Shown: piece after piece, positions 1 to 45,942 of the stretch
Layout of the letters: the number at the start of each line of letters is the position of its first letter
How positions within the stretch are numbered: the first letter of the stretch is position 1
IMG/VR virus record: IMGVR_UViG_3300019093_000572
Location: 1-45,942 of that record
Reading direction: 5' to 3' (one strand)
From: a virus
Length of the DNA: 45,942 bases
Program-made: the position numbers and the translations under genes
Notes under the pieces: generated by a model
Databases searched by the model: none
What the model saw: only the letters and a program-made list of their open reading frames with translations
Told to the model about the DNA's origin: nothing

Positions 1-1
1 T

Positions 2-655
2 GGGGCCAACGTAGGCACACAGACCGACATGGAGAACCGCCTGGGCTTGCCAAGTCAATCAGCCACGGCCAACTATGCAGTTGTGGATCGGTTCAATACA
101 AACCCTGTGTTTAGATTTCGTGCCGACGATCGCAGAGATGCCAACAGAATTTATGGAGAGTGGCTGGCAGCCGCTGGCCTGCCCACAACTACTGAAGACT
201 ACGGATTCCAAGAGATCAGACCTCAACCTTCTCAAATTCCACGTGACTGGCGCATAGTGGATCGTGAGACTGACGAGACACTCAACACCGTACGTGGTGC
301 CAGTCAGGATCAGGCCCTGGCAGTGCGAGACGACACAGCCCGCAGACATGGTGTTGATCCCCGTCAACTGAGCCTGCAGGTGATATTCAATCCAGTTGCG
401 GCACAACAGGAAATTCCAGAAGTGCCTCTAGATATAGAGCAGAACTTTCCGCAGGCCAGTTCAGCACCGCCAGGCAATAGTTTTAGTGGACAGTGGCGAA
501 TTTTAGATAGTGACACCGGCCAGGAACTTTATAGATTCCGTGGCATAGGCAACAGTCAGACAGATGCCAACCGAATAGCTGCCACATGGTTGCAACAAAA
601 TGCTCCCGAGGGTTCGGACATGACACAGATAGAAGTAGTGCCGGTGATGATATGA
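2..655 (+). CDS. Repeat-containing hypothetical protein (5' partial)
   Basis: The frame is open to the left window edge (codons from base 2), so the true start probably lies outside; the first in-window ATG is at 29 and has no clear Shine-Dalgarno. The protein holds three copies of a unit of about 50-70 residues: an opening like WRIVDxxT or YAVVDRF, then a short basic FR or RG strand, an Ala/Arg-rich helix with Q and DA, and a closing strand like VxPV. Such units look like small alpha/beta domains in tandem. Acidic-Pro linkers separate them. The stop overlaps the next start as ATGA, so it leads a coupled phage-like operon. Function unknown; a virion or structure-associated role is only a guess. 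Confidence 0.7.
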   Translation, partial: GANVGTQTDMENRLGLPSQSATANYAVVDRFNTNPVFRFRADDRRDANRIYGEWLAAAGLPTTTEDYGFQEIRPQPSQIPRDWRIVDRETDETLNTVRGASQDQALAVRDDTARRHGVDPRQLSLQVIFNPVAAQQEIPEVPLDIEQNFPQASSAPPGNSFSGQWRILDSDTGQELYRFRGIGNSQTDANRIAATWLQQNAPEGSDMTQIEVVPVMI

Positions 656-873
656 AGATCGATGAAATAGTCACAGAAGCCCGGCGTAGACGCCGTATCC
701 GAGAGGCCGAACCCCTGATGCATCGTGGCTATCCTTGTACCAAGGATTGCTCAGGTCACTATGCCGGAGACCAATGGGCACAGAATCACGGCATCACAGA
801 TCCCAATCAGTGTCCTTATGGATCCAGTAACAGTTTCTGGGAAGGCTGTAAGAGTGAAGCGGAGGGCAGATGA
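652..873 (+). CDS. Small Cys-containing phage hypothetical protein
   Basis: 73 residues starting MKIDEIVTEARRRRR, a basic leader followed by a compact domain with three cysteines spaced around GHYAGDQWAQ and an SNSFWEGC ending. The start is fixed by the ATGA overlap with the upstream stop, and its own stop overlaps the next start the same way. Short proteins with a MKIDEI opening and this CSGHxAGxxWA block are, as I recall, common near structural or accessory genes of T4-like phages. The cysteines might bind a metal, but the spacing is not a classical zinc finger. Function unknown. Confidence 0.75.
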   Translation: MKIDEIVTEARRRRRIREAEPLMHRGYPCTKDCSGHYAGDQWAQNHGITDPNQCPYGSSNSFWEGCKSEAEGR

Positions 874-1226
874 AGTTTCCTGTAATCGAACTGGTAGATA
901 GATATACCATTGCAGTGGTCAAGCATCAAAAGACACAGGGTGCCAACCAAGCTGAACTGGACTTTTATACCGCACAGATGCGCGAGCTAGACATAGGCCT
1001 GATACAGTATGAGGTTGCTAGACTGATTCAATTACACGCCGACATCTGGGCCATGGAAGACGACTTCAAGAAATGTCGACTGGATGGTGTGGATCTGGCC
1101 GAAATAGGGCAACGTGCCTTGGACATACGTGATCTGAACAATTCAAGAGTCACCATCAAAAATCGCGTAGCACAACTGCTTGACGATCCAGTTCGTGAAA
1201 TCAAACAAAATCACGCCAGTGAATGA
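870..1226 (+). CDS. Helical hypothetical protein
   Basis: 118 residues, predicted almost wholly alpha-helical, rich in Asp, Glu, Leu and Arg, with no cysteine pair, signal peptide or membrane segment. The opening MKFPVIELVDRYTIAVVKHQKT and the following heptad-like stretch suggest a small coiled-coil helical bundle. Small helical proteins of this type with ELDFY and DLNNSR segments occur in large phages as I recall, without assigned function. Both ends are translationally coupled: start 870 overlaps the stop at 873, and the stop at 1226 overlaps the next start at 1223. Confidence 0.72.
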   Translation: MKFPVIELVDRYTIAVVKHQKTQGANQAELDFYTAQMRELDIGLIQYEVARLIQLHADIWAMEDDFKKCRLDGVDLAEIGQRALDIRDLNNSRVTIKNRVAQLLDDPVREIKQNHASE

Positions 1227-2218
1227 AATCTGTTAATACTCAGGAATATCATACTTATTTTTATACGCCGGATGAGGTAGACATATCCTGGAATCCATTT
1301 GGCTACATGGATTCTGATCCTTCTAAAATTGTCAGTTATTTAGACCGCGTAAAATTTCAAATTAGATCACCAAAAGATATTGTGGTACTCTGGGCCGGAG
1401 CAAACAGACTTCATCTACATGTTGACACTGTAAGAGCTATAGATAACTTTGCACAAGAAATTTTAAATCCTGTGGTTTTATTAAATGGAAACCAGTCTCA
1501 ACCAATTACTAGTACAAATTTTATCTATGCGGCCTTTCCTTATTTTGAATATGTTGCCGGAACTATCTGGAAACTAAGAACAAACATTCTTAACGTAAGA
1601 AACAGATCGTGTTTTATGGTAGGTACCAAAGACTATCCTAGCAGGAAATACCTTCTGAGTAAATTAGTGGAAACAGGATTAGACAAAGTATCCTATATTA
1701 GTTACAAACAGGCAGTAATTGCTCCATTATCGCCATACTGTTATACAGACCAGCAAATATTAGAAATTAGAAAAGTTGCAGATAGAATTGATAATTTATT
1801 ACCTTGGCCTACCTTAGACAACTCCGTAGAGTTCAACGAAATGCCTAGACATTTTATGTTGGACAGTTGTGTTAACATTGTAACAGATACATTCTTTGAA
1901 GGTGACATATTTGTCAGTGAAAAAGTATTCACAGCCATTGCACACGGTCAGATGTTTGTCATGTTGGCACCTGCAGGCACTTTAGCATATCTACGTAGTC
2001 GTGGTTATCAAACCTTTGGAACCCACATAGATGAAAGTTATGATACCATTACTGACAACTATGAAAGGTTGCTGGCAGTGGCCAAGGTCATCGAAACGTT
2101 GGCCAAGCAAGACATCAACCAACTATACCAACAGTGCCAACACATAGTTGAGTACAATTATCGGCATTTTTATAACAGTGACATAAATGCTGAATTTGTG
2201 GCTCTTTTACAACACTAA
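1223..2218 (+). CDS. Glycosyltransferase-like protein (GT10-like C-terminal domain), paralogue 1
   Basis: 331 residues. The C-terminal third (about residues 218-275) carries a motif shared with two other proteins here (23574-24674 and 29372-30502): VTDT, then SEKVFTAIAHG, then GYQTF and DESYD. The E-K pair followed by an Ala-Gly helix and a hydrophobic strand resembles the nucleotide-sugar-binding part of GT-B enzymes such as GT10 fucosyltransferases. The N-terminal two thirds match nothing I know. The gene is visibly more AT-rich than the genes before it, suggesting separate acquisition. A role in glycosylating virion, DNA or host surface is inference. The start overlaps the upstream stop (ATGA). 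This copy is divergent: SEK for TEK and no WW before DESYD. Confidence 0.62.
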   Translation: MKSVNTQEYHTYFYTPDEVDISWNPFGYMDSDPSKIVSYLDRVKFQIRSPKDIVVLWAGANRLHLHVDTVRAIDNFAQEILNPVVLLNGNQSQPITSTNFIYAAFPYFEYVAGTIWKLRTNILNVRNRSCFMVGTKDYPSRKYLLSKLVETGLDKVSYISYKQAVIAPLSPYCYTDQQILEIRKVADRIDNLLPWPTLDNSVEFNEMPRHFMLDSCVNIVTDTFFEGDIFVSEKVFTAIAHGQMFVMLAPAGTLAYLRSRGYQTFGTHIDESYDTITDNYERLLAVAKVIETLAKQDINQLYQQCQHIVEYNYRHFYNSDINAEFVALLQH

Positions 2219-2224
2219 AATGGG

Positions 2225-2253
2225 TTGACCAATATTCCTATTTGTGTTATACT
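2225..2253 (+). promoter_or_regulatory. Sigma70-type promoter
   Basis: TTGACC (2225-2230), a 17-base spacer and TATACT (2248-2253) lie just after the stop of the glycosyltransferase-like gene and 31 bases before the next ATG. Likely start of transcription for the gene at 2285. Confidence 0.7.
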
Positions 2254-2284
2254 TTAGGCATTGTTAAACAAAACGGAGTCCAAG

Positions 2285-2572
2285 ATGGAACGTCTTTCTG
2301 AAATTCAGCAAATCAATTCCGCAATCATGTTCGGTAATTTTACCAACACCGAACTGTCCAGCATTGTCAGTGCCGTGCAATTTGCCCGCACTCAACTGGG
2401 CAAGCAGAAAATACGCACTTTTGGCAAGGGCGACACTGTGAAATTTACCAGTACCAAACGCGGCGGAATCACTGTAACAGGTACTGTGACAAAAGTAGCT
2501 ATTAAGTATGTGACCGTAAAAGAGGGTTTGACCCTGTGGAAAGTGCCTGCTAACATGCTGGAAGCGGTGTAA
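2285..2572 (+). CDS. Small SH3/KOW-like phage protein
   Basis: 95 residues. The start at 2285 is chosen because GGAG sits 7 bases upstream; an in-frame TTG at 2261 would lie in the promoter leader. The N-terminal half is helical (LSEIQQINSAIMFG); the C-terminal half is a small beta-barrel-like stretch, FGKGDTVKFTSTKRGG then VTGTVTKVAIKYVTV and WKVPANML, with the Gly-Asp and GTVTKV turns typical of SH3/KOW folds that bind nucleic acid or ribosomes. I recall close relatives in T4-like cyanophages, uncharacterised. Monocistronic, between its own promoter and two hairpins. Confidence 0.78.
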   Translation: MERLSEIQQINSAIMFGNFTNTELSSIVSAVQFARTQLGKQKIRTFGKGDTVKFTSTKRGGITVTGTVTKVAIKYVTVKEGLTLWKVPANMLEAV

Positions 2573-2579
2573 TACTCAA

Positions 2580-2616
2580 GTATTACTTTTTGTAATACCC
2601 CGACGGATTGGCGGGG
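2580..2616 (+). terminator. Two adjacent hairpins, possible terminator
   Basis: A perfect 7-bp stem GTATTAC/GTAATAC with a TTTTT loop (2580-2598) is followed at once by a CCCCG/CGGGG stem with a 9-base loop (2598-2616). No U tract follows; the next promoter -35 box begins at 2618. It may stop transcription weakly or insulate the next promoter. Confidence 0.4.
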
Positions 2617-2617
2617 C

Positions 2618-2646
2618 TTGTCCATAATTCGGTTATTTGCTATAAT
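2618..2646 (+). promoter_or_regulatory. Sigma70-type promoter, repeated cassette copy 1
   Basis: TTGTCC (2618-2623), 17-base spacer beginning ATAATTC, and TATAAT (2641-2646). The same layout recurs at 2972, 15550 and 15867. The predicted start site coincides with the ATG at 2653. Confidence 0.8.
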
Positions 2647-2652
2647 ATAGAC

Positions 2653-2967
2653 ATGATGCAAAGAAAACGCCGCCAAGACACAAACCACGCTGTATATGCA
2701 CTGGTCAACACTGTGACCAATGAGTACTACATTGGTATTACCGTTTGCGGTAATAACCCCAAGCGAGCACTCAAAATTCGCTTCCAAAAACACGTTCGCC
2801 GTGCCGTTACAGAACGCAAAGATTGGGCTCTGTGCCGTAGCATACGCAATCACGGTGCTGAAGCATTTGTAGTACTTTTAGTTGACATTGTGCGTGGACG
2901 CAAACCTGCTCACGCTGTGGAACGTGAGATCATCAACGGTGCAAAACCTGCATTGAACAGCCATTAA
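2653..2967 (+). CDS. GIY-YIG nuclease domain protein
   Basis: 104 residues from the first of two adjacent ATGs (2653 and 2656). After a basic leader the protein has the GIY-YIG signature as VYALV...YYIGI, followed by a helix with Arg (KIRFQKHVRRAV), an acidic-tryptophan stretch and a late Glu in HAVEREIINGAKPALN, which fits the metal-binding Glu. GIY-YIG domains cut DNA in homing and repair enzymes; stand-alone short ones are common in large phages, often near genes they help to spread. There is no Shine-Dalgarno: the -10 box ends 6 bases before the ATG, so the mRNA is predicted to be leaderless. Activity is inferred from the motif only. Confidence 0.78.
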   Translation: MMQRKRRQDTNHAVYALVNTVTNEYYIGITVCGNNPKRALKIRFQKHVRRAVTERKDWALCRSIRNHGAEAFVVLLVDIVRGRKPAHAVEREIINGAKPALNSH

Positions 2968-2971
2968 ATGG

Positions 2972-3000
2972 TTGCTCATAATTCAGGAATTTGTTATAAT
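2972..3000 (+). promoter_or_regulatory. Sigma70-type promoter, repeated cassette copy 2
   Basis: TTGCTC (2972-2977), 17-base spacer starting ATAATTC, TATAAT (2995-3000), then a leader containing ATACAAAGCAAAAAGGAG that is shared with the copies at 15550 and 15867. Confidence 0.78.
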
Positions 3001-3030
3001 AATGGCATACAAAGCAAAAAGGAGTTCGTA

Positions 3031-3384
3031 ATGCAATCAGTAAACACCGTTCTCAATACCGCAGGCACTGGCTACTGGAGCAACGCCGCCCGAGCAGTTG
3101 GCATCGTTGGTGTAGACATTGGCTATGTGTCTGACTCCAAAGAATTTGGTGAGTTGTGTGTGTACTTCAACACCACTGATTGGAATGTTGATGTTGACGG
3201 TTTGATCTACACAGACAGTCAGTTTATGACAGAACTCAAAAACTTTTTGACAGCACAAGGTCTTGACAGCACCGACGTCAGTTATAGCGAACAGGGTATG
3301 CAAGGTGATGCCTATGTCAGCTGTGATGTCGGCGCCAAGTTCATTGCCACTTGGGAAGCCAAGTTTGGTGAGTTGGTAGTTTAA
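3031..3384 (+). CDS. Acidic hypothetical protein
   Basis: 117 residues. The start at 3031 is set by AAAAAGGAG nine bases upstream and by the cassette promoter. The product is small, acidic and soluble with alternating strands and helices (VGIVGVDIGYVSDSKEFGEL, VYFNTTDWNVDVDGLIYTD, FMTELKNFLTAQGL). Two cysteines, no signal or membrane segment. I do not recognise a family. Behind one of the repeated strong promoters, it is probably an early-expressed host-modulating or accessory protein, but that is inferred only from promoter type and size. Confidence 0.72.
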   Translation: MQSVNTVLNTAGTGYWSNAARAVGIVGVDIGYVSDSKEFGELCVYFNTTDWNVDVDGLIYTDSQFMTELKNFLTAQGLDSTDVSYSEQGMQGDAYVSCDVGAKFIATWEAKFGELVV

Positions 3385-3406
3385 TTAATCTTTTAAGGAA
3401 TTCAAA

Positions 3407-3676
3407 ATGAAAGCACTCAACGCATTAATCACAAAAGAAAATCAATGGTCTGGTATGTTCAATTCTAAGTTTGTGGCCTATGAAGTTGCCACGGCCGCTG
3501 GCCGTCGGCGAGTGGCCGAAATGATTGATGCCAAACTCAGCCCAGAGAATCTAACCTGTGATGGCGAACTGCCTCCTACTGAAGTCAATCGTCGCTATCG
3601 TGAATTAACTTCGGCCGCACGTGAGCTGATTCGTTTGGATCCCACAGTGTCTCAATTCATGTACGAATTTGCCTAA
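3407..3676 (+). CDS. Conserved small phage protein
   Basis: 89 residues, MKALNALITKENQWSGMFNSKFVAYEV..., mainly helical with a basic GRRRVAEMIDAKL segment and an SPENLTCDGELPP loop. An AAGGAATTC sequence precedes the ATG. I recall near-identical small proteins in T4-like and other large phages, always without function. It follows the previous gene by 22 bases and precedes a small membrane protein, so it is probably co-transcribed from the promoter at 2972. Confidence 0.8.
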   Translation: MKALNALITKENQWSGMFNSKFVAYEVATAAGRRRVAEMIDAKLSPENLTCDGELPPTEVNRRYRELTSAARELIRLDPTVSQFMYEFA

Positions 3677-3686
3677 GGAGATTGCA

Positions 3687-3878
3687 ATGTCACCTGATAC
3701 TAAAATTTTGCTGTGGATTTTGCTTATTGTTGCGGTTGTCATTGGCGGACCGCTGATAAGCATCTGGGCCTTGAACACTTTGTTTCCGGTGTTGGCCATT
3801 CCCTACACCTTGGAAACTTGGTTTGCGGCCATGGCATTGGCCGGCGTATTTAAAACTTCTATCACTAAAAAGGATTAA
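3687..3878 (+). CDS. Small two-helix membrane protein
   Basis: 63 residues with a long hydrophobic helix (about residues 8-30, ILLWILLIVAVVIGG) and a second hydrophobic stretch (about 34-58) separated by a Pro-containing loop, ending with a basic tail. The start at 3687 is preferred over an in-frame TTG at 3669 because AAGGAG lies 7 bases upstream of the ATG. Likely an inner-membrane protein; similar ones occur in T4-like phages as I recall. Function unknown. Confidence 0.75.
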   Translation: MSPDTKILLWILLIVAVVIGGPLISIWALNTLFPVLAIPYTLETWFAAMALAGVFKTSITKKD

Positions 3879-3880
3879 TC

Positions 3881-4357
3881 ATGGGAACACGCAGTCGAAT
3901 TGCAGTCATGCACGGTGAAGTCTGTAAATCAATCTATTGCCATTGGGACGGTTATCTTGAGCACAATGGTGCCATCCTACAGGAACACTATGACTCGGCC
4001 AAGGCCAACGAATTGGTTTCTTTGGGTGACATGAGTAGTCTGCGTTCTGATATTGGCACTCCGCATTCGTTCAGCCAGTTTGAATTGGAAGAAATAGATC
4101 GCGAAGACTTTGTGAGAGCAACAGAAAATATGTGTACCTTTTATGGTCGTGATCGTGGCGAGACTGATACCGAATACAAGGTGGCTCACACGTTTGCAGA
4201 GTTCTTGGACCAATGCGACAAATCGTGTGCAGAGTATTACTACGTTATGAAAAACGATACCTGGTATGTGGGCACCACCTACGACGTGGGTCATCCGTTG
4301 AGCAAGATATTGGTACCTTTGGCAGAGGCTTTGACCACTGTTGAAGAAACGGCATAA
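3881..4357 (+). CDS. Conserved phage protein of unknown function (MGTRSRI family)
   Basis: 158 residues opening MGTRSRIAVMHGE, then SIYCHWDGYLEHNG, a middle FYGRDRGET block and a C-terminal YYYVMKNDTWYVG strand pair. This order is, from memory, a very widespread uncharacterised protein of large phages and some bacteria, with Cys, His, Trp and Asp conserved in YCHWDGY, hinting at a binding or catalytic pocket. Starts 2 bases after the upstream stop, so it is coupled to it. No membrane segments. Function unknown. Confidence 0.82.
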   Translation: MGTRSRIAVMHGEVCKSIYCHWDGYLEHNGAILQEHYDSAKANELVSLGDMSSLRSDIGTPHSFSQFELEEIDREDFVRATENMCTFYGRDRGETDTEYKVAHTFAEFLDQCDKSCAEYYYVMKNDTWYVGTTYDVGHPLSKILVPLAEALTTVEETA

Positions 4358-4376
4358 TTTATTCAGGAGACCAAAA

Positions 4377-4511
4377 ATGGGTTACATCATAGCATTTATT
4401 CTAGGTATTGTGGTTTCTACCATTGGATTTTCGGGCGTGGCTCAGGTGGCTGATCGTGGGGTCAACCTGATCAAGCACGAAGCTCGCACACTTCCATCAG
4501 ATCGGAACTGA
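4377..4511 (+). CDS. Tiny single-pass membrane protein
   Basis: 44 residues: MGYIIAFILGIVVSTIGFSG forms one hydrophobic helix, followed by a short polar tail (VADRGVNLIKHEARTLPS). CAGGAGA lies 8 bases before the ATG. Similar tiny proteins with a VVSTIGFSG helix occur in T4-like cyanophages as I recall. It is the last gene of the 3031-4511 run and is followed by the palindrome region. Function unknown. Confidence 0.7.
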   Translation: MGYIIAFILGIVVSTIGFSGVAQVADRGVNLIKHEARTLPSDRN

Positions 4512-4521
4512 AGATTTTGGT

Positions 4522-4572
4522 CGTAACCTATAGGTTACGTTTAAATGGATATACAATAACCTATAGGTTACG
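4522..4572 (+). promoter_or_regulatory. Paired palindromic operator-like sites
   Basis: A perfect 18-bp palindrome CGTAACCTATAGGTTACG (4522-4539) and a second copy of its core, TAACCTATAGGTTA (4557-4570), have centres 33 bp apart, about three helical turns. Both are flanked by copies of AAGATTTTGGT (4511-4521 and 4580-4590). The pair lies about 45-90 bp upstream of the promoter at 4613. The arrangement fits cooperative binding by a dimeric regulator. Confidence 0.65.
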
Positions 4573-4612
4573 AAACAGCAAGATTTTGGTTAAACTGCCT
4601 ACCAAAAAGAGG

Positions 4613-4641
4613 TTGACTCTAAATCAAAAAGGCAGTATAAT
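4613..4641 (+). promoter_or_regulatory. Sigma70-type promoter
   Basis: TTGACT (4613-4618), 17-base spacer, TATAAT (4636-4641). It gives a leader of about 50 bases before the ATG at 4701. Palindromes lie upstream. Confidence 0.78.
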
Positions 4642-4700
4642 AGATACAACTGGTAAGGTGCCAGTGTGTTTTTCAATTTTAACTTTTCAAGGAAAATAGT

Positions 4701-5036
4701 ATGTCTAAAACTTTTGCAGTTGGTGGTGTTAGTAAATCTAAAGGTGGTTACAAGGTTCGTTTTGCAACCGATATGACTCGTGTCAAGATCTTGGCCAAGA
4801 CTGACACTGATGTGCAGTTGATGGAATTGCCACGTGCAATGACCAAGCCTGAGTTGGTTACCCATCTCAAGACCACAGATCTGTATGCCAATGCAGATTA
4901 CCGTGCTGCCATTGATGCCGCAGACGACAAGTATAACAGTGACGTAAAGGTCTCTAGTGCCAAGGTCAAGGCTACCAAGCCCAGCATTGAGGCTATCAAG
5001 GCTCGTGCTACAACCAAACAAGCCGTTGCTGAGTAA
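4701..5036 (+). CDS. Conserved phage protein, highly regulated single gene
   Basis: 111 residues: a short N-terminal strand-rich part (MSKTFAVGGVSKSKGGYKVRFATDMTRVKILAKTD) and a helical, Lys/Ala-rich C-terminal half (AIKARATTKQ). No cysteines or membrane segment. AAGGAAAA lies 7 bases upstream. I recall proteins starting with a VGGVSKxKGxYKVRFAxDMTR motif in T4-like cyanophages; function unknown. The gene stands alone between a consensus promoter with a palindrome pair upstream and a strong terminator, so it is expressed separately and probably at a high, controlled level. The Lys-rich tail could bind nucleic acid. Confidence 0.8.
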   Translation: MSKTFAVGGVSKSKGGYKVRFATDMTRVKILAKTDTDVQLMELPRAMTKPELVTHLKTTDLYANADYRAAIDAADDKYNSDVKVSSAKVKATKPSIEAIKARATTKQAVAE

Positions 5037-5052
5037 TTGTAACTGACGCCAC

Positions 5053-5079
5053 AAAGCCTGCTTCGGCAGGCTTTTTTTT
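5053..5079 (+). terminator. Intrinsic terminator
   Basis: Stem AAAGCCTGC/GCAGGCTTT with a TTCG tetraloop, then a run of T. Closes the 4701 gene. The core stem is shared with the terminator at 9504. Confidence 0.93.
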
Positions 5080-5114
5080 GATTGAAAAATTTACAATAAA
5101 TATATTATCCCATT

Positions 5115-7040
5115 ATGTACAAAGTAAGTTTCGTCAATCCAAACTTTCAGCAAGGCCCCATAGAATACAATTCTTACTATATTCCATACAGTATAGGGGT
5201 CATATGGGCCTACGTGCAGAAATTTGCACACTTGCGACATTTTGAATTAGACCGTATGATTTGGCGCAGAGAGCCAATCCAGGAAACTGCCCAACGTCTT
5301 GCACAAAGCAACATTGTAGGATTCAGTAACTATATCTGGAATGCCAATTACAACTACAAATTGGCACGAACAGTCAAGGCCATCAATCCCAACTGCCTGA
5401 TCATATTTGGTGGACCACAAGTGGAAGTGGCACGAGCAGATCTGTTTGAACGTCATCCTTACATGGATCTGGCCATCAAGCAAGAAGGTGAAAGAACATT
5501 CCGAAGAATACTGGAACAGTTTGAAACCCAGGATTTTGCGGCCATACCGGGTATGCTGATCAATCGTCAAGGGCAGGCTGTTGATACTGGCAAACCTGAA
5601 CGCATCGATGAACTGGATGAAATACCCAGCCCTTACCTAACAGGTGTGTTTGATCAACTGTTCGTAGACCATCCTGACGTAGAATGGAATGCCACCATTG
5701 AAAGCAATCGTGGTTGTCCTTATGCCTGTACCTTTTGTGATTGGGGCGGCCTGACCTACAGCAAGGTCAAGAAGTTTGAAATACAACGAGTGCTGGATGA
5801 ACTGGAATGGGTGGGTCAACATCGTTGTGGATGGATCACTCTATGTGATGCCAACTTTGGAATCTTTCCCGAACGTGATGAACTGATTGCCAACAAGCTG
5901 TTGGAGATACAACGCAAATACAATGCGCCCACACATTTTGTGATCACCTGGGCCAAGAATCAAAACAGAGAAGTTGTCAAGTTGGCCAAGAAGTTTGCTG
6001 AGAGTGATTCGGGATATGGCTTCACTCTCAGCTTTCAGAGCTTTGACGAGCAGACCCTGGTCAACATCAAACGCAAGAATCTTGTGAGCGAAAAGGCCTC
6101 TGAGATATTCAACTACTTCAACGAACACGGTGTCCCGGTCTACAGCGAACTGATCTTGGGCCTGCCTGGAGAAACACTACAGACCTGGAGAGAAAATTTC
6201 TGGACCTTGTTCAGATTAGGCAATCACAACAACATCACAATCTATCAGTGTCAGGTTCTAGAGAACACTGAGATGAATCATGTGCAAAGAGAAATCTACG
6301 ACATCAAAACTGTGAACGTGGAAGACTATTTCTTGAACAACACCATCGAAGCACACGATCCTGAAGTGCGAGAAGGCATAGACGTCATAGCCAGCACAGT
6401 AGATTTGCCAATGGACGACATGATAGAAGCACAGATCTTTACCTGGTTCATCAACACCTTCCATATTAATGGACTGACCGACACCATCAGTAGATTTTTA
6501 CAAAAATATCGGGCAGTTGATTATCGCGAGTTCTACGAAAAGTTTGAACAGTTTGTCAGCAAGGACCCTTGGTTCCAGACACAGCGACAAGAAATACACG
6601 ACTACTATTACCGCTGGTTCACTCCCGATCCCAACAATCAAAAGTTTGACAGTAGAACAGTGTTTGCCCTGTATCTCACAACCATAGACATACACAAGAA
6701 CGATCGTTATTCACACGTTTGGAATCTGATCAGGACTTTCTGTGAACAGGAGTTTGCGTTGGATCCTGTGTTGTTCCAAGACCTCATGCAGGTACAGGAA
6801 TACTCGGTAATCAACTACAATCGCTTGGATCAGTATCCAATGACCATCAAGACTCAACACAATATACTGGGTTATATCAATGCCGATCAGGCACTGAATC
6901 AACCACGAGAGTATCGTGTGCAATTCAACAAGAATCATCCCGAAGCTGAGTCTGTGAGCATAACCACTTTCTGTGAGAAGATCTGGTATGCTCGACGCAA
7001 GAACTATGGTAAAACTTCCTTGCATGAAATGTTGACCTAA
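5115..7040 (+). CDS. Radical SAM enzyme with B12-binding-like N-terminal domain
   Basis: 641 residues. The N-terminal 180 residues resemble a cobalamin-binding Rossmann fold (VSFVNPNFQQGP..., IVGFSNYIWN, IIFGGPQVE), followed by a radical SAM core with C201, C205 and C208 in RGCPYACTFCDWGG, which ligate a 4Fe-4S cluster that cleaves S-adenosylmethionine. Further core motifs include DANFG and ELILGLPGET. The C-terminal 200 residues are specific to this family. Whether B12 is bound is uncertain: no clear DxHxxG is visible. I recall homologues in cyanophages and pelagiphages, substrate unknown; methyl or sulfur transfer on nucleotide, peptide or lipid is possible. Stands alone after a terminator, with a poor Shine-Dalgarno. 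Confidence 0.85.
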   Translation: MYKVSFVNPNFQQGPIEYNSYYIPYSIGVIWAYVQKFAHLRHFELDRMIWRREPIQETAQRLAQSNIVGFSNYIWNANYNYKLARTVKAINPNCLIIFGGPQVEVARADLFERHPYMDLAIKQEGERTFRRILEQFETQDFAAIPGMLINRQGQAVDTGKPERIDELDEIPSPYLTGVFDQLFVDHPDVEWNATIESNRGCPYACTFCDWGGLTYSKVKKFEIQRVLDELEWVGQHRCGWITLCDANFGIFPERDELIANKLLEIQRKYNAPTHFVITWAKNQNREVVKLAKKFAESDSGYGFTLSFQSFDEQTLVNIKRKNLVSEKASEIFNYFNEHGVPVYSELILGLPGETLQTWRENFWTLFRLGNHNNITIYQCQVLENTEMNHVQREIYDIKTVNVEDYFLNNTIEAHDPEVREGIDVIASTVDLPMDDMIEAQIFTWFINTFHINGLTDTISRFLQKYRAVDYREFYEKFEQFVSKDPWFQTQRQEIHDYYYRWFTPDPNNQKFDSRTVFALYLTTIDIHKNDRYSHVWNLIRTFCEQEFALDPVLFQDLMQVQEYSVINYNRLDQYPMTIKTQHNILGYINADQALNQPREYRVQFNKNHPEAESVSITTFCEKIWYARRKNYGKTSLHEMLT

Positions 7041-7080
7041 TATTGGGTCAAAACATTAAATATGTACACAAGGAGAAAAA

Positions 7081-7260
7081 ATGTTTCAACCTTTGGTATG
7101 GGTACTGTCATTCAGCGTCTTAGGACCAGTGCCTGAGAGTGGCGAACAGGCCAAGTTCAAAACCCAACAAGAGTGTCAGGCGGCTCTGGTTCAAAAACGC
7201 GAAGAATTTAGATCTCAAAACAAACGCATTGTGGGCACCTGTAATCTGACCACCAAATAA
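7081..7260 (+). CDS. Small hypothetical protein with paired cysteines
   Basis: 59 residues, MFQPLVWVLSFSVLGPVPESGEQ then a QQECQAAL helix and a closing GTCNL. The hydrophobic start may be a short signal or membrane anchor; the two cysteines could form a disulfide in the periplasm. ACAAGGAG lies 6 bases upstream. It resembles in layout the 58-residue protein at 40600-40776, with an MFxxV start, a QC helix and a late Cys. It converges with the desaturase gene, with only one base between the stops. Function unknown. Confidence 0.65.
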   Translation: MFQPLVWVLSFSVLGPVPESGEQAKFKTQQECQAALVQKREEFRSQNKRIVGTCNLTTK

Positions 7261-7261
7261 C

Positions 7262-7975
7262 TCATGTCTTGTTTGAATAGCTGGTGGCCAAGCCCAAGGC
7301 ACCCAGGATACGTATGTACATCCAGCCTATGTCAAACTCCCACCAATGACGACTGAGTTGAGCACTGCCCGGTGCCAGGTGGTGATTGTTGTGCAACTCT
7401 TCACCACCAACAACAATGCCCCAAGGACTGATATTACGACTTTGATCTCGTGTGGTTCCATTCCTGTATCCTATCCAATGAGCAACACCGTTGATGACCC
7501 CTGCGGCCCAAAATGGAATCCATATCATTTGAATACCCCAGATCAGCGGACCCCACCAGCCAAACATCAAGGTGTTGAACACAAAGAGAATGCCAATGCC
7601 AAGTCTACTGTGAGGAGTGTATATGTTGCGCTCCACCCAATCAGCAGGAGTACCACGACCATATGAGTCAACCATGATTTTATCTTTTGACGCTTCATGA
7701 TATAAGAATGCTCCTCGAAAAAATACACGCCCAATTCCGTATACGTGTGGGCTGTGTGGGTCGCCCGATGCGTCGCTGAATCTGTGATGTTTACGGTGTA
7801 TGGCCACCCACTGTTTGGTAACCATTCCGGTTGTGAGCCATAACCAGAATCTCATAAAGTGTGCAATCACCGGATGGAATGTGACTGATCTGTGTGCTTG
7901 GCTACGGTGTAGGTACAGGGTGACACACGCAATAGTCAGGTGTGTGGCGACGAGGGTGTATATAAATTCGGACAT
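7262..7975 (-). CDS. Fatty acid desaturase
   Basis: 237 residues. Three histidine boxes of the membrane di-iron desaturase family are present: HRSQAH (HxxxxH, near residue 24), HRKHH (HxxHH, near 60) and ELHNNHH (HxxHH, near 200), with hydrophobic helices between. This is the delta-9 acyl-CoA/acyl-lipid type, which inserts a double bond in a fatty acyl chain at the inner membrane. The start at 7975 (MSEFIYTL) is chosen because a longer frame would run antisense through the promoter and gene at 8054. At 237 residues it is shorter than usual bacterial desaturases (about 280-320) but the core is complete. The only minus-strand gene in the left half; probably host-derived cargo that alters membrane lipids. 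Confidence 0.88.
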   Translation of the reverse strand: MSEFIYTLVATHLTIACVTLYLHRSQAHRSVTFHPVIAHFMRFWLWLTTGMVTKQWVAIHRKHHRFSDASGDPHSPHVYGIGRVFFRGAFLYHEASKDKIMVDSYGRGTPADWVERNIYTPHSRLGIGILFVFNTLMFGWWGPLIWGIQMIWIPFWAAGVINGVAHWIGYRNGTTRDQSRNISPWGIVVGGEELHNNHHLAPGSAQLSRHWWEFDIGWMYIRILGALGLATSYSNKT

Positions 7976-8006
7976 ATAATACTTATGGCTAAGGTGCCAA
8001 TGCAGG

Positions 8007-8035
8007 TTGACAAGCTCTGCGTATAAATATATAAT
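8007..8035 (+). promoter_or_regulatory. Consensus sigma70 promoter
   Basis: TTGACA (8007-8012), 17-base spacer, TATAAT (8030-8035): a perfect match. It could also transcribe the tmRNA gene downstream. A TATAAATA (8022-8029), identical to the T4 late promoter box, overlaps the spacer. Confidence 0.88.
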
Positions 8036-8053
8036 ACCATACAGGAGCTGAAT

Positions 8054-8509
8054 ATGAGCACAGAATTTTTTCGCAAATACATGGATATTGTAGACGAAGC
8101 GGTACGTGGCGTACTGGTAAATCCAGGTGCTGGTCCAGGCTATCAGGATTATGCCATACGTCCAAACAGTCCGGAACAAAGAGATCAAGTGGCTCAGGGT
8201 CTAAAGACCGCTCGTGCTTACAATCGTGATGCTGCCAAGTATGCTGCGGCACCTGGCGAAAAGCAGGATGCCGATCCAGCTGAACTTGCAAGAAGAGCAA
8301 GAGGAGCCCAGAGTGGTTCAATTGTCCAACCAGGACCAAACAGTAGCGCCGAGCAAGACACTGGTATGCCAGTCAATATTCCAGGACACAATGAGCCTTG
8401 GCAGACCCGAGCTATTAATACTAAAACTTCAACTCTCGACGTTGGTAGTGATATTAAAGCAAATCAAGGCAAAGCAACCGGACCTAAAAAGCCAGTTAAG
8501 CCTTGGTAA
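8054..8509 (+). CDS. Pro/Ala-rich phage hypothetical protein
   Basis: 151 residues. It opens MSTEFFRKYMDIVDEA, a helical start that I recall from proteins of marine phages, and continues as a low-complexity chain rich in Pro, Gly, Ala and Gln with likely disorder; a basic PKKPVKPW end closes it. AGGAG lies 7 bases upstream. It is driven by the consensus promoter at 8007 and lies directly upstream of the tmRNA gene, so the two may share a transcript. Function unknown; disordered proteins of this kind are often virion-associated. Confidence 0.75.
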   Translation: MSTEFFRKYMDIVDEAVRGVLVNPGAGPGYQDYAIRPNSPEQRDQVAQGLKTARAYNRDAAKYAAAPGEKQDADPAELARRARGAQSGSIVQPGPNSSAEQDTGMPVNIPGHNEPWQTRAINTKTSTLDVGSDIKANQGKATGPKKPVKPW

Positions 8510-8510
8510 C

Positions 8511-8809
8511 AGTTATTGCTGTATGAAGCAAAGAGAACGGTGTTCTGGACGGGGGTGCGAATCCCCCCAGGTCCACCAAAAGAACTTTTGCATTAGCCAC
8601 ACCAGAAATGCAGTATGTGGGGGAATGTTAGTCAATAGTTCTTTTGATGGGCCTGCATAGTTTCGACAGGGCAACAAGTAACAGAGTGGACAGCACGGTA
8701 GGCGATGACCGTTAATCAAGCAAAAAAAGTAAATGCAAATGACTCACAATTTGCCTTAGCAGCCTAAACACTGCTTAGGGTAGTTATACCTCGTAACAGA
8801 AAATAACAG
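8511..8809 (+). ncRNA. ssrA: Circularly permuted two-piece tmRNA
   Basis: The order is reversed relative to normal tmRNA. First comes the acceptor piece: a T arm GGGGG-TGCGAAT-CCCCC (8551-8567), then CAGGTCC (8568-8574) and ACCA (8575-8578). A 70-base intervening segment (8579-8648) follows, then the coding piece starting GGGCCTG (8649-8655). GGGCCTG pairs with CAGGTCC in 7 pairs, the third being G-U, the alanyl-tRNA synthetase identity pair. The tag frame at 8720-8767 reads AKKVNANDSQFALAA and stop. Downstream GGTA/TACC and GTTA/TAAC (8779-8797) can form a pseudoknot. It rescues stalled ribosomes and tags proteins for proteolysis. 5' and 3' limits of the pieces are approximate; the upstream stop at 8509 bounds the acceptor piece. 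Confidence 0.92.
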
Positions 8810-8834
8810 ATAGGCTCTTCGGAGCCTATTCTTT
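8810..8834 (+). terminator. Intrinsic terminator of the tmRNA gene
   Basis: Stem ATAGGCTC/GAGCCTAT with a TTCG tetraloop, followed by TCTTT. It ends the tmRNA precursor. Confidence 0.88.
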
Positions 8835-8878
8835 GATCAGTACATAATATTGCATAAATACTACTATAGCCAAAAGGC

Positions 8879-8907
8879 TTGTTCTATTTCAAATATTGTT
8901 GTACACT
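8879..8907 (+). promoter_or_regulatory. Sigma70-like promoter
   Basis: TTGTTC (8879-8884), 17-base spacer, TACACT (8902-8907), followed by a 30-base leader with AAGGAG before the ATG at 8938. The -10 box matches consensus at four of six positions. Confidence 0.6.
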
Positions 8908-8937
8908 ACAACAGAGTTTTTTATACAAGGAGTATTA

Positions 8938-9480
8938 ATGAAAAAACTATTAGCAATCGCGGCCTTGACCGCATCATTTGGCGCCACAGCCGCCGACTAC
9001 ATCACAGTCGATGTCGAACACGTTCAAAGCAAACAAGGCAACCAAAACAGCACAGCTCAGTATGTTCGTGCTGGTAAAGAAATTGGTGGCATTCAAGCTG
9101 GCCTACAAAGCCGTACTGCCGTGTCGGCCGCAGGCGGACTGGCCAACAGTCTAGAATTGACTGCTGGCAAAGCAATGGGTGCTATTACTCCATTTGTTGG
9201 TTGGGGTCATGATAACGGTGCCAACGGCGCCAAAGGTGCCGCATACAACTACGGGTTGGTTGGTGCAACAACTGGTTTCAAAGCAGGCCCAGGTCTTGCC
9301 ACAGTTGGTGTGAAAACTCGTGTTGGCAGCACCGAAGAGTCCATGACCAATCAAACATTGGTATTTGGTACATATTCGCACCCAGTCGCAAAGAATGTTG
9401 CAATCAATGTTAACCTAAGCAAGAGTTATCAAGACATCAAAGAAAACGCTTATGGTTTGGGTGTCAGCTTTAATTTCTAA
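8938..9480 (+). CDS. Outer-membrane beta-barrel protein
   Basis: 180 residues. The N-terminus (MKKLLAIAALTASFGATAA) is a clear Sec signal peptide with an A-x-A cleavage site near residue 19. The mature chain is Gly/Ala/Asn-rich with alternating hydrophobic strands (TPFVGWGHD, NYGLVGATTGF, VGVKTRVG, AINVNLS) and ends GLGVSFNF, with the terminal Phe that directs barrels to the BAM machinery. About 160 mature residues fit an eight-stranded barrel like OmpA or OmpX. AAGGAG lies upstream of the ATG; an earlier in-frame start would leave no signal peptide at the N-terminus. It has its own promoter and terminator. A barrel in a phage could alter or block a receptor; that is inference. Confidence 0.85.
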   Translation: MKKLLAIAALTASFGATAADYITVDVEHVQSKQGNQNSTAQYVRAGKEIGGIQAGLQSRTAVSAAGGLANSLELTAGKAMGAITPFVGWGHDNGANGAKGAAYNYGLVGATTGFKAGPGLATVGVKTRVGSTEESMTNQTLVFGTYSHPVAKNVAINVNLSKSYQDIKENAYGLGVSFNF

Positions 9481-9503
9481 TTTCTATTTAGATTAGATGG
9501 ATC

Positions 9504-9526
9504 AAACCTGCTTCGGCAGGTTTTTT
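9504..9526 (+). terminator. Intrinsic terminator
   Basis: Stem AAACCTGC/GCAGGTTT with TTCG loop, then T run; core identical to the terminator at 5053. Ends the barrel gene. Confidence 0.92.
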
Positions 9527-9570
9527 CTTATGTGTAACACAACTGTAACGATTTTTGGCGTAAATATTAT

Positions 9571-10365
9571 ATGCAGAAGACCTACCGCAGTATATTCATC
9601 AGCGATGTACACCTTGGCACACGAGACTGCCAGGCGGATAGACTCAACAATTTTCTCAAACACAACACCTGCGATACACTATATCTTGTGGGAGATATAA
9701 TTGATGTGTGGAAAATCCAACAAAACCGATGGCGTTGGAAACAGAGCCATACCAATGTGGTGCGTAGAGTGTTGGGTCATGCCAAACGTGGCACCAGGGT
9801 CGTGTACGTGGCCGGTAATCATGACGAATTCCTGCGGCCCATGATACCATATGGTTTCAGTTTTGGCCTGATAGAAATTGTTAATCAGACCGAACACATA
9901 GGTGCAGATGGCCGGCACTATCTTGTAACACACGGAGACCTGTTCGATGGCATCACCAGACTGGCACCTTGGTTGGCATTTCTCGGCGACAAGTTATATG
10001 ATATGGTGCTTAATTGGAACAGTCGCTTCAACTGGGTTCGTCACAAATTAGGCTTTGGGTATTGGAGTCTTAGTAAATATCTCAAGCACCGAGTCAAAAA
10101 GGCTTCAGACTTCATGTTTCAATTTGAAAAGAATCTGGCAGGCTACTGTAAGAAGCGTGGATTTGATGGTGTGATATGTGGACACATACACCACGCAGAG
10201 ATCAAACTTATAGACGGCGTCGTCTATATGAACGACGGCGATTGGGTAGAATCGTGTACTGCCTTGGTGGAACACCACTCTGGACAATGGGAGATCGTAA
10301 CATGGACACGAACAAATGACAAAGAAGATATTGATAATAACCGACAACCTGCCGGATCAAATTAA
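9571..10365 (+). CDS. LpxH-like UDP-2,3-diacylglucosamine diphosphatase
   Basis: 264 residues. The calcineurin-type metallophosphoesterase motifs occur in order: DVHLG (D12, H14), GDIIDVW (D42), GNHDE (N83, H84), THGD (about 117-120) and GHIHHAE (about 198-204), which bind two Mn ions. In the family, LpxH hydrolyses the pyrophosphate of UDP-2,3-diacylglucosamine to form lipid X in lipid A synthesis. The sequence is closer to the LpxH2-like phosphoesterases often paired with a glycosyltransferase than to E. coli LpxH, so the exact substrate is uncertain. No good Shine-Dalgarno precedes the ATG. The 3' end overlaps the glycosyltransferase start by 50 bases. Probably host-derived. Confidence 0.83.
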   Translation: MQKTYRSIFISDVHLGTRDCQADRLNNFLKHNTCDTLYLVGDIIDVWKIQQNRWRWKQSHTNVVRRVLGHAKRGTRVVYVAGNHDEFLRPMIPYGFSFGLIEIVNQTEHIGADGRHYLVTHGDLFDGITRLAPWLAFLGDKLYDMVLNWNSRFNWVRHKLGFGYWSLSKYLKHRVKKASDFMFQFEKNLAGYCKKRGFDGVICGHIHHAEIKLIDGVVYMNDGDWVESCTALVEHHSGQWEIVTWTRTNDKEDIDNNRQPAGSN

Positions 10366-11317
10366 TGGTGTGGTCACCACTTACAAGAACATTGAGGCTT
10401 GTGCGGTACTGGATGGTTATCGCATTGATTATATTGATCCCAGGCGGTTCCGCTATGTTGATTGTCCTGGCTACGACCAAGTCAAACTTGCCCTTCCAAG
10501 GAACATGGGCCAGAAGATTGAAGAGATTGATCCGGATCATATCCACATCGCCACAGAAGGTCCTTTGGGTCTGTGGGCTAGAAAGTATCTTTCAATATGT
10601 GGTTATAGGTATAACACCGCTTATCATACTAAGTTTCCTGAAGGGTTGAAGAAACTATTTGGCATACCCGAAATGGTCACATGGCCTGTGGTGCGTTGGT
10701 TTCACAAACACTCAGGCAAGGTGTTGACCACGACAGATTCGATGGTGGCAGAGCTCAAGGCTCACGGGTTCGACGGCGAAGTTATTCCGTGGACACGCGG
10801 TGTTGATCGTGACGTATTCCATCCAGCACATAGAGTTAAAACTGATGGCAAATATATGTTGTGTGTGAGTCGTGTGAGTAAAGAAAAGAATTTGGAAAAA
10901 TTTCTTGAAATGGACTATCCAGGATATCTTAAAGTAATGGTCGGAGATGGACCCATGCTGGAAACATACCAGAAACAATATCCTGATGTAATATTCACTG
11001 GATTTAAAACTGGTGAAGCATTGGCAAAGTGGTATGCCAATGCCGAAGTGTTTGTGTTTCCCAGTCAGTGGGAAACATTCGGTATTGTCATGATTGAGGC
11101 CATGGCCTGTGGTACCCCGGTGGCGGCATTTCCTGTACAAGGTCCAGAAGATGTGGTTGATGAAGGCATCACCGGCTGTCTAAATGCAGATTTAAAACAG
11201 GCAGTTCACGATGCACTCATGCTGGACCGTCAACGTGTTTGGGAAGGCAGTGCTCGTTGGAGTTGGGAACGTGCCTGGACAATATTCCGAGATAATCTAG
11301 TGCCAGTTCGAAATTAA
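10316..11317 (+). CDS. GT4-family glycosyltransferase
   Basis: 333 residues with a GT-B fold. The N-terminal half begins with a Rossmann strand and an NGVVTTYKNI acceptor loop; the C-terminal half has CVSRVSKEKN, VGDGPM, FTGFKTGEAL and the nucleotide-sugar signature FPSQWETFGIVMIEAMACG, with the E-x7-E pair. GT4 enzymes move a sugar from UDP- or GDP-sugar to a lipid or glycan. Its start overlaps the LpxH-like gene by 50 bases, so the two are coupled; this phosphoesterase-glycosyltransferase pairing is known from proteobacterial genomes, where it is thought to make a glycolipid. Acceptor unknown. Confidence 0.88.
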   Translation: MTKKILIITDNLPDQINGVVTTYKNIEACAVLDGYRIDYIDPRRFRYVDCPGYDQVKLALPRNMGQKIEEIDPDHIHIATEGPLGLWARKYLSICGYRYNTAYHTKFPEGLKKLFGIPEMVTWPVVRWFHKHSGKVLTTTDSMVAELKAHGFDGEVIPWTRGVDRDVFHPAHRVKTDGKYMLCVSRVSKEKNLEKFLEMDYPGYLKVMVGDGPMLETYQKQYPDVIFTGFKTGEALAKWYANAEVFVFPSQWETFGIVMIEAMACGTPVAAFPVQGPEDVVDEGITGCLNADLKQAVHDALMLDRQRVWEGSARWSWERAWTIFRDNLVPVRN

Positions 11318-11356
11318 TAAAACTGTAATAATATACCCACTAAATAACATAATCGA

Positions 11357-11393
11357 CCACAACGATAGAGTGGCGCTGGAACTCGTAACCAGC
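11357..11393 (+). other. Two adjacent stem-loops upstream of a terminator, possible small RNA or 3' structure
   Basis: CCAC/GTGG (11357-11360 with 11370-11373) and GCTGG/CCAGC (11375-11379 with 11389-11393, 9-base loop) sit in series just before the terminator at 11400. They could be the 3' UTR fold of the glycosyltransferase mRNA or a short RNA. No tRNA fold can be completed. Confidence 0.35.
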
Positions 11394-11399
11394 TTTACC

Positions 11400-11426
11400 A
11401 AAGGACCTTGACAGGTCCTTTGTTTC
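11400..11426 (+). terminator. Intrinsic terminator with an embedded promoter box
   Basis: Stem AAAGGACCT/AGGTCCTTT with TGAC loop, followed by GTTTC. The loop supplies the -35 box of the next promoter (TTGACA at 11408-11413). Confidence 0.8.
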
Positions 11427-11436
11427 TGTGTACAAT
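11408..11436 (+). promoter_or_regulatory. Sigma70 promoter inside the terminator hairpin
   Basis: TTGACA (11408-11413), 17-base spacer, TACAAT (11431-11436). The -35 box is the terminator loop and the start of its 3' arm. Confidence 0.72.
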
Positions 11437-11456
11437 AACATTTTTTAGGAGTTATT

Positions 11457-11693
11457 ATGGACATGGATCAGGCAGCAGTTTGGTTGGGCGGCAGTATTTT
11501 GACAGCTCTTGGGTTTGTTGTTGTTGTCATTGCTGTGGTCATAGTCAACAACATCATTCACAAATTTTGGAAGCCTGTGAGAATTTTCACCGCAGACTCT
11601 TGGGATATTAATCCGCCTGGAAGATTTCCTACCGAAGACGAACTCAAACGAATTGAGCCCACGTCAGACACACCTACCCCTGCCAAAAAGTAA
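11457..11693 (+). CDS. Small single-pass membrane protein
   Basis: 78 residues: one hydrophobic helix (about residues 9-33, GGSILTALGFVVVVIAVVIVNNII), then a basic-aromatic HKFWKPVRIF segment, ADSW, and a polar Pro/Asp/Glu tail. Probably N-out/C-in in the inner membrane by the positive-inside rule. TTTAGGAG precedes the ATG by 6 bases. Relatives with an FWKPVRIFTADSW motif are, as I recall, found in phages and marine bacteria without function. Confidence 0.78.
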   Translation: MDMDQAAVWLGGSILTALGFVVVVIAVVIVNNIIHKFWKPVRIFTADSWDINPPGRFPTEDELKRIEPTSDTPTPAKK

Positions 11694-11751
11694 TTGAAAT
11701 CTTCTAACTGGACCATTAAAAAATACAATAGCAAATGCCTATGAAAACCGC

Positions 11752-11781
11752 TTGACAATAGTTTTTATTAGCATATATAAT
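11752..11781 (+). promoter_or_regulatory. Sigma70 promoter of the redox cluster
   Basis: TTGACA (11752-11757), 18-base spacer, TATAAT (11776-11781); both boxes are consensus. The leader is about 40 bases and ends with AAAGGAG before the ATG at 11828. Confidence 0.85.
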
Positions 11782-11827
11782 ACAGTACGTGCCGAGCGCA
11801 CATTTCATTATCAATAAAGGAGAATAT

Positions 11828-12367
11828 ATGAAAACCGTTGGTGATAAATTAACAACATTCGCAGTCACTGGCGTGAAGCCAGGACAACCAGAAGATGCTT
11901 TCTTTGAAATTACAGATGAGGATTTTCCAGGCAAGTGGAAAGTGATTGTTTACTATCCAAAAGATTTCACATTTGTTTGCCCTACAGAGATTGTGGCCTA
12001 CGACAAGTTGACAGGTGACTTTGCTGACCGTGACGCAGTCCTGCTCACAGGTTCAACAGACAATGAGTTCTGTAAAGTCAGCTGGCAAACAGCTCACGCT
12101 GATTTGAAGAAGATTACACACAACCAATTTGCTGACACACAGCGTGGTGAGTTGAGCTTGATTGAACAGTTGGGCGTGTTCTATGCTCCAGCCGGAGCCG
12201 CACTTCGCGCTACATTCATTGTGGACCCAGACAATGTTATCCAACACGTTACTGTGAACAACTTGAACGTGGGTCGTAGCCCAGAAGAAACCCTGCGAGT
12301 TCTTGATGCGCTTCAAACTGGTGAACTGTGTGCCTGTAACCGTACCGTGGGCGGAGAGACTCTATGA
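11828..12367 (+). CDS. ahpC: Peroxiredoxin AhpC/Tsa family
   Basis: 179 residues. The peroxidatic cysteine is C51 in FTFVCPTEI; the resolving pair may be C168/C170 in GELCACNR near the C-terminus, where the usual CP-W form is altered. A conserved Arg lies in ALRATFIVD (about 127). The enzyme reduces H2O2, alkyl hydroperoxides and peroxynitrite, and needs a reductant. AAAGGAG precedes the ATG at 11828, which is preferred over an earlier frame opening without a ribosome site. It is the first gene behind a consensus promoter and is followed, after five genes of mixed type, by an AhpD-like protein that could be its reducing partner. Confidence 0.9.
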   Translation: MKTVGDKLTTFAVTGVKPGQPEDAFFEITDEDFPGKWKVIVYYPKDFTFVCPTEIVAYDKLTGDFADRDAVLLTGSTDNEFCKVSWQTAHADLKKITHNQFADTQRGELSLIEQLGVFYAPAGAALRATFIVDPDNVIQHVTVNNLNVGRSPEETLRVLDALQTGELCACNRTVGGETL

Positions 12368-12492
12368 ACGAAGTAACCAAGGCTGTAATTTTTTGTGCAA
12401 TAGGTATGGCAATTAGTTTTGCTCCTATCTTGTACAAGAACAATTGGATCATACAGATGAATGGTCATCAAGTGAAACTTTTGGGAGAGTGA
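12364..12492 (+). CDS. Tiny membrane-associated protein
   Basis: 42 residues: MNEVTKAVIFCAIGMAISFAPILYKN forms one hydrophobic helix with a short polar tail (NNWIIQMNGHQVKLLGE). Its start overlaps the AhpC stop (ATGA) and only 3 bases separate its stop from the next ATG, so it is translated in the same operon. No recognised family. Confidence 0.6.
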   Translation: MNEVTKAVIFCAIGMAISFAPILYKNNWIIQMNGHQVKLLGE

Positions 12493-12495
12493 AGT

Positions 12496-12933
12496 ATGTT
12501 TAGTGTTTTAAAATTTATCTATATCTTATACAAGGCTTTTAGAGACGGACTCAATCCTAATCTAAACAGCCTACGTCATGCACCAGTATACCTAAGATAT
12601 CTTACCAGTATCTTGTTAGCCTGTTTCTGGTGTTTGGCGTTTGGCATTTACATTGGTGAATTGTTGACTATTGGTTACAACATGATTGGTCACATTGCCC
12701 TAATCACCATGGCTTTTTCTACTGGTTTTATCATGAGCATGTTTAGAAAGGCCTATGCACCTAGAGTAGGAACAGATCAATTCTTACGCATGCCAGATTA
12801 CAGCAGTCGTTGTGATGAGTTGACTGACCAACAACGACTTGAAAAGATACAAGAATGGAACCGTCGTAATGTGTGGAATGATCCGCATCTAAGTCAAAAA
12901 GATAATCTAGCACTAACTAGAGATATTAAATAA
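12496..12933 (+). CDS. Hypothetical membrane protein
   Basis: 145 residues with two hydrophobic segments (about residues 34-54, LTSILLACFWCLAFGIYIG; and about 61-82, MIGHIALITMAFSTGFIMSMF) and a charged cytosolic tail (DELTDQQRLEKIQEWNRRNVWND). No signal peptide. Between AhpC and cytochrome c. I do not recognise the family; the aromatic-basic N-terminus resembles an amphipathic membrane-surface helix. Confidence 0.72.
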   Translation: MFSVLKFIYILYKAFRDGLNPNLNSLRHAPVYLRYLTSILLACFWCLAFGIYIGELLTIGYNMIGHIALITMAFSTGFIMSMFRKAYAPRVGTDQFLRMPDYSSRCDELTDQQRLEKIQEWNRRNVWNDPHLSQKDNLALTRDIK

Positions 12934-12952
12934 AATTTTATAAGGAAATAAA

Positions 12953-13249
12953 ATGAAATCATTAGTGTTAGCAACTGCATTATTTTTATCAGTATCGGCT
13001 CAAGCACAAGATGCCGTTCAGGGCAAGACCAAATACGCTTCATGCTCGGCTTGTCACGGTGCTCAAGGACAGGGCGGAGTTGGCCCTAAGTTGGCAGGAC
13101 AGCCAGCCGCGGTCATTGAAAAGAAACTCACAGCCTACAAGAACAAACAGCAAGTAGGTCCACAAAGCCAACTCATGTGGGGCATGGCTGGTGCATTGAG
13201 TGCAGACGATATCAAGAACATTGCTGCCTACACAGCCACACTAAAGTAA
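12953..13249 (+). CDS. Class I c-type cytochrome
   Basis: 98 residues with a Sec signal peptide (MKSLVLATALFLSVSAQAQ; cleavage near residue 18) and one haem-binding motif, C31-S-A-C34-H35. The sixth ligand is probably M75 or M78 in QLMWGMAGALS. The GQGGVGPKLAGQ and DIKNIAAYTATLK segments are usual for small periplasmic cytochromes c of the c5/c553 kind. It moves electrons in the periplasm and needs host haem attachment machinery. AAGGAAAT precedes the ATG. A phage cytochrome c is rare; the gene looks proteobacterial. Confidence 0.88.
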   Translation: MKSLVLATALFLSVSAQAQDAVQGKTKYASCSACHGAQGQGGVGPKLAGQPAAVIEKKLTAYKNKQQVGPQSQLMWGMAGALSADDIKNIAAYTATLK

Positions 13250-13253
13250 TGTC

Positions 13254-13712
13254 ATGTTTATAAACTTTAGAAATTATTGGCAAACTTTGCCAGATCTCAG
13301 TCTCAGCCATCTGCTGTTGAGAATACCACTGGCACTGGTGTTTATCAGTCAAGGTCTCAGTAAGTTTCCATTTGATCCTGCCATGGGTGCTGGATTTGGT
13401 TTGCCGGCATTGGTATGGTGGTTTGTGTGCTACGGTGAAGTGGCAGCCGGCGTGGGATTATTGGTAGGTGGCTTGGCCACTGTTCCACGTCTGCAAGACA
13501 TTCCATCTGTGGCTGTGATAGGTGATATGATCACTCGCTTTAGTGGCATTGTGATGTGCTGTATTGCTACCGGTGTGATTTGGACTGTGCTCAAACCCGA
13601 AAGCCTGCTGACTTTTATCATGACTGACTATTTGCACTTCAGTCTCTGGGCAGGTGGACTGTATTTTGCTCTTAGGGGCAACTGGGCAGTAGCAGTGGAT
13701 AAAAAACTATGA
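13254..13712 (+). CDS. DoxX-family membrane protein
   Basis: 152 residues with about four hydrophobic segments (near 20-38, 47-72, 88-112 and 125-145). LLRIPLALVFISQGLSKF and the later FSLWAGGLYFALRGN match the DoxX family of membrane proteins, linked to thiosulfate:quinone oxidation and to redox stress defence with SodA and SseA in mycobacteria. It follows the cytochrome c gene by 4 bases. Two cysteine residues occur in hydrophobic segments. Exact role here unknown; a membrane redox partner is plausible. Confidence 0.8.
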   Translation: MFINFRNYWQTLPDLSLSHLLLRIPLALVFISQGLSKFPFDPAMGAGFGLPALVWWFVCYGEVAAGVGLLVGGLATVPRLQDIPSVAVIGDMITRFSGIVMCCIATGVIWTVLKPESLLTFIMTDYLHFSLWAGGLYFALRGNWAVAVDKKL

Positions 13713-13729
13713 TTGAAAGATCGTAAACA

Positions 13730-14365
13730 ATGTTAGAAACCATTTGCGACACATTAGTTGAAGCATACAAACGCAACTGGATCACCAGTCGTGATGGCAA
13801 TGTCAGCATTCGTCATCACGACCGCGATCACTTTTACATCACACCTTCGGGCGTTCGCAAACAGACCATGCAACCCGATCAATTCAAGAAGATTGGTATC
13901 ATGTACCAACCTGTTGAACGTTGGAATTGGACAGAGCTGCCATACACCGATATTAGTGAAAAACTAAAACCCAGCGGAGAGATTCCCTTGCACTTTGGCC
14001 TACAAAAGCGTATGGGACAACATCATACAGAAGTAAGAGTAGTAGTTCATCTACATCCTACCTACTGTATTGCGGCCATGCATTGCGGCATTGATCTCAG
14101 CACCATCAGTGCGGCATTTCCAGAGCTCAATCGTTATACTCGAGTTGCGCCCAATGTGGGAGATGTTGCTCCTATCAGTCAAGAACTGGCTGATCAATGT
14201 CATGAGAATCTCAAATTAGACAAAGAAGGCAACATTGCTTACGATATTGTGGGCATCAAAGGACACGGTGTAGTGGCCATAGATACCAGCCCATGGCGAG
14301 CCTTTGAACACATTGAACGACTAGAACACATTTGTCAAATTGTACTAGCATCAGGGAAATATTAA
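13730..14365 (+). CDS. Class II aldolase/adducin-like protein
   Basis: 211 residues. Family motifs are GNVSIR (about 23-28), ITPSGVRK, SGEIPLH (about 84-90, the catalytic Glu), HLHPTYCIA (about 106-114) and KGHGVVA (about 185-191). The three histidines HLH and H in KGHG ligate Zn. Family members cleave or isomerise fuculose-1-P, ribulose-5-P or methylthioribulose-1-P; the substrate cannot be read here. The start at 13730 follows AAAGATCG. It is 17 bases after the DoxX gene and 1 base before the next gene, so it is in the same operon. Confidence 0.88.
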   Translation: MLETICDTLVEAYKRNWITSRDGNVSIRHHDRDHFYITPSGVRKQTMQPDQFKKIGIMYQPVERWNWTELPYTDISEKLKPSGEIPLHFGLQKRMGQHHTEVRVVVHLHPTYCIAAMHCGIDLSTISAAFPELNRYTRVAPNVGDVAPISQELADQCHENLKLDKEGNIAYDIVGIKGHGVVAIDTSPWRAFEHIERLEHICQIVLASGKY

Positions 14366-14366
14366 A

Positions 14367-14999
14367 ATGAGTTATATTGTAGGATCATTGCCGCCCATCA
14401 AGTGTTGGATCAAACGAGAATTTCTTTATAACTTCGCAAAAGGTCACGGCGAACTAGAACCAGCCATCTGGGTCAGTCTCAAAGCCTTGCGGGGACAGGT
14501 GTTTCGTATTGAGTCATTGTTGCCCAACTACGGAGCATTGTATGACAAACTGCCTATCCATGCCTATGTATGGCAGGAAAACTACACAGGTCAGTTGCCC
14601 ATAGATACTCTACAACTTTGGGACTGCATGGGCTATCGATTTACCATTGTTGAAAAAATAGGCTTGCGTAATCTAGGTGTAAAGTTTCTGGGCAAAGATA
14701 AGGAATGGCACCACGGAACCTATTTGTTCACTGTAGATTTTTGTGCCGACGGCATGGATGTGGACACAGGATTCACTGAGGTTGCAGAAGAACACAAGAG
14801 CTTCAATTTTATTCGACTTGAAAACGGTCAGTTTGCTTGCCAACCCAACAACCGATGCTTGTGGTATGATCAAAGTTTGATTGCAGGCGTGACCAAGTTT
14901 CCAGACTTCCAGGCAGCACAGACCATATTCACAGTGGATGGCACACGCAAATGGACTGCGGGTGACGATTGGTTTTATAACATAGAGGAAAGAAAATGA
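14367..14999 (+). CDS. Conserved phage protein of unknown function
   Basis: 210 residues beginning MSYIVGSLPPIKCWIKREFLYNF, with GHGELEPAIWVSLKALRG, LPNYGALYDKLPIHAYVW and LQLWDCMGYRFTIVEK blocks. This order is, as I recall, a widespread uncharacterised family in cyanophages and other large phages. Soluble, mixed alpha/beta, Trp-rich. It begins one base after the upstream gene and its stop overlaps the AhpD start (ATGA). Its place between host-like genes shows that the redox genes are embedded in phage backbone. Confidence 0.82.
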   Translation: MSYIVGSLPPIKCWIKREFLYNFAKGHGELEPAIWVSLKALRGQVFRIESLLPNYGALYDKLPIHAYVWQENYTGQLPIDTLQLWDCMGYRFTIVEKIGLRNLGVKFLGKDKEWHHGTYLFTVDFCADGMDVDTGFTEVAEEHKSFNFIRLENGQFACQPNNRCLWYDQSLIAGVTKFPDFQAAQTIFTVDGTRKWTAGDDWFYNIEERK

Positions 15000-15502
15000 G
15001 TTTTATTGAGACAATCAAAAGTGCGTTACCGGACTACGCCAAAGACACCCGATTGAATTTAGATGCAGTTCTGCTTCGTAGTACCTTAGACGCAGATGTG
15101 GCCATGGGTTGTGCTGTGGCTGCCTTGGCCGCAACCGGCAACGGCAAGGTATTGAGTATCTTGTTGGCCGATGCACCAGTACACGCAGAGTCAGCCATGA
15201 CCGCTGCCAGTATCATGGCGCAGAACAATGTATGGTATCCTTATGTTGAAATGGCTGACGATCCTGCACTCAAAGGACTGCCTGCAGGGTTGCGTATGAA
15301 CGCTATCATCAGTCACGGTGGTACCACCAAGGCCAACTTTGAAGCATTCAGCCTTGCGGCCTCGATTGTGGGCAAATGTCACTTTTGTGTGAAGGCACAC
15401 TACGATACCTTAAAGACTGAGGGTTACTCTGTGGAACAATTACGTGACATTGGTAGAATTGCCAGTGTTATGAACTCGGTTGCCCGTGTATTAAACAGTT
15501 AA
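14996..15502 (+). CDS. ahpD: AhpD-like carboxymuconolactone decarboxylase family protein
   Basis: 168 residues of the CMD/AhpD fold. The redox pair is C128-H-F-C131 in IVGKCHFCVKAH, with H135 and a Glu in FEAFSLA (about 116) forming the proton relay. In actinobacteria AhpD passes electrons from dihydrolipoamide to AhpC. A CAVAALAATGNG helix matches AhpD. Length fits AhpD (about 175). With AhpC at 11828 in the same run it could complete a peroxide reductase pair. The start overlaps the previous stop (ATGA). Confidence 0.83.
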   Translation: MSFIETIKSALPDYAKDTRLNLDAVLLRSTLDADVAMGCAVAALAATGNGKVLSILLADAPVHAESAMTAASIMAQNNVWYPYVEMADDPALKGLPAGLRMNAIISHGGTTKANFEAFSLAASIVGKCHFCVKAHYDTLKTEGYSVEQLRDIGRIASVMNSVARVLNS

Positions 15503-15522
15503 ACAAAAAGTATTACCTTTTG

Positions 15523-15548
15523 AAAACCCTGCTGTCAGCAGGGTTTTT
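15523..15548 (+). terminator. Intrinsic terminator
   Basis: 11-bp stem AAAACCCTGCT/AGCAGGGTTTT with a 3-base loop and T run. Closes the redox operon; the next promoter -35 box begins at 15550. Confidence 0.92.
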
Positions 15549-15549
15549 C

Positions 15550-15578
15550 TTGTCCATAATTCCCCTTTTTGCTATAAT
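15550..15578 (+). promoter_or_regulatory. Sigma70 promoter, repeated cassette copy 3
   Basis: TTGTCC (15550-15555), 17-base spacer starting ATAATTC, TATAAT (15573-15578), then a leader with GCATACAAAGCAAAAAGGAG. Confidence 0.85.
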
Positions 15579-15608
15579 ATAGGCATACAAAGCAAAAAGG
15601 AGTTCAAG

Positions 15609-15860
15609 ATGCGACACGTAGCCGGATTTAGTAACAGTACCAAAATACGATTTATTGTTAACGGTTTTGGTATGTACGGTACTGTAAACGATCTGTTTAC
15701 AAAAACGGCCACAGCCAGCCACGGTGCCGCTCTGCGCCTTGCGATCCAAAAACTGGCCTACGATCGCCGTCACAGCAGTTTCACCGGTGAAGGTCGCCCT
15801 GTGGGTGTGGGCATAACGCACGAAGGCGTCGATGTGCAAATTACATTGATGGCCAATTGA
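15609..15860 (+). CDS. Small hypothetical protein
   Basis: 83 residues, basic, MRHVAGFSNSTKIRFIVNGFGMYG then a helix AALRLAIQKLAYDRR and strand GVDVQITLMAN. It resembles a small alpha/beta fold such as a dsRNA-binding-like or ferredoxin-like domain, but no motif is decisive. AAAAAGGAG precedes the ATG by 8 bases, in the conserved cassette leader. Likely expressed early and strongly. Function unknown. Confidence 0.75.
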   Translation: MRHVAGFSNSTKIRFIVNGFGMYGTVNDLFTKTATASHGAALRLAIQKLAYDRRHSSFTGEGRPVGVGITHEGVDVQITLMAN

Positions 15861-15866
15861 TTTCGG

Positions 15867-15895
15867 TTGTCCATAATTCAGCGATTTGTTATAAT
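15867..15895 (+). promoter_or_regulatory. Sigma70 promoter, repeated cassette copy 4
   Basis: TTGTCC (15867-15872), 17-base spacer starting ATAATTC, TATAAT (15890-15895), followed by the same leader as copies 2 and 3. Confidence 0.85.
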
Positions 15896-15925
15896 ATAGG
15901 CATACAAAGCAAAAAGGAGCCCCGA

Positions 15926-16204
15926 ATGCGATACAATGATTTGAGCGAAAAAGAAAAACGTGAAGTTCGTATGTACGGTGTCACAGAAGCTGGTATGCGC
16001 GAAGCAGTGGAATCCAGCTCCACATTCCGTTTTTCAGGTCCTGCAATGGTTGCGGCGTCAATGATGAGCGACGCACAAGAAATGGTCAGTTATGGCCCTT
16101 ATGACTCAGACACACTGGCCAACATCTTGGAAGATCAGCGCCAACTGTTGAACCGTGCCAAATTTGTTTTATTCACCTACGTTATGGACAAGGAGACAGT
16201 ATAA
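15926..16204 (+). CDS. Small hypothetical protein
   Basis: 92 residues, acidic and helical: MRYNDLSEKEKREVRMYGVTE, a middle AMVAASMMSDAQEMV and a C-terminal NILEDQRQLLNRAKFVLFTYVMDKET. AAAAAGGAG lies 8 bases upstream of the ATG at 15926 in the cassette leader, which decides the start over an earlier frame opening. Its stop overlaps the next start as TAATG. No recognised domain. Confidence 0.75.
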   Translation: MRYNDLSEKEKREVRMYGVTEAGMREAVESSSTFRFSGPAMVAASMMSDAQEMVSYGPYDSDTLANILEDQRQLLNRAKFVLFTYVMDKETV

Positions 16205-16377
16205 TGAGTGCCATGAAAGATTTGATGTACGATATTCAAGAACTGTTTATCGACGGATACGATGCACAAGGCATCTCCAGACAACTAGAACTGCCCTTTG
16301 ACCAAGTGATTGCGGTCTTGGAAGACTTTGGTGTCACCGTTGAGGATATGAATCCTTACAACACAATTAATAGTTGA
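16204..16377 (+). CDS. Small helix-turn-helix-like protein
   Basis: 57 residues: MSAMKDLMYDIQELFIDGYDAQGISRQLELPFDQVIAVLEDFGV. The segment GYDAQGISRQLELPFDQVIAVLEDF matches the spacing of a helix-turn-helix (a sensing helix, a short turn at Gly, a second helix). I recall similar small proteins in T4-like cyanophages. A DNA-binding role is plausible but unproven. The start is shared with the previous stop (TAATG), so it is coupled. Confidence 0.68.
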   Translation: MSAMKDLMYDIQELFIDGYDAQGISRQLELPFDQVIAVLEDFGVTVEDMNPYNTINS

Positions 16378-16394
16378 ATGTTGCATTTTCGCGA

Positions 16395-16423
16395 CAGACA
16401 ATAAATCACTTTTAGTTTATAAT
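16395..16423 (+). promoter_or_regulatory. Possible promoter
   Basis: TATAAT (16418-16423) with CAGACA (16395-16400) 17 bases upstream; the -35 box is weak. Would serve the AAA ATPase gene at 16451. Confidence 0.42.
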
Positions 16424-16450
16424 TAGTTTTTTCAACCAAGGAGTTAGCAA

Positions 16451-17554
16451 ATGGCCGCTACTGAAGCCCGTACAGTTACCGCAACAGAAGCCCGCAGTCG
16501 TATTCTGCGATGCTTTAAAAAACAACGTCCCGTATTCTTGTGGGGTCCTCCCGGCATTGGCAAATCCGAAGTGGTTGCTGAGCTGACCCAAGAACTGGGT
16601 GGTCATATGATCGACCTACGTCTAGGACAGATGGAACCCACGGACCTAAGAGGAATCCCATTTTTTCACAAGAACAAAGAAGTCATGGATTGGGCTCCCC
16701 CAATCGACTTGCCCGACGAAGAACTGGCCAGCCAGTATCCGGTGGTTGTGTTATTCTTGGACGAAATGAACAGTGCCGCGCCAAGTGTACAGGCCGCAGG
16801 TTATCAGTTGATTCTGAACCGTCGCATTGGCAAATACAAATTGCCAGACAATGTTGTGATCGTTGCCGCAGGTAACCGTGAGAGCGACAAAGGTGTCACA
16901 TACCGTATGCCAAGTCCGCTGGCCAATCGTTTCTTGCATCTTGAAGTTCGTCCAGACTTTGACTCGTGGCAGACTTGGGCAGTGAACAACAAGATCCACG
17001 CCGATGTTGTTGGTTACTTGAGCTTTGCCAAGCAAGATATGTTTGACTTTGATCCACGCTCGCCCAGCCGCAGTTTTGCCACCCCACGTTCGTGGACCTT
17101 TGTTAGCGAGTTCGTAGAAGACAACGACATCACTCCGCAAGAGCTCACAGACTTGGTGTCGGGCTTGGTTGGTGAAGGACTGGCAGTCAAGTTCATGGCA
17201 CACCGCAAGGTTGCTGGACAGATGCCCAAGCCCGAAGACATCTTGAGCGGCAAGGTAACTGAACTCAAGGTCAAAGAAGTCAGTGCCATGTATTCCTTGA
17301 CTGTGAGCCTGTGTTATGAACTGCAGGACTCGTTCAAGAAATTGGGCACCCCCGGTATCAAGGAGTGGCACGCTCAGGCCGACAACTTCTTGAAGTTTAT
17401 GATGACTAACTTTACCACCGAGTTGACTGTGATGGGTGCTCGTGTTGCACTCACCACGTATGCATTACCAATGGTGCCCGGCAAGATGCCCAGTTTTGAC
17501 GCATTCCATCAGAAATACGGCAAGTACATCATTGCCGCAAGTGGCAATAAGTAA
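16451..17554 (+). CDS. MoxR-family AAA+ ATPase
   Basis: 367 residues. Walker A GPPGIGKS (32-39), Walker B VLFLDEMN (about 100-107), sensor-1 AAGNRESDKG and an Arg-finger-like segment in PSPLANRFLHLE fit MoxR-type AAA+ chaperone ATPases. MoxR proteins form hexamers and, with a VWA-domain partner, insert metals or remodel complexes. The next large gene downstream is such a partner (17926). AAGGAG lies 8 bases upstream of the ATG. In phages the pair occurs in many large genomes; its role is not known. A hairpin at 17561 follows. Confidence 0.9.
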   Translation: MAATEARTVTATEARSRILRCFKKQRPVFLWGPPGIGKSEVVAELTQELGGHMIDLRLGQMEPTDLRGIPFFHKNKEVMDWAPPIDLPDEELASQYPVVVLFLDEMNSAAPSVQAAGYQLILNRRIGKYKLPDNVVIVAAGNRESDKGVTYRMPSPLANRFLHLEVRPDFDSWQTWAVNNKIHADVVGYLSFAKQDMFDFDPRSPSRSFATPRSWTFVSEFVEDNDITPQELTDLVSGLVGEGLAVKFMAHRKVAGQMPKPEDILSGKVTELKVKEVSAMYSLTVSLCYELQDSFKKLGTPGIKEWHAQADNFLKFMMTNFTTELTVMGARVALTTYALPMVPGKMPSFDAFHQKYGKYIIAASGNK

Positions 17555-17560
17555 TACAGG

Positions 17561-17580
17561 ACAGGGGCCGAGGCTCCTGT
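17561..17580 (+). terminator. Strong hairpin without T run
   Basis: ACAGGGGCC/GGCTCCTGT with only one G-U pair and a 2-4 base turn. No U tract follows. Could be an RNase site or a pause that lowers expression downstream of the AAA gene. Confidence 0.4.
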
Positions 17581-17587
17581 ACACCTT

Positions 17588-17875
17588 ATGATCATTATTG
17601 AAAAACTTGATGGTAGACATAGCGGAAGAAGCCTTTGGTCACATCGTGCCTGGATTCGTGGAGCCGATAAAGCCTATGACTACCATCAGATTCGAACAGA
17701 ATGTTGGTCCACTTTTGGTCCGGCCTGTAGTAGAGATGATGTTTGGCCAATCCGAAAAGTTGACCCAACGTTTTTCCCAGATTGGTGTTGGCATCACGAT
17801 TGGCGAAACAATGCCTACTACCTTTATTTCAAAGGTACCCATCCTATGGCATCCTGGATTCTATTAAAGAGTTGA
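17588..17875 (+). CDS. Trp-rich hypothetical protein
   Basis: 95 residues unusually rich in Trp, His and Tyr: SHRAWIRGADKAYDYHQ, FGPACSRDDVWPIRKV, WCWHHDWRNNAYYLYFKG, SWILLK. The pattern of aromatic strands closing with FKG and a hydrophobic end suggests a small beta-rich protein, and I recall similar short proteins in large phages. The ATG at 17588 has no strong ribosome site; the hairpin upstream may restrict it. A second overlapping frame was rejected. Between the AAA ATPase and its VWA partner. Confidence 0.55.
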   Translation: MIIIEKLDGRHSGRSLWSHRAWIRGADKAYDYHQIRTECWSTFGPACSRDDVWPIRKVDPTFFPDWCWHHDWRNNAYYLYFKGTHPMASWILLKS

Positions 17876-17900
17876 CCATAAATCCAAAATATTGTATAAT
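17872..17900 (+). promoter_or_regulatory. Consensus sigma70 promoter
   Basis: TTGACC (17872-17877), 17-base spacer (ATAAATCC...), TATAAT (17895-17900). Drives the VWA gene at 17926. Confidence 0.85.
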
Positions 17901-17925
17901 ACTAATATTCACACAAGGAGCACGT

Positions 17926-19185
17926 ATGTCAGATACCACATTAGCAGACAAAGCCAAAGTTAAAACAGTCACTGACCCTAAAAAAGATGCGGCCGCACGT
18001 GAAAAACTGATCACTGCACGTATTGGACTCTTGCTCAAGGCTCCGTTCTTTGGTAACTTGGCCACTCGTTTGCAGTTGATCAATGCCGATGAATGGTGCG
18101 GCACCGCCGCCACAGACGGTCGCAGGTTCTACTATAACAGCGAGTTCGTCAACAATCTTCCACTCAAACAATTGGAGTTCTTGTTTGGACACGAGGTCCT
18201 GCACGTGGTGTATGATCATATGGATCGTCGTGGTGATCGCGAGCCACGTCTGAGCAATATTGCCGCTGACTATTGTGTGAACGCAGACCTGTTGGAACAA
18301 CGCATTGGTGACAAGATTCCCATTGGTCTATACGACAACAAATACAAGGGCTGGAGTTACGAAGAAGTCTACAATGACTTGTACGAGAACGCAGACAAGA
18401 TTGACATCAACAAATTGTTGAAACAGGTGTTGGATGAGCACTTGGACGGTGAAGGTGATGACGGTGATGGCGACGGTGAAGGCAAAGACGGCAACGGTCG
18501 CCCACGTTTGAGCAAAGAAGAACGCCAGGCCATCAAGGACGAAGTCAAAGAAGCCATGTTGGCAGCCGCACAGGCCGTGGGCGCAGGTAACTTGCCCGCA
18601 GGTGTCAAACGTATGGTACAGGACTTGACTGAGCCTGTGATCAACTGGCGTGAACTGATACAACAACAAATCCAAAGCATCATCAAAGATGACTTTACAT
18701 GGATGAAGCCCAGCCGTAGAGGATGGCACATGGATGCCATCTTGCCTGGCACCAAACCCGGTGAACAGATTGATGTGTGTATTGCCATTGATATGTCGGG
18801 CTCGATTGGTACCGAAGACAGCAAGGCGTTCCTGAGCGAGATCAAAGGTATCATGGATGCTTATGATGAATACAAGATCACTGTTTGGTGTTTTGACACC
18901 GACATCTACAATATGCAAGTGTTCAATAGTGACAACATGGATTCAATTGACACTTATGAGCCAATGGGTGGTGGAGGTACTGACTTCATGGCCAATTGGA
19001 CCTATATGATTGAAAACAACATTGAACCCAAAAAGTTCATTGTGTTTACAGATGGTATGCCATTCGGTGAGTGGGGTATTGAAGAATACTGCGAAACTGT
19101 TTGGATTATCAAAGGCAACCCCGGTTGCGAGCCACCTTGGGGTATTTGGGCACACTACGAAGAAGCCGCGAAAGGTAAAAAGTAA
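17926..19185 (+). CDS. VWA-like protein with HExxH metallopeptidase-like domain (DUF2201 type)
   Basis: 419 residues. The N-terminal half (DUF2201 type) has H89-E90-x-x-H93 in FGHEVLHVVYDH, a zinc-protease-like motif, and an NIAADYCVNADL block. A linker of Gly/Asp/Glu (about 172-192) follows. The C-terminal half is a VWA-like fold with a MIDAS-like DMSGS (about 289-293) and a GGGGTDF stretch. Together with MoxR upstream it forms the usual MoxR-VWA pair; in the family the VWA protein is the ATPase partner or substrate adaptor. ACAAGGAG lies 6 bases before the ATG, and the promoter is just upstream, so the start at 17926 is firm. Confidence 0.87.
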   Translation: MSDTTLADKAKVKTVTDPKKDAAAREKLITARIGLLLKAPFFGNLATRLQLINADEWCGTAATDGRRFYYNSEFVNNLPLKQLEFLFGHEVLHVVYDHMDRRGDREPRLSNIAADYCVNADLLEQRIGDKIPIGLYDNKYKGWSYEEVYNDLYENADKIDINKLLKQVLDEHLDGEGDDGDGDGEGKDGNGRPRLSKEERQAIKDEVKEAMLAAAQAVGAGNLPAGVKRMVQDLTEPVINWRELIQQQIQSIIKDDFTWMKPSRRGWHMDAILPGTKPGEQIDVCIAIDMSGSIGTEDSKAFLSEIKGIMDAYDEYKITVWCFDTDIYNMQVFNSDNMDSIDTYEPMGGGGTDFMANWTYMIENNIEPKKFIVFTDGMPFGEWGIEEYCETVWIIKGNPGCEPPWGIWAHYEEAAKGKK

Positions 19186-19186
19186 T

Positions 19187-19420
19187 ATGAGTAGACTACA
19201 ATTGATGGGTCGTCCTTGGGTTGTTTTTACACCAGAGAACAAAGATCATCGACGCTATTATCATGACTTCATCCGTACTGGTACCTGGGGTACTTGTCCG
19301 GTCAGATTTGTAGTACCCGAGGATCACGGTGATTTGATTACCATGATTCAACGTAGTCTGATCAAACACTATGTAACTCACGAATTTGACACAAGAAAGA
19401 GACGCAATGCAAATTATTGA
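19187..19420 (+). CDS. Conserved small phage protein
   Basis: 77 residues: MSRLQLMGRPWVVFTPENKDHRRYYHDFIRTGTWGTCPVRFVVPED..., with a basic end (DTRKRRN). The WVVFTPENKDHRxxYxxFxRTGxWGxCPVRF block is, from memory, a conserved phage hypothetical. The ATG lies 1 base after the previous stop. Earlier frame opening inside the VWA gene was rejected. Function unknown. Confidence 0.75.
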   Translation: MSRLQLMGRPWVVFTPENKDHRRYYHDFIRTGTWGTCPVRFVVPEDHGDLITMIQRSLIKHYVTHEFDTRKRRNANY

Positions 19421-19724
19421 CTCAGAACAAATCAAACGTGTCAAACAGGCACGTGAAATTATTGACACCCAACAAAAAAGAATTTGGCAATTGGAGCAGA
19501 CTCTGGATGATCTTGCCAGGGCCTGTGAAATTGCACAATACAGTCAGCAATACAATCTAACTGAAACTTTTCGTGATGCGGCCAATGACATGTTGCAGGA
19601 TCGATTGGTTGCACCCGAAGTTGAGCAAGGCACACCAAAATTCAAAATCATCACTGGTGAAATTGATGAAGAGCTCAACCATCAACTGTCCAACAAGGCC
19701 AAAGTTGCCGCAGGCGCAACATGA
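19407..19724 (+). CDS. Coiled-coil hypothetical protein
   Basis: 105 residues with a heptad pattern in the N-terminal half (IKRVKQAREIIDTQQKRIWQLEQTLDDLARACEI). The C-terminal half is mixed (TPKFKIITGEIDEELNHQL). AAAGAGA precedes the ATG at 19407. Overlaps both neighbours by a few bases. Probably oligomeric; function unknown. Confidence 0.7.
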   Translation: MQIIDSEQIKRVKQAREIIDTQQKRIWQLEQTLDDLARACEIAQYSQQYNLTETFRDAANDMLQDRLVAPEVEQGTPKFKIITGEIDEELNHQLSNKAKVAAGAT

Positions 19725-20014
19725 TCAAACACGGTGATCCCAATCCCCTAAATGTGTTTGGGTTGCGTAGGCTGGATCATAGTCCGCCACATTTTACCCG
19801 AGTTGCCTTTGATCTAAGAGTGGATCCAAAAAATATCAGCGATTGGATCTACGAAAATCTCGAGGGACGTTTTTGGTTCGGTGATCACTATCAAGTAGAC
19901 GAAAATCATCGAGTTGGATTTTGTAAGGCTGTCAGTTTTGAAATAGCCGCGGAGGCCAGTTACTTTGGTCTGGTGCTCAACCAAATTAATTCAGTAGAAG
20001 ACTGGACAATCTAG
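19721..20014 (+). CDS. Conserved small phage protein
   Basis: 97 residues: ISDWIYENLEGRFWFGD, then CKAVSFEIAAEASYFGLVLNQI. The IYENLEGRFxFGD and FEIxxEAxYFxLxL blocks recur, as I recall, in T4-like phage hypotheticals. Soluble, mixed alpha/beta. Start overlaps the previous stop (ATGA). Function unknown. Confidence 0.78.
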   Translation: MIKHGDPNPLNVFGLRRLDHSPPHFTRVAFDLRVDPKNISDWIYENLEGRFWFGDHYQVDENHRVGFCKAVSFEIAAEASYFGLVLNQINSVEDWTI

Positions 20015-20020
20015 TAAAAA

Positions 20021-20076
20021 AATTCTCCATTGGTCAAGAACACTTAAATAAAAGTAGTTCAAACCAATGGAGAATT
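20021..20076 (+). promoter_or_regulatory. Long 5' leader hairpin that covers the ribosome site
   Basis: A perfect 14-bp inverted repeat: AATTCTCCATTGGT (20021-20034) with ACCAATGGAGAATT (20063-20076). GAAC (20038-20041)/GTTC (20057-20060) and ACTT (20042-20045)/AAGT (20052-20055) extend the helix to about 22 bp. The 3' arm contains the GGAG ribosome site for the ATG at 20079, so the fold would hide it. Confidence 0.72.
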
Positions 20077-20078
20077 CT

Positions 20079-20336
20079 ATGTCAGAAGAGCAAACAACAG
20101 AACAAGCACAACCAGAAGCCGCACCAGCACCATCGCTGAGCCTGCAGGATCTTATCCAGGTTGTAAAACTAATTCAAGTAACAGCACAACGCGGTGCCAT
20201 ACAGGCCGGTGAAATGGCCACAGTGGGTGCCCTTCACGATCGTTTAATCACTTTCCTAGAAGCCAACGGCGCTGTACAACGCAATCCTGCTCCGGAAGCA
20301 GAAACAGAAACAGCACCCGCTGATCAAGGAGAATAA
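20079..20336 (+). CDS. Small acidic phage protein with disordered ends
   Basis: 85 residues: a disordered acidic/Ala/Pro/Gln N-terminus, a helical core (LSLQDLIQVVKLIQVTAQRGAI, MATVGALHDRLITFLEANGAV) and a disordered acidic C-terminus (ETETAPADQGE). The core, LxLQDLxxVVxxIxVxxxRGAxxxxEM..VGxLxxRLxxFL, recalls a conserved family of T4-like phages. The ATG at 20079 is preferred over 20067 because GGAG is 6 bases upstream of it, although that site lies in the hairpin arm. Function unknown. Confidence 0.8.
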   Translation: MSEEQTTEQAQPEAAPAPSLSLQDLIQVVKLIQVTAQRGAIQAGEMATVGALHDRLITFLEANGAVQRNPAPEAETETAPADQGE

Positions 20337-20339
20337 ACT

Positions 20340-21038
20340 ATGATGAAGCACATCGGTAAACATAACAGCCAGCGAGTTGTTATCCTATTTAGAAAAGTTC
20401 CCAACGAAGACCATATGTGTCTGTTGGTCTATAGCGAATTGCTACCAAGACTATATCACGACGAAGTCATGAAAGCGTTGGAAAGTCCCATCGGACAAAA
20501 TGCCAAAGAGTTTAGCGATGTGTTATTCAGAACAACCATGGCCGATGGTCAGAACTGTTTAGAAGCACTACACCGTGCAGGACTTATCAAGAAGGTGCCA
20601 ACCAGTCAAGTACTAGTAACGCCAACCAACAGTTCGAGTGTGCGCCTAGACGAACTAAATGGTATTCTTGACGAAATGAGCAAAGGTGAAGAAGCCATTG
20701 CCAAACTGGCAGAAATTGATGCCGACAGAGGTATGAGTGGCAAGCGCCGCCCAGCAGAACTCAAAGAAGTAGGACAACCACCCAACAGTCGAGCAAGAGC
20801 TCAAGTTGAGGGTACCATGAGTGCTGGGGAATTTGTATCCACTGCAGATGTATTGGATGATTCTGCACTTGCTACACAAAGATTAGCACAGGCCACCAAG
20901 ATGAAAGCAGACGCACACAGCCTATTGGCCGAAGCCGCTCGCTTAGAACAAGAAGCCGCACAACTAATTCCTACACCTGTTACCAATGTCAAACCAAAAG
21001 CCACCAAGAAAACCTCGGCAAAAAAGCAAGCGGCTTAA
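20340..21038 (+). CDS. Conserved phage protein (MKHIGKHNSQRVVI family)
   Basis: 232 residues. The N-terminus (MMKHIGKHNSQRVVILFRKVPNEDHMCLLVYSE..) and the block LTxxNGxLIKKVxTxQVxVTPTNSSSVRLDELN, here with RAGLIKKVPT, are typical, as I recall, of a T4-like cyanophage family with a possible structural or assembly role. The C-terminus is Ala/Lys-rich and basic (PKATKKTSAKKQAA) with coiled-coil segments. AAGGAG is 9 bases upstream of 20340; 20343 is an alternative start. Its 3' end overlaps the next gene by 53 bases. Function unknown. Confidence 0.82.
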   Translation: MMKHIGKHNSQRVVILFRKVPNEDHMCLLVYSELLPRLYHDEVMKALESPIGQNAKEFSDVLFRTTMADGQNCLEALHRAGLIKKVPTSQVLVTPTNSSSVRLDELNGILDEMSKGEEAIAKLAEIDADRGMSGKRRPAELKEVGQPPNSRARAQVEGTMSAGEFVSTADVLDDSALATQRLAQATKMKADAHSLLAEAARLEQEAAQLIPTPVTNVKPKATKKTSAKKQAA

Positions 21039-21330
21039 ACTAAGTCGCAAAGAAGAGTGGACCAAGATCTTAAAGGATGTTGAGAAAAACGAAGTTCCTG
21101 TGAGTTTTCTTCGGTCCATTACTGTAAACTTGATGGATGATACTGTGGTTGAAATCAACATAACTGAATTGCTCGAAGAAGGAGTAGATCCAGAAGTAAT
21201 TGAAATTCAACTCAATCAACAACTCAAGGATCTTGATGCTTACATAAAGGATGTTGATTTCTACATCAACATTGACAGTGTCAGCAAAGTGGTTCAAACG
21301 TTTACAGACCGCTTACTTAAAAATTTATGA
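20986..21330 (+). CDS. Conserved small phage protein
   Basis: 114 residues: a basic N-terminus (MSNQKPPRKPRQKSKRLKLSRKE) and a core with VSFLRSITVNLMDDTVVEINITELLEEGVDPEVIEIQLNQQLKDLDAYIKDVDFYINIDSVSKVVQ. The xxVTVNLxDxTxVxIxVxxLLxxGxDPxxxExxLNxxLxxLDxxIxDVDFxIxIDSVxKxVQxxTDxxLKNL pattern recalls a conserved T4-like phage hypothetical. It overlaps the upstream gene by 53 bases in a basic low-complexity region. The stop overlaps DHFR (ATGA). Confidence 0.8.
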   Translation: MSNQKPPRKPRQKSKRLKLSRKEEWTKILKDVEKNEVPVSFLRSITVNLMDDTVVEINITELLEEGVDPEVIEIQLNQQLKDLDAYIKDVDFYINIDSVSKVVQTFTDRLLKNL

Positions 21331-21824
21331 TCAATTGTATTTTTGCTTCCGATGGACAAGGCAATATCGGGTTCAATGGAACACTGCCTTGGCCACACAA
21401 TGCCGAAGACTTGACTCACTTTCAAGAACTGACCAAGGGACAAGTTGTTGTCATGGGCCGTAAGACCTGGGACGATCCCAAAATGCCCAAACCCCTGCCA
21501 GACAGAATCAACTATGTTTTTACAAACAGAGCCGTTGCTGTGTCCGGAGTTCGAACTCTAAAAGGTGATGTGGTCACCGAGCTACAGCGTATAGAAGCCG
21601 CCCACCCCGATCGACAGATATTTGTCATAGGCGGCAAGAACTTGATCGAGTCATCCAGTATACTGTGCGATTATGTTTACTTGACACACATGAAGGGTAA
21701 CTTTCGTTCAGACACACGCATACATCTAGATCGATATCTCAATGGATTTCGGGCCATGACTGCTGAACCCAGTGCAGATCGCAGTTGTACCTTTATGATT
21801 TACAAAAACCGATTTAGAATGTAA
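21327..21824 (+). CDS. folA: Dihydrofolate reductase
   Basis: 165 residues. Family motifs: an N-terminal strand with IFASDGQGNIGFNGTLPWPH, the catalytic region EDLTHFQELT with the Asp, VVMGRKTWDD, INYVFTNR and IFVIGGKNLI, all in DHFR order. It reduces dihydrofolate to tetrahydrofolate with NADPH and regenerates the cofactor used by the thymidylate synthase downstream. Short and single-domain like T4 and bacterial enzymes. Start overlaps the upstream stop (ATGA). Confidence 0.9.
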   Translation: MINCIFASDGQGNIGFNGTLPWPHNAEDLTHFQELTKGQVVVMGRKTWDDPKMPKPLPDRINYVFTNRAVAVSGVRTLKGDVVTELQRIEAAHPDRQIFVIGGKNLIESSSILCDYVYLTHMKGNFRSDTRIHLDRYLNGFRAMTAEPSADRSCTFMIYKNRFRM

Positions 21825-21833
21825 AATAATGAG

Positions 21834-22682
21834 ATGACACTAAACTTCTCAGGCAACCTGTACACATTTGGATGTAGCATGACTGCATACAAATGGCCAA
21901 CCTGGGCAAATATTCTAGGACAAAAGTTCAAGCATCATGAAAATTGGGCAAGGCCTGCTGCCGGTAACCAATTCATTTTTAATTCTGTAATCGAATGCCT
22001 AACACGTAATCACATATCAAAAAAAGATACTGTGATCATCATGTGGACCGGTATAGAACGCATGGACTATTATCAATTCAATGAGTGGAGTCATCAACAT
22101 CGATCTTTGGCAGATGCTACCAACAAAGATCCAGTAAGTTGTCCCACAGGATTTGAAATTCTTAGTTTTGCAAATTTTGCAGCCATTGATGTTATTCTCA
22201 ACAATCTCAGTGTCAACTATCATATGCTATCGTGGACACCATATGACACTGACGGACCTGCTGGACGATTGTATTGCAAAACTTTAGAAAAAATACACAA
22301 CGTCAACTATGAGTTTAAACCACGTAAATTAACACAAACAGCTTCGCACAATTTGATAGATCTTTATGATAGATTGAGCGGCAGTTCATGGCCGGCCTTT
22401 GACGAAATATTTGTTTACGATCCCACACGCTACAGTCAAGAAATAAATCAAGAAGTTGGCGAGTTTAAAAAAATCGTTAAAGAAAATAAACATTTATATT
22501 ATACCAATTCCGGTGAGATAGATCTACACCCTTTGCCCAGCGAACACCTAAACATGTTATTCCGTACGTGTAATAATATTGTATTTGACCCCTATACTGT
22601 GGATTCTATTAACAGTATCAGTGATAATATTGTCAACAACCGACCGTACAAATTTGATAAAAAATTACCCAATAGATTATGA
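21834..22682 (+). CDS. SGNH/GDSL-like protein with GCS motif, paralogue 1
   Basis: 282 residues. An N-terminal TFGCSMTAYKWPTWANIL block with the nucleophile-like Ser (about S15), then GNQFI, a long middle part with IIMWTGIERMDYY, and a C-terminal DLHPLPSEHLNML with Asp and His for the catalytic pair. GDS is replaced by GCS, as I recall seeing in cyanophage relatives. SGNH enzymes hydrolyse or transfer acyl or acetyl groups on sugars or lipids; activity here is inferred. AT-rich. It sits between DHFR and ThyA. Confidence 0.7.
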   Translation: MTLNFSGNLYTFGCSMTAYKWPTWANILGQKFKHHENWARPAAGNQFIFNSVIECLTRNHISKKDTVIIMWTGIERMDYYQFNEWSHQHRSLADATNKDPVSCPTGFEILSFANFAAIDVILNNLSVNYHMLSWTPYDTDGPAGRLYCKTLEKIHNVNYEFKPRKLTQTASHNLIDLYDRLSGSSWPAFDEIFVYDPTRYSQEINQEVGEFKKIVKENKHLYYTNSGEIDLHPLPSEHLNMLFRTCNNIVFDPYTVDSINSISDNIVNNRPYKFDKKLPNRL

Positions 22683-23572
22683 AGACCTATTTAGACGCAT
22701 TACAACAAGTATTGGACAAAGGCACTGCCAAACAAGATCGTACTGGAACAGGTACCATCAGTTTGTTTGGTATGCAACAACGCTATGACTTGGCCCAAGG
22801 CTTTCCTGCTGTGACCACCAAGCGACTGGCCTGGCGTAGTGTGGTATCAGAATTGCTGTGGTTCATTGAAGGGTCAGGGGACGAAAAGCGGTTGCGAGAG
22901 ATATTACATGGTAGCGCCGAGTCGGAAAAGACAACCATATGGTCTGCCAATGCCACAGCACCTTACTGGCAACCCCTTGCCAAATACCCAGGTGATTTAG
23001 GTCGTGTGTATGGTGTACAATGGCGCCACTGGCGTGTGTATGACGAAATGGGCACAGTGCCTGCTACCGGCAGAATTGCAGTTCGTGCAGTACGACACGA
23101 AGTTGACCAACTAAAACAATTGATTGAGGGTATAAAAGCAGACCCACACGGACGAAGACATATATTATCAGCATGGAATCCTGGCGAATTAGATGCCATG
23201 GCTCTCCCACCGTGTCATTGCTTTGCTCAGTTTTATGTTAACGATAACAAACTGAGCTGTCAGATGTATCAGCGTAGTTGCGACATGTTTCTAGGCGTCC
23301 CATTTAACATTGCAGGTTACGGTCTACTCACACACCTGATTGCTCAAGTGTGCGGATTAGATGTAGGCGAGTTCGTTCACGTGCTTGGCGACGCACACAT
23401 ATATTCGAATCATGTTGAGCAGGTAAAAGAACAATTAAAGCGTGAACCATTACCTGCTCCGCAACTATGGCTGAACCCTGATGTTAAATCTATCGATGAT
23501 TTTACCATGGCCAACATTCGATTAGACGGATATGTTAGCCATGATACTATCTCTGCACCAATGGCGGTATAA
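22679..23572 (+). CDS. thyA: Thymidylate synthase
   Basis: 297 residues. The catalytic Cys is in LPPCHCFAQFYV; cofactor and dUMP contacts occur as QRSCDMFLGVPFNIAGYG and GDAHIYSNHVEQ, and GRVYGVQWRHW is present. It methylates dUMP to dTMP with methylene-tetrahydrofolate, giving dihydrofolate for the DHFR encoded just upstream. Close to the bacterial ThyA length plus a short insert near residues 70-110. Start overlaps the previous stop (ATGA). Confidence 0.95.
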   Translation: MKTYLDALQQVLDKGTAKQDRTGTGTISLFGMQQRYDLAQGFPAVTTKRLAWRSVVSELLWFIEGSGDEKRLREILHGSAESEKTTIWSANATAPYWQPLAKYPGDLGRVYGVQWRHWRVYDEMGTVPATGRIAVRAVRHEVDQLKQLIEGIKADPHGRRHILSAWNPGELDAMALPPCHCFAQFYVNDNKLSCQMYQRSCDMFLGVPFNIAGYGLLTHLIAQVCGLDVGEFVHVLGDAHIYSNHVEQVKEQLKREPLPAPQLWLNPDVKSIDDFTMANIRLDGYVSHDTISAPMAV

Positions 23573-23573
23573 A

Positions 23574-24674
23574 ATGAAAAGACTGTGTTCGAGACCAGAA
23601 ATATTAGATGATTTTAGATCATCTGTTTTGGAAAAAAATGTCTTGGTGATTCAAGAATATAATCCCACAGAACTGCTAAATTCATTTTTCAGCAATGTCT
23701 CTGGAAAAATTGTAGTTCTACTTTATATGGGAGAATATCACGTTTACAATTGGATAGAAGAAGTTTTGGCCAATGCAGAAGCGTATTACAAAATTCACGG
23801 CAAGTTAAAAAATTATTTTATAATACTGTCAGCACACGAATATGACTCTGAGATAAAAGAAAAATATCACAACTATTTTACACTAATAGTAGATCCGTTG
23901 ATTTATAACTACTACACAGACAAATTTCCACAGTTGCCTGTTGCACAAAATAAAAATATTACTCGATATTTTTTATCGTTGAATAATCGTGCCAGTGCTG
24001 TTAGACAATCTTTATTTTATTTCTTTAATAAATTTTCGTTGCTGGAAAAATCATATTTTAGCTATCTAGGGGATTTAGAAAAAACCAAATATTTGTCGTT
24101 AGACCAAATAGATCAACACATAGGTGATCTAAACAACAACACTCCTTGGTACAATAAACATTTAGATTTTTCCGCACTTAAAAAAACTATTCCTTACAAA
24201 ATTCCCGGAGATGCATTTCACGGCAATGACTGGGGCACAGGACAGGACCATTATTACAAAGATACATTTTGTTCGGTGATCACAGAGACCTACGATGATC
24301 AACAATACCCGTACTTTACAGAAAAAACATTCAAGGCCATTGCGTTCGGTCATCCTTTTCTTTTGTATTCAAATAAAGGAACTCTAAAACTACTGAAAGA
24401 AATGGGATTCCGTACATTTGATCAGTGGTGGGACGAAAGTTATGATGATCTGAGCCATCAAGAAAGATTCGAATCTATATTGCATTTAATTTTAGAAATT
24501 TCAGGATGGTCCTTGGAAAAACTAAACAACACATATTTGGAAATGTTACCGGTACTGGAACATAATCAACGACAATTCTTTGATGTATTGCCCAAGTTAT
24601 ACCAAGATAGAAAATCACATTGGTTTGATCAAATTGCGTCTGCGATAAACGAAAAAGAAATTAATTTTAAATGA
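23574..24674 (+). CDS. Glycosyltransferase-like protein (GT10-like C-terminal domain), paralogue 2
   Basis: 366 residues. Shared C-terminal motif: VITETYDD (about 235-242), FTEKTFKAIAFGHPFLL (about 248-264), MGFRTFDQWWDESYD (about 277-291), as in paralogues at 1223 and 29372. The N-terminal part has FIILSAHEYD and RYFLSLNNRASAVRQSL, a possible donor or acceptor half. The gene is AT-rich compared with neighbours. An ATG at 23574, one base after the ThyA stop, is chosen over an earlier in-frame opening inside ThyA. Activity not shown; glycan transfer is an inference from the motif. Confidence 0.66.
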   Translation: MKRLCSRPEILDDFRSSVLEKNVLVIQEYNPTELLNSFFSNVSGKIVVLLYMGEYHVYNWIEEVLANAEAYYKIHGKLKNYFIILSAHEYDSEIKEKYHNYFTLIVDPLIYNYYTDKFPQLPVAQNKNITRYFLSLNNRASAVRQSLFYFFNKFSLLEKSYFSYLGDLEKTKYLSLDQIDQHIGDLNNNTPWYNKHLDFSALKKTIPYKIPGDAFHGNDWGTGQDHYYKDTFCSVITETYDDQQYPYFTEKTFKAIAFGHPFLLYSNKGTLKLLKEMGFRTFDQWWDESYDDLSHQERFESILHLILEISGWSLEKLNNTYLEMLPVLEHNQRQFFDVLPKLYQDRKSHWFDQIASAINEKEINFK

Positions 24675-24916
24675 TACTAAACAAAATGATACTACACGAA
24701 TTTACAATGGGCGATGTGGAGGATCCTTATCTGTACGCTGGTTTCCCTATAGCCGAATGGCAAGACACCGAACACGGCAAATGGGTCATGGCCAATGTTG
24801 TAGGCGAACCCGTTTTTCACGTACAACCAGATATATTAAACTACGGTTACCGGGTGGTCATCACTGGCCTACTCAAACCCGAAGCAGAAACTTTTTTTAG
24901 ATTGAAATTCCAATGA
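24671..24916 (+). CDS. Conserved small phage protein
   Basis: 81 residues: MILHEFTMGDVEDPYLYAGFPIAEWQDTEHGKWVMANVV..., then YGYRVVITGLLKPEAETFFRLKF. From memory the EFTxGDVxDPxLYAxxPxxxWQxTExGxWVM block is common to T4-like phages, unknown function. The first ATG (24671) overlaps the upstream stop (ATGA); an ATG at 24686 would give the family's usual N-terminus and is possible. It separates the glycosyltransferase-like gene from the sugar epimerase. Confidence 0.8.
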   Translation: MILNKMILHEFTMGDVEDPYLYAGFPIAEWQDTEHGKWVMANVVGEPVFHVQPDILNYGYRVVITGLLKPEAETFFRLKFQ

Positions 24917-25881
24917 AATTTATTGTAACTGGTGGCGCCGGCTTTATTGGACACAATGTGGTACAACAGCTGGAAGCACTGGGACATACTTGTTTTATTA
25001 TAGACAGTGTGACCAATTATGGTTTTGTAAACAAAGCCGAATTAGAATATCTACGTGGTGAACGCCTGGCACAAATAAAGTCCGGCCTGCACTATATAGA
25101 TCTTCGTGATCACAAACAGGTGGAAGATTGTTTTAGAACATTTAGCACAGGCTGTGCGGCTGTGATACATCTTGCCAGTTTTCCTAGACAAAAGGTTGTA
25201 AGTAAAAATCCCATATGGGGCAGTGAGGTCATGTCAACTGGTCTAGTACATTTACTCGAAATGACCAAAAACTATCATATACCCAAGTTTGTATACATCA
25301 GTAGCAGTATGGTCTACGGAGACTTTGCCGACGATGTTACTGAAAATGCAGTGTGTCAGCCACAAGGGCAGTATGGTATTATGAAACTCATGGGAGAACA
25401 CCTGGTACAAGATTACACTCGTCGCGGCTGCTTTGATCATATTATTATACGTCCCAGTGCAGTGTATGGTGAACTCGATGTTGAAGATCGCGTGGTATCC
25501 AAATTCATGCTTGCTGCCTTGCGCGGAGAAACTCTCAAAGTGAATGGAGCCAACGAATCACTGGACTTTACCTATGTAGAAGATGTGGCACGTGGTATAG
25601 TACAGGCCACTCTGAGCCCGCAGACTACAAATCAGATCTACAACATTACCAAGAGTCACGGTGTCACTTTGTTGGAAGCCGCACAAATGGCATTAAAAAT
25701 GGCCGGGGGTGGGAATTTGATAGTGAATGACAGAGATTTAGATTTCCCCAGTCGTGGTTCGTTGAACATTGATCGAGCACGTAAGGACTTTGGGTTTGAT
25801 CCACAGGTAGATGTAGAAGAAGGATTTCAACGTTATCACGACTGGTTTAAATCGAGCCGATATTGGAAACTAAAAATATAA
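24913..25881 (+). CDS. NAD-dependent sugar epimerase/dehydratase (SDR family)
   Basis: 322 residues. NAD-binding TGGAGFIG (6-13); active-site Ser in SSSMVYG (about 131-137) and Y154-x3-K158 in QYGIMK. This fits extended SDR enzymes such as UDP-glucose epimerases and dTDP-sugar dehydratases, which change sugar nucleotides. The substrate cannot be decided. It is coupled to the next gene, an aminotransferase, by a 19-base overlap, a pair typical of amino-deoxysugar synthesis. Start overlaps upstream stop (ATGA). Confidence 0.88.
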   Translation: MKFIVTGGAGFIGHNVVQQLEALGHTCFIIDSVTNYGFVNKAELEYLRGERLAQIKSGLHYIDLRDHKQVEDCFRTFSTGCAAVIHLASFPRQKVVSKNPIWGSEVMSTGLVHLLEMTKNYHIPKFVYISSSMVYGDFADDVTENAVCQPQGQYGIMKLMGEHLVQDYTRRGCFDHIIIRPSAVYGELDVEDRVVSKFMLAALRGETLKVNGANESLDFTYVEDVARGIVQATLSPQTTNQIYNITKSHGVTLLEAAQMALKMAGGGNLIVNDRDLDFPSRGSLNIDRARKDFGFDPQVDVEEGFQRYHDWFKSSRYWKLKI

Positions 25882-26981
25882 TTCCTTTCTTTGGTATATC
25901 ACGACAGTACGCAACTCTCAGAGACGAACTGTTGGACATCACTGACCACGTGTATAAATCCGGTCAGGTGCTGGATGGCGAGTATACATTGAAATTTGAA
26001 AAGTCCATGGCCCGTAGATGCGATAGAGCACACGCTATTTCTGTTGGGTCCGGAACACAGGGTTTGATATTTGCTTTAGAACTTACCAAACCCTTGCCAT
26101 CAGCACCATCGGCAGTGTTGATTCCTGCCATAAGTTTTGCAGCCACACTGAATGCACCATTGCAGGCACAGCGTAGACCTGTCATATGTGATGTGGACTA
26201 TCAAGGATTATTGGATCTCAACTCACTAGGTAACACATTTGATGACATGGGTGTCAATACCCTAATGTATGTTAACCTGTATGGTAATTGTGTAGACTAT
26301 GATAGACTTCGACTACACACTGAATTTTTTAATGATAATCTATATGTGATTGAAGATGCCGCGCAGAGTTTCGGAGGCAGCTACAAAGGTATACCTTCAG
26401 GCAAAATGGGAGACATCAGTGTATTGAGTTTTGATCCTACAAAGAATTTAAACAACTACGGTTCTGGCGGAATGGTGTTGACTGACGATTTTGATTTTGC
26501 AGAAGCTGTTACCAATTTCAAAGACAATGGCAAGGCCAGTGTACATCAAACATCCGGAACCAACAGCAAAATGAGCGAAGCAGACTGTGCTCAGATGTTG
26601 GTCAAATTAAATTACTTCGATGCATGGCAACAACGCAGGGCCAAGATTGCTGACTACTACATTGAGACACTGTTTCCCTATGTTGATATTTTGTTGCCTG
26701 ATGCAGATGTAATACACTCTTGGCACAAGTTTGTCATAAGGGCAAAATCAAACCGCCATAGGCTGCAGACATTCCTATTAAACGAGGGTGTAGAAACCAA
26801 AATACACTATGCAGATCCCTTGTACGAACTTGAACTTGGATATGATTTTATTGACCGAACACGACTGTATATGGGTGCCGACTCATTGTCTCGTGAGTGT
26901 TTGAGTCTGCCAATCTATCCCGAACTAACTGACACAGAAGTGGAACATATTACCAAATCGGTCAAAAAGTTTTTTGAGTGA
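25863..26981 (+). CDS. DegT/DnrJ/EryC1/StrS-type aminotransferase
   Basis: 372 residues (TTG start at 25863 with METKNIIPFFGISRQY). PLP motifs: SVGSGTQGL (about 60-68), IEDAAQSFGGSYKG (about 163-176, the Asp and Gln contacting PLP) and SFDPTKNL (Lys about 194, the Schiff-base lysine). These enzymes transfer an amino group to a keto-sugar nucleotide. With the epimerase upstream it would form an amino-deoxysugar for glycosylation. The TTG start is supported by the overlap and the family N-terminus rather than by a strong ribosome site. Its end overlaps the convergent gene by 20 bases. Confidence 0.85.
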   Translation: METKNIIPFFGISRQYATLRDELLDITDHVYKSGQVLDGEYTLKFEKSMARRCDRAHAISVGSGTQGLIFALELTKPLPSAPSAVLIPAISFAATLNAPLQAQRRPVICDVDYQGLLDLNSLGNTFDDMGVNTLMYVNLYGNCVDYDRLRLHTEFFNDNLYVIEDAAQSFGGSYKGIPSGKMGDISVLSFDPTKNLNNYGSGGMVLTDDFDFAEAVTNFKDNGKASVHQTSGTNSKMSEADCAQMLVKLNYFDAWQQRRAKIADYYIETLFPYVDILLPDADVIHSWHKFVIRAKSNRHRLQTFLLNEGVETKIHYADPLYELELGYDFIDRTRLYMGADSLSRECLSLPIYPELTDTEVEHITKSVKKFFE

Positions 26982-29373
26982 AGCGTTCCTGTAACCAGGC
27001 CCATTCAAAACTCAACTGTAGTTTATCTAAGTCACCTGCAACTTCGTTGTAGTATTCAACTGCATCACGTGCGCCATCCAAACAATAATTGCTGTAGTTG
27101 CCTTGTGCCTGTGTCAACCAGACGTTGAGTCTATGCTCGGTTTCCACAGTGGGTTGTGTGTCCATGAACAGGCGCAGTTTTAAGGTTTCTCTAAATGCTG
27201 TGCGCCATGTGGTCCAGACATCCTGATTGAAATGTGCCACACCACTCAATAAGGGCACGGACTCGTGTGGTTGGCTCAAAGTAAAGTCAATGCCAGGACT
27301 GTTGTTTTCCAACACCAGGCGCCGATTATAAGCAATCATGCCCATATGACCGTACTCTAGGCCGTTTACCGGATTACGAGCATTGAATATGTAGTGTTTG
27401 GGTTCTTGGTAGTAATCTGGTTGCCATTCGAACCAAGGAAACTCTCCACCTGCCACTTCCAATTTGGCAAACACAGCAAAGAACCAAGGGGTGGTGCTGG
27501 CACGGGCCGCTGCCTGATATGCGGTCACACGTCCATTGACACCTCTGATCCATTTTGCTTCGGTGTTGCTTTGATAGCACAGGTGTTCGTACCAGCGTTC
27601 CTCGTCGGGTTCGCCGTTGCTGATGTACACTATATCTAGACTTTGCTCGCTTAAATGTCCACGTTCTTGGCGGTTTATGTAGGGGTAATCGTAGATTTGT
27701 GACTTCAAATGTGTCTTGATTTCGCGAGGCACTATCGATGTACTACCGCTACGTGTAATGGCCTCAACAGCACGGTCTTTTGCAGACCAAAGACACAATG
27801 GTTTGCCAACGTGTGTGATATCTGGATCATTGGTAAACACCACGTAAGGAAAATCAAATTGGTATTGTCTAACGGCATCAATCAGATTGTCGCTGTCGTA
27901 ATACACAACAGGAGAAGCGAATCGGTCTGGGTGTTGATCATCGCAGTAGTTGATCACATTGAACCAATCCAGTATTTCAAGCTCGTACATCTGTTGTCGA
28001 AACGACTCCACGTGTATGTAGAATGTGTCGCCACGTGGTTGGTTGTTGCTGGGAAACACATGTATCATGTGCTTTTGCCAAGGTTCAGGTTGCCAGGTAA
28101 AATCAAAACGGCCGTAGTCACAGATGCTGTTACATATCCAGACATATTCGGTGGTGGCTGTTGTCATGATACGTTTGAATGTGTCCAAGTAGTTGTCCAC
28201 AAATCTTGTGATTTTAATATTGGGGTAACGATGCAATAATCGTTCACGTGATTCTCTATCATTGTTGTTATGGTCAACATAGTAGATGTCGTGTAGATCA
28301 TCGGGTACATACACTGTTTGATTGTCCACAAAGTTTAAGTTAGGAAACTGTTCGATACCTTGGGCCCACACACGATGCCGATTGAATTCTGCCGTGTTGA
28401 TCAAGTAAGTATCAGACCATTTGTTCCACTGTGATCCAAACACGTGAGTCATATGTTGTTGCCAAGGTTCGGCGTGCCAATCAAAATCAAAATCATCGTA
28501 GATGTTTTCACTGGTAATGACCCAGAAGCGTGGACTACGTGCTCGAGTCACACAACGCTCAATGGTCTTCATCATGCTATTGGCATAACGTATGTTCTGT
28601 GCTGTGGGATACTTGGTTTCGATGGCCTGCCAACGTGCATCAGATTGAGCATTAGATTTGTTAACAAAGAATATGTCTAACACGCCCAGGAATGCTCGGA
28701 TATCGCCGATGAACTTGCGTTCAGTGGCACCCGGCACTTGATATTCCACTGTACCACTACGTTCACCGGTCCAGTGTTGATTACCAAACACATAGATGTA
28801 GGGTGGGTCGTGTGGATCTGGACACCAACTATAATCAAAGTCTACAGGCACATCTGACAGCGTGTGCCAGTGTTCGGTGGTGGGTGCCAGTTGTGCTTGT
28901 GGTTCATACATATACTTGCGCTCTGTGGCCCCGGGCACATGATATTCTACTGTGGGCATTTGTTCGGCTATGTACCACTGATTACCAAACACATAGATAT
29001 AGGGTGGGTCGTGTGGGTGCGGCTGCCAAGAGTAGTCAAATTTTTCAACAGCGTGTAGTGTCTGCCAATTCTGCATAGTTGGCACAGCAGTCACCAGTTG
29101 ATTGTGAAACTGCCATTGATGTTCAAGTACAGTATTCTTGTTTGCTAGATATGCGCCACCGTGCTGATTCCATTGTGTGGGCCACGTGTGTACGTGAGTG
29201 TCTTCCCACGGAGGAGGCACATAACCAAAATCAAAGTTGGTGTAATCATTGGCACTATAAATATACCAGTAGAGTCTAGTACGACTCAATTCAGCGGCAT
29301 GCTCCAAACTATCTGCAGGCTGTTCGTGTGCAAATCGATTAGGTTTCATTCCAGTATAAAAAACATCAAACAT
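26962..29373 (-). CDS. Large tandem-repeat protein with phage-conserved C-terminal domain
   Basis: 803 residues. At least six repeats of a motif near FDFxWxPxPWxxxMxHVF(x)NQWN occur at about residues 47-69, 112-133, 179-201, 295-317, 423-445 and 645-667; the second and third are closely alike and end in TVEYxVPGATERK. Each repeat is followed by a variable stretch with DIxFV or YVDHNN elements. The C-terminal domain (about 579-803: DIVYISNGEPDEERW..., WFFAVFAKLEVAG, GLEYGHMGMIAYNRR, TTWRTAFRETLKL, ERLNVWL-like) recalls a family of T4-like cyanophage proteins with a GT2-like look. A role in glycan or nucleotide handling is guessed. Starts on the minus strand in a CATG shared with the divergent gene. 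Confidence 0.75.
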   Translation of the reverse strand: MFDVFYTGMKPNRFAHEQPADSLEHAAELSRTRLYWYIYSANDYTNFDFGYVPPPWEDTHVHTWPTQWNQHGGAYLANKNTVLEHQWQFHNQLVTAVPTMQNWQTLHAVEKFDYSWQPHPHDPPYIYVFGNQWYIAEQMPTVEYHVPGATERKYMYEPQAQLAPTTEHWHTLSDVPVDFDYSWCPDPHDPPYIYVFGNQHWTGERSGTVEYQVPGATERKFIGDIRAFLGVLDIFFVNKSNAQSDARWQAIETKYPTAQNIRYANSMMKTIERCVTRARSPRFWVITSENIYDDFDFDWHAEPWQQHMTHVFGSQWNKWSDTYLINTAEFNRHRVWAQGIEQFPNLNFVDNQTVYVPDDLHDIYYVDHNNNDRESRERLLHRYPNIKITRFVDNYLDTFKRIMTTATTEYVWICNSICDYGRFDFTWQPEPWQKHMIHVFPSNNQPRGDTFYIHVESFRQQMYELEILDWFNVINYCDDQHPDRFASPVVYYDSDNLIDAVRQYQFDFPYVVFTNDPDITHVGKPLCLWSAKDRAVEAITRSGSTSIVPREIKTHLKSQIYDYPYINRQERGHLSEQSLDIVYISNGEPDEERWYEHLCYQSNTEAKWIRGVNGRVTAYQAAARASTTPWFFAVFAKLEVAGGEFPWFEWQPDYYQEPKHYIFNARNPVNGLEYGHMGMIAYNRRLVLENNSPGIDFTLSQPHESVPLLSGVAHFNQDVWTTWRTAFRETLKLRLFMDTQPTVETEHRLNVWLTQAQGNYSNYCLDGARDAVEYYNEVAGDLDKLQLSFEWAWLQERFTQKTF
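28714..28840 (-). repeat. Direct repeat A within the 803-residue protein gene
   Basis: About 126 bases that align with 28915-29040 with many shared runs (for example ATTACCAAACACATAGAT and AGGGTGGGTCGTGTGG); it encodes repeat 3 of the protein. Confidence 0.6.
28915..29040 (-). repeat. Direct repeat B within the 803-residue protein gene
   Basis: Second copy of the duplicated segment, encoding repeat 2; the two lie 200 bases apart on centre and indicate a recent intragenic duplication. Confidence 0.6.
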
Positions 29374-30502
29374 GTATAATATTCACAGTCATTATGAAAA
29401 TGTGGCGGCCATGGCACAACGTATTATAACACAACCCAAGGTCGCATATCTACATCCTTTTGGATCAACTCAACCAGAAAATGTAGAAAGTATTGATTTG
29501 GGTGGTAATGATGGCGCATTGTTATTTTGTTATGATCAGGAGCCGTTGTTGCCTGATTTTAATCGGGCATTATTTAGATACGCAAAAACACATAGAGACG
29601 ATCAAGGAAAACTCCGACCTGTAATACTACTTAATACTGAGCTGGACAGTGAGGCAAAAAATCAAATCTTAGCCGAACATCGTTTCACAGATTGTTATTA
29701 TTTCTTTCACGCCTTTGCGGCGGCGGATTGGTACAGGGGGTACCAATACGATTCTAGATTGATTCCGCCCGACCAAAGAATTATTCGAAAAAAATACATA
29801 ACATTTAATCGTATCACAGGTGGTGCCAGAAGTTACAGAAGTTTTCTTGTTGCTGAACTGGCCAAACACAATTTGTTGCAACACGGTCATGTAAGTTATA
29901 GTGACGTATGCCCAATAAACAATAATAGTTACTCTGAAAATATGATGGACGCTATCAGTCAATTTGGTTTGGATGCAGATTATGTGAGTGAAGCAAAAAA
30001 CGTTTTAGATACCGTCGAGTTTCCTTTACGAATAGATCATTTGACCAAACCCAACATACCAAATGGTAGTCAGACCTTGGGTGCTGTGCCAGAATCTATG
30101 GAAAGTTTTTTACATGTGGTCACTGAGACTTGTTATTGGGAGACCAAATGTCATTTAACAGAAAAGATTTTTAAACCTGTTGTGGCTCGACAACCTTTTG
30201 TGTTGTTGGGTTGTGCCAACAATCTACAATATTTTTCTAAATATGGATTCAAAACATTTGGCAATTGGTGGGACGAGAGTTATGATCAGATACTGGATCC
30301 AGTCAAAAGACTACAAGCAGTTGTTGGCATAGTCAGGGATATATGTAACAAACCCGATCAAGAATTAGAATCAATGTTAGAGGATATGCAAATGGTTCTT
30401 GATCACAATTACAACTGGTTTTACAACAAACAGTTTCTGGACCTAGTGTGGAATGAGCTAGAAGAAAATCTGCGTATATCTGTTGCTAAAATTTACAATT
30501 GA
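29372..30502 (+). CDS. Glycosyltransferase-like protein (GT10-like C-terminal domain), paralogue 3
   Basis: 376 residues; the only plus-strand gene after 27 kb. C-terminal motif: VVTETCYWE (about 249-257), LTEKIFKPVVARQPFVLLG (about 262-280), YGFKTFGNWWDESYDQ (about 291-306), shared with the other two. N-terminal part has FCYDQEPLLPDF and FFHAFAAADWYRGY. The gene is AT-rich. The start ATG (29372) lies in a CATG shared with the divergent gene's ATG (29373); there is no clear ribosome site for either. It ends over the convergent SGNH gene by 10 bases. Sugar donor and acceptor unknown. Confidence 0.66.
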   Translation: MYNIHSHYENVAAMAQRIITQPKVAYLHPFGSTQPENVESIDLGGNDGALLFCYDQEPLLPDFNRALFRYAKTHRDDQGKLRPVILLNTELDSEAKNQILAEHRFTDCYYFFHAFAAADWYRGYQYDSRLIPPDQRIIRKKYITFNRITGGARSYRSFLVAELAKHNLLQHGHVSYSDVCPINNNSYSENMMDAISQFGLDADYVSEAKNVLDTVEFPLRIDHLTKPNIPNGSQTLGAVPESMESFLHVVTETCYWETKCHLTEKIFKPVVARQPFVLLGCANNLQYFSKYGFKTFGNWWDESYDQILDPVKRLQAVVGIVRDICNKPDQELESMLEDMQMVLDHNYNWFYNKQFLDLVWNELEENLRISVAKIYN

Positions 30503-31110
30503 GTTTTTAACAACAACCAATTTTTGATTTTTTCAACTACTTTGAGATTACCACGAGCACTTAGATGATTGGTGTTTCCAGGATATTCTTTGAATATATC
30601 TGAAGCGTTTATAAAATTGTCAAACGGATAATCCATTTGATTATCAAAGAATGTTAGATGCAATGTTGTATTTCTATATGTGATAGAATTAATTTGATCC
30701 AACATCATCAAATATATGTCGTTGTAGTAGTCAACATCAAACACATATTTGAAGTAATCTAGTGCGGCGCCAACCACAGGATCACTGACCTGCCGTGATT
30801 TTTCTAGGTCCGAATACAATAGATCACAGTGTTTATGAAGCACACTGTTGGCGTGGACAGGATGTTCTTTTATATGCACACGATATGGACTGGTATGTGT
30901 CACTATGACATAGTCAAAAGCACCCACATCAACAGATTCCAATTGTTTGACTATTTTGTATTCACTAACACCAGCCTGGGCAATATTGGTTATTTCATAC
31001 TGCTCTGCCAGGGCATTGGTCCATCCCTGTGCCTGTGGATCAACCATGCGATAGTCAACTGCAAAACTATCACCGCTGATCAATATTTTCAATTTGTTCA
31101 ACATCCACAC
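30493..31110 (-). CDS. SGNH/GDSL-like protein, paralogue 2
   Basis: 205 residues. ISGDSFAVD holds the nucleophile-like Ser (about residue 15), and the C-terminal NHLSARGN supplies a His; a VTHTSPYR segment sits in the middle. The protein fits a small SGNH hydrolase/transferase. The start at 31110 (MWMLNK) overlaps the dCMP deaminase 3' end by 41 bases; TTG starts at L4 or L7 are alternatives. Very AT-rich. Substrate unknown. Confidence 0.66.
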   Translation of the reverse strand: MWMLNKLKILISGDSFAVDYRMVDPQAQGWTNALAEQYEITNIAQAGVSEYKIVKQLESVDVGAFDYVIVTHTSPYRVHIKEHPVHANSVLHKHCDLLYSDLEKSRQVSDPVVGAALDYFKYVFDVDYYNDIYLMMLDQINSITYRNTTLHLTFFDNQMDYPFDNFINASDIFKEYPGNTNHLSARGNLKVVEKIKNWLLLKTQL

Positions 31111-31519
31111 CAGAATTTTTTAAGAACTGTAACCCATCATCATTGCGATAAGCAGTACCAAAATACACCCGCTTGATGCCAGCCTGATAAACCAATTTGG
31201 CGCAGTCCAAACAAGGAGCATGAGTAACAAAAATATCGGCACCGCTGCCGCTGTTGATAATTCGGGCAAGTTTTGCAATGGCATTCGATTCAGCATGTAG
31301 TACCTCCGGTCTTGTTACCAATGATGTTTGTTTGGTCTGTGGATCTGTGTATTCAAACTCGCAGTTGTTGTCCCATCCGGCCGGCATACCGTTGTAGCCA
31401 TAGCTGATGACTGTGTCATCCTTTACAATGACTGCACCCACTTGTAGACGTCGGGCATGACTCAATTGCGACACACGGGCCGCCCAGTCCATGTACAGGC
31501 GTTTGAATTTATCTTTCAT
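31070..31519 (-). CDS. dcd: dCMP deaminase
   Basis: 149 residues of the cytidine/deoxycytidylate deaminase fold. Zn site: H75-A-E77 in LHAESNAI and C103-L-D-C106 in APCLDCAKL. GYNGMPAGWD is typical of the dCMP deaminase substrate loop. It converts dCMP to dUMP for thymidylate synthase (22679). The start at 31519 shares a base with the upstream stop (TAATG), and this ATG gives the family N-terminus; an earlier in-frame opening inside the upstream gene was rejected. Confidence 0.9.
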   Translation of the reverse strand: MKDKFKRLYMDWAARVSQLSHARRLQVGAVIVKDDTVISYGYNGMPAGWDNNCEFEYTDPQTKQTSLVTRPEVLHAESNAIAKLARIINSGSGADIFVTHAPCLDCAKLVYQAGIKRVYFGTAYRNDDGLQFLKNSGVDVEQIENIDQR

Positions 31520-31968
31520 TACCAACTTATAGTTGTTGTTTGTTTTGGTGCCGTAAGTTGTTCTATGATTTTCTTTGCCCAAGCCACAGCGTCCATGGTG
31601 TCAACACACACATTGTATTTGATGGGAGGTTCAAACAGTTTGTTGGTATCGTCGTATCTGCTGACCTCAATAGTATGCATCCATATGATAAAATCAGCAC
31701 CAAAGTTTTTTCTTATTTGTCGTAATGGTGCAACAAAATCGCATATGACAAAATCTGCTTGACTGGCATGAGCCAATTCCCGCATACGTTCGCTTTGGCG
31801 CATACGCCCTTCATGACTAAAGTCCCAGTCGTTATATTGCTCGCGCACAATGTCAGCGTTATACCAATCAACAGTTTTATCTAAAACTGTTAGTCTCATT
31901 TTTAGTTCTTTGGCCAATGCAGTTTTACCCGAACCCGGTAAACCCATGATTAAAATTTTTGTTGTCAT
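31519..31968 (-). CDS. APS-kinase-like P-loop kinase
   Basis: 149 residues. Walker A GLPGSGKT (9-16); YNADIVREQYNDWDFSHEGRMRQSERMRELA resembles the APS-binding DxVR...DFSxxGRxxQxxR block, and FEPPIKYNV the FxPP loop of adenylylsulfate kinases (CysC). No sulfurylase gene is visible here, so the substrate may differ, for instance a nucleotide or a sugar. I recall such proteins in T4-like cyanophages. It is directly upstream of dCMP deaminase and overlaps it by one base (TAATG). Confidence 0.75.
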   Translation of the reverse strand: MTTKILIMGLPGSGKTALAKELKMRLTVLDKTVDWYNADIVREQYNDWDFSHEGRMRQSERMRELAHASQADFVICDFVAPLRQIRKNFGADFIIWMHTIEVSRYDDTNKLFEPPIKYNVCVDTMDAVAWAKKIIEQLTAPKQTTTISW

Positions 31969-32012
31969 AATACTATTTAAAGAATATTGCGAAAATTAAT
32001 CTGTAGCGATAT

Positions 32013-33539
32013 TCATGAACAGACCTTTACACCGTATAACTGCTCAAATCGATCTGCATCTGCACGATCGTCGACCATGGGCTCGCCACGTATGTTAAGA
32101 CTGGTGTTTAATAACATGGGGCAACCAGTCATTACAAACCATTTTTCAAGAAGTTCACGTATGCCCGAACCGTCAGCTGGCACAGTCTGTACACGGCTAG
32201 TGCCATCATGATGTACAATGGCAGGGAATTGATCAGGATATCGGCATCTAGCAGTGGTCTGCATATACCTACTGGTGGTAAATCCTTCGGGCATATCAAA
32301 ATATTCAGCAGCCAGTTCTTCTAATATTACCGGAGCAAACGGCCTAAATTGTTGGCGACGTTTGATTGCATTAACTCGTTCCTTTGTCTCGCTGCCGCGA
32401 GGGTCCGCAAGGAGGCTTCTGTTTCCGAGTGCCCTAGGACCAAACTCGGCTCTTCCTGATGCCACTCCGACAATTTTGTCACTAAGAAGCCGGTCCAATA
32501 ACTGGTTAACAGGATAAACACCTGGAATGCAATGGCCAAGGAAACTGTCTCTCCAGTTAAGTCTATGTCCATAAGCCAGAGCGGCAGCACCGAGGCTACT
32601 ACCGGCATCACCAGGATTAGGCATAATCCAAATATTTTCAAAGTAATTCCCCAATTTACGATTAGCACTACAGTTCAGTGCCACACCTCCCATATAAACT
32701 AGATTCTCCGACCATTGGAACTCTCTAGCTCTACGCATTACATTTTTAATCAGATCCTCTACTAGGCTTTGTGCGCCTGCGGCAATGTCTGCATCATCGT
32801 GCCCCAGCAACAAATCCTTGTTGGCACCAATGTGTAGATTGTCTTTAAAAATGATGTTGTAGTCATCATCAACCAGATCTCGCTTGAGTACTGCCTTGGT
32901 TGCATAAGGCTTTCCGTATGCGGCCATGCCCATGGTAATGTATTCTTCTTCGTTGGGTCGGAGCCCAACTCGTTGAGTCATGGCCGAATAGAACAGGCCT
33001 ATGCTGTGTGGGTACTGTTGGCTCCACAGTTTTCGATATTGAGCACAACCATGACGATCATAGTCGGCTGCCCATATGGTGATGGTATCTGATTCCCCAA
33101 TGGCATCAATAACCACTACAGTGGCACGATCGTACGGACTTGTTTGAAATCCAGCGGCTGCGTGACTCAGGTGATGATTGTAACTGTGGATTTGCAATAC
33201 AGAATGACCATAATATTTATCGACGATGTTTTGTTGTTCTATATTGCGATACAAGTATCCTAGTTCTTCTTTTAAACATTGAACAGTTGTCATCTTTTTC
33301 CACTGAATACCTTCGCCACTGCGCCATCTGCGTAGTTGTTTGCGCCAAGGTGTTTCGTAATAGGCAAGTGTGGATATTGGGTAGTTGGATAATTCTTGGA
33401 TTAATCCTATACCAATGTGTGCGTCATTTTTTAGTTTGCTGTACCTTTCACTATGGCCAGCAAAAAGTATATCGCCCGAGCGATTGATTACTGTAGCGGC
33501 TGCATCATGAAAGCCAGCCGAGATGCCTAATATGTTCAT
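32013..33539 (-). CDS. NodU/CmcH-type carbamoyltransferase
   Basis: 508 residues. N-terminal part: MNILGISAGFHDAAA, IDAIGESDT, NHHLSHAAA (metal-binding His residues about 122, 123 and 126), YPHSIGLFYS, MGMAAYG and GGVALNCSANRKL. C-terminal YrdC-like part: VGVASGRAEFGPRALGNRSLLADPR, RFRPFAPVIL and LNTSLNIRGEPMV. These enzymes use carbamoyl phosphate and ATP to carbamoylate hydroxyl groups of sugars, nodulation factors or antibiotics. About 508 residues, slightly shorter than usual. The start is reliable from the family; it overlaps the upstream SGNH gene by 35 bases. With the adjacent SGNH gene it suggests glycan decoration. Confidence 0.88.
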   Translation of the reverse strand: MNILGISAGFHDAAATVINRSGDILFAGHSERYSKLKNDAHIGIGLIQELSNYPISTLAYYETPWRKQLRRWRSGEGIQWKKMTTVQCLKEELGYLYRNIEQQNIVDKYYGHSVLQIHSYNHHLSHAAAGFQTSPYDRATVVVIDAIGESDTITIWAADYDRHGCAQYRKLWSQQYPHSIGLFYSAMTQRVGLRPNEEEYITMGMAAYGKPYATKAVLKRDLVDDDYNIIFKDNLHIGANKDLLLGHDDADIAAGAQSLVEDLIKNVMRRAREFQWSENLVYMGGVALNCSANRKLGNYFENIWIMPNPGDAGSSLGAAALAYGHRLNWRDSFLGHCIPGVYPVNQLLDRLLSDKIVGVASGRAEFGPRALGNRSLLADPRGSETKERVNAIKRRQQFRPFAPVILEELAAEYFDMPEGFTTSRYMQTTARCRYPDQFPAIVHHDGTSRVQTVPADGSGIRELLEKWFVMTGCPMLLNTSLNIRGEPMVDDRADADRFEQLYGVKVCS

Positions 33540-34161
33540 ATAATCGATCTGCTACTATTTGATGTCCATCTTCAAGGAAATGTCCTTTTGGCCCCAGTTT
33601 GCATCCGTGTGTCCACTCAAGCATTCCACTATCATCAAATCCTAAAAATGTATCACGGTTGACTTGTTTATTGTATAATTCTTGTGCTGAAAATTTCTTT
33701 AGTTTGTAATATTCATTTTGAACAATGTTCACCATGACATACTGTATTTTACACGATTCTAGATATTTTTGCAAGAGTACAACTTGTTGTAAAAATTTAC
33801 GGTTAATAAATTCTATATTATGATACTTGCTGATGTATTCAACCAATTCTTCTCTCCACAACGTGTTATCTCTTCGAAACAAATTGCCTTGATATCCTGG
33901 CCATACATCGTAATAGCCAAATTCATCAGCGTACTCACTACGTCCAATATTGCTCCACCCAATTACAACAAGATCCGGTGTATGAGTAAGTAGATGTTCA
34001 AAAGTTGTTCTAAGTATCTTATCGTTGCTGGCAGCTGGTGTCCCTAAATTTATCAACTGATAATCAAGTTTTGATGCCAATTGTTGTGGCCACGCTGAGG
34101 TTCTATCCTCTAATTCTTCGCCGTAGGTAAAACTGTCGCCTACTGTTAACAGATGTTTCAT
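33505..34161 (-). CDS. SGNH/GDSL-like protein, paralogue 3
   Basis: 218 residues: LTVGDSFTYGEEL with the GDS Ser (about 10), ASNDKI as the N of SGNH, VVIGWSN and, near the C-terminus, a DGHQIVADRLYEHI stretch with Asp/His. Acyl-ester or O-acetyl transfer on a glycan is the usual role of this fold. Its stop lies inside the carbamoyltransferase start region by 35 bases. Confidence 0.72.
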   Translation of the reverse strand: MKHLLTVGDSFTYGEELEDRTSAWPQQLASKLDYQLINLGTPAASNDKILRTTFEHLLTHTPDLVVIGWSNIGRSEYADEFGYYDVWPGYQGNLFRRDNTLWREELVEYISKYHNIEFINRKFLQQVVLLQKYLESCKIQYVMVNIVQNEYYKLKKFSAQELYNKQVNRDTFLGFDDSGMLEWTHGCKLGPKGHFLEDGHQIVADRLYEHIRHLGWLS

Positions 34162-34230
34162 TTGTAAATAAATGGATCTCTTTTGCGTAGCTCTTTTAAT
34201 TTTTTACGGTATCGAATCTCTAAACGAATT

Positions 34231-35034
34231 CTATAGTATATATTTCGTAACCAGTTCATTGAATTTTCCTTGCATCAATTTGGCAGCATCTGTGTGTGCC
34301 TGTTCCAATGGATGCGTGGCACCCATTGGGTATTTATTCTCTACAGCCCATTGGTAAAATCCTCTTGGTGTTTCTGTTTGATTGGCACCCGTGCCTGGTG
34401 GAAACCAAAACCAACGTGAGTGATCGATTTGACTGTATAGACTTGCTATTATGGTATCGGGTTCCCGGATGGTATGATTAACAAATATACTGTTGTCAGC
34501 ACAGGTAAACACGTAAGGTATCTGTTTTACCTTTAGATAATTTTGTAAGTATACAATTTCCTTCAGTGTTGAATAAATTTCCCAATATTCAGAACCGCCA
34601 ACATGATGGTAAAATGTTTCTACAAATTCAGTCACACCAGACTGATCAGCACGTTCTTTATTCTTAAGAAAATTCAATATACCATGTTCCGTATCTGCAC
34701 GTATTTCGGGTGCAATGTCTTTGACATTTTTTATATTCCATGAATTAAATGCATACCAAGGACTCTTGATTTGTTTGGTATAATAATTAAATCTAAACTC
34801 ATACCTGCCCGGGAAAGTCCAACTGACAACAACTGCTTGTTGGTCTTGGATACCTTCGCAGGCTTCTATCACTGTACGTGCTATACTGTCATTGGCATAA
34901 CCGGGCCAAGCCACACAATTATAACTGTATTCTTGAGTCAGCAATGCTGTGAATGATCGTTCACTGGGGTATTGTGTGCAATCTCCCAACTCACTGCCAA
35001 ATATAAAACTATCACCGCCGACTGTTATAATCAT
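34231..35034 (-). CDS. SGNH/GDSL-like protein, paralogue 4
   Basis: 267 residues: TVGGDSFIFGSEL with the Ser near residue 9, a CVAWPGYANDSIART block containing the Gly and Asn positions, VVSWTFPGRYEF, and a C-terminal THPLEQAHTDAAKLM with His. AT-rich. Overlaps the neighbouring 367-residue gene by 23 bases. Substrate unknown. Confidence 0.72.
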   Translation of the reverse strand: MIITVGGDSFIFGSELGDCTQYPSERSFTALLTQEYSYNCVAWPGYANDSIARTVIEACEGIQDQQAVVVSWTFPGRYEFRFNYYTKQIKSPWYAFNSWNIKNVKDIAPEIRADTEHGILNFLKNKERADQSGVTEFVETFYHHVGGSEYWEIYSTLKEIVYLQNYLKVKQIPYVFTCADNSIFVNHTIREPDTIIASLYSQIDHSRWFWFPPGTGANQTETPRGFYQWAVENKYPMGATHPLEQAHTDAAKLMQGKFNELVTKYIL

Positions 35035-36115
35035 ATCCGGGTTTTAATCTCTCTATTTGTTGTTGCCGATAGTCTGCATCTGTCCAGGCATAATCATATA
35101 CTGCTGTAACTGGTCCTGCTGTTATGCTGTATATGTCCAAGTACCGGCTGAGTACGGGCCAAATTTGTCTGAAATCTGTTGTGCCAAAACTTTTAGCCAA
35201 TTCAACTTGTGCCACAGGATGGTAACCGTAGTTGAACTCTGCATCCTCTAAGTCAAATCGATTACGAATAAGCCATTCACGAAACCCTGTCATTTCTCGT
35301 GTGTGCCAAGGATGCGGACCATCAAACACAACATCCTGTGCCCACTCAATGTCAAATTCACCACTATAGTAACGCAGGTGTGTGATGCTGTCACACACAG
35401 TTTTGTCTATGTCTGCACCCGACTCATCTCTATAGACCTCGTAAAGTGTTTTGCCTATCTGTGTCCAATGCAGGTAAACTTCGCCAAAACGTCTGTTGTA
35501 TCTGACTTCATCAAATGTTGTTTTACAGTTGTTGGGAAAGTCTATGCGTTCGGCATTTAAAAATGTAGTAATTTGACTGGGACGAATCCAGTCTGGCAGT
35601 GTGGCCTGCTTACGGTGACTCAGCATTAGGCTTTCTGCTTCATGACAAAGATTGTTCAATTGCCTGATGGCAAATTTGGTATCGTAGTCTGCCTCTTTGT
35701 ACCAATCGCTCAATCCCCACACAGTACCTTGCAAGTGTTCAAAATGATTGTGCAGTTGGTTCATTATTGCTTGATTGGGTTCAAGATCTGTGCGTAGCGT
35801 GTCTACAGTAAAGTCTTCTTGAATACAATATCGATTGTGAAAGAAAGCGTTGATTTGATTCTTGGCCCACTCAAGTTCTTGACAAATATACTCTAAGTTG
35901 CGCGAACTGTCTGGGAATCCTAGGAAGCAAAAGTTTTTTTCTAAGTATAGTTCTTGTTGTAATACGTCTTGCAATGCTTGATACCATCGATGACCCATTG
36001 GTGTTTCATTGACTGCGATCGTGTAAGCAATCTGATTTGCTTTGTCTAATGGGTTTCGTAATACTACTTCAACTTTCAATTTGCATCCACCATTTGAGTA
36101 CATCGGGACGAGCAC
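35012..36115 (-). CDS. Conserved phage protein of unknown function
   Basis: 367 residues, soluble, rich in Tyr, Asp and Trp, with blocks KANQIAYTIAVNETPMGHRW, AIMNQLHNHFEHLQGTVWGL, FAIRQLNNLCHEAESLMLSHR, RFGEVYLHWTQIGKTL and WLIRNRFDLEDAEFNYGYHPV. I recall homologues in T4-like cyanophages next to radical SAM genes, without a function. An ATG at 36103 is an alternative start. Located between the twitch-type radical SAM gene and an SGNH gene, so it may work with them. Confidence 0.78.
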   Translation of the reverse strand: MLVPMYSNGGCKLKVEVVLRNPLDKANQIAYTIAVNETPMGHRWYQALQDVLQQELYLEKNFCFLGFPDSSRNLEYICQELEWAKNQINAFFHNRYCIQEDFTVDTLRTDLEPNQAIMNQLHNHFEHLQGTVWGLSDWYKEADYDTKFAIRQLNNLCHEAESLMLSHRKQATLPDWIRPSQITTFLNAERIDFPNNCKTTFDEVRYNRRFGEVYLHWTQIGKTLYEVYRDESGADIDKTVCDSITHLRYYSGEFDIEWAQDVVFDGPHPWHTREMTGFREWLIRNRFDLEDAEFNYGYHPVAQVELAKSFGTTDFRQIWPVLSRYLDIYSITAGPVTAVYDYAWTDADYRQQQIERLKPGYDYNSRR

Positions 36116-37370
36116 TGAGTATGTCCGTCATTGTTATGCTTTGAGTTCTAATCTGCTCTAATTTTAACATACGAGCCTTGCCGCGGACAAGAGCCGCTTT
36201 GTACTCATTGGGCCATTGTTCCTGGAAGGTGGGTCTGGTTTTTAGCTGAACAAGTATATCCTTTAACGGGCTACTGCCAGTTGCGATTGCGCTAATTGTT
36301 TCATCTACCCATGGTTCTAATAGATTTCTAGGTAGGGCTAAAGGTGACATAACTATGTCCGGACTAAAACTAAAAATTACCTTCGCCAAAACTTGTACGG
36401 AGAGGGTTGAGGACAGTCGTTCAATCCGTTCAACCTCAAACATTCCTGGCAAGGTAAGGGTGAAGTCGATTCGCATCTGTCTAGGATGAGTTGCAATCTG
36501 AACTCCTTGATTGAAGTTCTCAAGCCAACTATCGAAGTTGAGGCCTGTTCTAATGTATTCCCCAATTGGGCCTGTTCCGTCGAGGCTCGCGCAGATTTGC
36601 CAATCTCGTAGCCCAGCCAAAATATCACGATAAAGATTGACACCGCGGTAATTGACCCGACTAAGATTTGTGTTGTATCGTGCGTAGACATTTGGTCCAT
36701 CTCCTAATTCAATAATTCTTTGCATGGCACGCCAGTGTTGTTCATACATCAATGGTTCGCCACCTACCCAATATACTTCTTCAACACGGTGGTCCTCTAC
36801 TGCGTCGAAGAATTCTTTCTCAACTGTACTACTTTGAAATTGTTCAATTTGTTGTTTGATATCGGGTCGCATCCAAGAATTTTTGGAATTGGTCCAATCG
36901 ATCATGTTGTGTTGCCGTTGCTCGGTTTCCCAGGCACTGGACAACATATCGCCGCACGTACGACATTTGAAATTACATAGGTTACTGAACCGGTAGTCCC
37001 AACTGACTGGCTTCATGGTTGTGTAACCTGTTGAGTCAGTTTGTTCAATTGCCTGTAAATACTTATTGCCAAACAGTTGGTTAAAATAACTACGGTAAAC
37101 ATCTGTGTTCAACAACCGGTCATTGCATACCTCACACTCAGGCAAGGTTTCGCCGGCCATCATGCGCCTGCGTACCCCGCGCATATGATCTCCATTCCAA
37201 TGTTCATCCAGTGTTATGGGTATATAACGACCAGTACCGGCCGTGGTGTCGATATACTGTTGAAAATTTTGTGCAGGTTCTCTACTGGCGCAACACATTC
37301 TGCGCTCGGTTTGTGGACTCAAGTAAGTATGTGTCCACGGAGCCATACATAGTGTATCAGGTTTGTTCAT
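36069..37370 (-). CDS. Radical SAM enzyme, twitch/SPASM-like
   Basis: 433 residues. Radical SAM cysteines C132-x3-C136-x2-C139 in NLCNFKCRTCG, an early auxiliary cysteine set (CMAPW, MCCASR, CEVCN near 8, 26-27 and 79-82) typical of twitch/SPASM proteins that bind extra 4Fe-4S clusters, and VGGEPLMYEQHW (about 206-217) for SAM binding. I recall such twitch radical SAM proteins in cyanophages; substrates unknown. The 3' end overlaps the downstream gene by 47 bases. A substrate peptide or sugar is not visible. Confidence 0.84.
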   Translation of the reverse strand: MNKPDTLCMAPWTHTYLSPQTERRMCCASREPAQNFQQYIDTTAGTGRYIPITLDEHWNGDHMRGVRRRMMAGETLPECEVCNDRLLNTDVYRSYFNQLFGNKYLQAIEQTDSTGYTTMKPVSWDYRFSNLCNFKCRTCGDMLSSAWETEQRQHNMIDWTNSKNSWMRPDIKQQIEQFQSSTVEKEFFDAVEDHRVEEVYWVGGEPLMYEQHWRAMQRIIELGDGPNVYARYNTNLSRVNYRGVNLYRDILAGLRDWQICASLDGTGPIGEYIRTGLNFDSWLENFNQGVQIATHPRQMRIDFTLTLPGMFEVERIERLSSTLSVQVLAKVIFSFSPDIVMSPLALPRNLLEPWVDETISAIATGSSPLKDILVQLKTRPTFQEQWPNEYKAALVRGKARMLKLEQIRTQSITMTDILSARPDVLKWWMQIES

Positions 37371-37382
37371 AAATTTTATCTA

Positions 37383-37757
37383 TTACTCATAGTCTAACCG
37401 ATTTCTAAAGTAAGCATCAAAATTGCCGGCGTGTAACTGTATCATAACTGCGGTCTCTTGGTCAAATACCACCAATTGGTCCAGCTTCTTCACATAGTAA
37501 GGACTCACGCAGGCCTTTTCAAATAATAGAAAATGTTTGGGTTTTATTTTACTGTCAAGATCCACACGAAAATTTTCTAGTCGAGCAAGTCCCACGGCTA
37601 TTCGGTGTCCAAACTCAGTTAGTCTTAGACTGGTTCGATTTAGTGGATTGAACCAAAAATCACGAAATGTTGTTTCGGGCCAAGGGCACAACGGATGTTC
37701 AACATGATCTATAATATGCTGTTGCCAATACGCCTGTGTTCTTGCGTCATCGGACAT
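37383..37757 (-). CDS. Conserved phage protein
   Basis: 124 residues: FWFNPLNRTSLRLTEFGHRI, KIKPKHFLLFEKACVSPYYVKKLDQLVVFDQETAVMIQLHAGN. The NPxNRxSLRLT and SPYYxKKLxxxxVFDxxTAxMxxLHxxN pattern is a recurrent T4-like phage hypothetical, as I recall. Mixed alpha/beta, basic-neutral. The FDQE region could be an acidic metal site. Function unknown. Confidence 0.75.
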   Translation of the reverse strand: MSDDARTQAYWQQHIIDHVEHPLCPWPETTFRDFWFNPLNRTSLRLTEFGHRIAVGLARLENFRVDLDSKIKPKHFLLFEKACVSPYYVKKLDQLVVFDQETAVMIQLHAGNFDAYFRNRLDYE

Positions 37758-37766
37758 GGCACACAG

Positions 37767-38066
37767 TTACAGTTTCTTTTGCGAGAAAACAGTTTCGCCC
37801 TGTGCCAATAACACAACCTCGAATTTGTCAGTTTTAAATAATACGTTGAGTTTCTTGCACAAGTTAATGGCGTGACCACTGTTGGAGAACGAGACCTTTT
37901 TGTATTTTGGACCTGGATATGCAATCAGCACGTTGGCCGTTTTTAAGTTGATGGGTTTACCTTCGTAGTAGACAGCCCAAATTCCCTCAGAGCTCAGAAT
38001 CTGATCACTCTTGTAATTTAACTTGTTCACATGCTCGAGTAGTACTGTTGGCTTTGGTCTTGACAT
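37767..38066 (-). CDS. Small basic phage hypothetical protein
   Basis: 99 residues: MSRPKPTVLLEHVNKLNYKSDQILSSEGIWAVYYEGKPINLKTAN, VSFSNSGHAINLCKKLNVLFKTDKFEVVLL. Beta-rich with a basic C-terminus. AGGAAAC lies upstream of the ATG. A GATAAATA (38086-38093) lies 20 bases upstream of the start on this strand. I recall the family in large phages. Function unknown. Confidence 0.75.
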   Translation of the reverse strand: MSRPKPTVLLEHVNKLNYKSDQILSSEGIWAVYYEGKPINLKTANVLIAYPGPKYKKVSFSNSGHAINLCKKLNVLFKTDKFEVVLLAQGETVFSQKKL

Positions 38067-38110
38067 CTCAATGTTTCCTGTATTTTATTTATCTTCGTTA
38101 TAGGCGTATA

Positions 38111-38329
38111 TTACTTAAAACCGCCACCATCCATCAATACAGTGATATCTTCCGTTCCGCCGGTGTTGTTGCCAGAAATCTCAGCCACGTGTGTGAGCAA
38201 TGCAAATATATCTGAGTGTAGATTACGTGCTTCTGCGGCTGTCAGGGTGAGTTCTTTCTTCTGTGTTTGATTCATGGCCCGCACACGATCATTGAACATA
38301 CGCACGTGAATGCTAAGACTATGATCCAT
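38111..38329 (-). CDS. Small phage hypothetical protein
   Basis: 72 residues; MDHSLSIHVRMFNDRVRAMNQTQKKELTLTAAEARNLHSDIFALL, then a polar tail. The core AEARNLHSDIFALL is familiar to me from T4-like cyanophages. An internal ATG (38299) is an alternative start, since the full start overlaps the upstream gene by 11 bases. A 44-base gap follows before the next gene. Function unknown. Confidence 0.68.
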   Translation of the reverse strand: MDHSLSIHVRMFNDRVRAMNQTQKKELTLTAAEARNLHSDIFALLTHVAEISGNNTGGTEDITVLMDGGGFK

Positions 38330-38801
38330 TGGCAGCCTTGAGTTCGGTTTGCATTTGTTCCGGCGTCAAGTAAGGGCCACGGAATTCATAACGATTCAAT
38401 GTGATCAATTTTGGACACGTGGCCTTGGCCCAATGACTGTCAAACTTGAGGATGTAGTAGCCGGCACAGAAGTAACTTTTGCTTTTTGCGGTCTTGGTAA
38501 AGATCGGCAACTTGCGTTGTACATCATACAGTTCATTGTGCGGTCGGAACTGTGTGGGGAAACCGTAAACGTGATTGCCTTCGACCTGTTGTTCTGCAGT
38601 CTTCCGTACCGGCTTGTCAAACACAATGTTGTATTGCCGGCTGAGAACTTTGATACTAGCAAACGGCTCACGCTGGTCATTGTGTACATACACAAAGCCA
38701 CCTTCTTCCACTGCCTGTATGGTGGCCACCTTTTCTCCATGGTCTTCTACTATCCAGTATTTGTTTTTGACAATGGGTCTTGCAATGCGTTCTTCGGTCA
38801 T
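38319..38801 (-). CDS. Conserved phage protein
   Basis: 160 residues: IVKNKYWIVEDHGEKVATIQAVEEGGFVYVHNDQREPFASIKVLSRQYNIVFD, then HVYGFPTQFRPHNELYDVQRKLPIFTKTAKSKSYFCAGYYILKF. It recalls a T4-like phage family with KxxFTxxxxxxSYxCAGYYxIKF ending. The beta-rich N-terminus resembles a small barrel. Start overlaps upstream stop (ATGA). Function unknown. Confidence 0.78.
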   Translation of the reverse strand: MTEERIARPIVKNKYWIVEDHGEKVATIQAVEEGGFVYVHNDQREPFASIKVLSRQYNIVFDKPVRKTAEQQVEGNHVYGFPTQFRPHNELYDVQRKLPIFTKTAKSKSYFCAGYYILKFDSHWAKATCPKLITLNRYEFRGPYLTPEQMQTELKAANGS

Positions 38802-39127
38802 AGTTTTACACTTTCAATCATGATTGCTTGTGCCACTTGAGTGGCAAAGTCTTTTTCTTCATCGATCATGTACAGTTCATTGTGTCTACGATCTGTACGT
38901 TCGTCATAGCGATTGGTCTCTAAAATATGTCCACCAACGGCTTTGTACAAGGTAAAATTCATACCGTGTCCGTTGAGGCTGCGAGTTGAATCTTTACTGA
39001 CCATACCACGATGTGACTTAGCGCCAATGATGTTGATATGGTCATCACGAACCATGGAGTCATCTCTTAGGTTATATTCCCAGGCCCATTTGCATTTACG
39101 TGCAAACCATTGATCAAACCATTTCAT
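38798..39127 (-). CDS. Conserved phage protein
   Basis: 109 residues: MKWFDQWFARKCKWAWEYN, RDDHINIIGAK, GMNFTLYKAVGGHILETNRYDERTDRRHNELYMIDEEKDFATQVAQAIMIE. The GMNFTLYKAxGGxIxExxxYDxxxDRxxNxLYxIxExxD block recalls T4-like cyanophage hypotheticals. Mostly polar; Trp-rich N-terminus. AGGCAAAAAAC precedes the ATG. Function unknown. Confidence 0.78.
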   Translation of the reverse strand: MKWFDQWFARKCKWAWEYNLRDDSMVRDDHINIIGAKSHRGMVSKDSTRSLNGHGMNFTLYKAVGGHILETNRYDERTDRRHNELYMIDEEKDFATQVAQAIMIESVKL

Positions 39128-39449
39128 TGTTTTTTGCCTCTTGTTTGGTTAATGCATCCATGATCCGGAGATGATCATAGGCTTCTTTGAGGCCAGGATG
39201 TTTCCATAGCCTGACTTCAAATTCTTCGTCTTCCTGTTTTTTACGTCGAGCCCACTGTAGCAGTTCTTGTGCTTCATATGAGAGATCTAACATTACTGAA
39301 CTGCCTACTAACAGCCACGATGATCCATCGTACACCTGCATTTGATTGTTGTGTATTCGTACCAGGCCTGCACTGGGTACACCTGGATTGATATAAGGCA
39401 TTGGATATGATGCCTGCAAAAATGGTCCTGTGGCTATGTTGCTGATCAT
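39114..39449 (-). CDS. Possible structural phage protein
   Basis: 111 residues: the N-terminal half (SYPMPYINPGVPSAGLVRIHNNQMQVYDGSSWLLVG) resembles tail or capsid-decoration segments of phages, with VYDGSSW typical of beta-helical or adhesin-like pieces. The C-terminal half is helical, charged (LQWARRKKQEDEEFEVRLWKHPGL) and could be a coiled coil. I recall similar small proteins in T4-like phages. Function unknown. Confidence 0.65.
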   Translation of the reverse strand: MISNIATGPFLQASYPMPYINPGVPSAGLVRIHNNQMQVYDGSSWLLVGSSVMLDLSYEAQELLQWARRKKQEDEEFEVRLWKHPGLKEAYDHLRIMDALTKQEAKNNEMV

Positions 39450-39664
39450 TTTACTTTCTTAAGGTATTCTCTACCAATAAGTCCCTGTTCGACTTCCATC
39501 AAAGCAGTGGCACTGATGCCACCGGCACCGGTTACCTTGGCTCTGTGTCCGGCTTTGAGTTCACGAACTCGTTTGGCCAGTATTAGTATTAGATCAAAAC
39601 GATTGCCGACCTGTGCCACCGCAAGTTCGGATGTGTTTCTGCTGTTGGATATGGGTTTGTTCAT
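39446..39664 (-). CDS. rpoZ: RNA polymerase omega subunit homologue
   Basis: 72 residues. VGNRFDLILILAKRVRELKAG followed by ISATALMEVEQGLIGREYL matches the core of bacterial omega (E. coli: IGNRFDLVLVAARRARQM and IALREIEEGLI). Omega clasps the beta-prime C-terminus and helps assemble RNA polymerase. Here the N-terminus differs and the protein is shorter than bacterial omega (about 90). A phage omega could replace host omega in the polymerase or bind its site and change promoter choice; this is inference. Coupled to the DUF3307 gene by an ATGA overlap. Confidence 0.88.
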   Translation of the reverse strand: MNKPISNSRNTSELAVAQVGNRFDLILILAKRVRELKAGHRAKVTGAGGISATALMEVEQGLIGREYLKKVK

Positions 39665-40038
39665 GCTATGGCTCCGTTGAATATAAGTAGTCCGGTCAAG
39701 TAGACCAAAACAAAATAGGTTATGGCGTGTAACAGTTGGTCAACACCGAACCAGATCCAAAATGCACGGTCTTCCGTGGTCAGTCCTTGTGTGAACTGTC
39801 GTTTGGCCCAGTCAATGTGATAGTGTAGGAAAGCATCAAATACAGCCAGGCCAAGTGCAAATACAGGATCTACAAAATGCAATAAAATAACATAGGTAAA
39901 GGCCCCGTGTAGGCCAGCGTGTTGTAGACCACCCAGGGCGCCAAAGGTGCCCTTGTCATCTTGCATACGTTTGCTTTGCCATAAAAAATCAGCAAGAAAG
40001 TGTTTGAAGAAGAATAAAAATAGTAATAAGTAAATCAT
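39661..40038 (-). CDS. DUF3307-family membrane protein
   Basis: 125 residues with about three hydrophobic segments. MIYLLLFLFFFKHFLADFLWQSKRMQDDKG, LQHAGLHGAFTYVILL and FLHYHIDWAKRQF match the DUF3307 pattern with HFxAD...K and HA..H. The start at 40038 overlaps the upstream stop (ATGA), which decides it over a longer frame. Membrane histidines may bind a metal. Function of the family is not known. Confidence 0.82.
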   Translation of the reverse strand: MIYLLLFLFFFKHFLADFLWQSKRMQDDKGTFGALGGLQHAGLHGAFTYVILLHFVDPVFALGLAVFDAFLHYHIDWAKRQFTQGLTTEDRAFWIWFGVDQLLHAITYFVLVYLTGLLIFNGAIA

Positions 40039-40262
40039 TGTTGCAAAGTTTCCCACACCAGTTCTGAATCTTTCATGTATGCCACAGGCCGAAGCCAACC
40101 GTGACCGATGCATTCTTGTATGATATCTCGATAGTTTTCCGGGCACCGTTGACTAATCTCAAAACCTGCCCTTGGGCTCATCGTCATATCGTCGTGTATG
40201 ATAAAATTGTCATCATTGTGACGTATGGTACGTATACTGCTGGTGTGTAGTTTAAAGGGCAT
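40035..40262 (-). CDS. Small phage hypothetical protein
   Basis: 75 residues: MPFKLHTSSIRTIRHNDDNFIIHDDMTMSPRAGFEISQRCPENYRDIIQECIGHGWLRPVAYMKDSELVWETLQQ. Soluble, mixed; a CPENYRDIIQECIGHGWLxPVAYM block recalls a phage hypothetical. Its start overlaps the upstream small gene by 11 bases and its stop is coupled to DUF3307 (ATGA). Confidence 0.7.
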   Translation of the reverse strand: MPFKLHTSSIRTIRHNDDNFIIHDDMTMSPRAGFEISQRCPENYRDIIQECIGHGWLRPVAYMKDSELVWETLQQ

Positions 40263-40419
40263 TGTTTGTTTCTTTGGGTCGATTTAGTACAATTTCAAGC
40301 CATCCCACCATGGCTATTAACCATCCGGCGTTGCCTGGCATATCCCAGGTTGCTACAACCATAATTGCACACATTATCAAAATTGCAATGGCCAATATTT
40401 CTTTAATTCGTTTGTTCAT
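40252..40419 (-). CDS. Tiny two-helix membrane protein
   Basis: 55 residues: MNKRIKEILAIAILIMCAIMVVATW is a hydrophobic helix, GNAGWLIAMVGWLEIVLNR a second. Its opening (MNKRIKEIL) mirrors MNQRIKKLA of the next gene upstream. It has no clear ribosome site and overlaps both neighbours, so translation by coupling is likely. Function unknown. Confidence 0.55.
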   Translation of the reverse strand: MNKRIKEILAIAILIMCAIMVVATWDMPGNAGWLIAMVGWLEIVLNRPKETNNAL

Positions 40420-40603
40420 ATGAATTCAATCTTTCTTTGATTTTTAACACGTCAGTTTCAAATTCTGACAAATATTCTTTTATGACCTGTTCAGCAAACG
40501 CATCCAATGCCTTCTCAGAGAAGGTATATATGATACCCAGTTGCTCATCTTCTGCTCTACGGTTGGCCCAAATGTTGGCAAGTTTTTTGATTCGTTGGTT
40601 CAT
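40403..40603 (-). CDS. Conserved small phage protein (MNxRIKxLA family)
   Basis: 66 residues: MNQRIKKLANIWANRRAEDEQ, then FSEKALDAFAEQVIKEYLSEFETDVLKIKERLN. I recall a very common phage family opening MNERIRELAEQA with a DxFAExIxxE helix near the end. The start at 40603 has GGAAAG 8 bases upstream and an ATGA overlap with the upstream gene. All-helical, soluble. Function unknown. Confidence 0.75.
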   Translation of the reverse strand: MNQRIKKLANIWANRRAEDEQLGIIYTFSEKALDAFAEQVIKEYLSEFETDVLKIKERLNSYEQTN

Positions 40604-40776
40604 ATTTTTTTCTTTCCTACAGCAACACATTCGAGTGATGTATTGTATCTAACATCAATATGGCGTTTGGCAGTTTCACACTGACCGACAGTTTCGTATC
40701 TGGCTACCACAGTACGTTGTACAGCGGTGGCACTGCCTGGATACATCAACAATTGGGTCAACACTAGTTCGAACAT
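40600..40776 (-). CDS. Small Cys-containing hypothetical protein
   Basis: 58 residues: MFELVLTQLLMYPGSATAVQ, VARYETVGQCETAKRHIDVRYNTSLECVAVGKKK. A short hydrophobic start, a Gly-Gln-Cys helix and a late Cys give the same layout as the 59-residue protein at 7081. Its stop overlaps the next start (ATGA), which supports it as a real gene. Possibly exported through the hydrophobic start with a disulfide. Function unknown. Confidence 0.68.
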   Translation of the reverse strand: MFELVLTQLLMYPGSATAVQRTVVARYETVGQCETAKRHIDVRYNTSLECVAVGKKKI

Positions 40777-40789
40777 GATTCAACTCGAT

Positions 40790-41779
40790 TCATTGGGGAT
40801 ACCCTGCACTCAATAAATCACCAAACTGTGTGGCGTGTTCGCTGAGACGATTCAATTCATACTTGCCACACAGTTTTAGGAACTGAGCACCAATCATGGG
40901 ACGATTCTTGGGCACTGAGCCGGCGTCAATGGTGGCCTTGATCTTGGCCTTGATGTCTTCGGGCTGTGCAGTAAGATCCACTAGAGTAACATTACGGTGA
41001 TAGTCATCTAGCACCTTGTGTTCTTTGCCATTGTGGTCTACCCAACGTTGCAACATGAGATTGTTCCAAGCAAATCCTTGCCGGTCCCTATCTTCAAATG
41101 CTTCTTGCAAGCCAATCTTGTTCTTGGTACCTTTGGTACGCACACCAGGATAGGCACTGAACACATTGTCGCTGGCATCGCCACGCATACACTTCTCGAA
41201 CAGGATCCACTTGGGATCAGGTATGCGTTTGGGCTCTTTGGTCTTTTTATCAACTACCAATTTGCCTCGCTTGTCGAGTATACCGTCCAAGGTATGCAAC
41301 TCATCGGCGATACCATTGTACTGTTTCACGTTCGGTGCCAGCAGTTGATAAAAGTCTGTGTCTGAGCTTACGATGACGTGTTCATCCTCAGGGTGACTTT
41401 GTATCCATCCTGCCACCAAGTCATCTGCTTCCAGGTGCTCGTGCCGGAGAACAGTACAATTTGTTTTGTCTTGCAGAAACGTTTTGAGCTCGTCAAAAGT
41501 TTCCCAAAATAGTCTATCTTCTTCGGCTTCGGTTTCCGTGAGTGCGGCTCGGGCGACTGCACGGTTCTTCTTGTACGGCTCATAAAAGTCCTTGCGCCAG
41601 CTTCGACCCTCTAAACACCAGACCACGTGGTCGGCTTTCTGGTCACGCCAGGCTTTGTTGACACTACCCAGAGTCACGTGGATAGCAAAACCCAATCGGT
41701 CCCAAGTATCGCTTTGACGATGGGCACTGTGACGGGCACGAAAGAAAGTGTTAGCAGTATCGACGATTAAGTATCTCAT
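40790..41779 (-). CDS. 5'-3' exonuclease (FEN/PIN-fold)
   Basis: 329 residues. Metal ligands by motif: D7 in IVDTAN, E117 and D119-D120 in EHLEADD, D140 and D142 in SSDTDFYQL, and MRGDASDNV (about 213-221), matching flap endonuclease/polymerase-I-type 5'-3' exonucleases and T4 RNase H. It would remove RNA primers or 5' flaps during phage replication or recombination. The promoter boxes at 41786-41814 end 6 bases before the ATG at 41779, so its mRNA is likely leaderless. It is followed by small genes in the same leftward run. Confidence 0.86.
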   Translation of the reverse strand: MRYLIVDTANTFFRARHSAHRQSDTWDRLGFAIHVTLGSVNKAWRDQKADHVVWCLEGRSWRKDFYEPYKKNRAVARAALTETEAEEDRLFWETFDELKTFLQDKTNCTVLRHEHLEADDLVAGWIQSHPEDEHVIVSSDTDFYQLLAPNVKQYNGIADELHTLDGILDKRGKLVVDKKTKEPKRIPDPKWILFEKCMRGDASDNVFSAYPGVRTKGTKNKIGLQEAFEDRDRQGFAWNNLMLQRWVDHNGKEHKVLDDYHRNVTLVDLTAQPEDIKAKIKATIDAGSVPKNRPMIGAQFLKLCGKYELNRLSEHATQFGDLLSAGYPQ

Positions 41780-41785
41780 GCAGTA

Positions 41786-41814
41786 ATAATAGCATATTAT
41801 TCAATTCTTGTCAA
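41786..41814 (-). promoter_or_regulatory. Sigma70 promoter, minus strand, leaderless start
   Basis: On the minus strand TTGACA (41814-41809), 17-base spacer, TATTAT (41791-41786). The predicted start site is the A of the ATG at 41779. Confidence 0.82.
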
Positions 41815-42513
41815 CTCGTTGTGGACAATTTTGGTATACAAGAATTTGGCCCAAGCGGCATGGGCCGCTGGACCAAAATGGTAAGAATCTGGGCCAACTG
41901 ATTCAAAACCCTGTTGTACACACCATTCATAATAGGTGCCTTTGGGATTGTATGGATCAAGGTACGAGTTGTTCCAGGTATATTGGTGCTCAACCACATT
42001 GGGATCAAAATAATTATAGGTGTTAAAGAACAAATGTGGTACGCCCATTCGTTTTAGGTCCAAATGAAACTGGTGTATTTTGCTGTGACTGTGTTGCATT
42101 TCATTGGCCCAATCTAGTTCAGCAACAAATTTGGGATACTGTTTCTTCAACCATTCGGGCCAATCTGCTCCAACACCCCCAGCATTGACTTGCCAAGTGA
42201 TACCGGTGTCGGGGTCGCAGAACTCTTTGCGTTCCCATGTGCTCCAACCTATTACAACAAAGTCTGGAGCCCCGCCCAAAATACATTCCCACGCAGTTCT
42301 TATTATGCGATGGTTACTGCTGGCACTCTCGGCATCACATATAAGTTTGCAATTCATTCGATTGGCCAACACTTGCCCGTAACTGACTGCTAGATTGTCA
42401 GGATGTGGTCGACGACCCAATGTACGGTATTTGGGATCATCTTCAGCAAAGCAATAGGTGTTGACTGCCTCTGCTCCGGCCGTGTGACTGTCGCCATTGA
42501 CGTAAAGGATCAC
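41797..42513 (-). CDS. SGNH/GDSL-like protein, paralogue 5
   Basis: 238 residues: YVNGDSHTAGAE with the nucleophile Ser (about 9), SASSNHRI as a Gly/Asn-type block, VVIGWSTWERKEF, and a C-terminal DSYHFGPAAHAAWA with Asp and His. I recall this MILYxNGDSHxAGAE family in cyanophages and pelagiphages. Acyl- or acetyl-ester chemistry on glycans is likely; not proven. Start overlaps the upstream stop (ATGA). Confidence 0.75.
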   Translation of the reverse strand: MILYVNGDSHTAGAEAVNTYCFAEDDPKYRTLGRRPHPDNLAVSYGQVLANRMNCKLICDAESASSNHRIIRTAWECILGGAPDFVVIGWSTWERKEFCDPDTGITWQVNAGGVGADWPEWLKKQYPKFVAELDWANEMQHSHSKIHQFHLDLKRMGVPHLFFNTYNYFDPNVVEHQYTWNNSYLDPYNPKGTYYEWCVQQGFESVGPDSYHFGPAAHAAWAKFLYTKIVHNELTRIE

Positions 42514-42899
42514 GATACTTCGCTACGTCCGTCACCTAGATCTCTGCGTTGTACGATACGAGTTTCAGGTGCCTGGTTGGCCTCCCATTGTTCGTAATTT
42601 TCCATGATCACATTGCGGCAGATATCTTGGAACCAGCGGTCCACAATGGCAGCATCGTCTCGACCTTCGTAGCCGGCCTTGACCAAGCGGGCCAAAAAGA
42701 TATCGTTCCAGTCCAATTCAAATGCACCATTGCCCACATTATCTGGATCCAGTTCTACACTGACCACACTCACATAAGGCTCGCCTTTTTTGGTTGCTGC
42801 CGCTTTGGCACTGGCACTGACTTTTAATTTTGGTTCTGCTTTGGCAGGCGCCTTCTTTGCTGGCACTTTTTTTGCCGCAGTCTTTTTAGCTGTTGCCAT
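42510..42899 (-). CDS. Basic-tailed phage hypothetical protein
   Basis: 129 residues: a Lys/Ala-rich N-terminus (MATAKKTAAKKVPAKKAPAK) like histone-H1-like tails, then a compact domain with VVSVELDPDNVGNGAFELDWNDIFLARLVKAGYEGRDDAAIVDRWFQDICRNVI. I recall the domain in T4-like cyanophages. The tail probably binds DNA. GGGGGAG precedes the ATG at 42899; an earlier in-frame opening was rejected. Function unknown. Confidence 0.78.
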   Translation of the reverse strand: MATAKKTAAKKVPAKKAPAKAEPKLKVSASAKAAATKKGEPYVSVVSVELDPDNVGNGAFELDWNDIFLARLVKAGYEGRDDAAIVDRWFQDICRNVIMENYEQWEANQAPETRIVQRRDLGDGRSEVS

Positions 42900-43101
42900 T
42901 GGTTCTCCCCCACTTGATTCGAAGCCAGATACGCTCGTGTATGTAGTAATCAATGCTCAGTAGAACGTGTAATGCTGTGGCAAATCCTGCTGAGTTGCCC
43001 AAGTTTCCTGTGAACAGATAAGTCCAGAAGATAGTGAATAACCAAGCAGTCAAGCGATAGGTAAGCATTCTTACCACGGTTCTTTGTTTTGTTTCTGTCA
43101 T
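42886..43101 (-). CDS. DUF2061-family membrane protein
   Basis: 71 residues: VVRMLTYRLTAWLFTIFWTYLFTG, SAGFATALHVLLSIDYYIHERIW with two hydrophobic segments. The RxLxxRLxAxxFTxxxxYxxTGxxxxAxxxAxxxxxxxIxxYYxHERxW pattern matches the DUF2061 family found in bacteria and phages. Inner-membrane location expected; function unknown. Overlaps the downstream gene by 14 bases and abuts QueE directly. Confidence 0.8.
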   Translation of the reverse strand: MTETKQRTVVRMLTYRLTAWLFTIFWTYLFTGNLGNSAGFATALHVLLSIDYYIHERIWLRIKWGRTNGNS

Positions 43102-43941
43102 TTAAGTTCCCCATTCATTTTTAAATAATGGCACCTGTAGTCTATCGCTGTAGCGTAGACCGTGTTTCATTGCCAGTTCTGCCACACGGCGATTATTAAG
43201 AGTGTACACGCTTTCAACACCCCCGATGGGCATGAGATAAACGTGTCCGGTGAATCCAGCCTGACGATATGCGTTCACTGTCCACAGTGCTTCTTCGACA
43301 TCAGCATCAGTGGCAACAACTAGTTTTAGATACGCTGTACCCACTTGTTCGTATTCGCATACAACTTCAGGCAGTATGGCTTCTTCTCTGCTTTCGCCCG
43401 AGCAACTCAGTTTGGCACTGACACTGAATGTGATTTCACGTTGTGCTCTCCACCGCTGTAGGTATTCTTTGAACTCTGCGGTGAGCTTTTGAGTGCCGTT
43501 GGTTTCAAATGTGATTTCTTTAAGACCATGCATATTGGGGTGATCCAACAATTCTGGATACGCACGTTGCCAACCCAACAAGGGTTCCCCACCGGTGATG
43601 ACCAAATGCTCATCTTCCCAACGACCATGAGGCAGTATCTCCATGATACGATCCACAATGCCGTTGCTCTCCATCATGGGACTCAAGTCTTTGAATCTAG
43701 GATCCCACGATGCATAACTGTCACAGCCTGTGCTCACCAGAGGCAGCTCTTCGTAGGTTTTATAATAGTGTATGCGAGAGGCAATGTCTTCAATTTCTCG
43801 ACTTGACTCGCCTCGTGGCATACCAAAGCCGGCACATTTGAAGTTGCAACCAAATGTGCGTAAGAACACACTGGGTACACCCATGTAACGACCTTCACCT
43901 TGAATGCTGTAGAACAGCTCTGCAATTTTTAATTTACTCAT
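43102..43941 (-). CDS. queE: 7-carboxy-7-deazaguanine synthase
   Basis: 279 residues. Radical SAM cysteines C32-x3-C36 in GCNFKCAGFG, with the third cysteine displaced to C73 in STGCDSYASW, so a 36-residue insertion separates them. ITGGEPLLGW (about 115-124) is the SAM-binding GGEP, and FETNGT and FSVSAKLSCSG follow. It converts 6-carboxytetrahydropterin to 7-carboxy-7-deazaguanine. I recall T4-like cyanophage QueE with a similar insertion. QueD is 350 bases upstream. Product may go to DNA hypermodification or host queuosine; QueC and FolE are not in the window. Confidence 0.88.
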   Translation of the reverse strand: MSKLKIAELFYSIQGEGRYMGVPSVFLRTFGCNFKCAGFGMPRGESSREIEDIASRIHYYKTYEELPLVSTGCDSYASWDPRFKDLSPMMESNGIVDRIMEILPHGRWEDEHLVITGGEPLLGWQRAYPELLDHPNMHGLKEITFETNGTQKLTAEFKEYLQRWRAQREITFSVSAKLSCSGESREEAILPEVVCEYEQVGTAYLKLVVATDADVEEALWTVNAYRQAGFTGHVYLMPIGGVESVYTLNNRRVAELAMKHGLRYSDRLQVPLFKNEWGT

Positions 43942-43942
43942 T

Positions 43943-44101
43943 TTACCAATGCCTTATAACTCCTGCTATGATGAAGCAGTTTGTGATGATATATGTTAAC
44001 ACAATCACAGTACAAATGCAAGCAATACGGTCAGCTTCTTTGTCCGTAGTGCCTGTTTTTTCACCTAATGCTTTAGCCCAAAGGCGCCACAGTCTTTTCA
44101 T
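43943..44101 (-). CDS. Tiny membrane protein next to QueE
   Basis: 52 residues: MKRLWRLWAKALGEKTGTTDKEADRIACICTVIVLTYIITNCFIIAGVIRHW. A charged N-terminus, then one hydrophobic helix. I recall the same protein in T4-like phages (WAKALGEK...EADxxAxxxTxIVL). The stop TAA lies 1 base before the QueE ATG. Function unknown. Confidence 0.72.
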   Translation of the reverse strand: MKRLWRLWAKALGEKTGTTDKEADRIACICTVIVLTYIITNCFIIAGVIRHW

Positions 44102-44291
44102 TTTTTATCTGTGGATAATAATATGTACAGTTGCTACGGCGTATATCCCAACTGCTGGCTATACCACCTAGATGGTGTAGGGTCCATCTAGCACGGTCAT
44201 GTGCTTGCGGCACAGCCATGGGCCAGGGCGTGTTGTTGCGGCACTGTATGTACTGCTTGAGATAAACATAGCTTTGTTCACGTGCCCACAT
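44073..44291 (-). CDS. Small hypothetical protein
   Basis: 72 residues: MWAREQSYVYLKQYIQCRNNTPWPM, DRARWTLHHLGGIASSWDIRRSN. Soluble, basic, with ARWTLHHLGGIxSSWDI that I recall from phages. The ATG at 44291 lies 2 bases after the QueD stop, which fixes the start over a longer frame. It overlaps the next small gene by 29 bases. Function unknown. Confidence 0.62.
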   Translation of the reverse strand: MWAREQSYVYLKQYIQCRNNTPWPMAVPQAHDRARWTLHHLGGIASSWDIRRSNCTYYYPQIKNEKTVAPLG

Positions 44292-44293
44292 TT

Positions 44294-44743
44294 TTAACCT
44301 TCGTAGATGGCACTGTTGGCTCCATGTTCGGCACACTCTACACGAACACAATAACAACGATTGTTGGTCTTTTCTCGAATCAAAGCGTCAGCAAAGGTAA
44401 ATGCGTGTTCAGCAAACTTCTCTGCGCCTACGCCATCAAAAATACGAATCTCTGCTAGATCTAATGCCTCAAGTTCTCGGAACTTGGCCAGGTGTGGATC
44501 TTGCTGATCCAGAGCCAACTTGTGATCAAAATGATCTTCTAACCATGCTTTCAGCGGTTTGAGTCCACCAAAGTCCACTGCCCAGTTCTTATCGTCTAAA
44601 TGGTCACAGCCAAATGTGAATGTGAATGCCAGACTGTAACCATGTAGCAGATGACAATGACTATGATCTGCGTTGGGTTGACGGAACACCGCACTGAGTC
44701 CAATGTTGTGTCCGTAGTGTTTTGTTGAAAGATATTTTGCCAT
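44294..44743 (-). CDS. queD: 6-carboxytetrahydropterin synthase
   Basis: 149 residues of the QueD/PTPS fold: ADHSHCHLLHGYSLAF (catalytic-type Cys about 30 with surrounding His), VDFGGLKPLKAWLEDHFDHKLALD (FDHKL with active-site Asp-His) and VRVECAEHG (about 134-142) close to the C-terminus. It converts dihydroneopterin triphosphate to 6-carboxytetrahydropterin, the substrate chain for QueE. Canonical HGH is HGY here and the first Zn His is not in its usual place, so the metal site may differ. AGGAGAAAATA precedes the ATG; its own promoter is at 44761. Confidence 0.82.
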   Translation of the reverse strand: MAKYLSTKHYGHNIGLSAVFRQPNADHSHCHLLHGYSLAFTFTFGCDHLDDKNWAVDFGGLKPLKAWLEDHFDHKLALDQQDPHLAKFRELEALDLAEIRIFDGVGAEKFAEHAFTFADALIREKTNNRCYCVRVECAEHGANSAIYEG

Positions 44744-44760
44744 TATTTTCTCCTATGTTA

Positions 44761-44789
44761 ATTTTAGCATAGGCAGCAGAATTTGTCGA
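44761..44789 (-). promoter_or_regulatory. Sigma70-like promoter of the QueD-QueE run
   Basis: Minus strand: TCGACA (44789-44784), 17-base spacer, TAAAAT (44766-44761), each five of six matches to consensus, 18 bases upstream of the QueD ATG at 44743, with AGGAG in the leader. Confidence 0.7.
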
Positions 44790-44820
44790 GCGGGAGTGAT
44801 GCCAAGACCGCCTGGTTGAA

Positions 44821-45159
44821 CTAGTATTTATCCAGTGCAACACGTTCCATTTGTTCCTTGAGGTTATGCTGTGTGACATGATCAAAAAACTTGATCAAGA
44901 ACATACTGGCAGTGGCAGCATCGTTGCCGTGCCAGTGTAGTCTAGTACCACCCAATCCATTTTGGTGATGGTAGCAGAATTTGGCTTTACCATACTGCAC
45001 AAAGTGTTCATACTTGGGTGTACCACGATGATCATAGAAGACACCAGTCTTGACAGCACCACCAATCAATTGATACCATTTAATCATTTCCGTTGATAGA
45101 CTATCAACATCTATCCAGATGGAAAAGTTTACAGTACAACCTGGTGGTAGTGCAATCAT
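44821..45159 (-). CDS. Conserved phage protein
   Basis: 112 residues: MIALPPGCTVNFSIWIDVDSLSTEMIKWYQLIGG, VQYGKAKFCYHHQNGLGGTRLHWHGNDAATASMFLIKFFDHVTQHNLKEQM. I recall this MIALPPGCxVxxSI...YGKxKxCxHxxxGxGGxRLHxxGxDAxxASMFLxKF family in T4-like cyanophages. Histidines and cysteine may form a metal site. The start overlaps the VCBS-like gene (ATGA). Function unknown. Confidence 0.82.
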   Translation of the reverse strand: MIALPPGCTVNFSIWIDVDSLSTEMIKWYQLIGGAVKTGVFYDHRGTPKYEHFVQYGKAKFCYHHQNGLGGTRLHWHGNDAATASMFLIKFFDHVTQHNLKEQMERVALDKY

Positions 45160-45941
45160 AATTCGTTAGTGTAACATTTTTGACCGTTGAAGCATTGTAA
45201 CACATAAGATTTGTTTTTGCTACTGTTTTGGTAAACTGTTACGGCCTGCACTGAAGTAATAGTACCACCAAACGAACTAGCATAGGTTTGAGCGGCATTG
45301 GCAAATGCCTCGGGCTTGTATGCCACCAATCCCGATGGACTGGACTTGAAAATACGACTGTCAAATCCGTTGCCACTGGGGAAGAAGGCCGCCGATGTTC
45401 CTGCAATGTTGATGGTAGAAACATAAAATCCCGAATCTGTGGGTGTGTCAATACTGGGCAACATTGTGTAGGTGTTGACGCCGGTGTTCTGATAAACACG
45501 TCTGGACTGAATATCTGGTGTGGCAGCAAAAAACTGAACAGCAAAATCTTTGGCACCATCTTGATTGGCGTCTATGACTGTGACTGAATTGACCTCTTGA
45601 GTTGTTGCGTGTGGCACATATGAGGATGATTGCAAAATCATCAAGCTATTGAAGACCTTTAAAGTTGCTTCAGTGCCATCGTTATTGCCCAGCAATATGT
45701 TTATGTCTCCGTTGGCCTGATGTATGACCCCACAGGCATTGAAGTTGTTGTTGACCAGTGTTGTGTTGTCTAGACGAAAACTCCTGGAGCCTTGGTTGTA
45801 ATAAATGCCCACGCTACCGACCAATAAGTCCATCAAGCCGTCATTGTTCAAGTCATCCACACAGGCTCCGTGTGCAAAAGTCGATTCTGCAAATCGTTGC
45901 TCAACAAATTGTCCCGATTGACCCCAATAGATTCTGCTGTA
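45156..45941 (-). CDS. FG-GAP/VCBS-like repeat protein (5' partial)
   Basis: The frame is open to the right window edge, so the start lies outside; 261 residues are visible. Repeats of the calcium-binding FG-GAP type appear: CVDDLNNDGLMDLLVGSVGIYYNQG, INILLGNNDGTEATLKVFNS, IDANQDGAKDFAVQFFAAT, with the DxNxDGxxD motif clear in the first and third. Such beta-propeller repeats occur in adhesins, phage tail fibres and surface proteins. A receptor-binding or tail role is possible. The C-terminus is Cys-containing (CFNGQKCYTNEL). Confidence 0.75.
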   Translation of the reverse strand, partial: YSRIYWGQSGQFVEQRFAESTFAHGACVDDLNNDGLMDLLVGSVGIYYNQGSRSFRLDNTTLVNNNFNACGVIHQANGDINILLGNNDGTEATLKVFNSLMILQSSSYVPHATTQEVNSVTVIDANQDGAKDFAVQFFAATPDIQSRRVYQNTGVNTYTMLPSIDTPTDSGFYVSTINIAGTSAAFFPSGNGFDSRIFKSSPSGLVAYKPEAFANAAQTYASSFGGTITSVQAVTVYQNSSKNKSYVLQCFNGQKCYTNEL

Positions 45942-45942
45942 A

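Follow-up and report, generated by a model that had tools for sequence, protein, structure and literature searches.

A beta-type permuted tmRNA of a putative long-separated phage lineage, with predicted small protein genes in the intervening segment of its relatives

Structure of the tmRNA gene

The window, namely the whole stretch of DNA analysed in this study, is a linear IMG/VR virus record 45,942 bases long. At 8511–8832, Rfam models, ARAGORN and reading of the sequence identified a complete tmRNA gene of the circularly permuted (two-piece, beta-type) form (Table 1). RF01850 (beta_tmRNA) matched 8465–8832 over its full length (model 1–331 of 331) with 143.3 bits against a cut-off of 84 (E = 5.6e-44); it was the top-scoring member of its clan at this locus, and several pairs were non-standard. 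RF04321 (tmRNA_permuted) matched 8517–8767, also over the complete model (1–213 of 213), with 133.8 bits against a cut-off of 47. ARAGORN separately called a permuted gene (tmRNA*) with the tag ANDSQFALAA. The match at 8511–8832 is far above chance. The original prediction, made from the letters alone, had proposed a permuted two-piece tmRNA; its halves, T arm, ACCA, GGGCCTG and 7-bp stem with a G-U third pair were recovered nearly to the base, and the RF01850 score lies well above the threshold below which that proposal would have been abandoned. The tag frame had been placed at 8720–8767, of which the frame and the stop were right and the start was wrong, the resume codon GCA lying 15 nt later at 8735.

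All the features that characterise permuted tmRNA were found: the acceptor half comes first, the two acceptor strands form a 7-bp stem (7/7 pairs, including G3-U70) followed by CCA, and an alanine-resume tag ends at a stop codon. The third acceptor pair G3-U70 is the alanyl-tRNA-synthetase identity element, and the ALAA end of the tag is an ordinary proteolysis signal. The T-loop carries G at position 55, where U55 is near-universal in tRNA-like T-loops, and the folding, modification or charging of the window tmRNA could differ in consequence. The fold of 8511–8700 had a z-score of −2.76, and the ends of the intervening segment pair with each other. A concealed reading frame in this segment was considered and rejected, as no ORF within the 70 nt reaches 15 aa. 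The T-loop is uninterrupted and no intron family occurred among the Rfam matches of the window, which gave no sign of a group I intron; no glutamine riboswitch of the kind found in phage Melnitz scored over the Rfam cut-off within the window.

Table 1 Positions of the tmRNA gene, its parts and its neighbours in the window
Feature	Position	Strand	Remarks
Promoter-like site, TTGACA-17-TATAAT	8007–8035	+	Sigma-70-like, 12/12; consensus match only
Upstream gene, 151 aa	8054–8509	+	Ends 1–2 bases before the tRNA-like half
Acceptor (tRNA-like) half	8511–8578	+	5' end approximate; sequence, ARAGORN, Rfam
T arm, GGGGG TGCGAAT CCCCC	8551–8567	+	Acceptor half
T-loop, TGCGAAT	8556–8562	+	Acceptor half; G at position 55 in place of U55
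Acceptor 3' strand, CAGGTCC	8568–8574	+	Acceptor half
Encoded ACCA	8575–8578	+	End of acceptor half
Intervening segment, 70 nt	8579–8648	+	Outside the predicted mature RNA; arms 8579–8586 and 8637–8644 pair
Coding (mRNA-like) half with tag region	8649–8832	+	3' end approximate; reads GGGCCTG and GTTTCGACAGGG; sequence, Rfam
Acceptor 5' strand, GGGCCTG	8649–8655	+	Coding half
Tag frame, ANDSQFALAA	8735–8764; TAA 8765–8767	+	Resume codon GCA at 8735; ARAGORN
3' hairpin	8810–8829	+	Coding half
Downstream gene, 180 aa	8938–9480	+	Product with signal peptide; outer-membrane beta-barrel of ten strands predicted

Phage origin and gene neighbourhood

PHROG matches in the window comprised an ATPase (phrog_1297), an HNH protein (phrog_1314), an exonuclease (phrog_107), a virion structural protein, a Nol-like carbamoyltransferase, thymidylate synthase, dCMP deaminase, dihydrofolate reductase, QueD and QueE. 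The best matches of two well-conserved window genes were jumbo myophages (the PA5oct group, Sinorhizobium phage Phosso and Agrobacterium phage Atu_ph07), and the same gene set recurs with tmRNA in other large viral contigs of up to 346,856 bases. The many auxiliary metabolic genes (radical SAM, peroxiredoxin, QueD and QueE) would suit a bacterial chromosome fragment wrongly filed as viral, the finding that the original prediction had named as fatal to it. Given the virus record, the phage-specific families throughout the window, the jumbo-myophage matches and the recurrence in large viral contigs, this contamination was ruled out as exceedingly improbable, and the virus origin was upheld. The window also encodes a B12-binding radical SAM protein (5115–7040), an AhpC/TSA peroxiredoxin (11789–12367) and an internally repetitive 803-aa protein without a family match (26962–29373).

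The promoter-like site is a candidate promoter of a unit formed by the upstream gene and the tmRNA, with three sigma-70-like sites in the region against 1.8 expected by shuffling. A homologue of the upstream product (64% identical) adjoins the permuted tmRNA in locus L118. The barrel protein was modelled by AlphaFold with a mean pLDDT of 83.8, and its fold matched TMB10_163, NspA and FapF in the PDB. Of 72 viral loci, 37 have the tmRNA or its coding-half core no more than 900 nt upstream of the barrel gene, so that this neighbourhood is conserved; Melnitz likewise has a pore gene (csgG) close to its tmRNA (PMC9004378). Neither smpB nor an integrase was recognised among the scanned genes of the window, which is a genome fragment, and host SmpB would therefore have to accept the window tmRNA.

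Separation from bacterial tmRNA genes

Kin of the window were located by pattern scans and protein scans. A T-arm pattern scan of IMG/VR returned at least 119 stretches, and 115 of 120 were permuted when the window was included; the same pattern run on bacterial genomes provided a like-for-like set of 97 permuted genes among the matches listed. Among these listed matches, which on the bacterial side are heavy in Rhodocyclaceae and may leave the true host lineage outside, the acceptor sequence GGGCCUG occurred in 66/115 viral and 0/97 bacterial permuted genes, the G55 T-loop in 63/115 and 0/97, and the tag ANDSQFALAA in 17/108 and 0/88 genes, respectively, and the intervening segment spanned 25–382 nt (mostly 54–150) in viruses versus 3–42 nt in bacteria. 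The tRNA-like half was almost invariant across relatives, and the intervening segment was free to vary.

A tree of mature tmRNA sequences was constructed with 210 tips (126 viral and 84 bacterial). Virus and bacterium labels changed only 3 times on this tree, compared with 54–75 times (mean 66) after shuffling, and the window tmRNA lay at a distance of 0.14 from the nearest virus and 1.68 from the nearest bacterial tip. It grouped with viral genes and not with betaproteobacterial ones; thus, the beta architecture appears to be shared and the phage lineage separate. The betaproteobacterial permuted tmRNA (RF01850, merged into RF04321) has the same gene order, G3-U70 stem, CCA, T arm, ANDxxFALAA tag frame and 3' hairpin, whereas GGGCCUG, the G55 T-loop, the 70-nt segment and its own tree branch set the window apart.

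Genes for tmRNA are common integration sites, and the window copy might accordingly be a passenger, that is, host DNA recently picked up, for example when a prophage integrated at the host tmRNA was excised imprecisely, with no role in infection. The authors of the Melnitz study propose a prophage-excision origin for its copy (PMC9004378). For the window, such an origin is very unlikely, and recent capture from a host was set aside as unsupported: viral copies form their own lineage on the tree, no near copy was found in 300 Burkholderiales genomes and no G55 T-loop in 200, the position beside the barrel gene is kept in 37 of the 72 relatives, and the scanned window genes yielded no integrase. 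A plasmid search gave no match either. The window tmRNA therefore reads as a probable member of a long-separated phage lineage and not as a recent copy from a host.

Protein genes in the intervening segment of relatives

Several viral tmRNA genes missed by ARAGORN hold a protein gene (cargo) between the two halves, and ARAGORN loses the tmRNA once a long gene fills this slot. The typical join reads CCACCA-TAAGGAAGTTTG-ATG ... TTTCTTTA-TGA-T-GGGCCTG, with a Shine-Dalgarno sequence directly after CCA and a stop codon ending one base ahead of the coding half. A segment was classed as occupied when it had a Shine-Dalgarno sequence, a start within 26 nt and an ORF of at least 20 aa covering at least 60% of its length; such loci include L308, L316, L118, L404, L013, L034, L326, L007, L041, L356, L424 and L403. 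The final catalogue comprised 167 unique segments, 68 of which were occupied, a fraction biased upward because part of the sample was chosen for Shine-Dalgarno plus ATG. The cargo stop lay exactly at −1 in 35 and inside the last 13 nt in 51 of these 68 segments. A scan blind to the segment found 19 of 98 unique segments occupied (among the matches listed), versus 1.2 expected by shuffles (maximum 5 in 300 runs) and 4.0 (maximum 10) with the start region held fixed. The Rfam permuted model spans the cargo as one full-length gene in L308 (28–539), L316 (3144–3780), L034 (9677–10141), L326 and L013.

Pfam identified the cargo as thioredoxin in L308 (75.4 bits, cut-off 23.5), a staphylococcal-nuclease homologue in L316 (47.6 bits, cut-off 21) and a CxxCxxCC protein in L034 (26.6 bits, cut-off 23). 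The cargo of L118 looked like GNAT by eye, and this assignment was dropped as Pfam gave it no support. Among the 44 cargoes no longer than 45 aa, 30 had a strongly hydrophobic stretch, and many cargoes are predicted to be one-span membrane peptides. The dN/dS ratios were 0.06 for L013/L034, 0.05 for L356/L424, 0.14 for L118/L404 and 0.11 for L260/L288, with weaker values (0.23–0.58) in short cargo pairs with few changes. Purifying selection in the better-resolved pairs thus supports the predicted coding and translation of the cargo. The pair L259/L291 was discarded as coding evidence, with 5/55 identical residues in an unaligned comparison. In another tmRNA-like gene (L290), the segment of about 482 nt after CCA encodes an HNH-like protein (Pfam 20.9, just below the cut-off of 21.4); cargo could thus enter, among other routes, by way of homing endonucleases.

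The flanks of the window segment are 92–93% identical to those of L118, 90–91% to those of L034 and 91–93% to those of L041, and the occupied segments of these relatives measure 382, 284 and 183 nt, compared with 70 nt in the window. Near the barrel gene, the slot is occupied in L356, L424, L349, L370, L403 and L404 and empty in the window, L358, L362, L364 and others. Cargo presence required 30 changes on the tree versus 31–45 when shuffled among viruses, a scatter which, with sampling bias applying, fits fast turnover. A tblastn search with three cargo proteins against an isolate-phage collection returned nothing, so that in this study all clear cases of occupancy come from metagenomic viral contigs. 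No earlier report of cargo genes in phage permuted tmRNA was found in the open-licence literature. The window itself, which has no cargo under the above definition, appears to be an empty-slot member of this phage-specific variant.

The segment is also closed by a stem. Pairing of the 16 nt that open a segment with the 22 nt that end it ranked the own partner far ahead of partners from other loci, the mean rank being 0.07 in empty slots and 0.16 in filled ones (chance, 0.5). In filled slots, the same bases double as Shine-Dalgarno sequence, C-terminal codons and stem. The 5' strand of the stem thus includes the ribosome-binding site of the cargo, and the 3' strand includes the final cargo codons and the stop; hence, we hypothesise a possible coupling between the maturation of the tmRNA and the translation of the cargo. 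On balance, we favour a dual-purpose phage permuted tmRNA, in which the excised segment would serve as a slot for small-gene cargo and one precursor would give both a rescue RNA and an mRNA, with maturation and translation possibly coupled. The slot architecture is evident in the sequences of the relatives. A plainer reading is that phages use whatever spacer is transcribed to house small genes, the gaps between tRNA genes being one such case; the shared stem and stop position hint, short of proof, at more than gene packing.

Putative function of the window tmRNA

We consider it quite probable that the window encodes a phage beta-type permuted tmRNA that most likely works in rescuing ribosomes and belongs to a phage lineage whose slot is empty here. 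We infer its expression and subsequent steps as follows. In the folded single transcript, the two halves would form the acceptor stem, beyond which the 70-nt segment would pair at its ends. Host tRNA-processing enzymes would remove the segment and release two pieces, the acceptor piece of about 68 nt with a terminal CCA and the coding piece of about 180 nt. The acceptor would be charged with alanine through G3-U70. Together with host SmpB and EF-Tu, the charged RNA would free ribosomes on broken mRNA and add ANDSQFALAA as a normal degradation tag. For the phage, the gain would most likely be that ribosomes continue to be recycled during the destruction of host transcripts. In the phage lineage, the intervening segment would double as a small-protein-gene slot, which is empty in the window.

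The RNA might instead act as a decoy or inhibitor that takes up SmpB or competes with host tmRNA and performs no rescue. This role was suggested for the tRNA-like-only form of mycobacteriophage DS6A, a precedent in which a similar short RNA strongly inhibits tmRNA (PMC4131195, PMC11915505), and the unusual G55 of the window T-loop would be in line with it. A decoy would need neither a tag frame nor G3-U70, and the window copy, unlike DS6A, retains both. Among 139 unique viral genes tested after the middle of long segments had been removed in silico, ARAGORN recognised a tag frame in 125 (45/53 with cargo and 80/86 without). Their retention counts against the decoy, which is improbable beside ribosome rescue.

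The suggestion in the original prediction that the window copy redirects tagging found no support, the tag ending in the ordinary ALAA. Targeted proteolysis, in which the main use would be to tag proteins and thereby recover their amino acids for virion synthesis, and not to free ribosomes, has been proposed for Melnitz (PMC9004378) and agrees with the ALAA end of the window tag and of 87/108 viral tags (among the matches listed). Sequence cannot separate this role from plain rescue, and the RMVA, LMAA and LAV ends of some relatives misfit one shared aim of stronger degradation; as the main use, it seems highly unlikely. Long predicted tags (24–32 aa, e.g. ANADTFDFSAMSFTGNTVRGAANESRFALAA) or non-LAA ends (LAV, AFA) were observed in L308, L266, L287, L279, L296, L255, L104 and L054, according to ARAGORN predictions made partly on sequences with a shortened segment.

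Relation to known phage tmRNAs

Permuted tmRNA was believed in the original prediction to be new to phages, which was wrong: the Methylophilales phage Melnitz, a myophage, has a two-piece tmRNA, two-piece forms accounted for 53 of 133 unique tmRNA structures of isolate phages in a study published in 2022 (PMC9004378), and at least 115 permuted viral genes, including that of the window, are present in our set. A 2025 tmRNA database holds 79 bacteriophage tmRNAs (PMC11915505). The two-piece tmRNAs of Melnitz and marine phages are complete permuted tmRNAs like that of the window, and both Melnitz and the window are of myophage type; however, the Melnitz gene is alphaproteobacterial-type and linked to a glutamine riboswitch, whereas the window gene is beta-type, without a riboswitch match and in another neighbourhood. 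No report of a protein gene between the halves was found in that study (PMC9004378). The one-piece tmRNAs of Bxz1-type mycobacteriophages and Bacillus phage G are phage-carried but of normal gene order, and the tRNA-like-only RNA of DS6A is phage-carried but lacks a tag frame (PMC4131195). A group I intron tmRNA with a homing endonuclease gene (PMC11915505) also holds a protein gene within a tmRNA gene, as do the cargo-bearing relatives; that gene sits within the T-loop region, inside a self-splicing intron, whereas the cargo sits in the permuted-gene spacer with no intron.

Unannotated permuted tmRNA genes were also found in isolate phages, namely, Xanthomonas phage Rb1 (PQ569993; L241, 2472–2900) and Stenotrophomonas phage vB_Sm_QDWS359 (ON331942; L242, 2472–2889), and in the latter a hypothetical gene is annotated across it on the opposite strand. 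Both resemble the window in having a permuted tmRNA with a long intervening segment, and QDWS359 also has the acceptor GGGCCTG; they differ in their U55 T-loop, tags (ANDDNFRPALRLAA and ANDSVYAQAIAA), GC-rich genomes, other phage families and Xanthomonadales hosts. Xanthomonadales hosts should have one-piece tmRNA. In the cyanophage isolate Synechococcus phage BUCT-ZZ01 (ON615601; L338, 1289–1707), a permuted tmRNA that lacks annotation exceeds the beta-model cut-off and has the tag ANDETFSMALAA; ARAGORN also gives a tRNA with a CTA anticodon at 167–242 of this locus.

Conclusions

Permuted tmRNA in phages was already known; what appears to be new, judged by the open-licence literature, is a phage-specific kind with a cargo slot. 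Permuted tmRNA thus appears to be more than a bacterial gene now and then acquired by phages, as viruses own a long-separated lineage that is frequent among environmental phages and has escaped annotation even in certain isolates. Annotation tools, including ARAGORN, overlook slot-filled tmRNA genes. What is a discarded short spacer in bacteria is, in many of these phages, a long segment with conserved protein genes. The cargo slot makes it testable whether a two-piece tmRNA precursor also serves as an mRNA, and it opens the questions of why phages would need their own ribosome rescue and what role the tiny membrane peptides in the slot may have.
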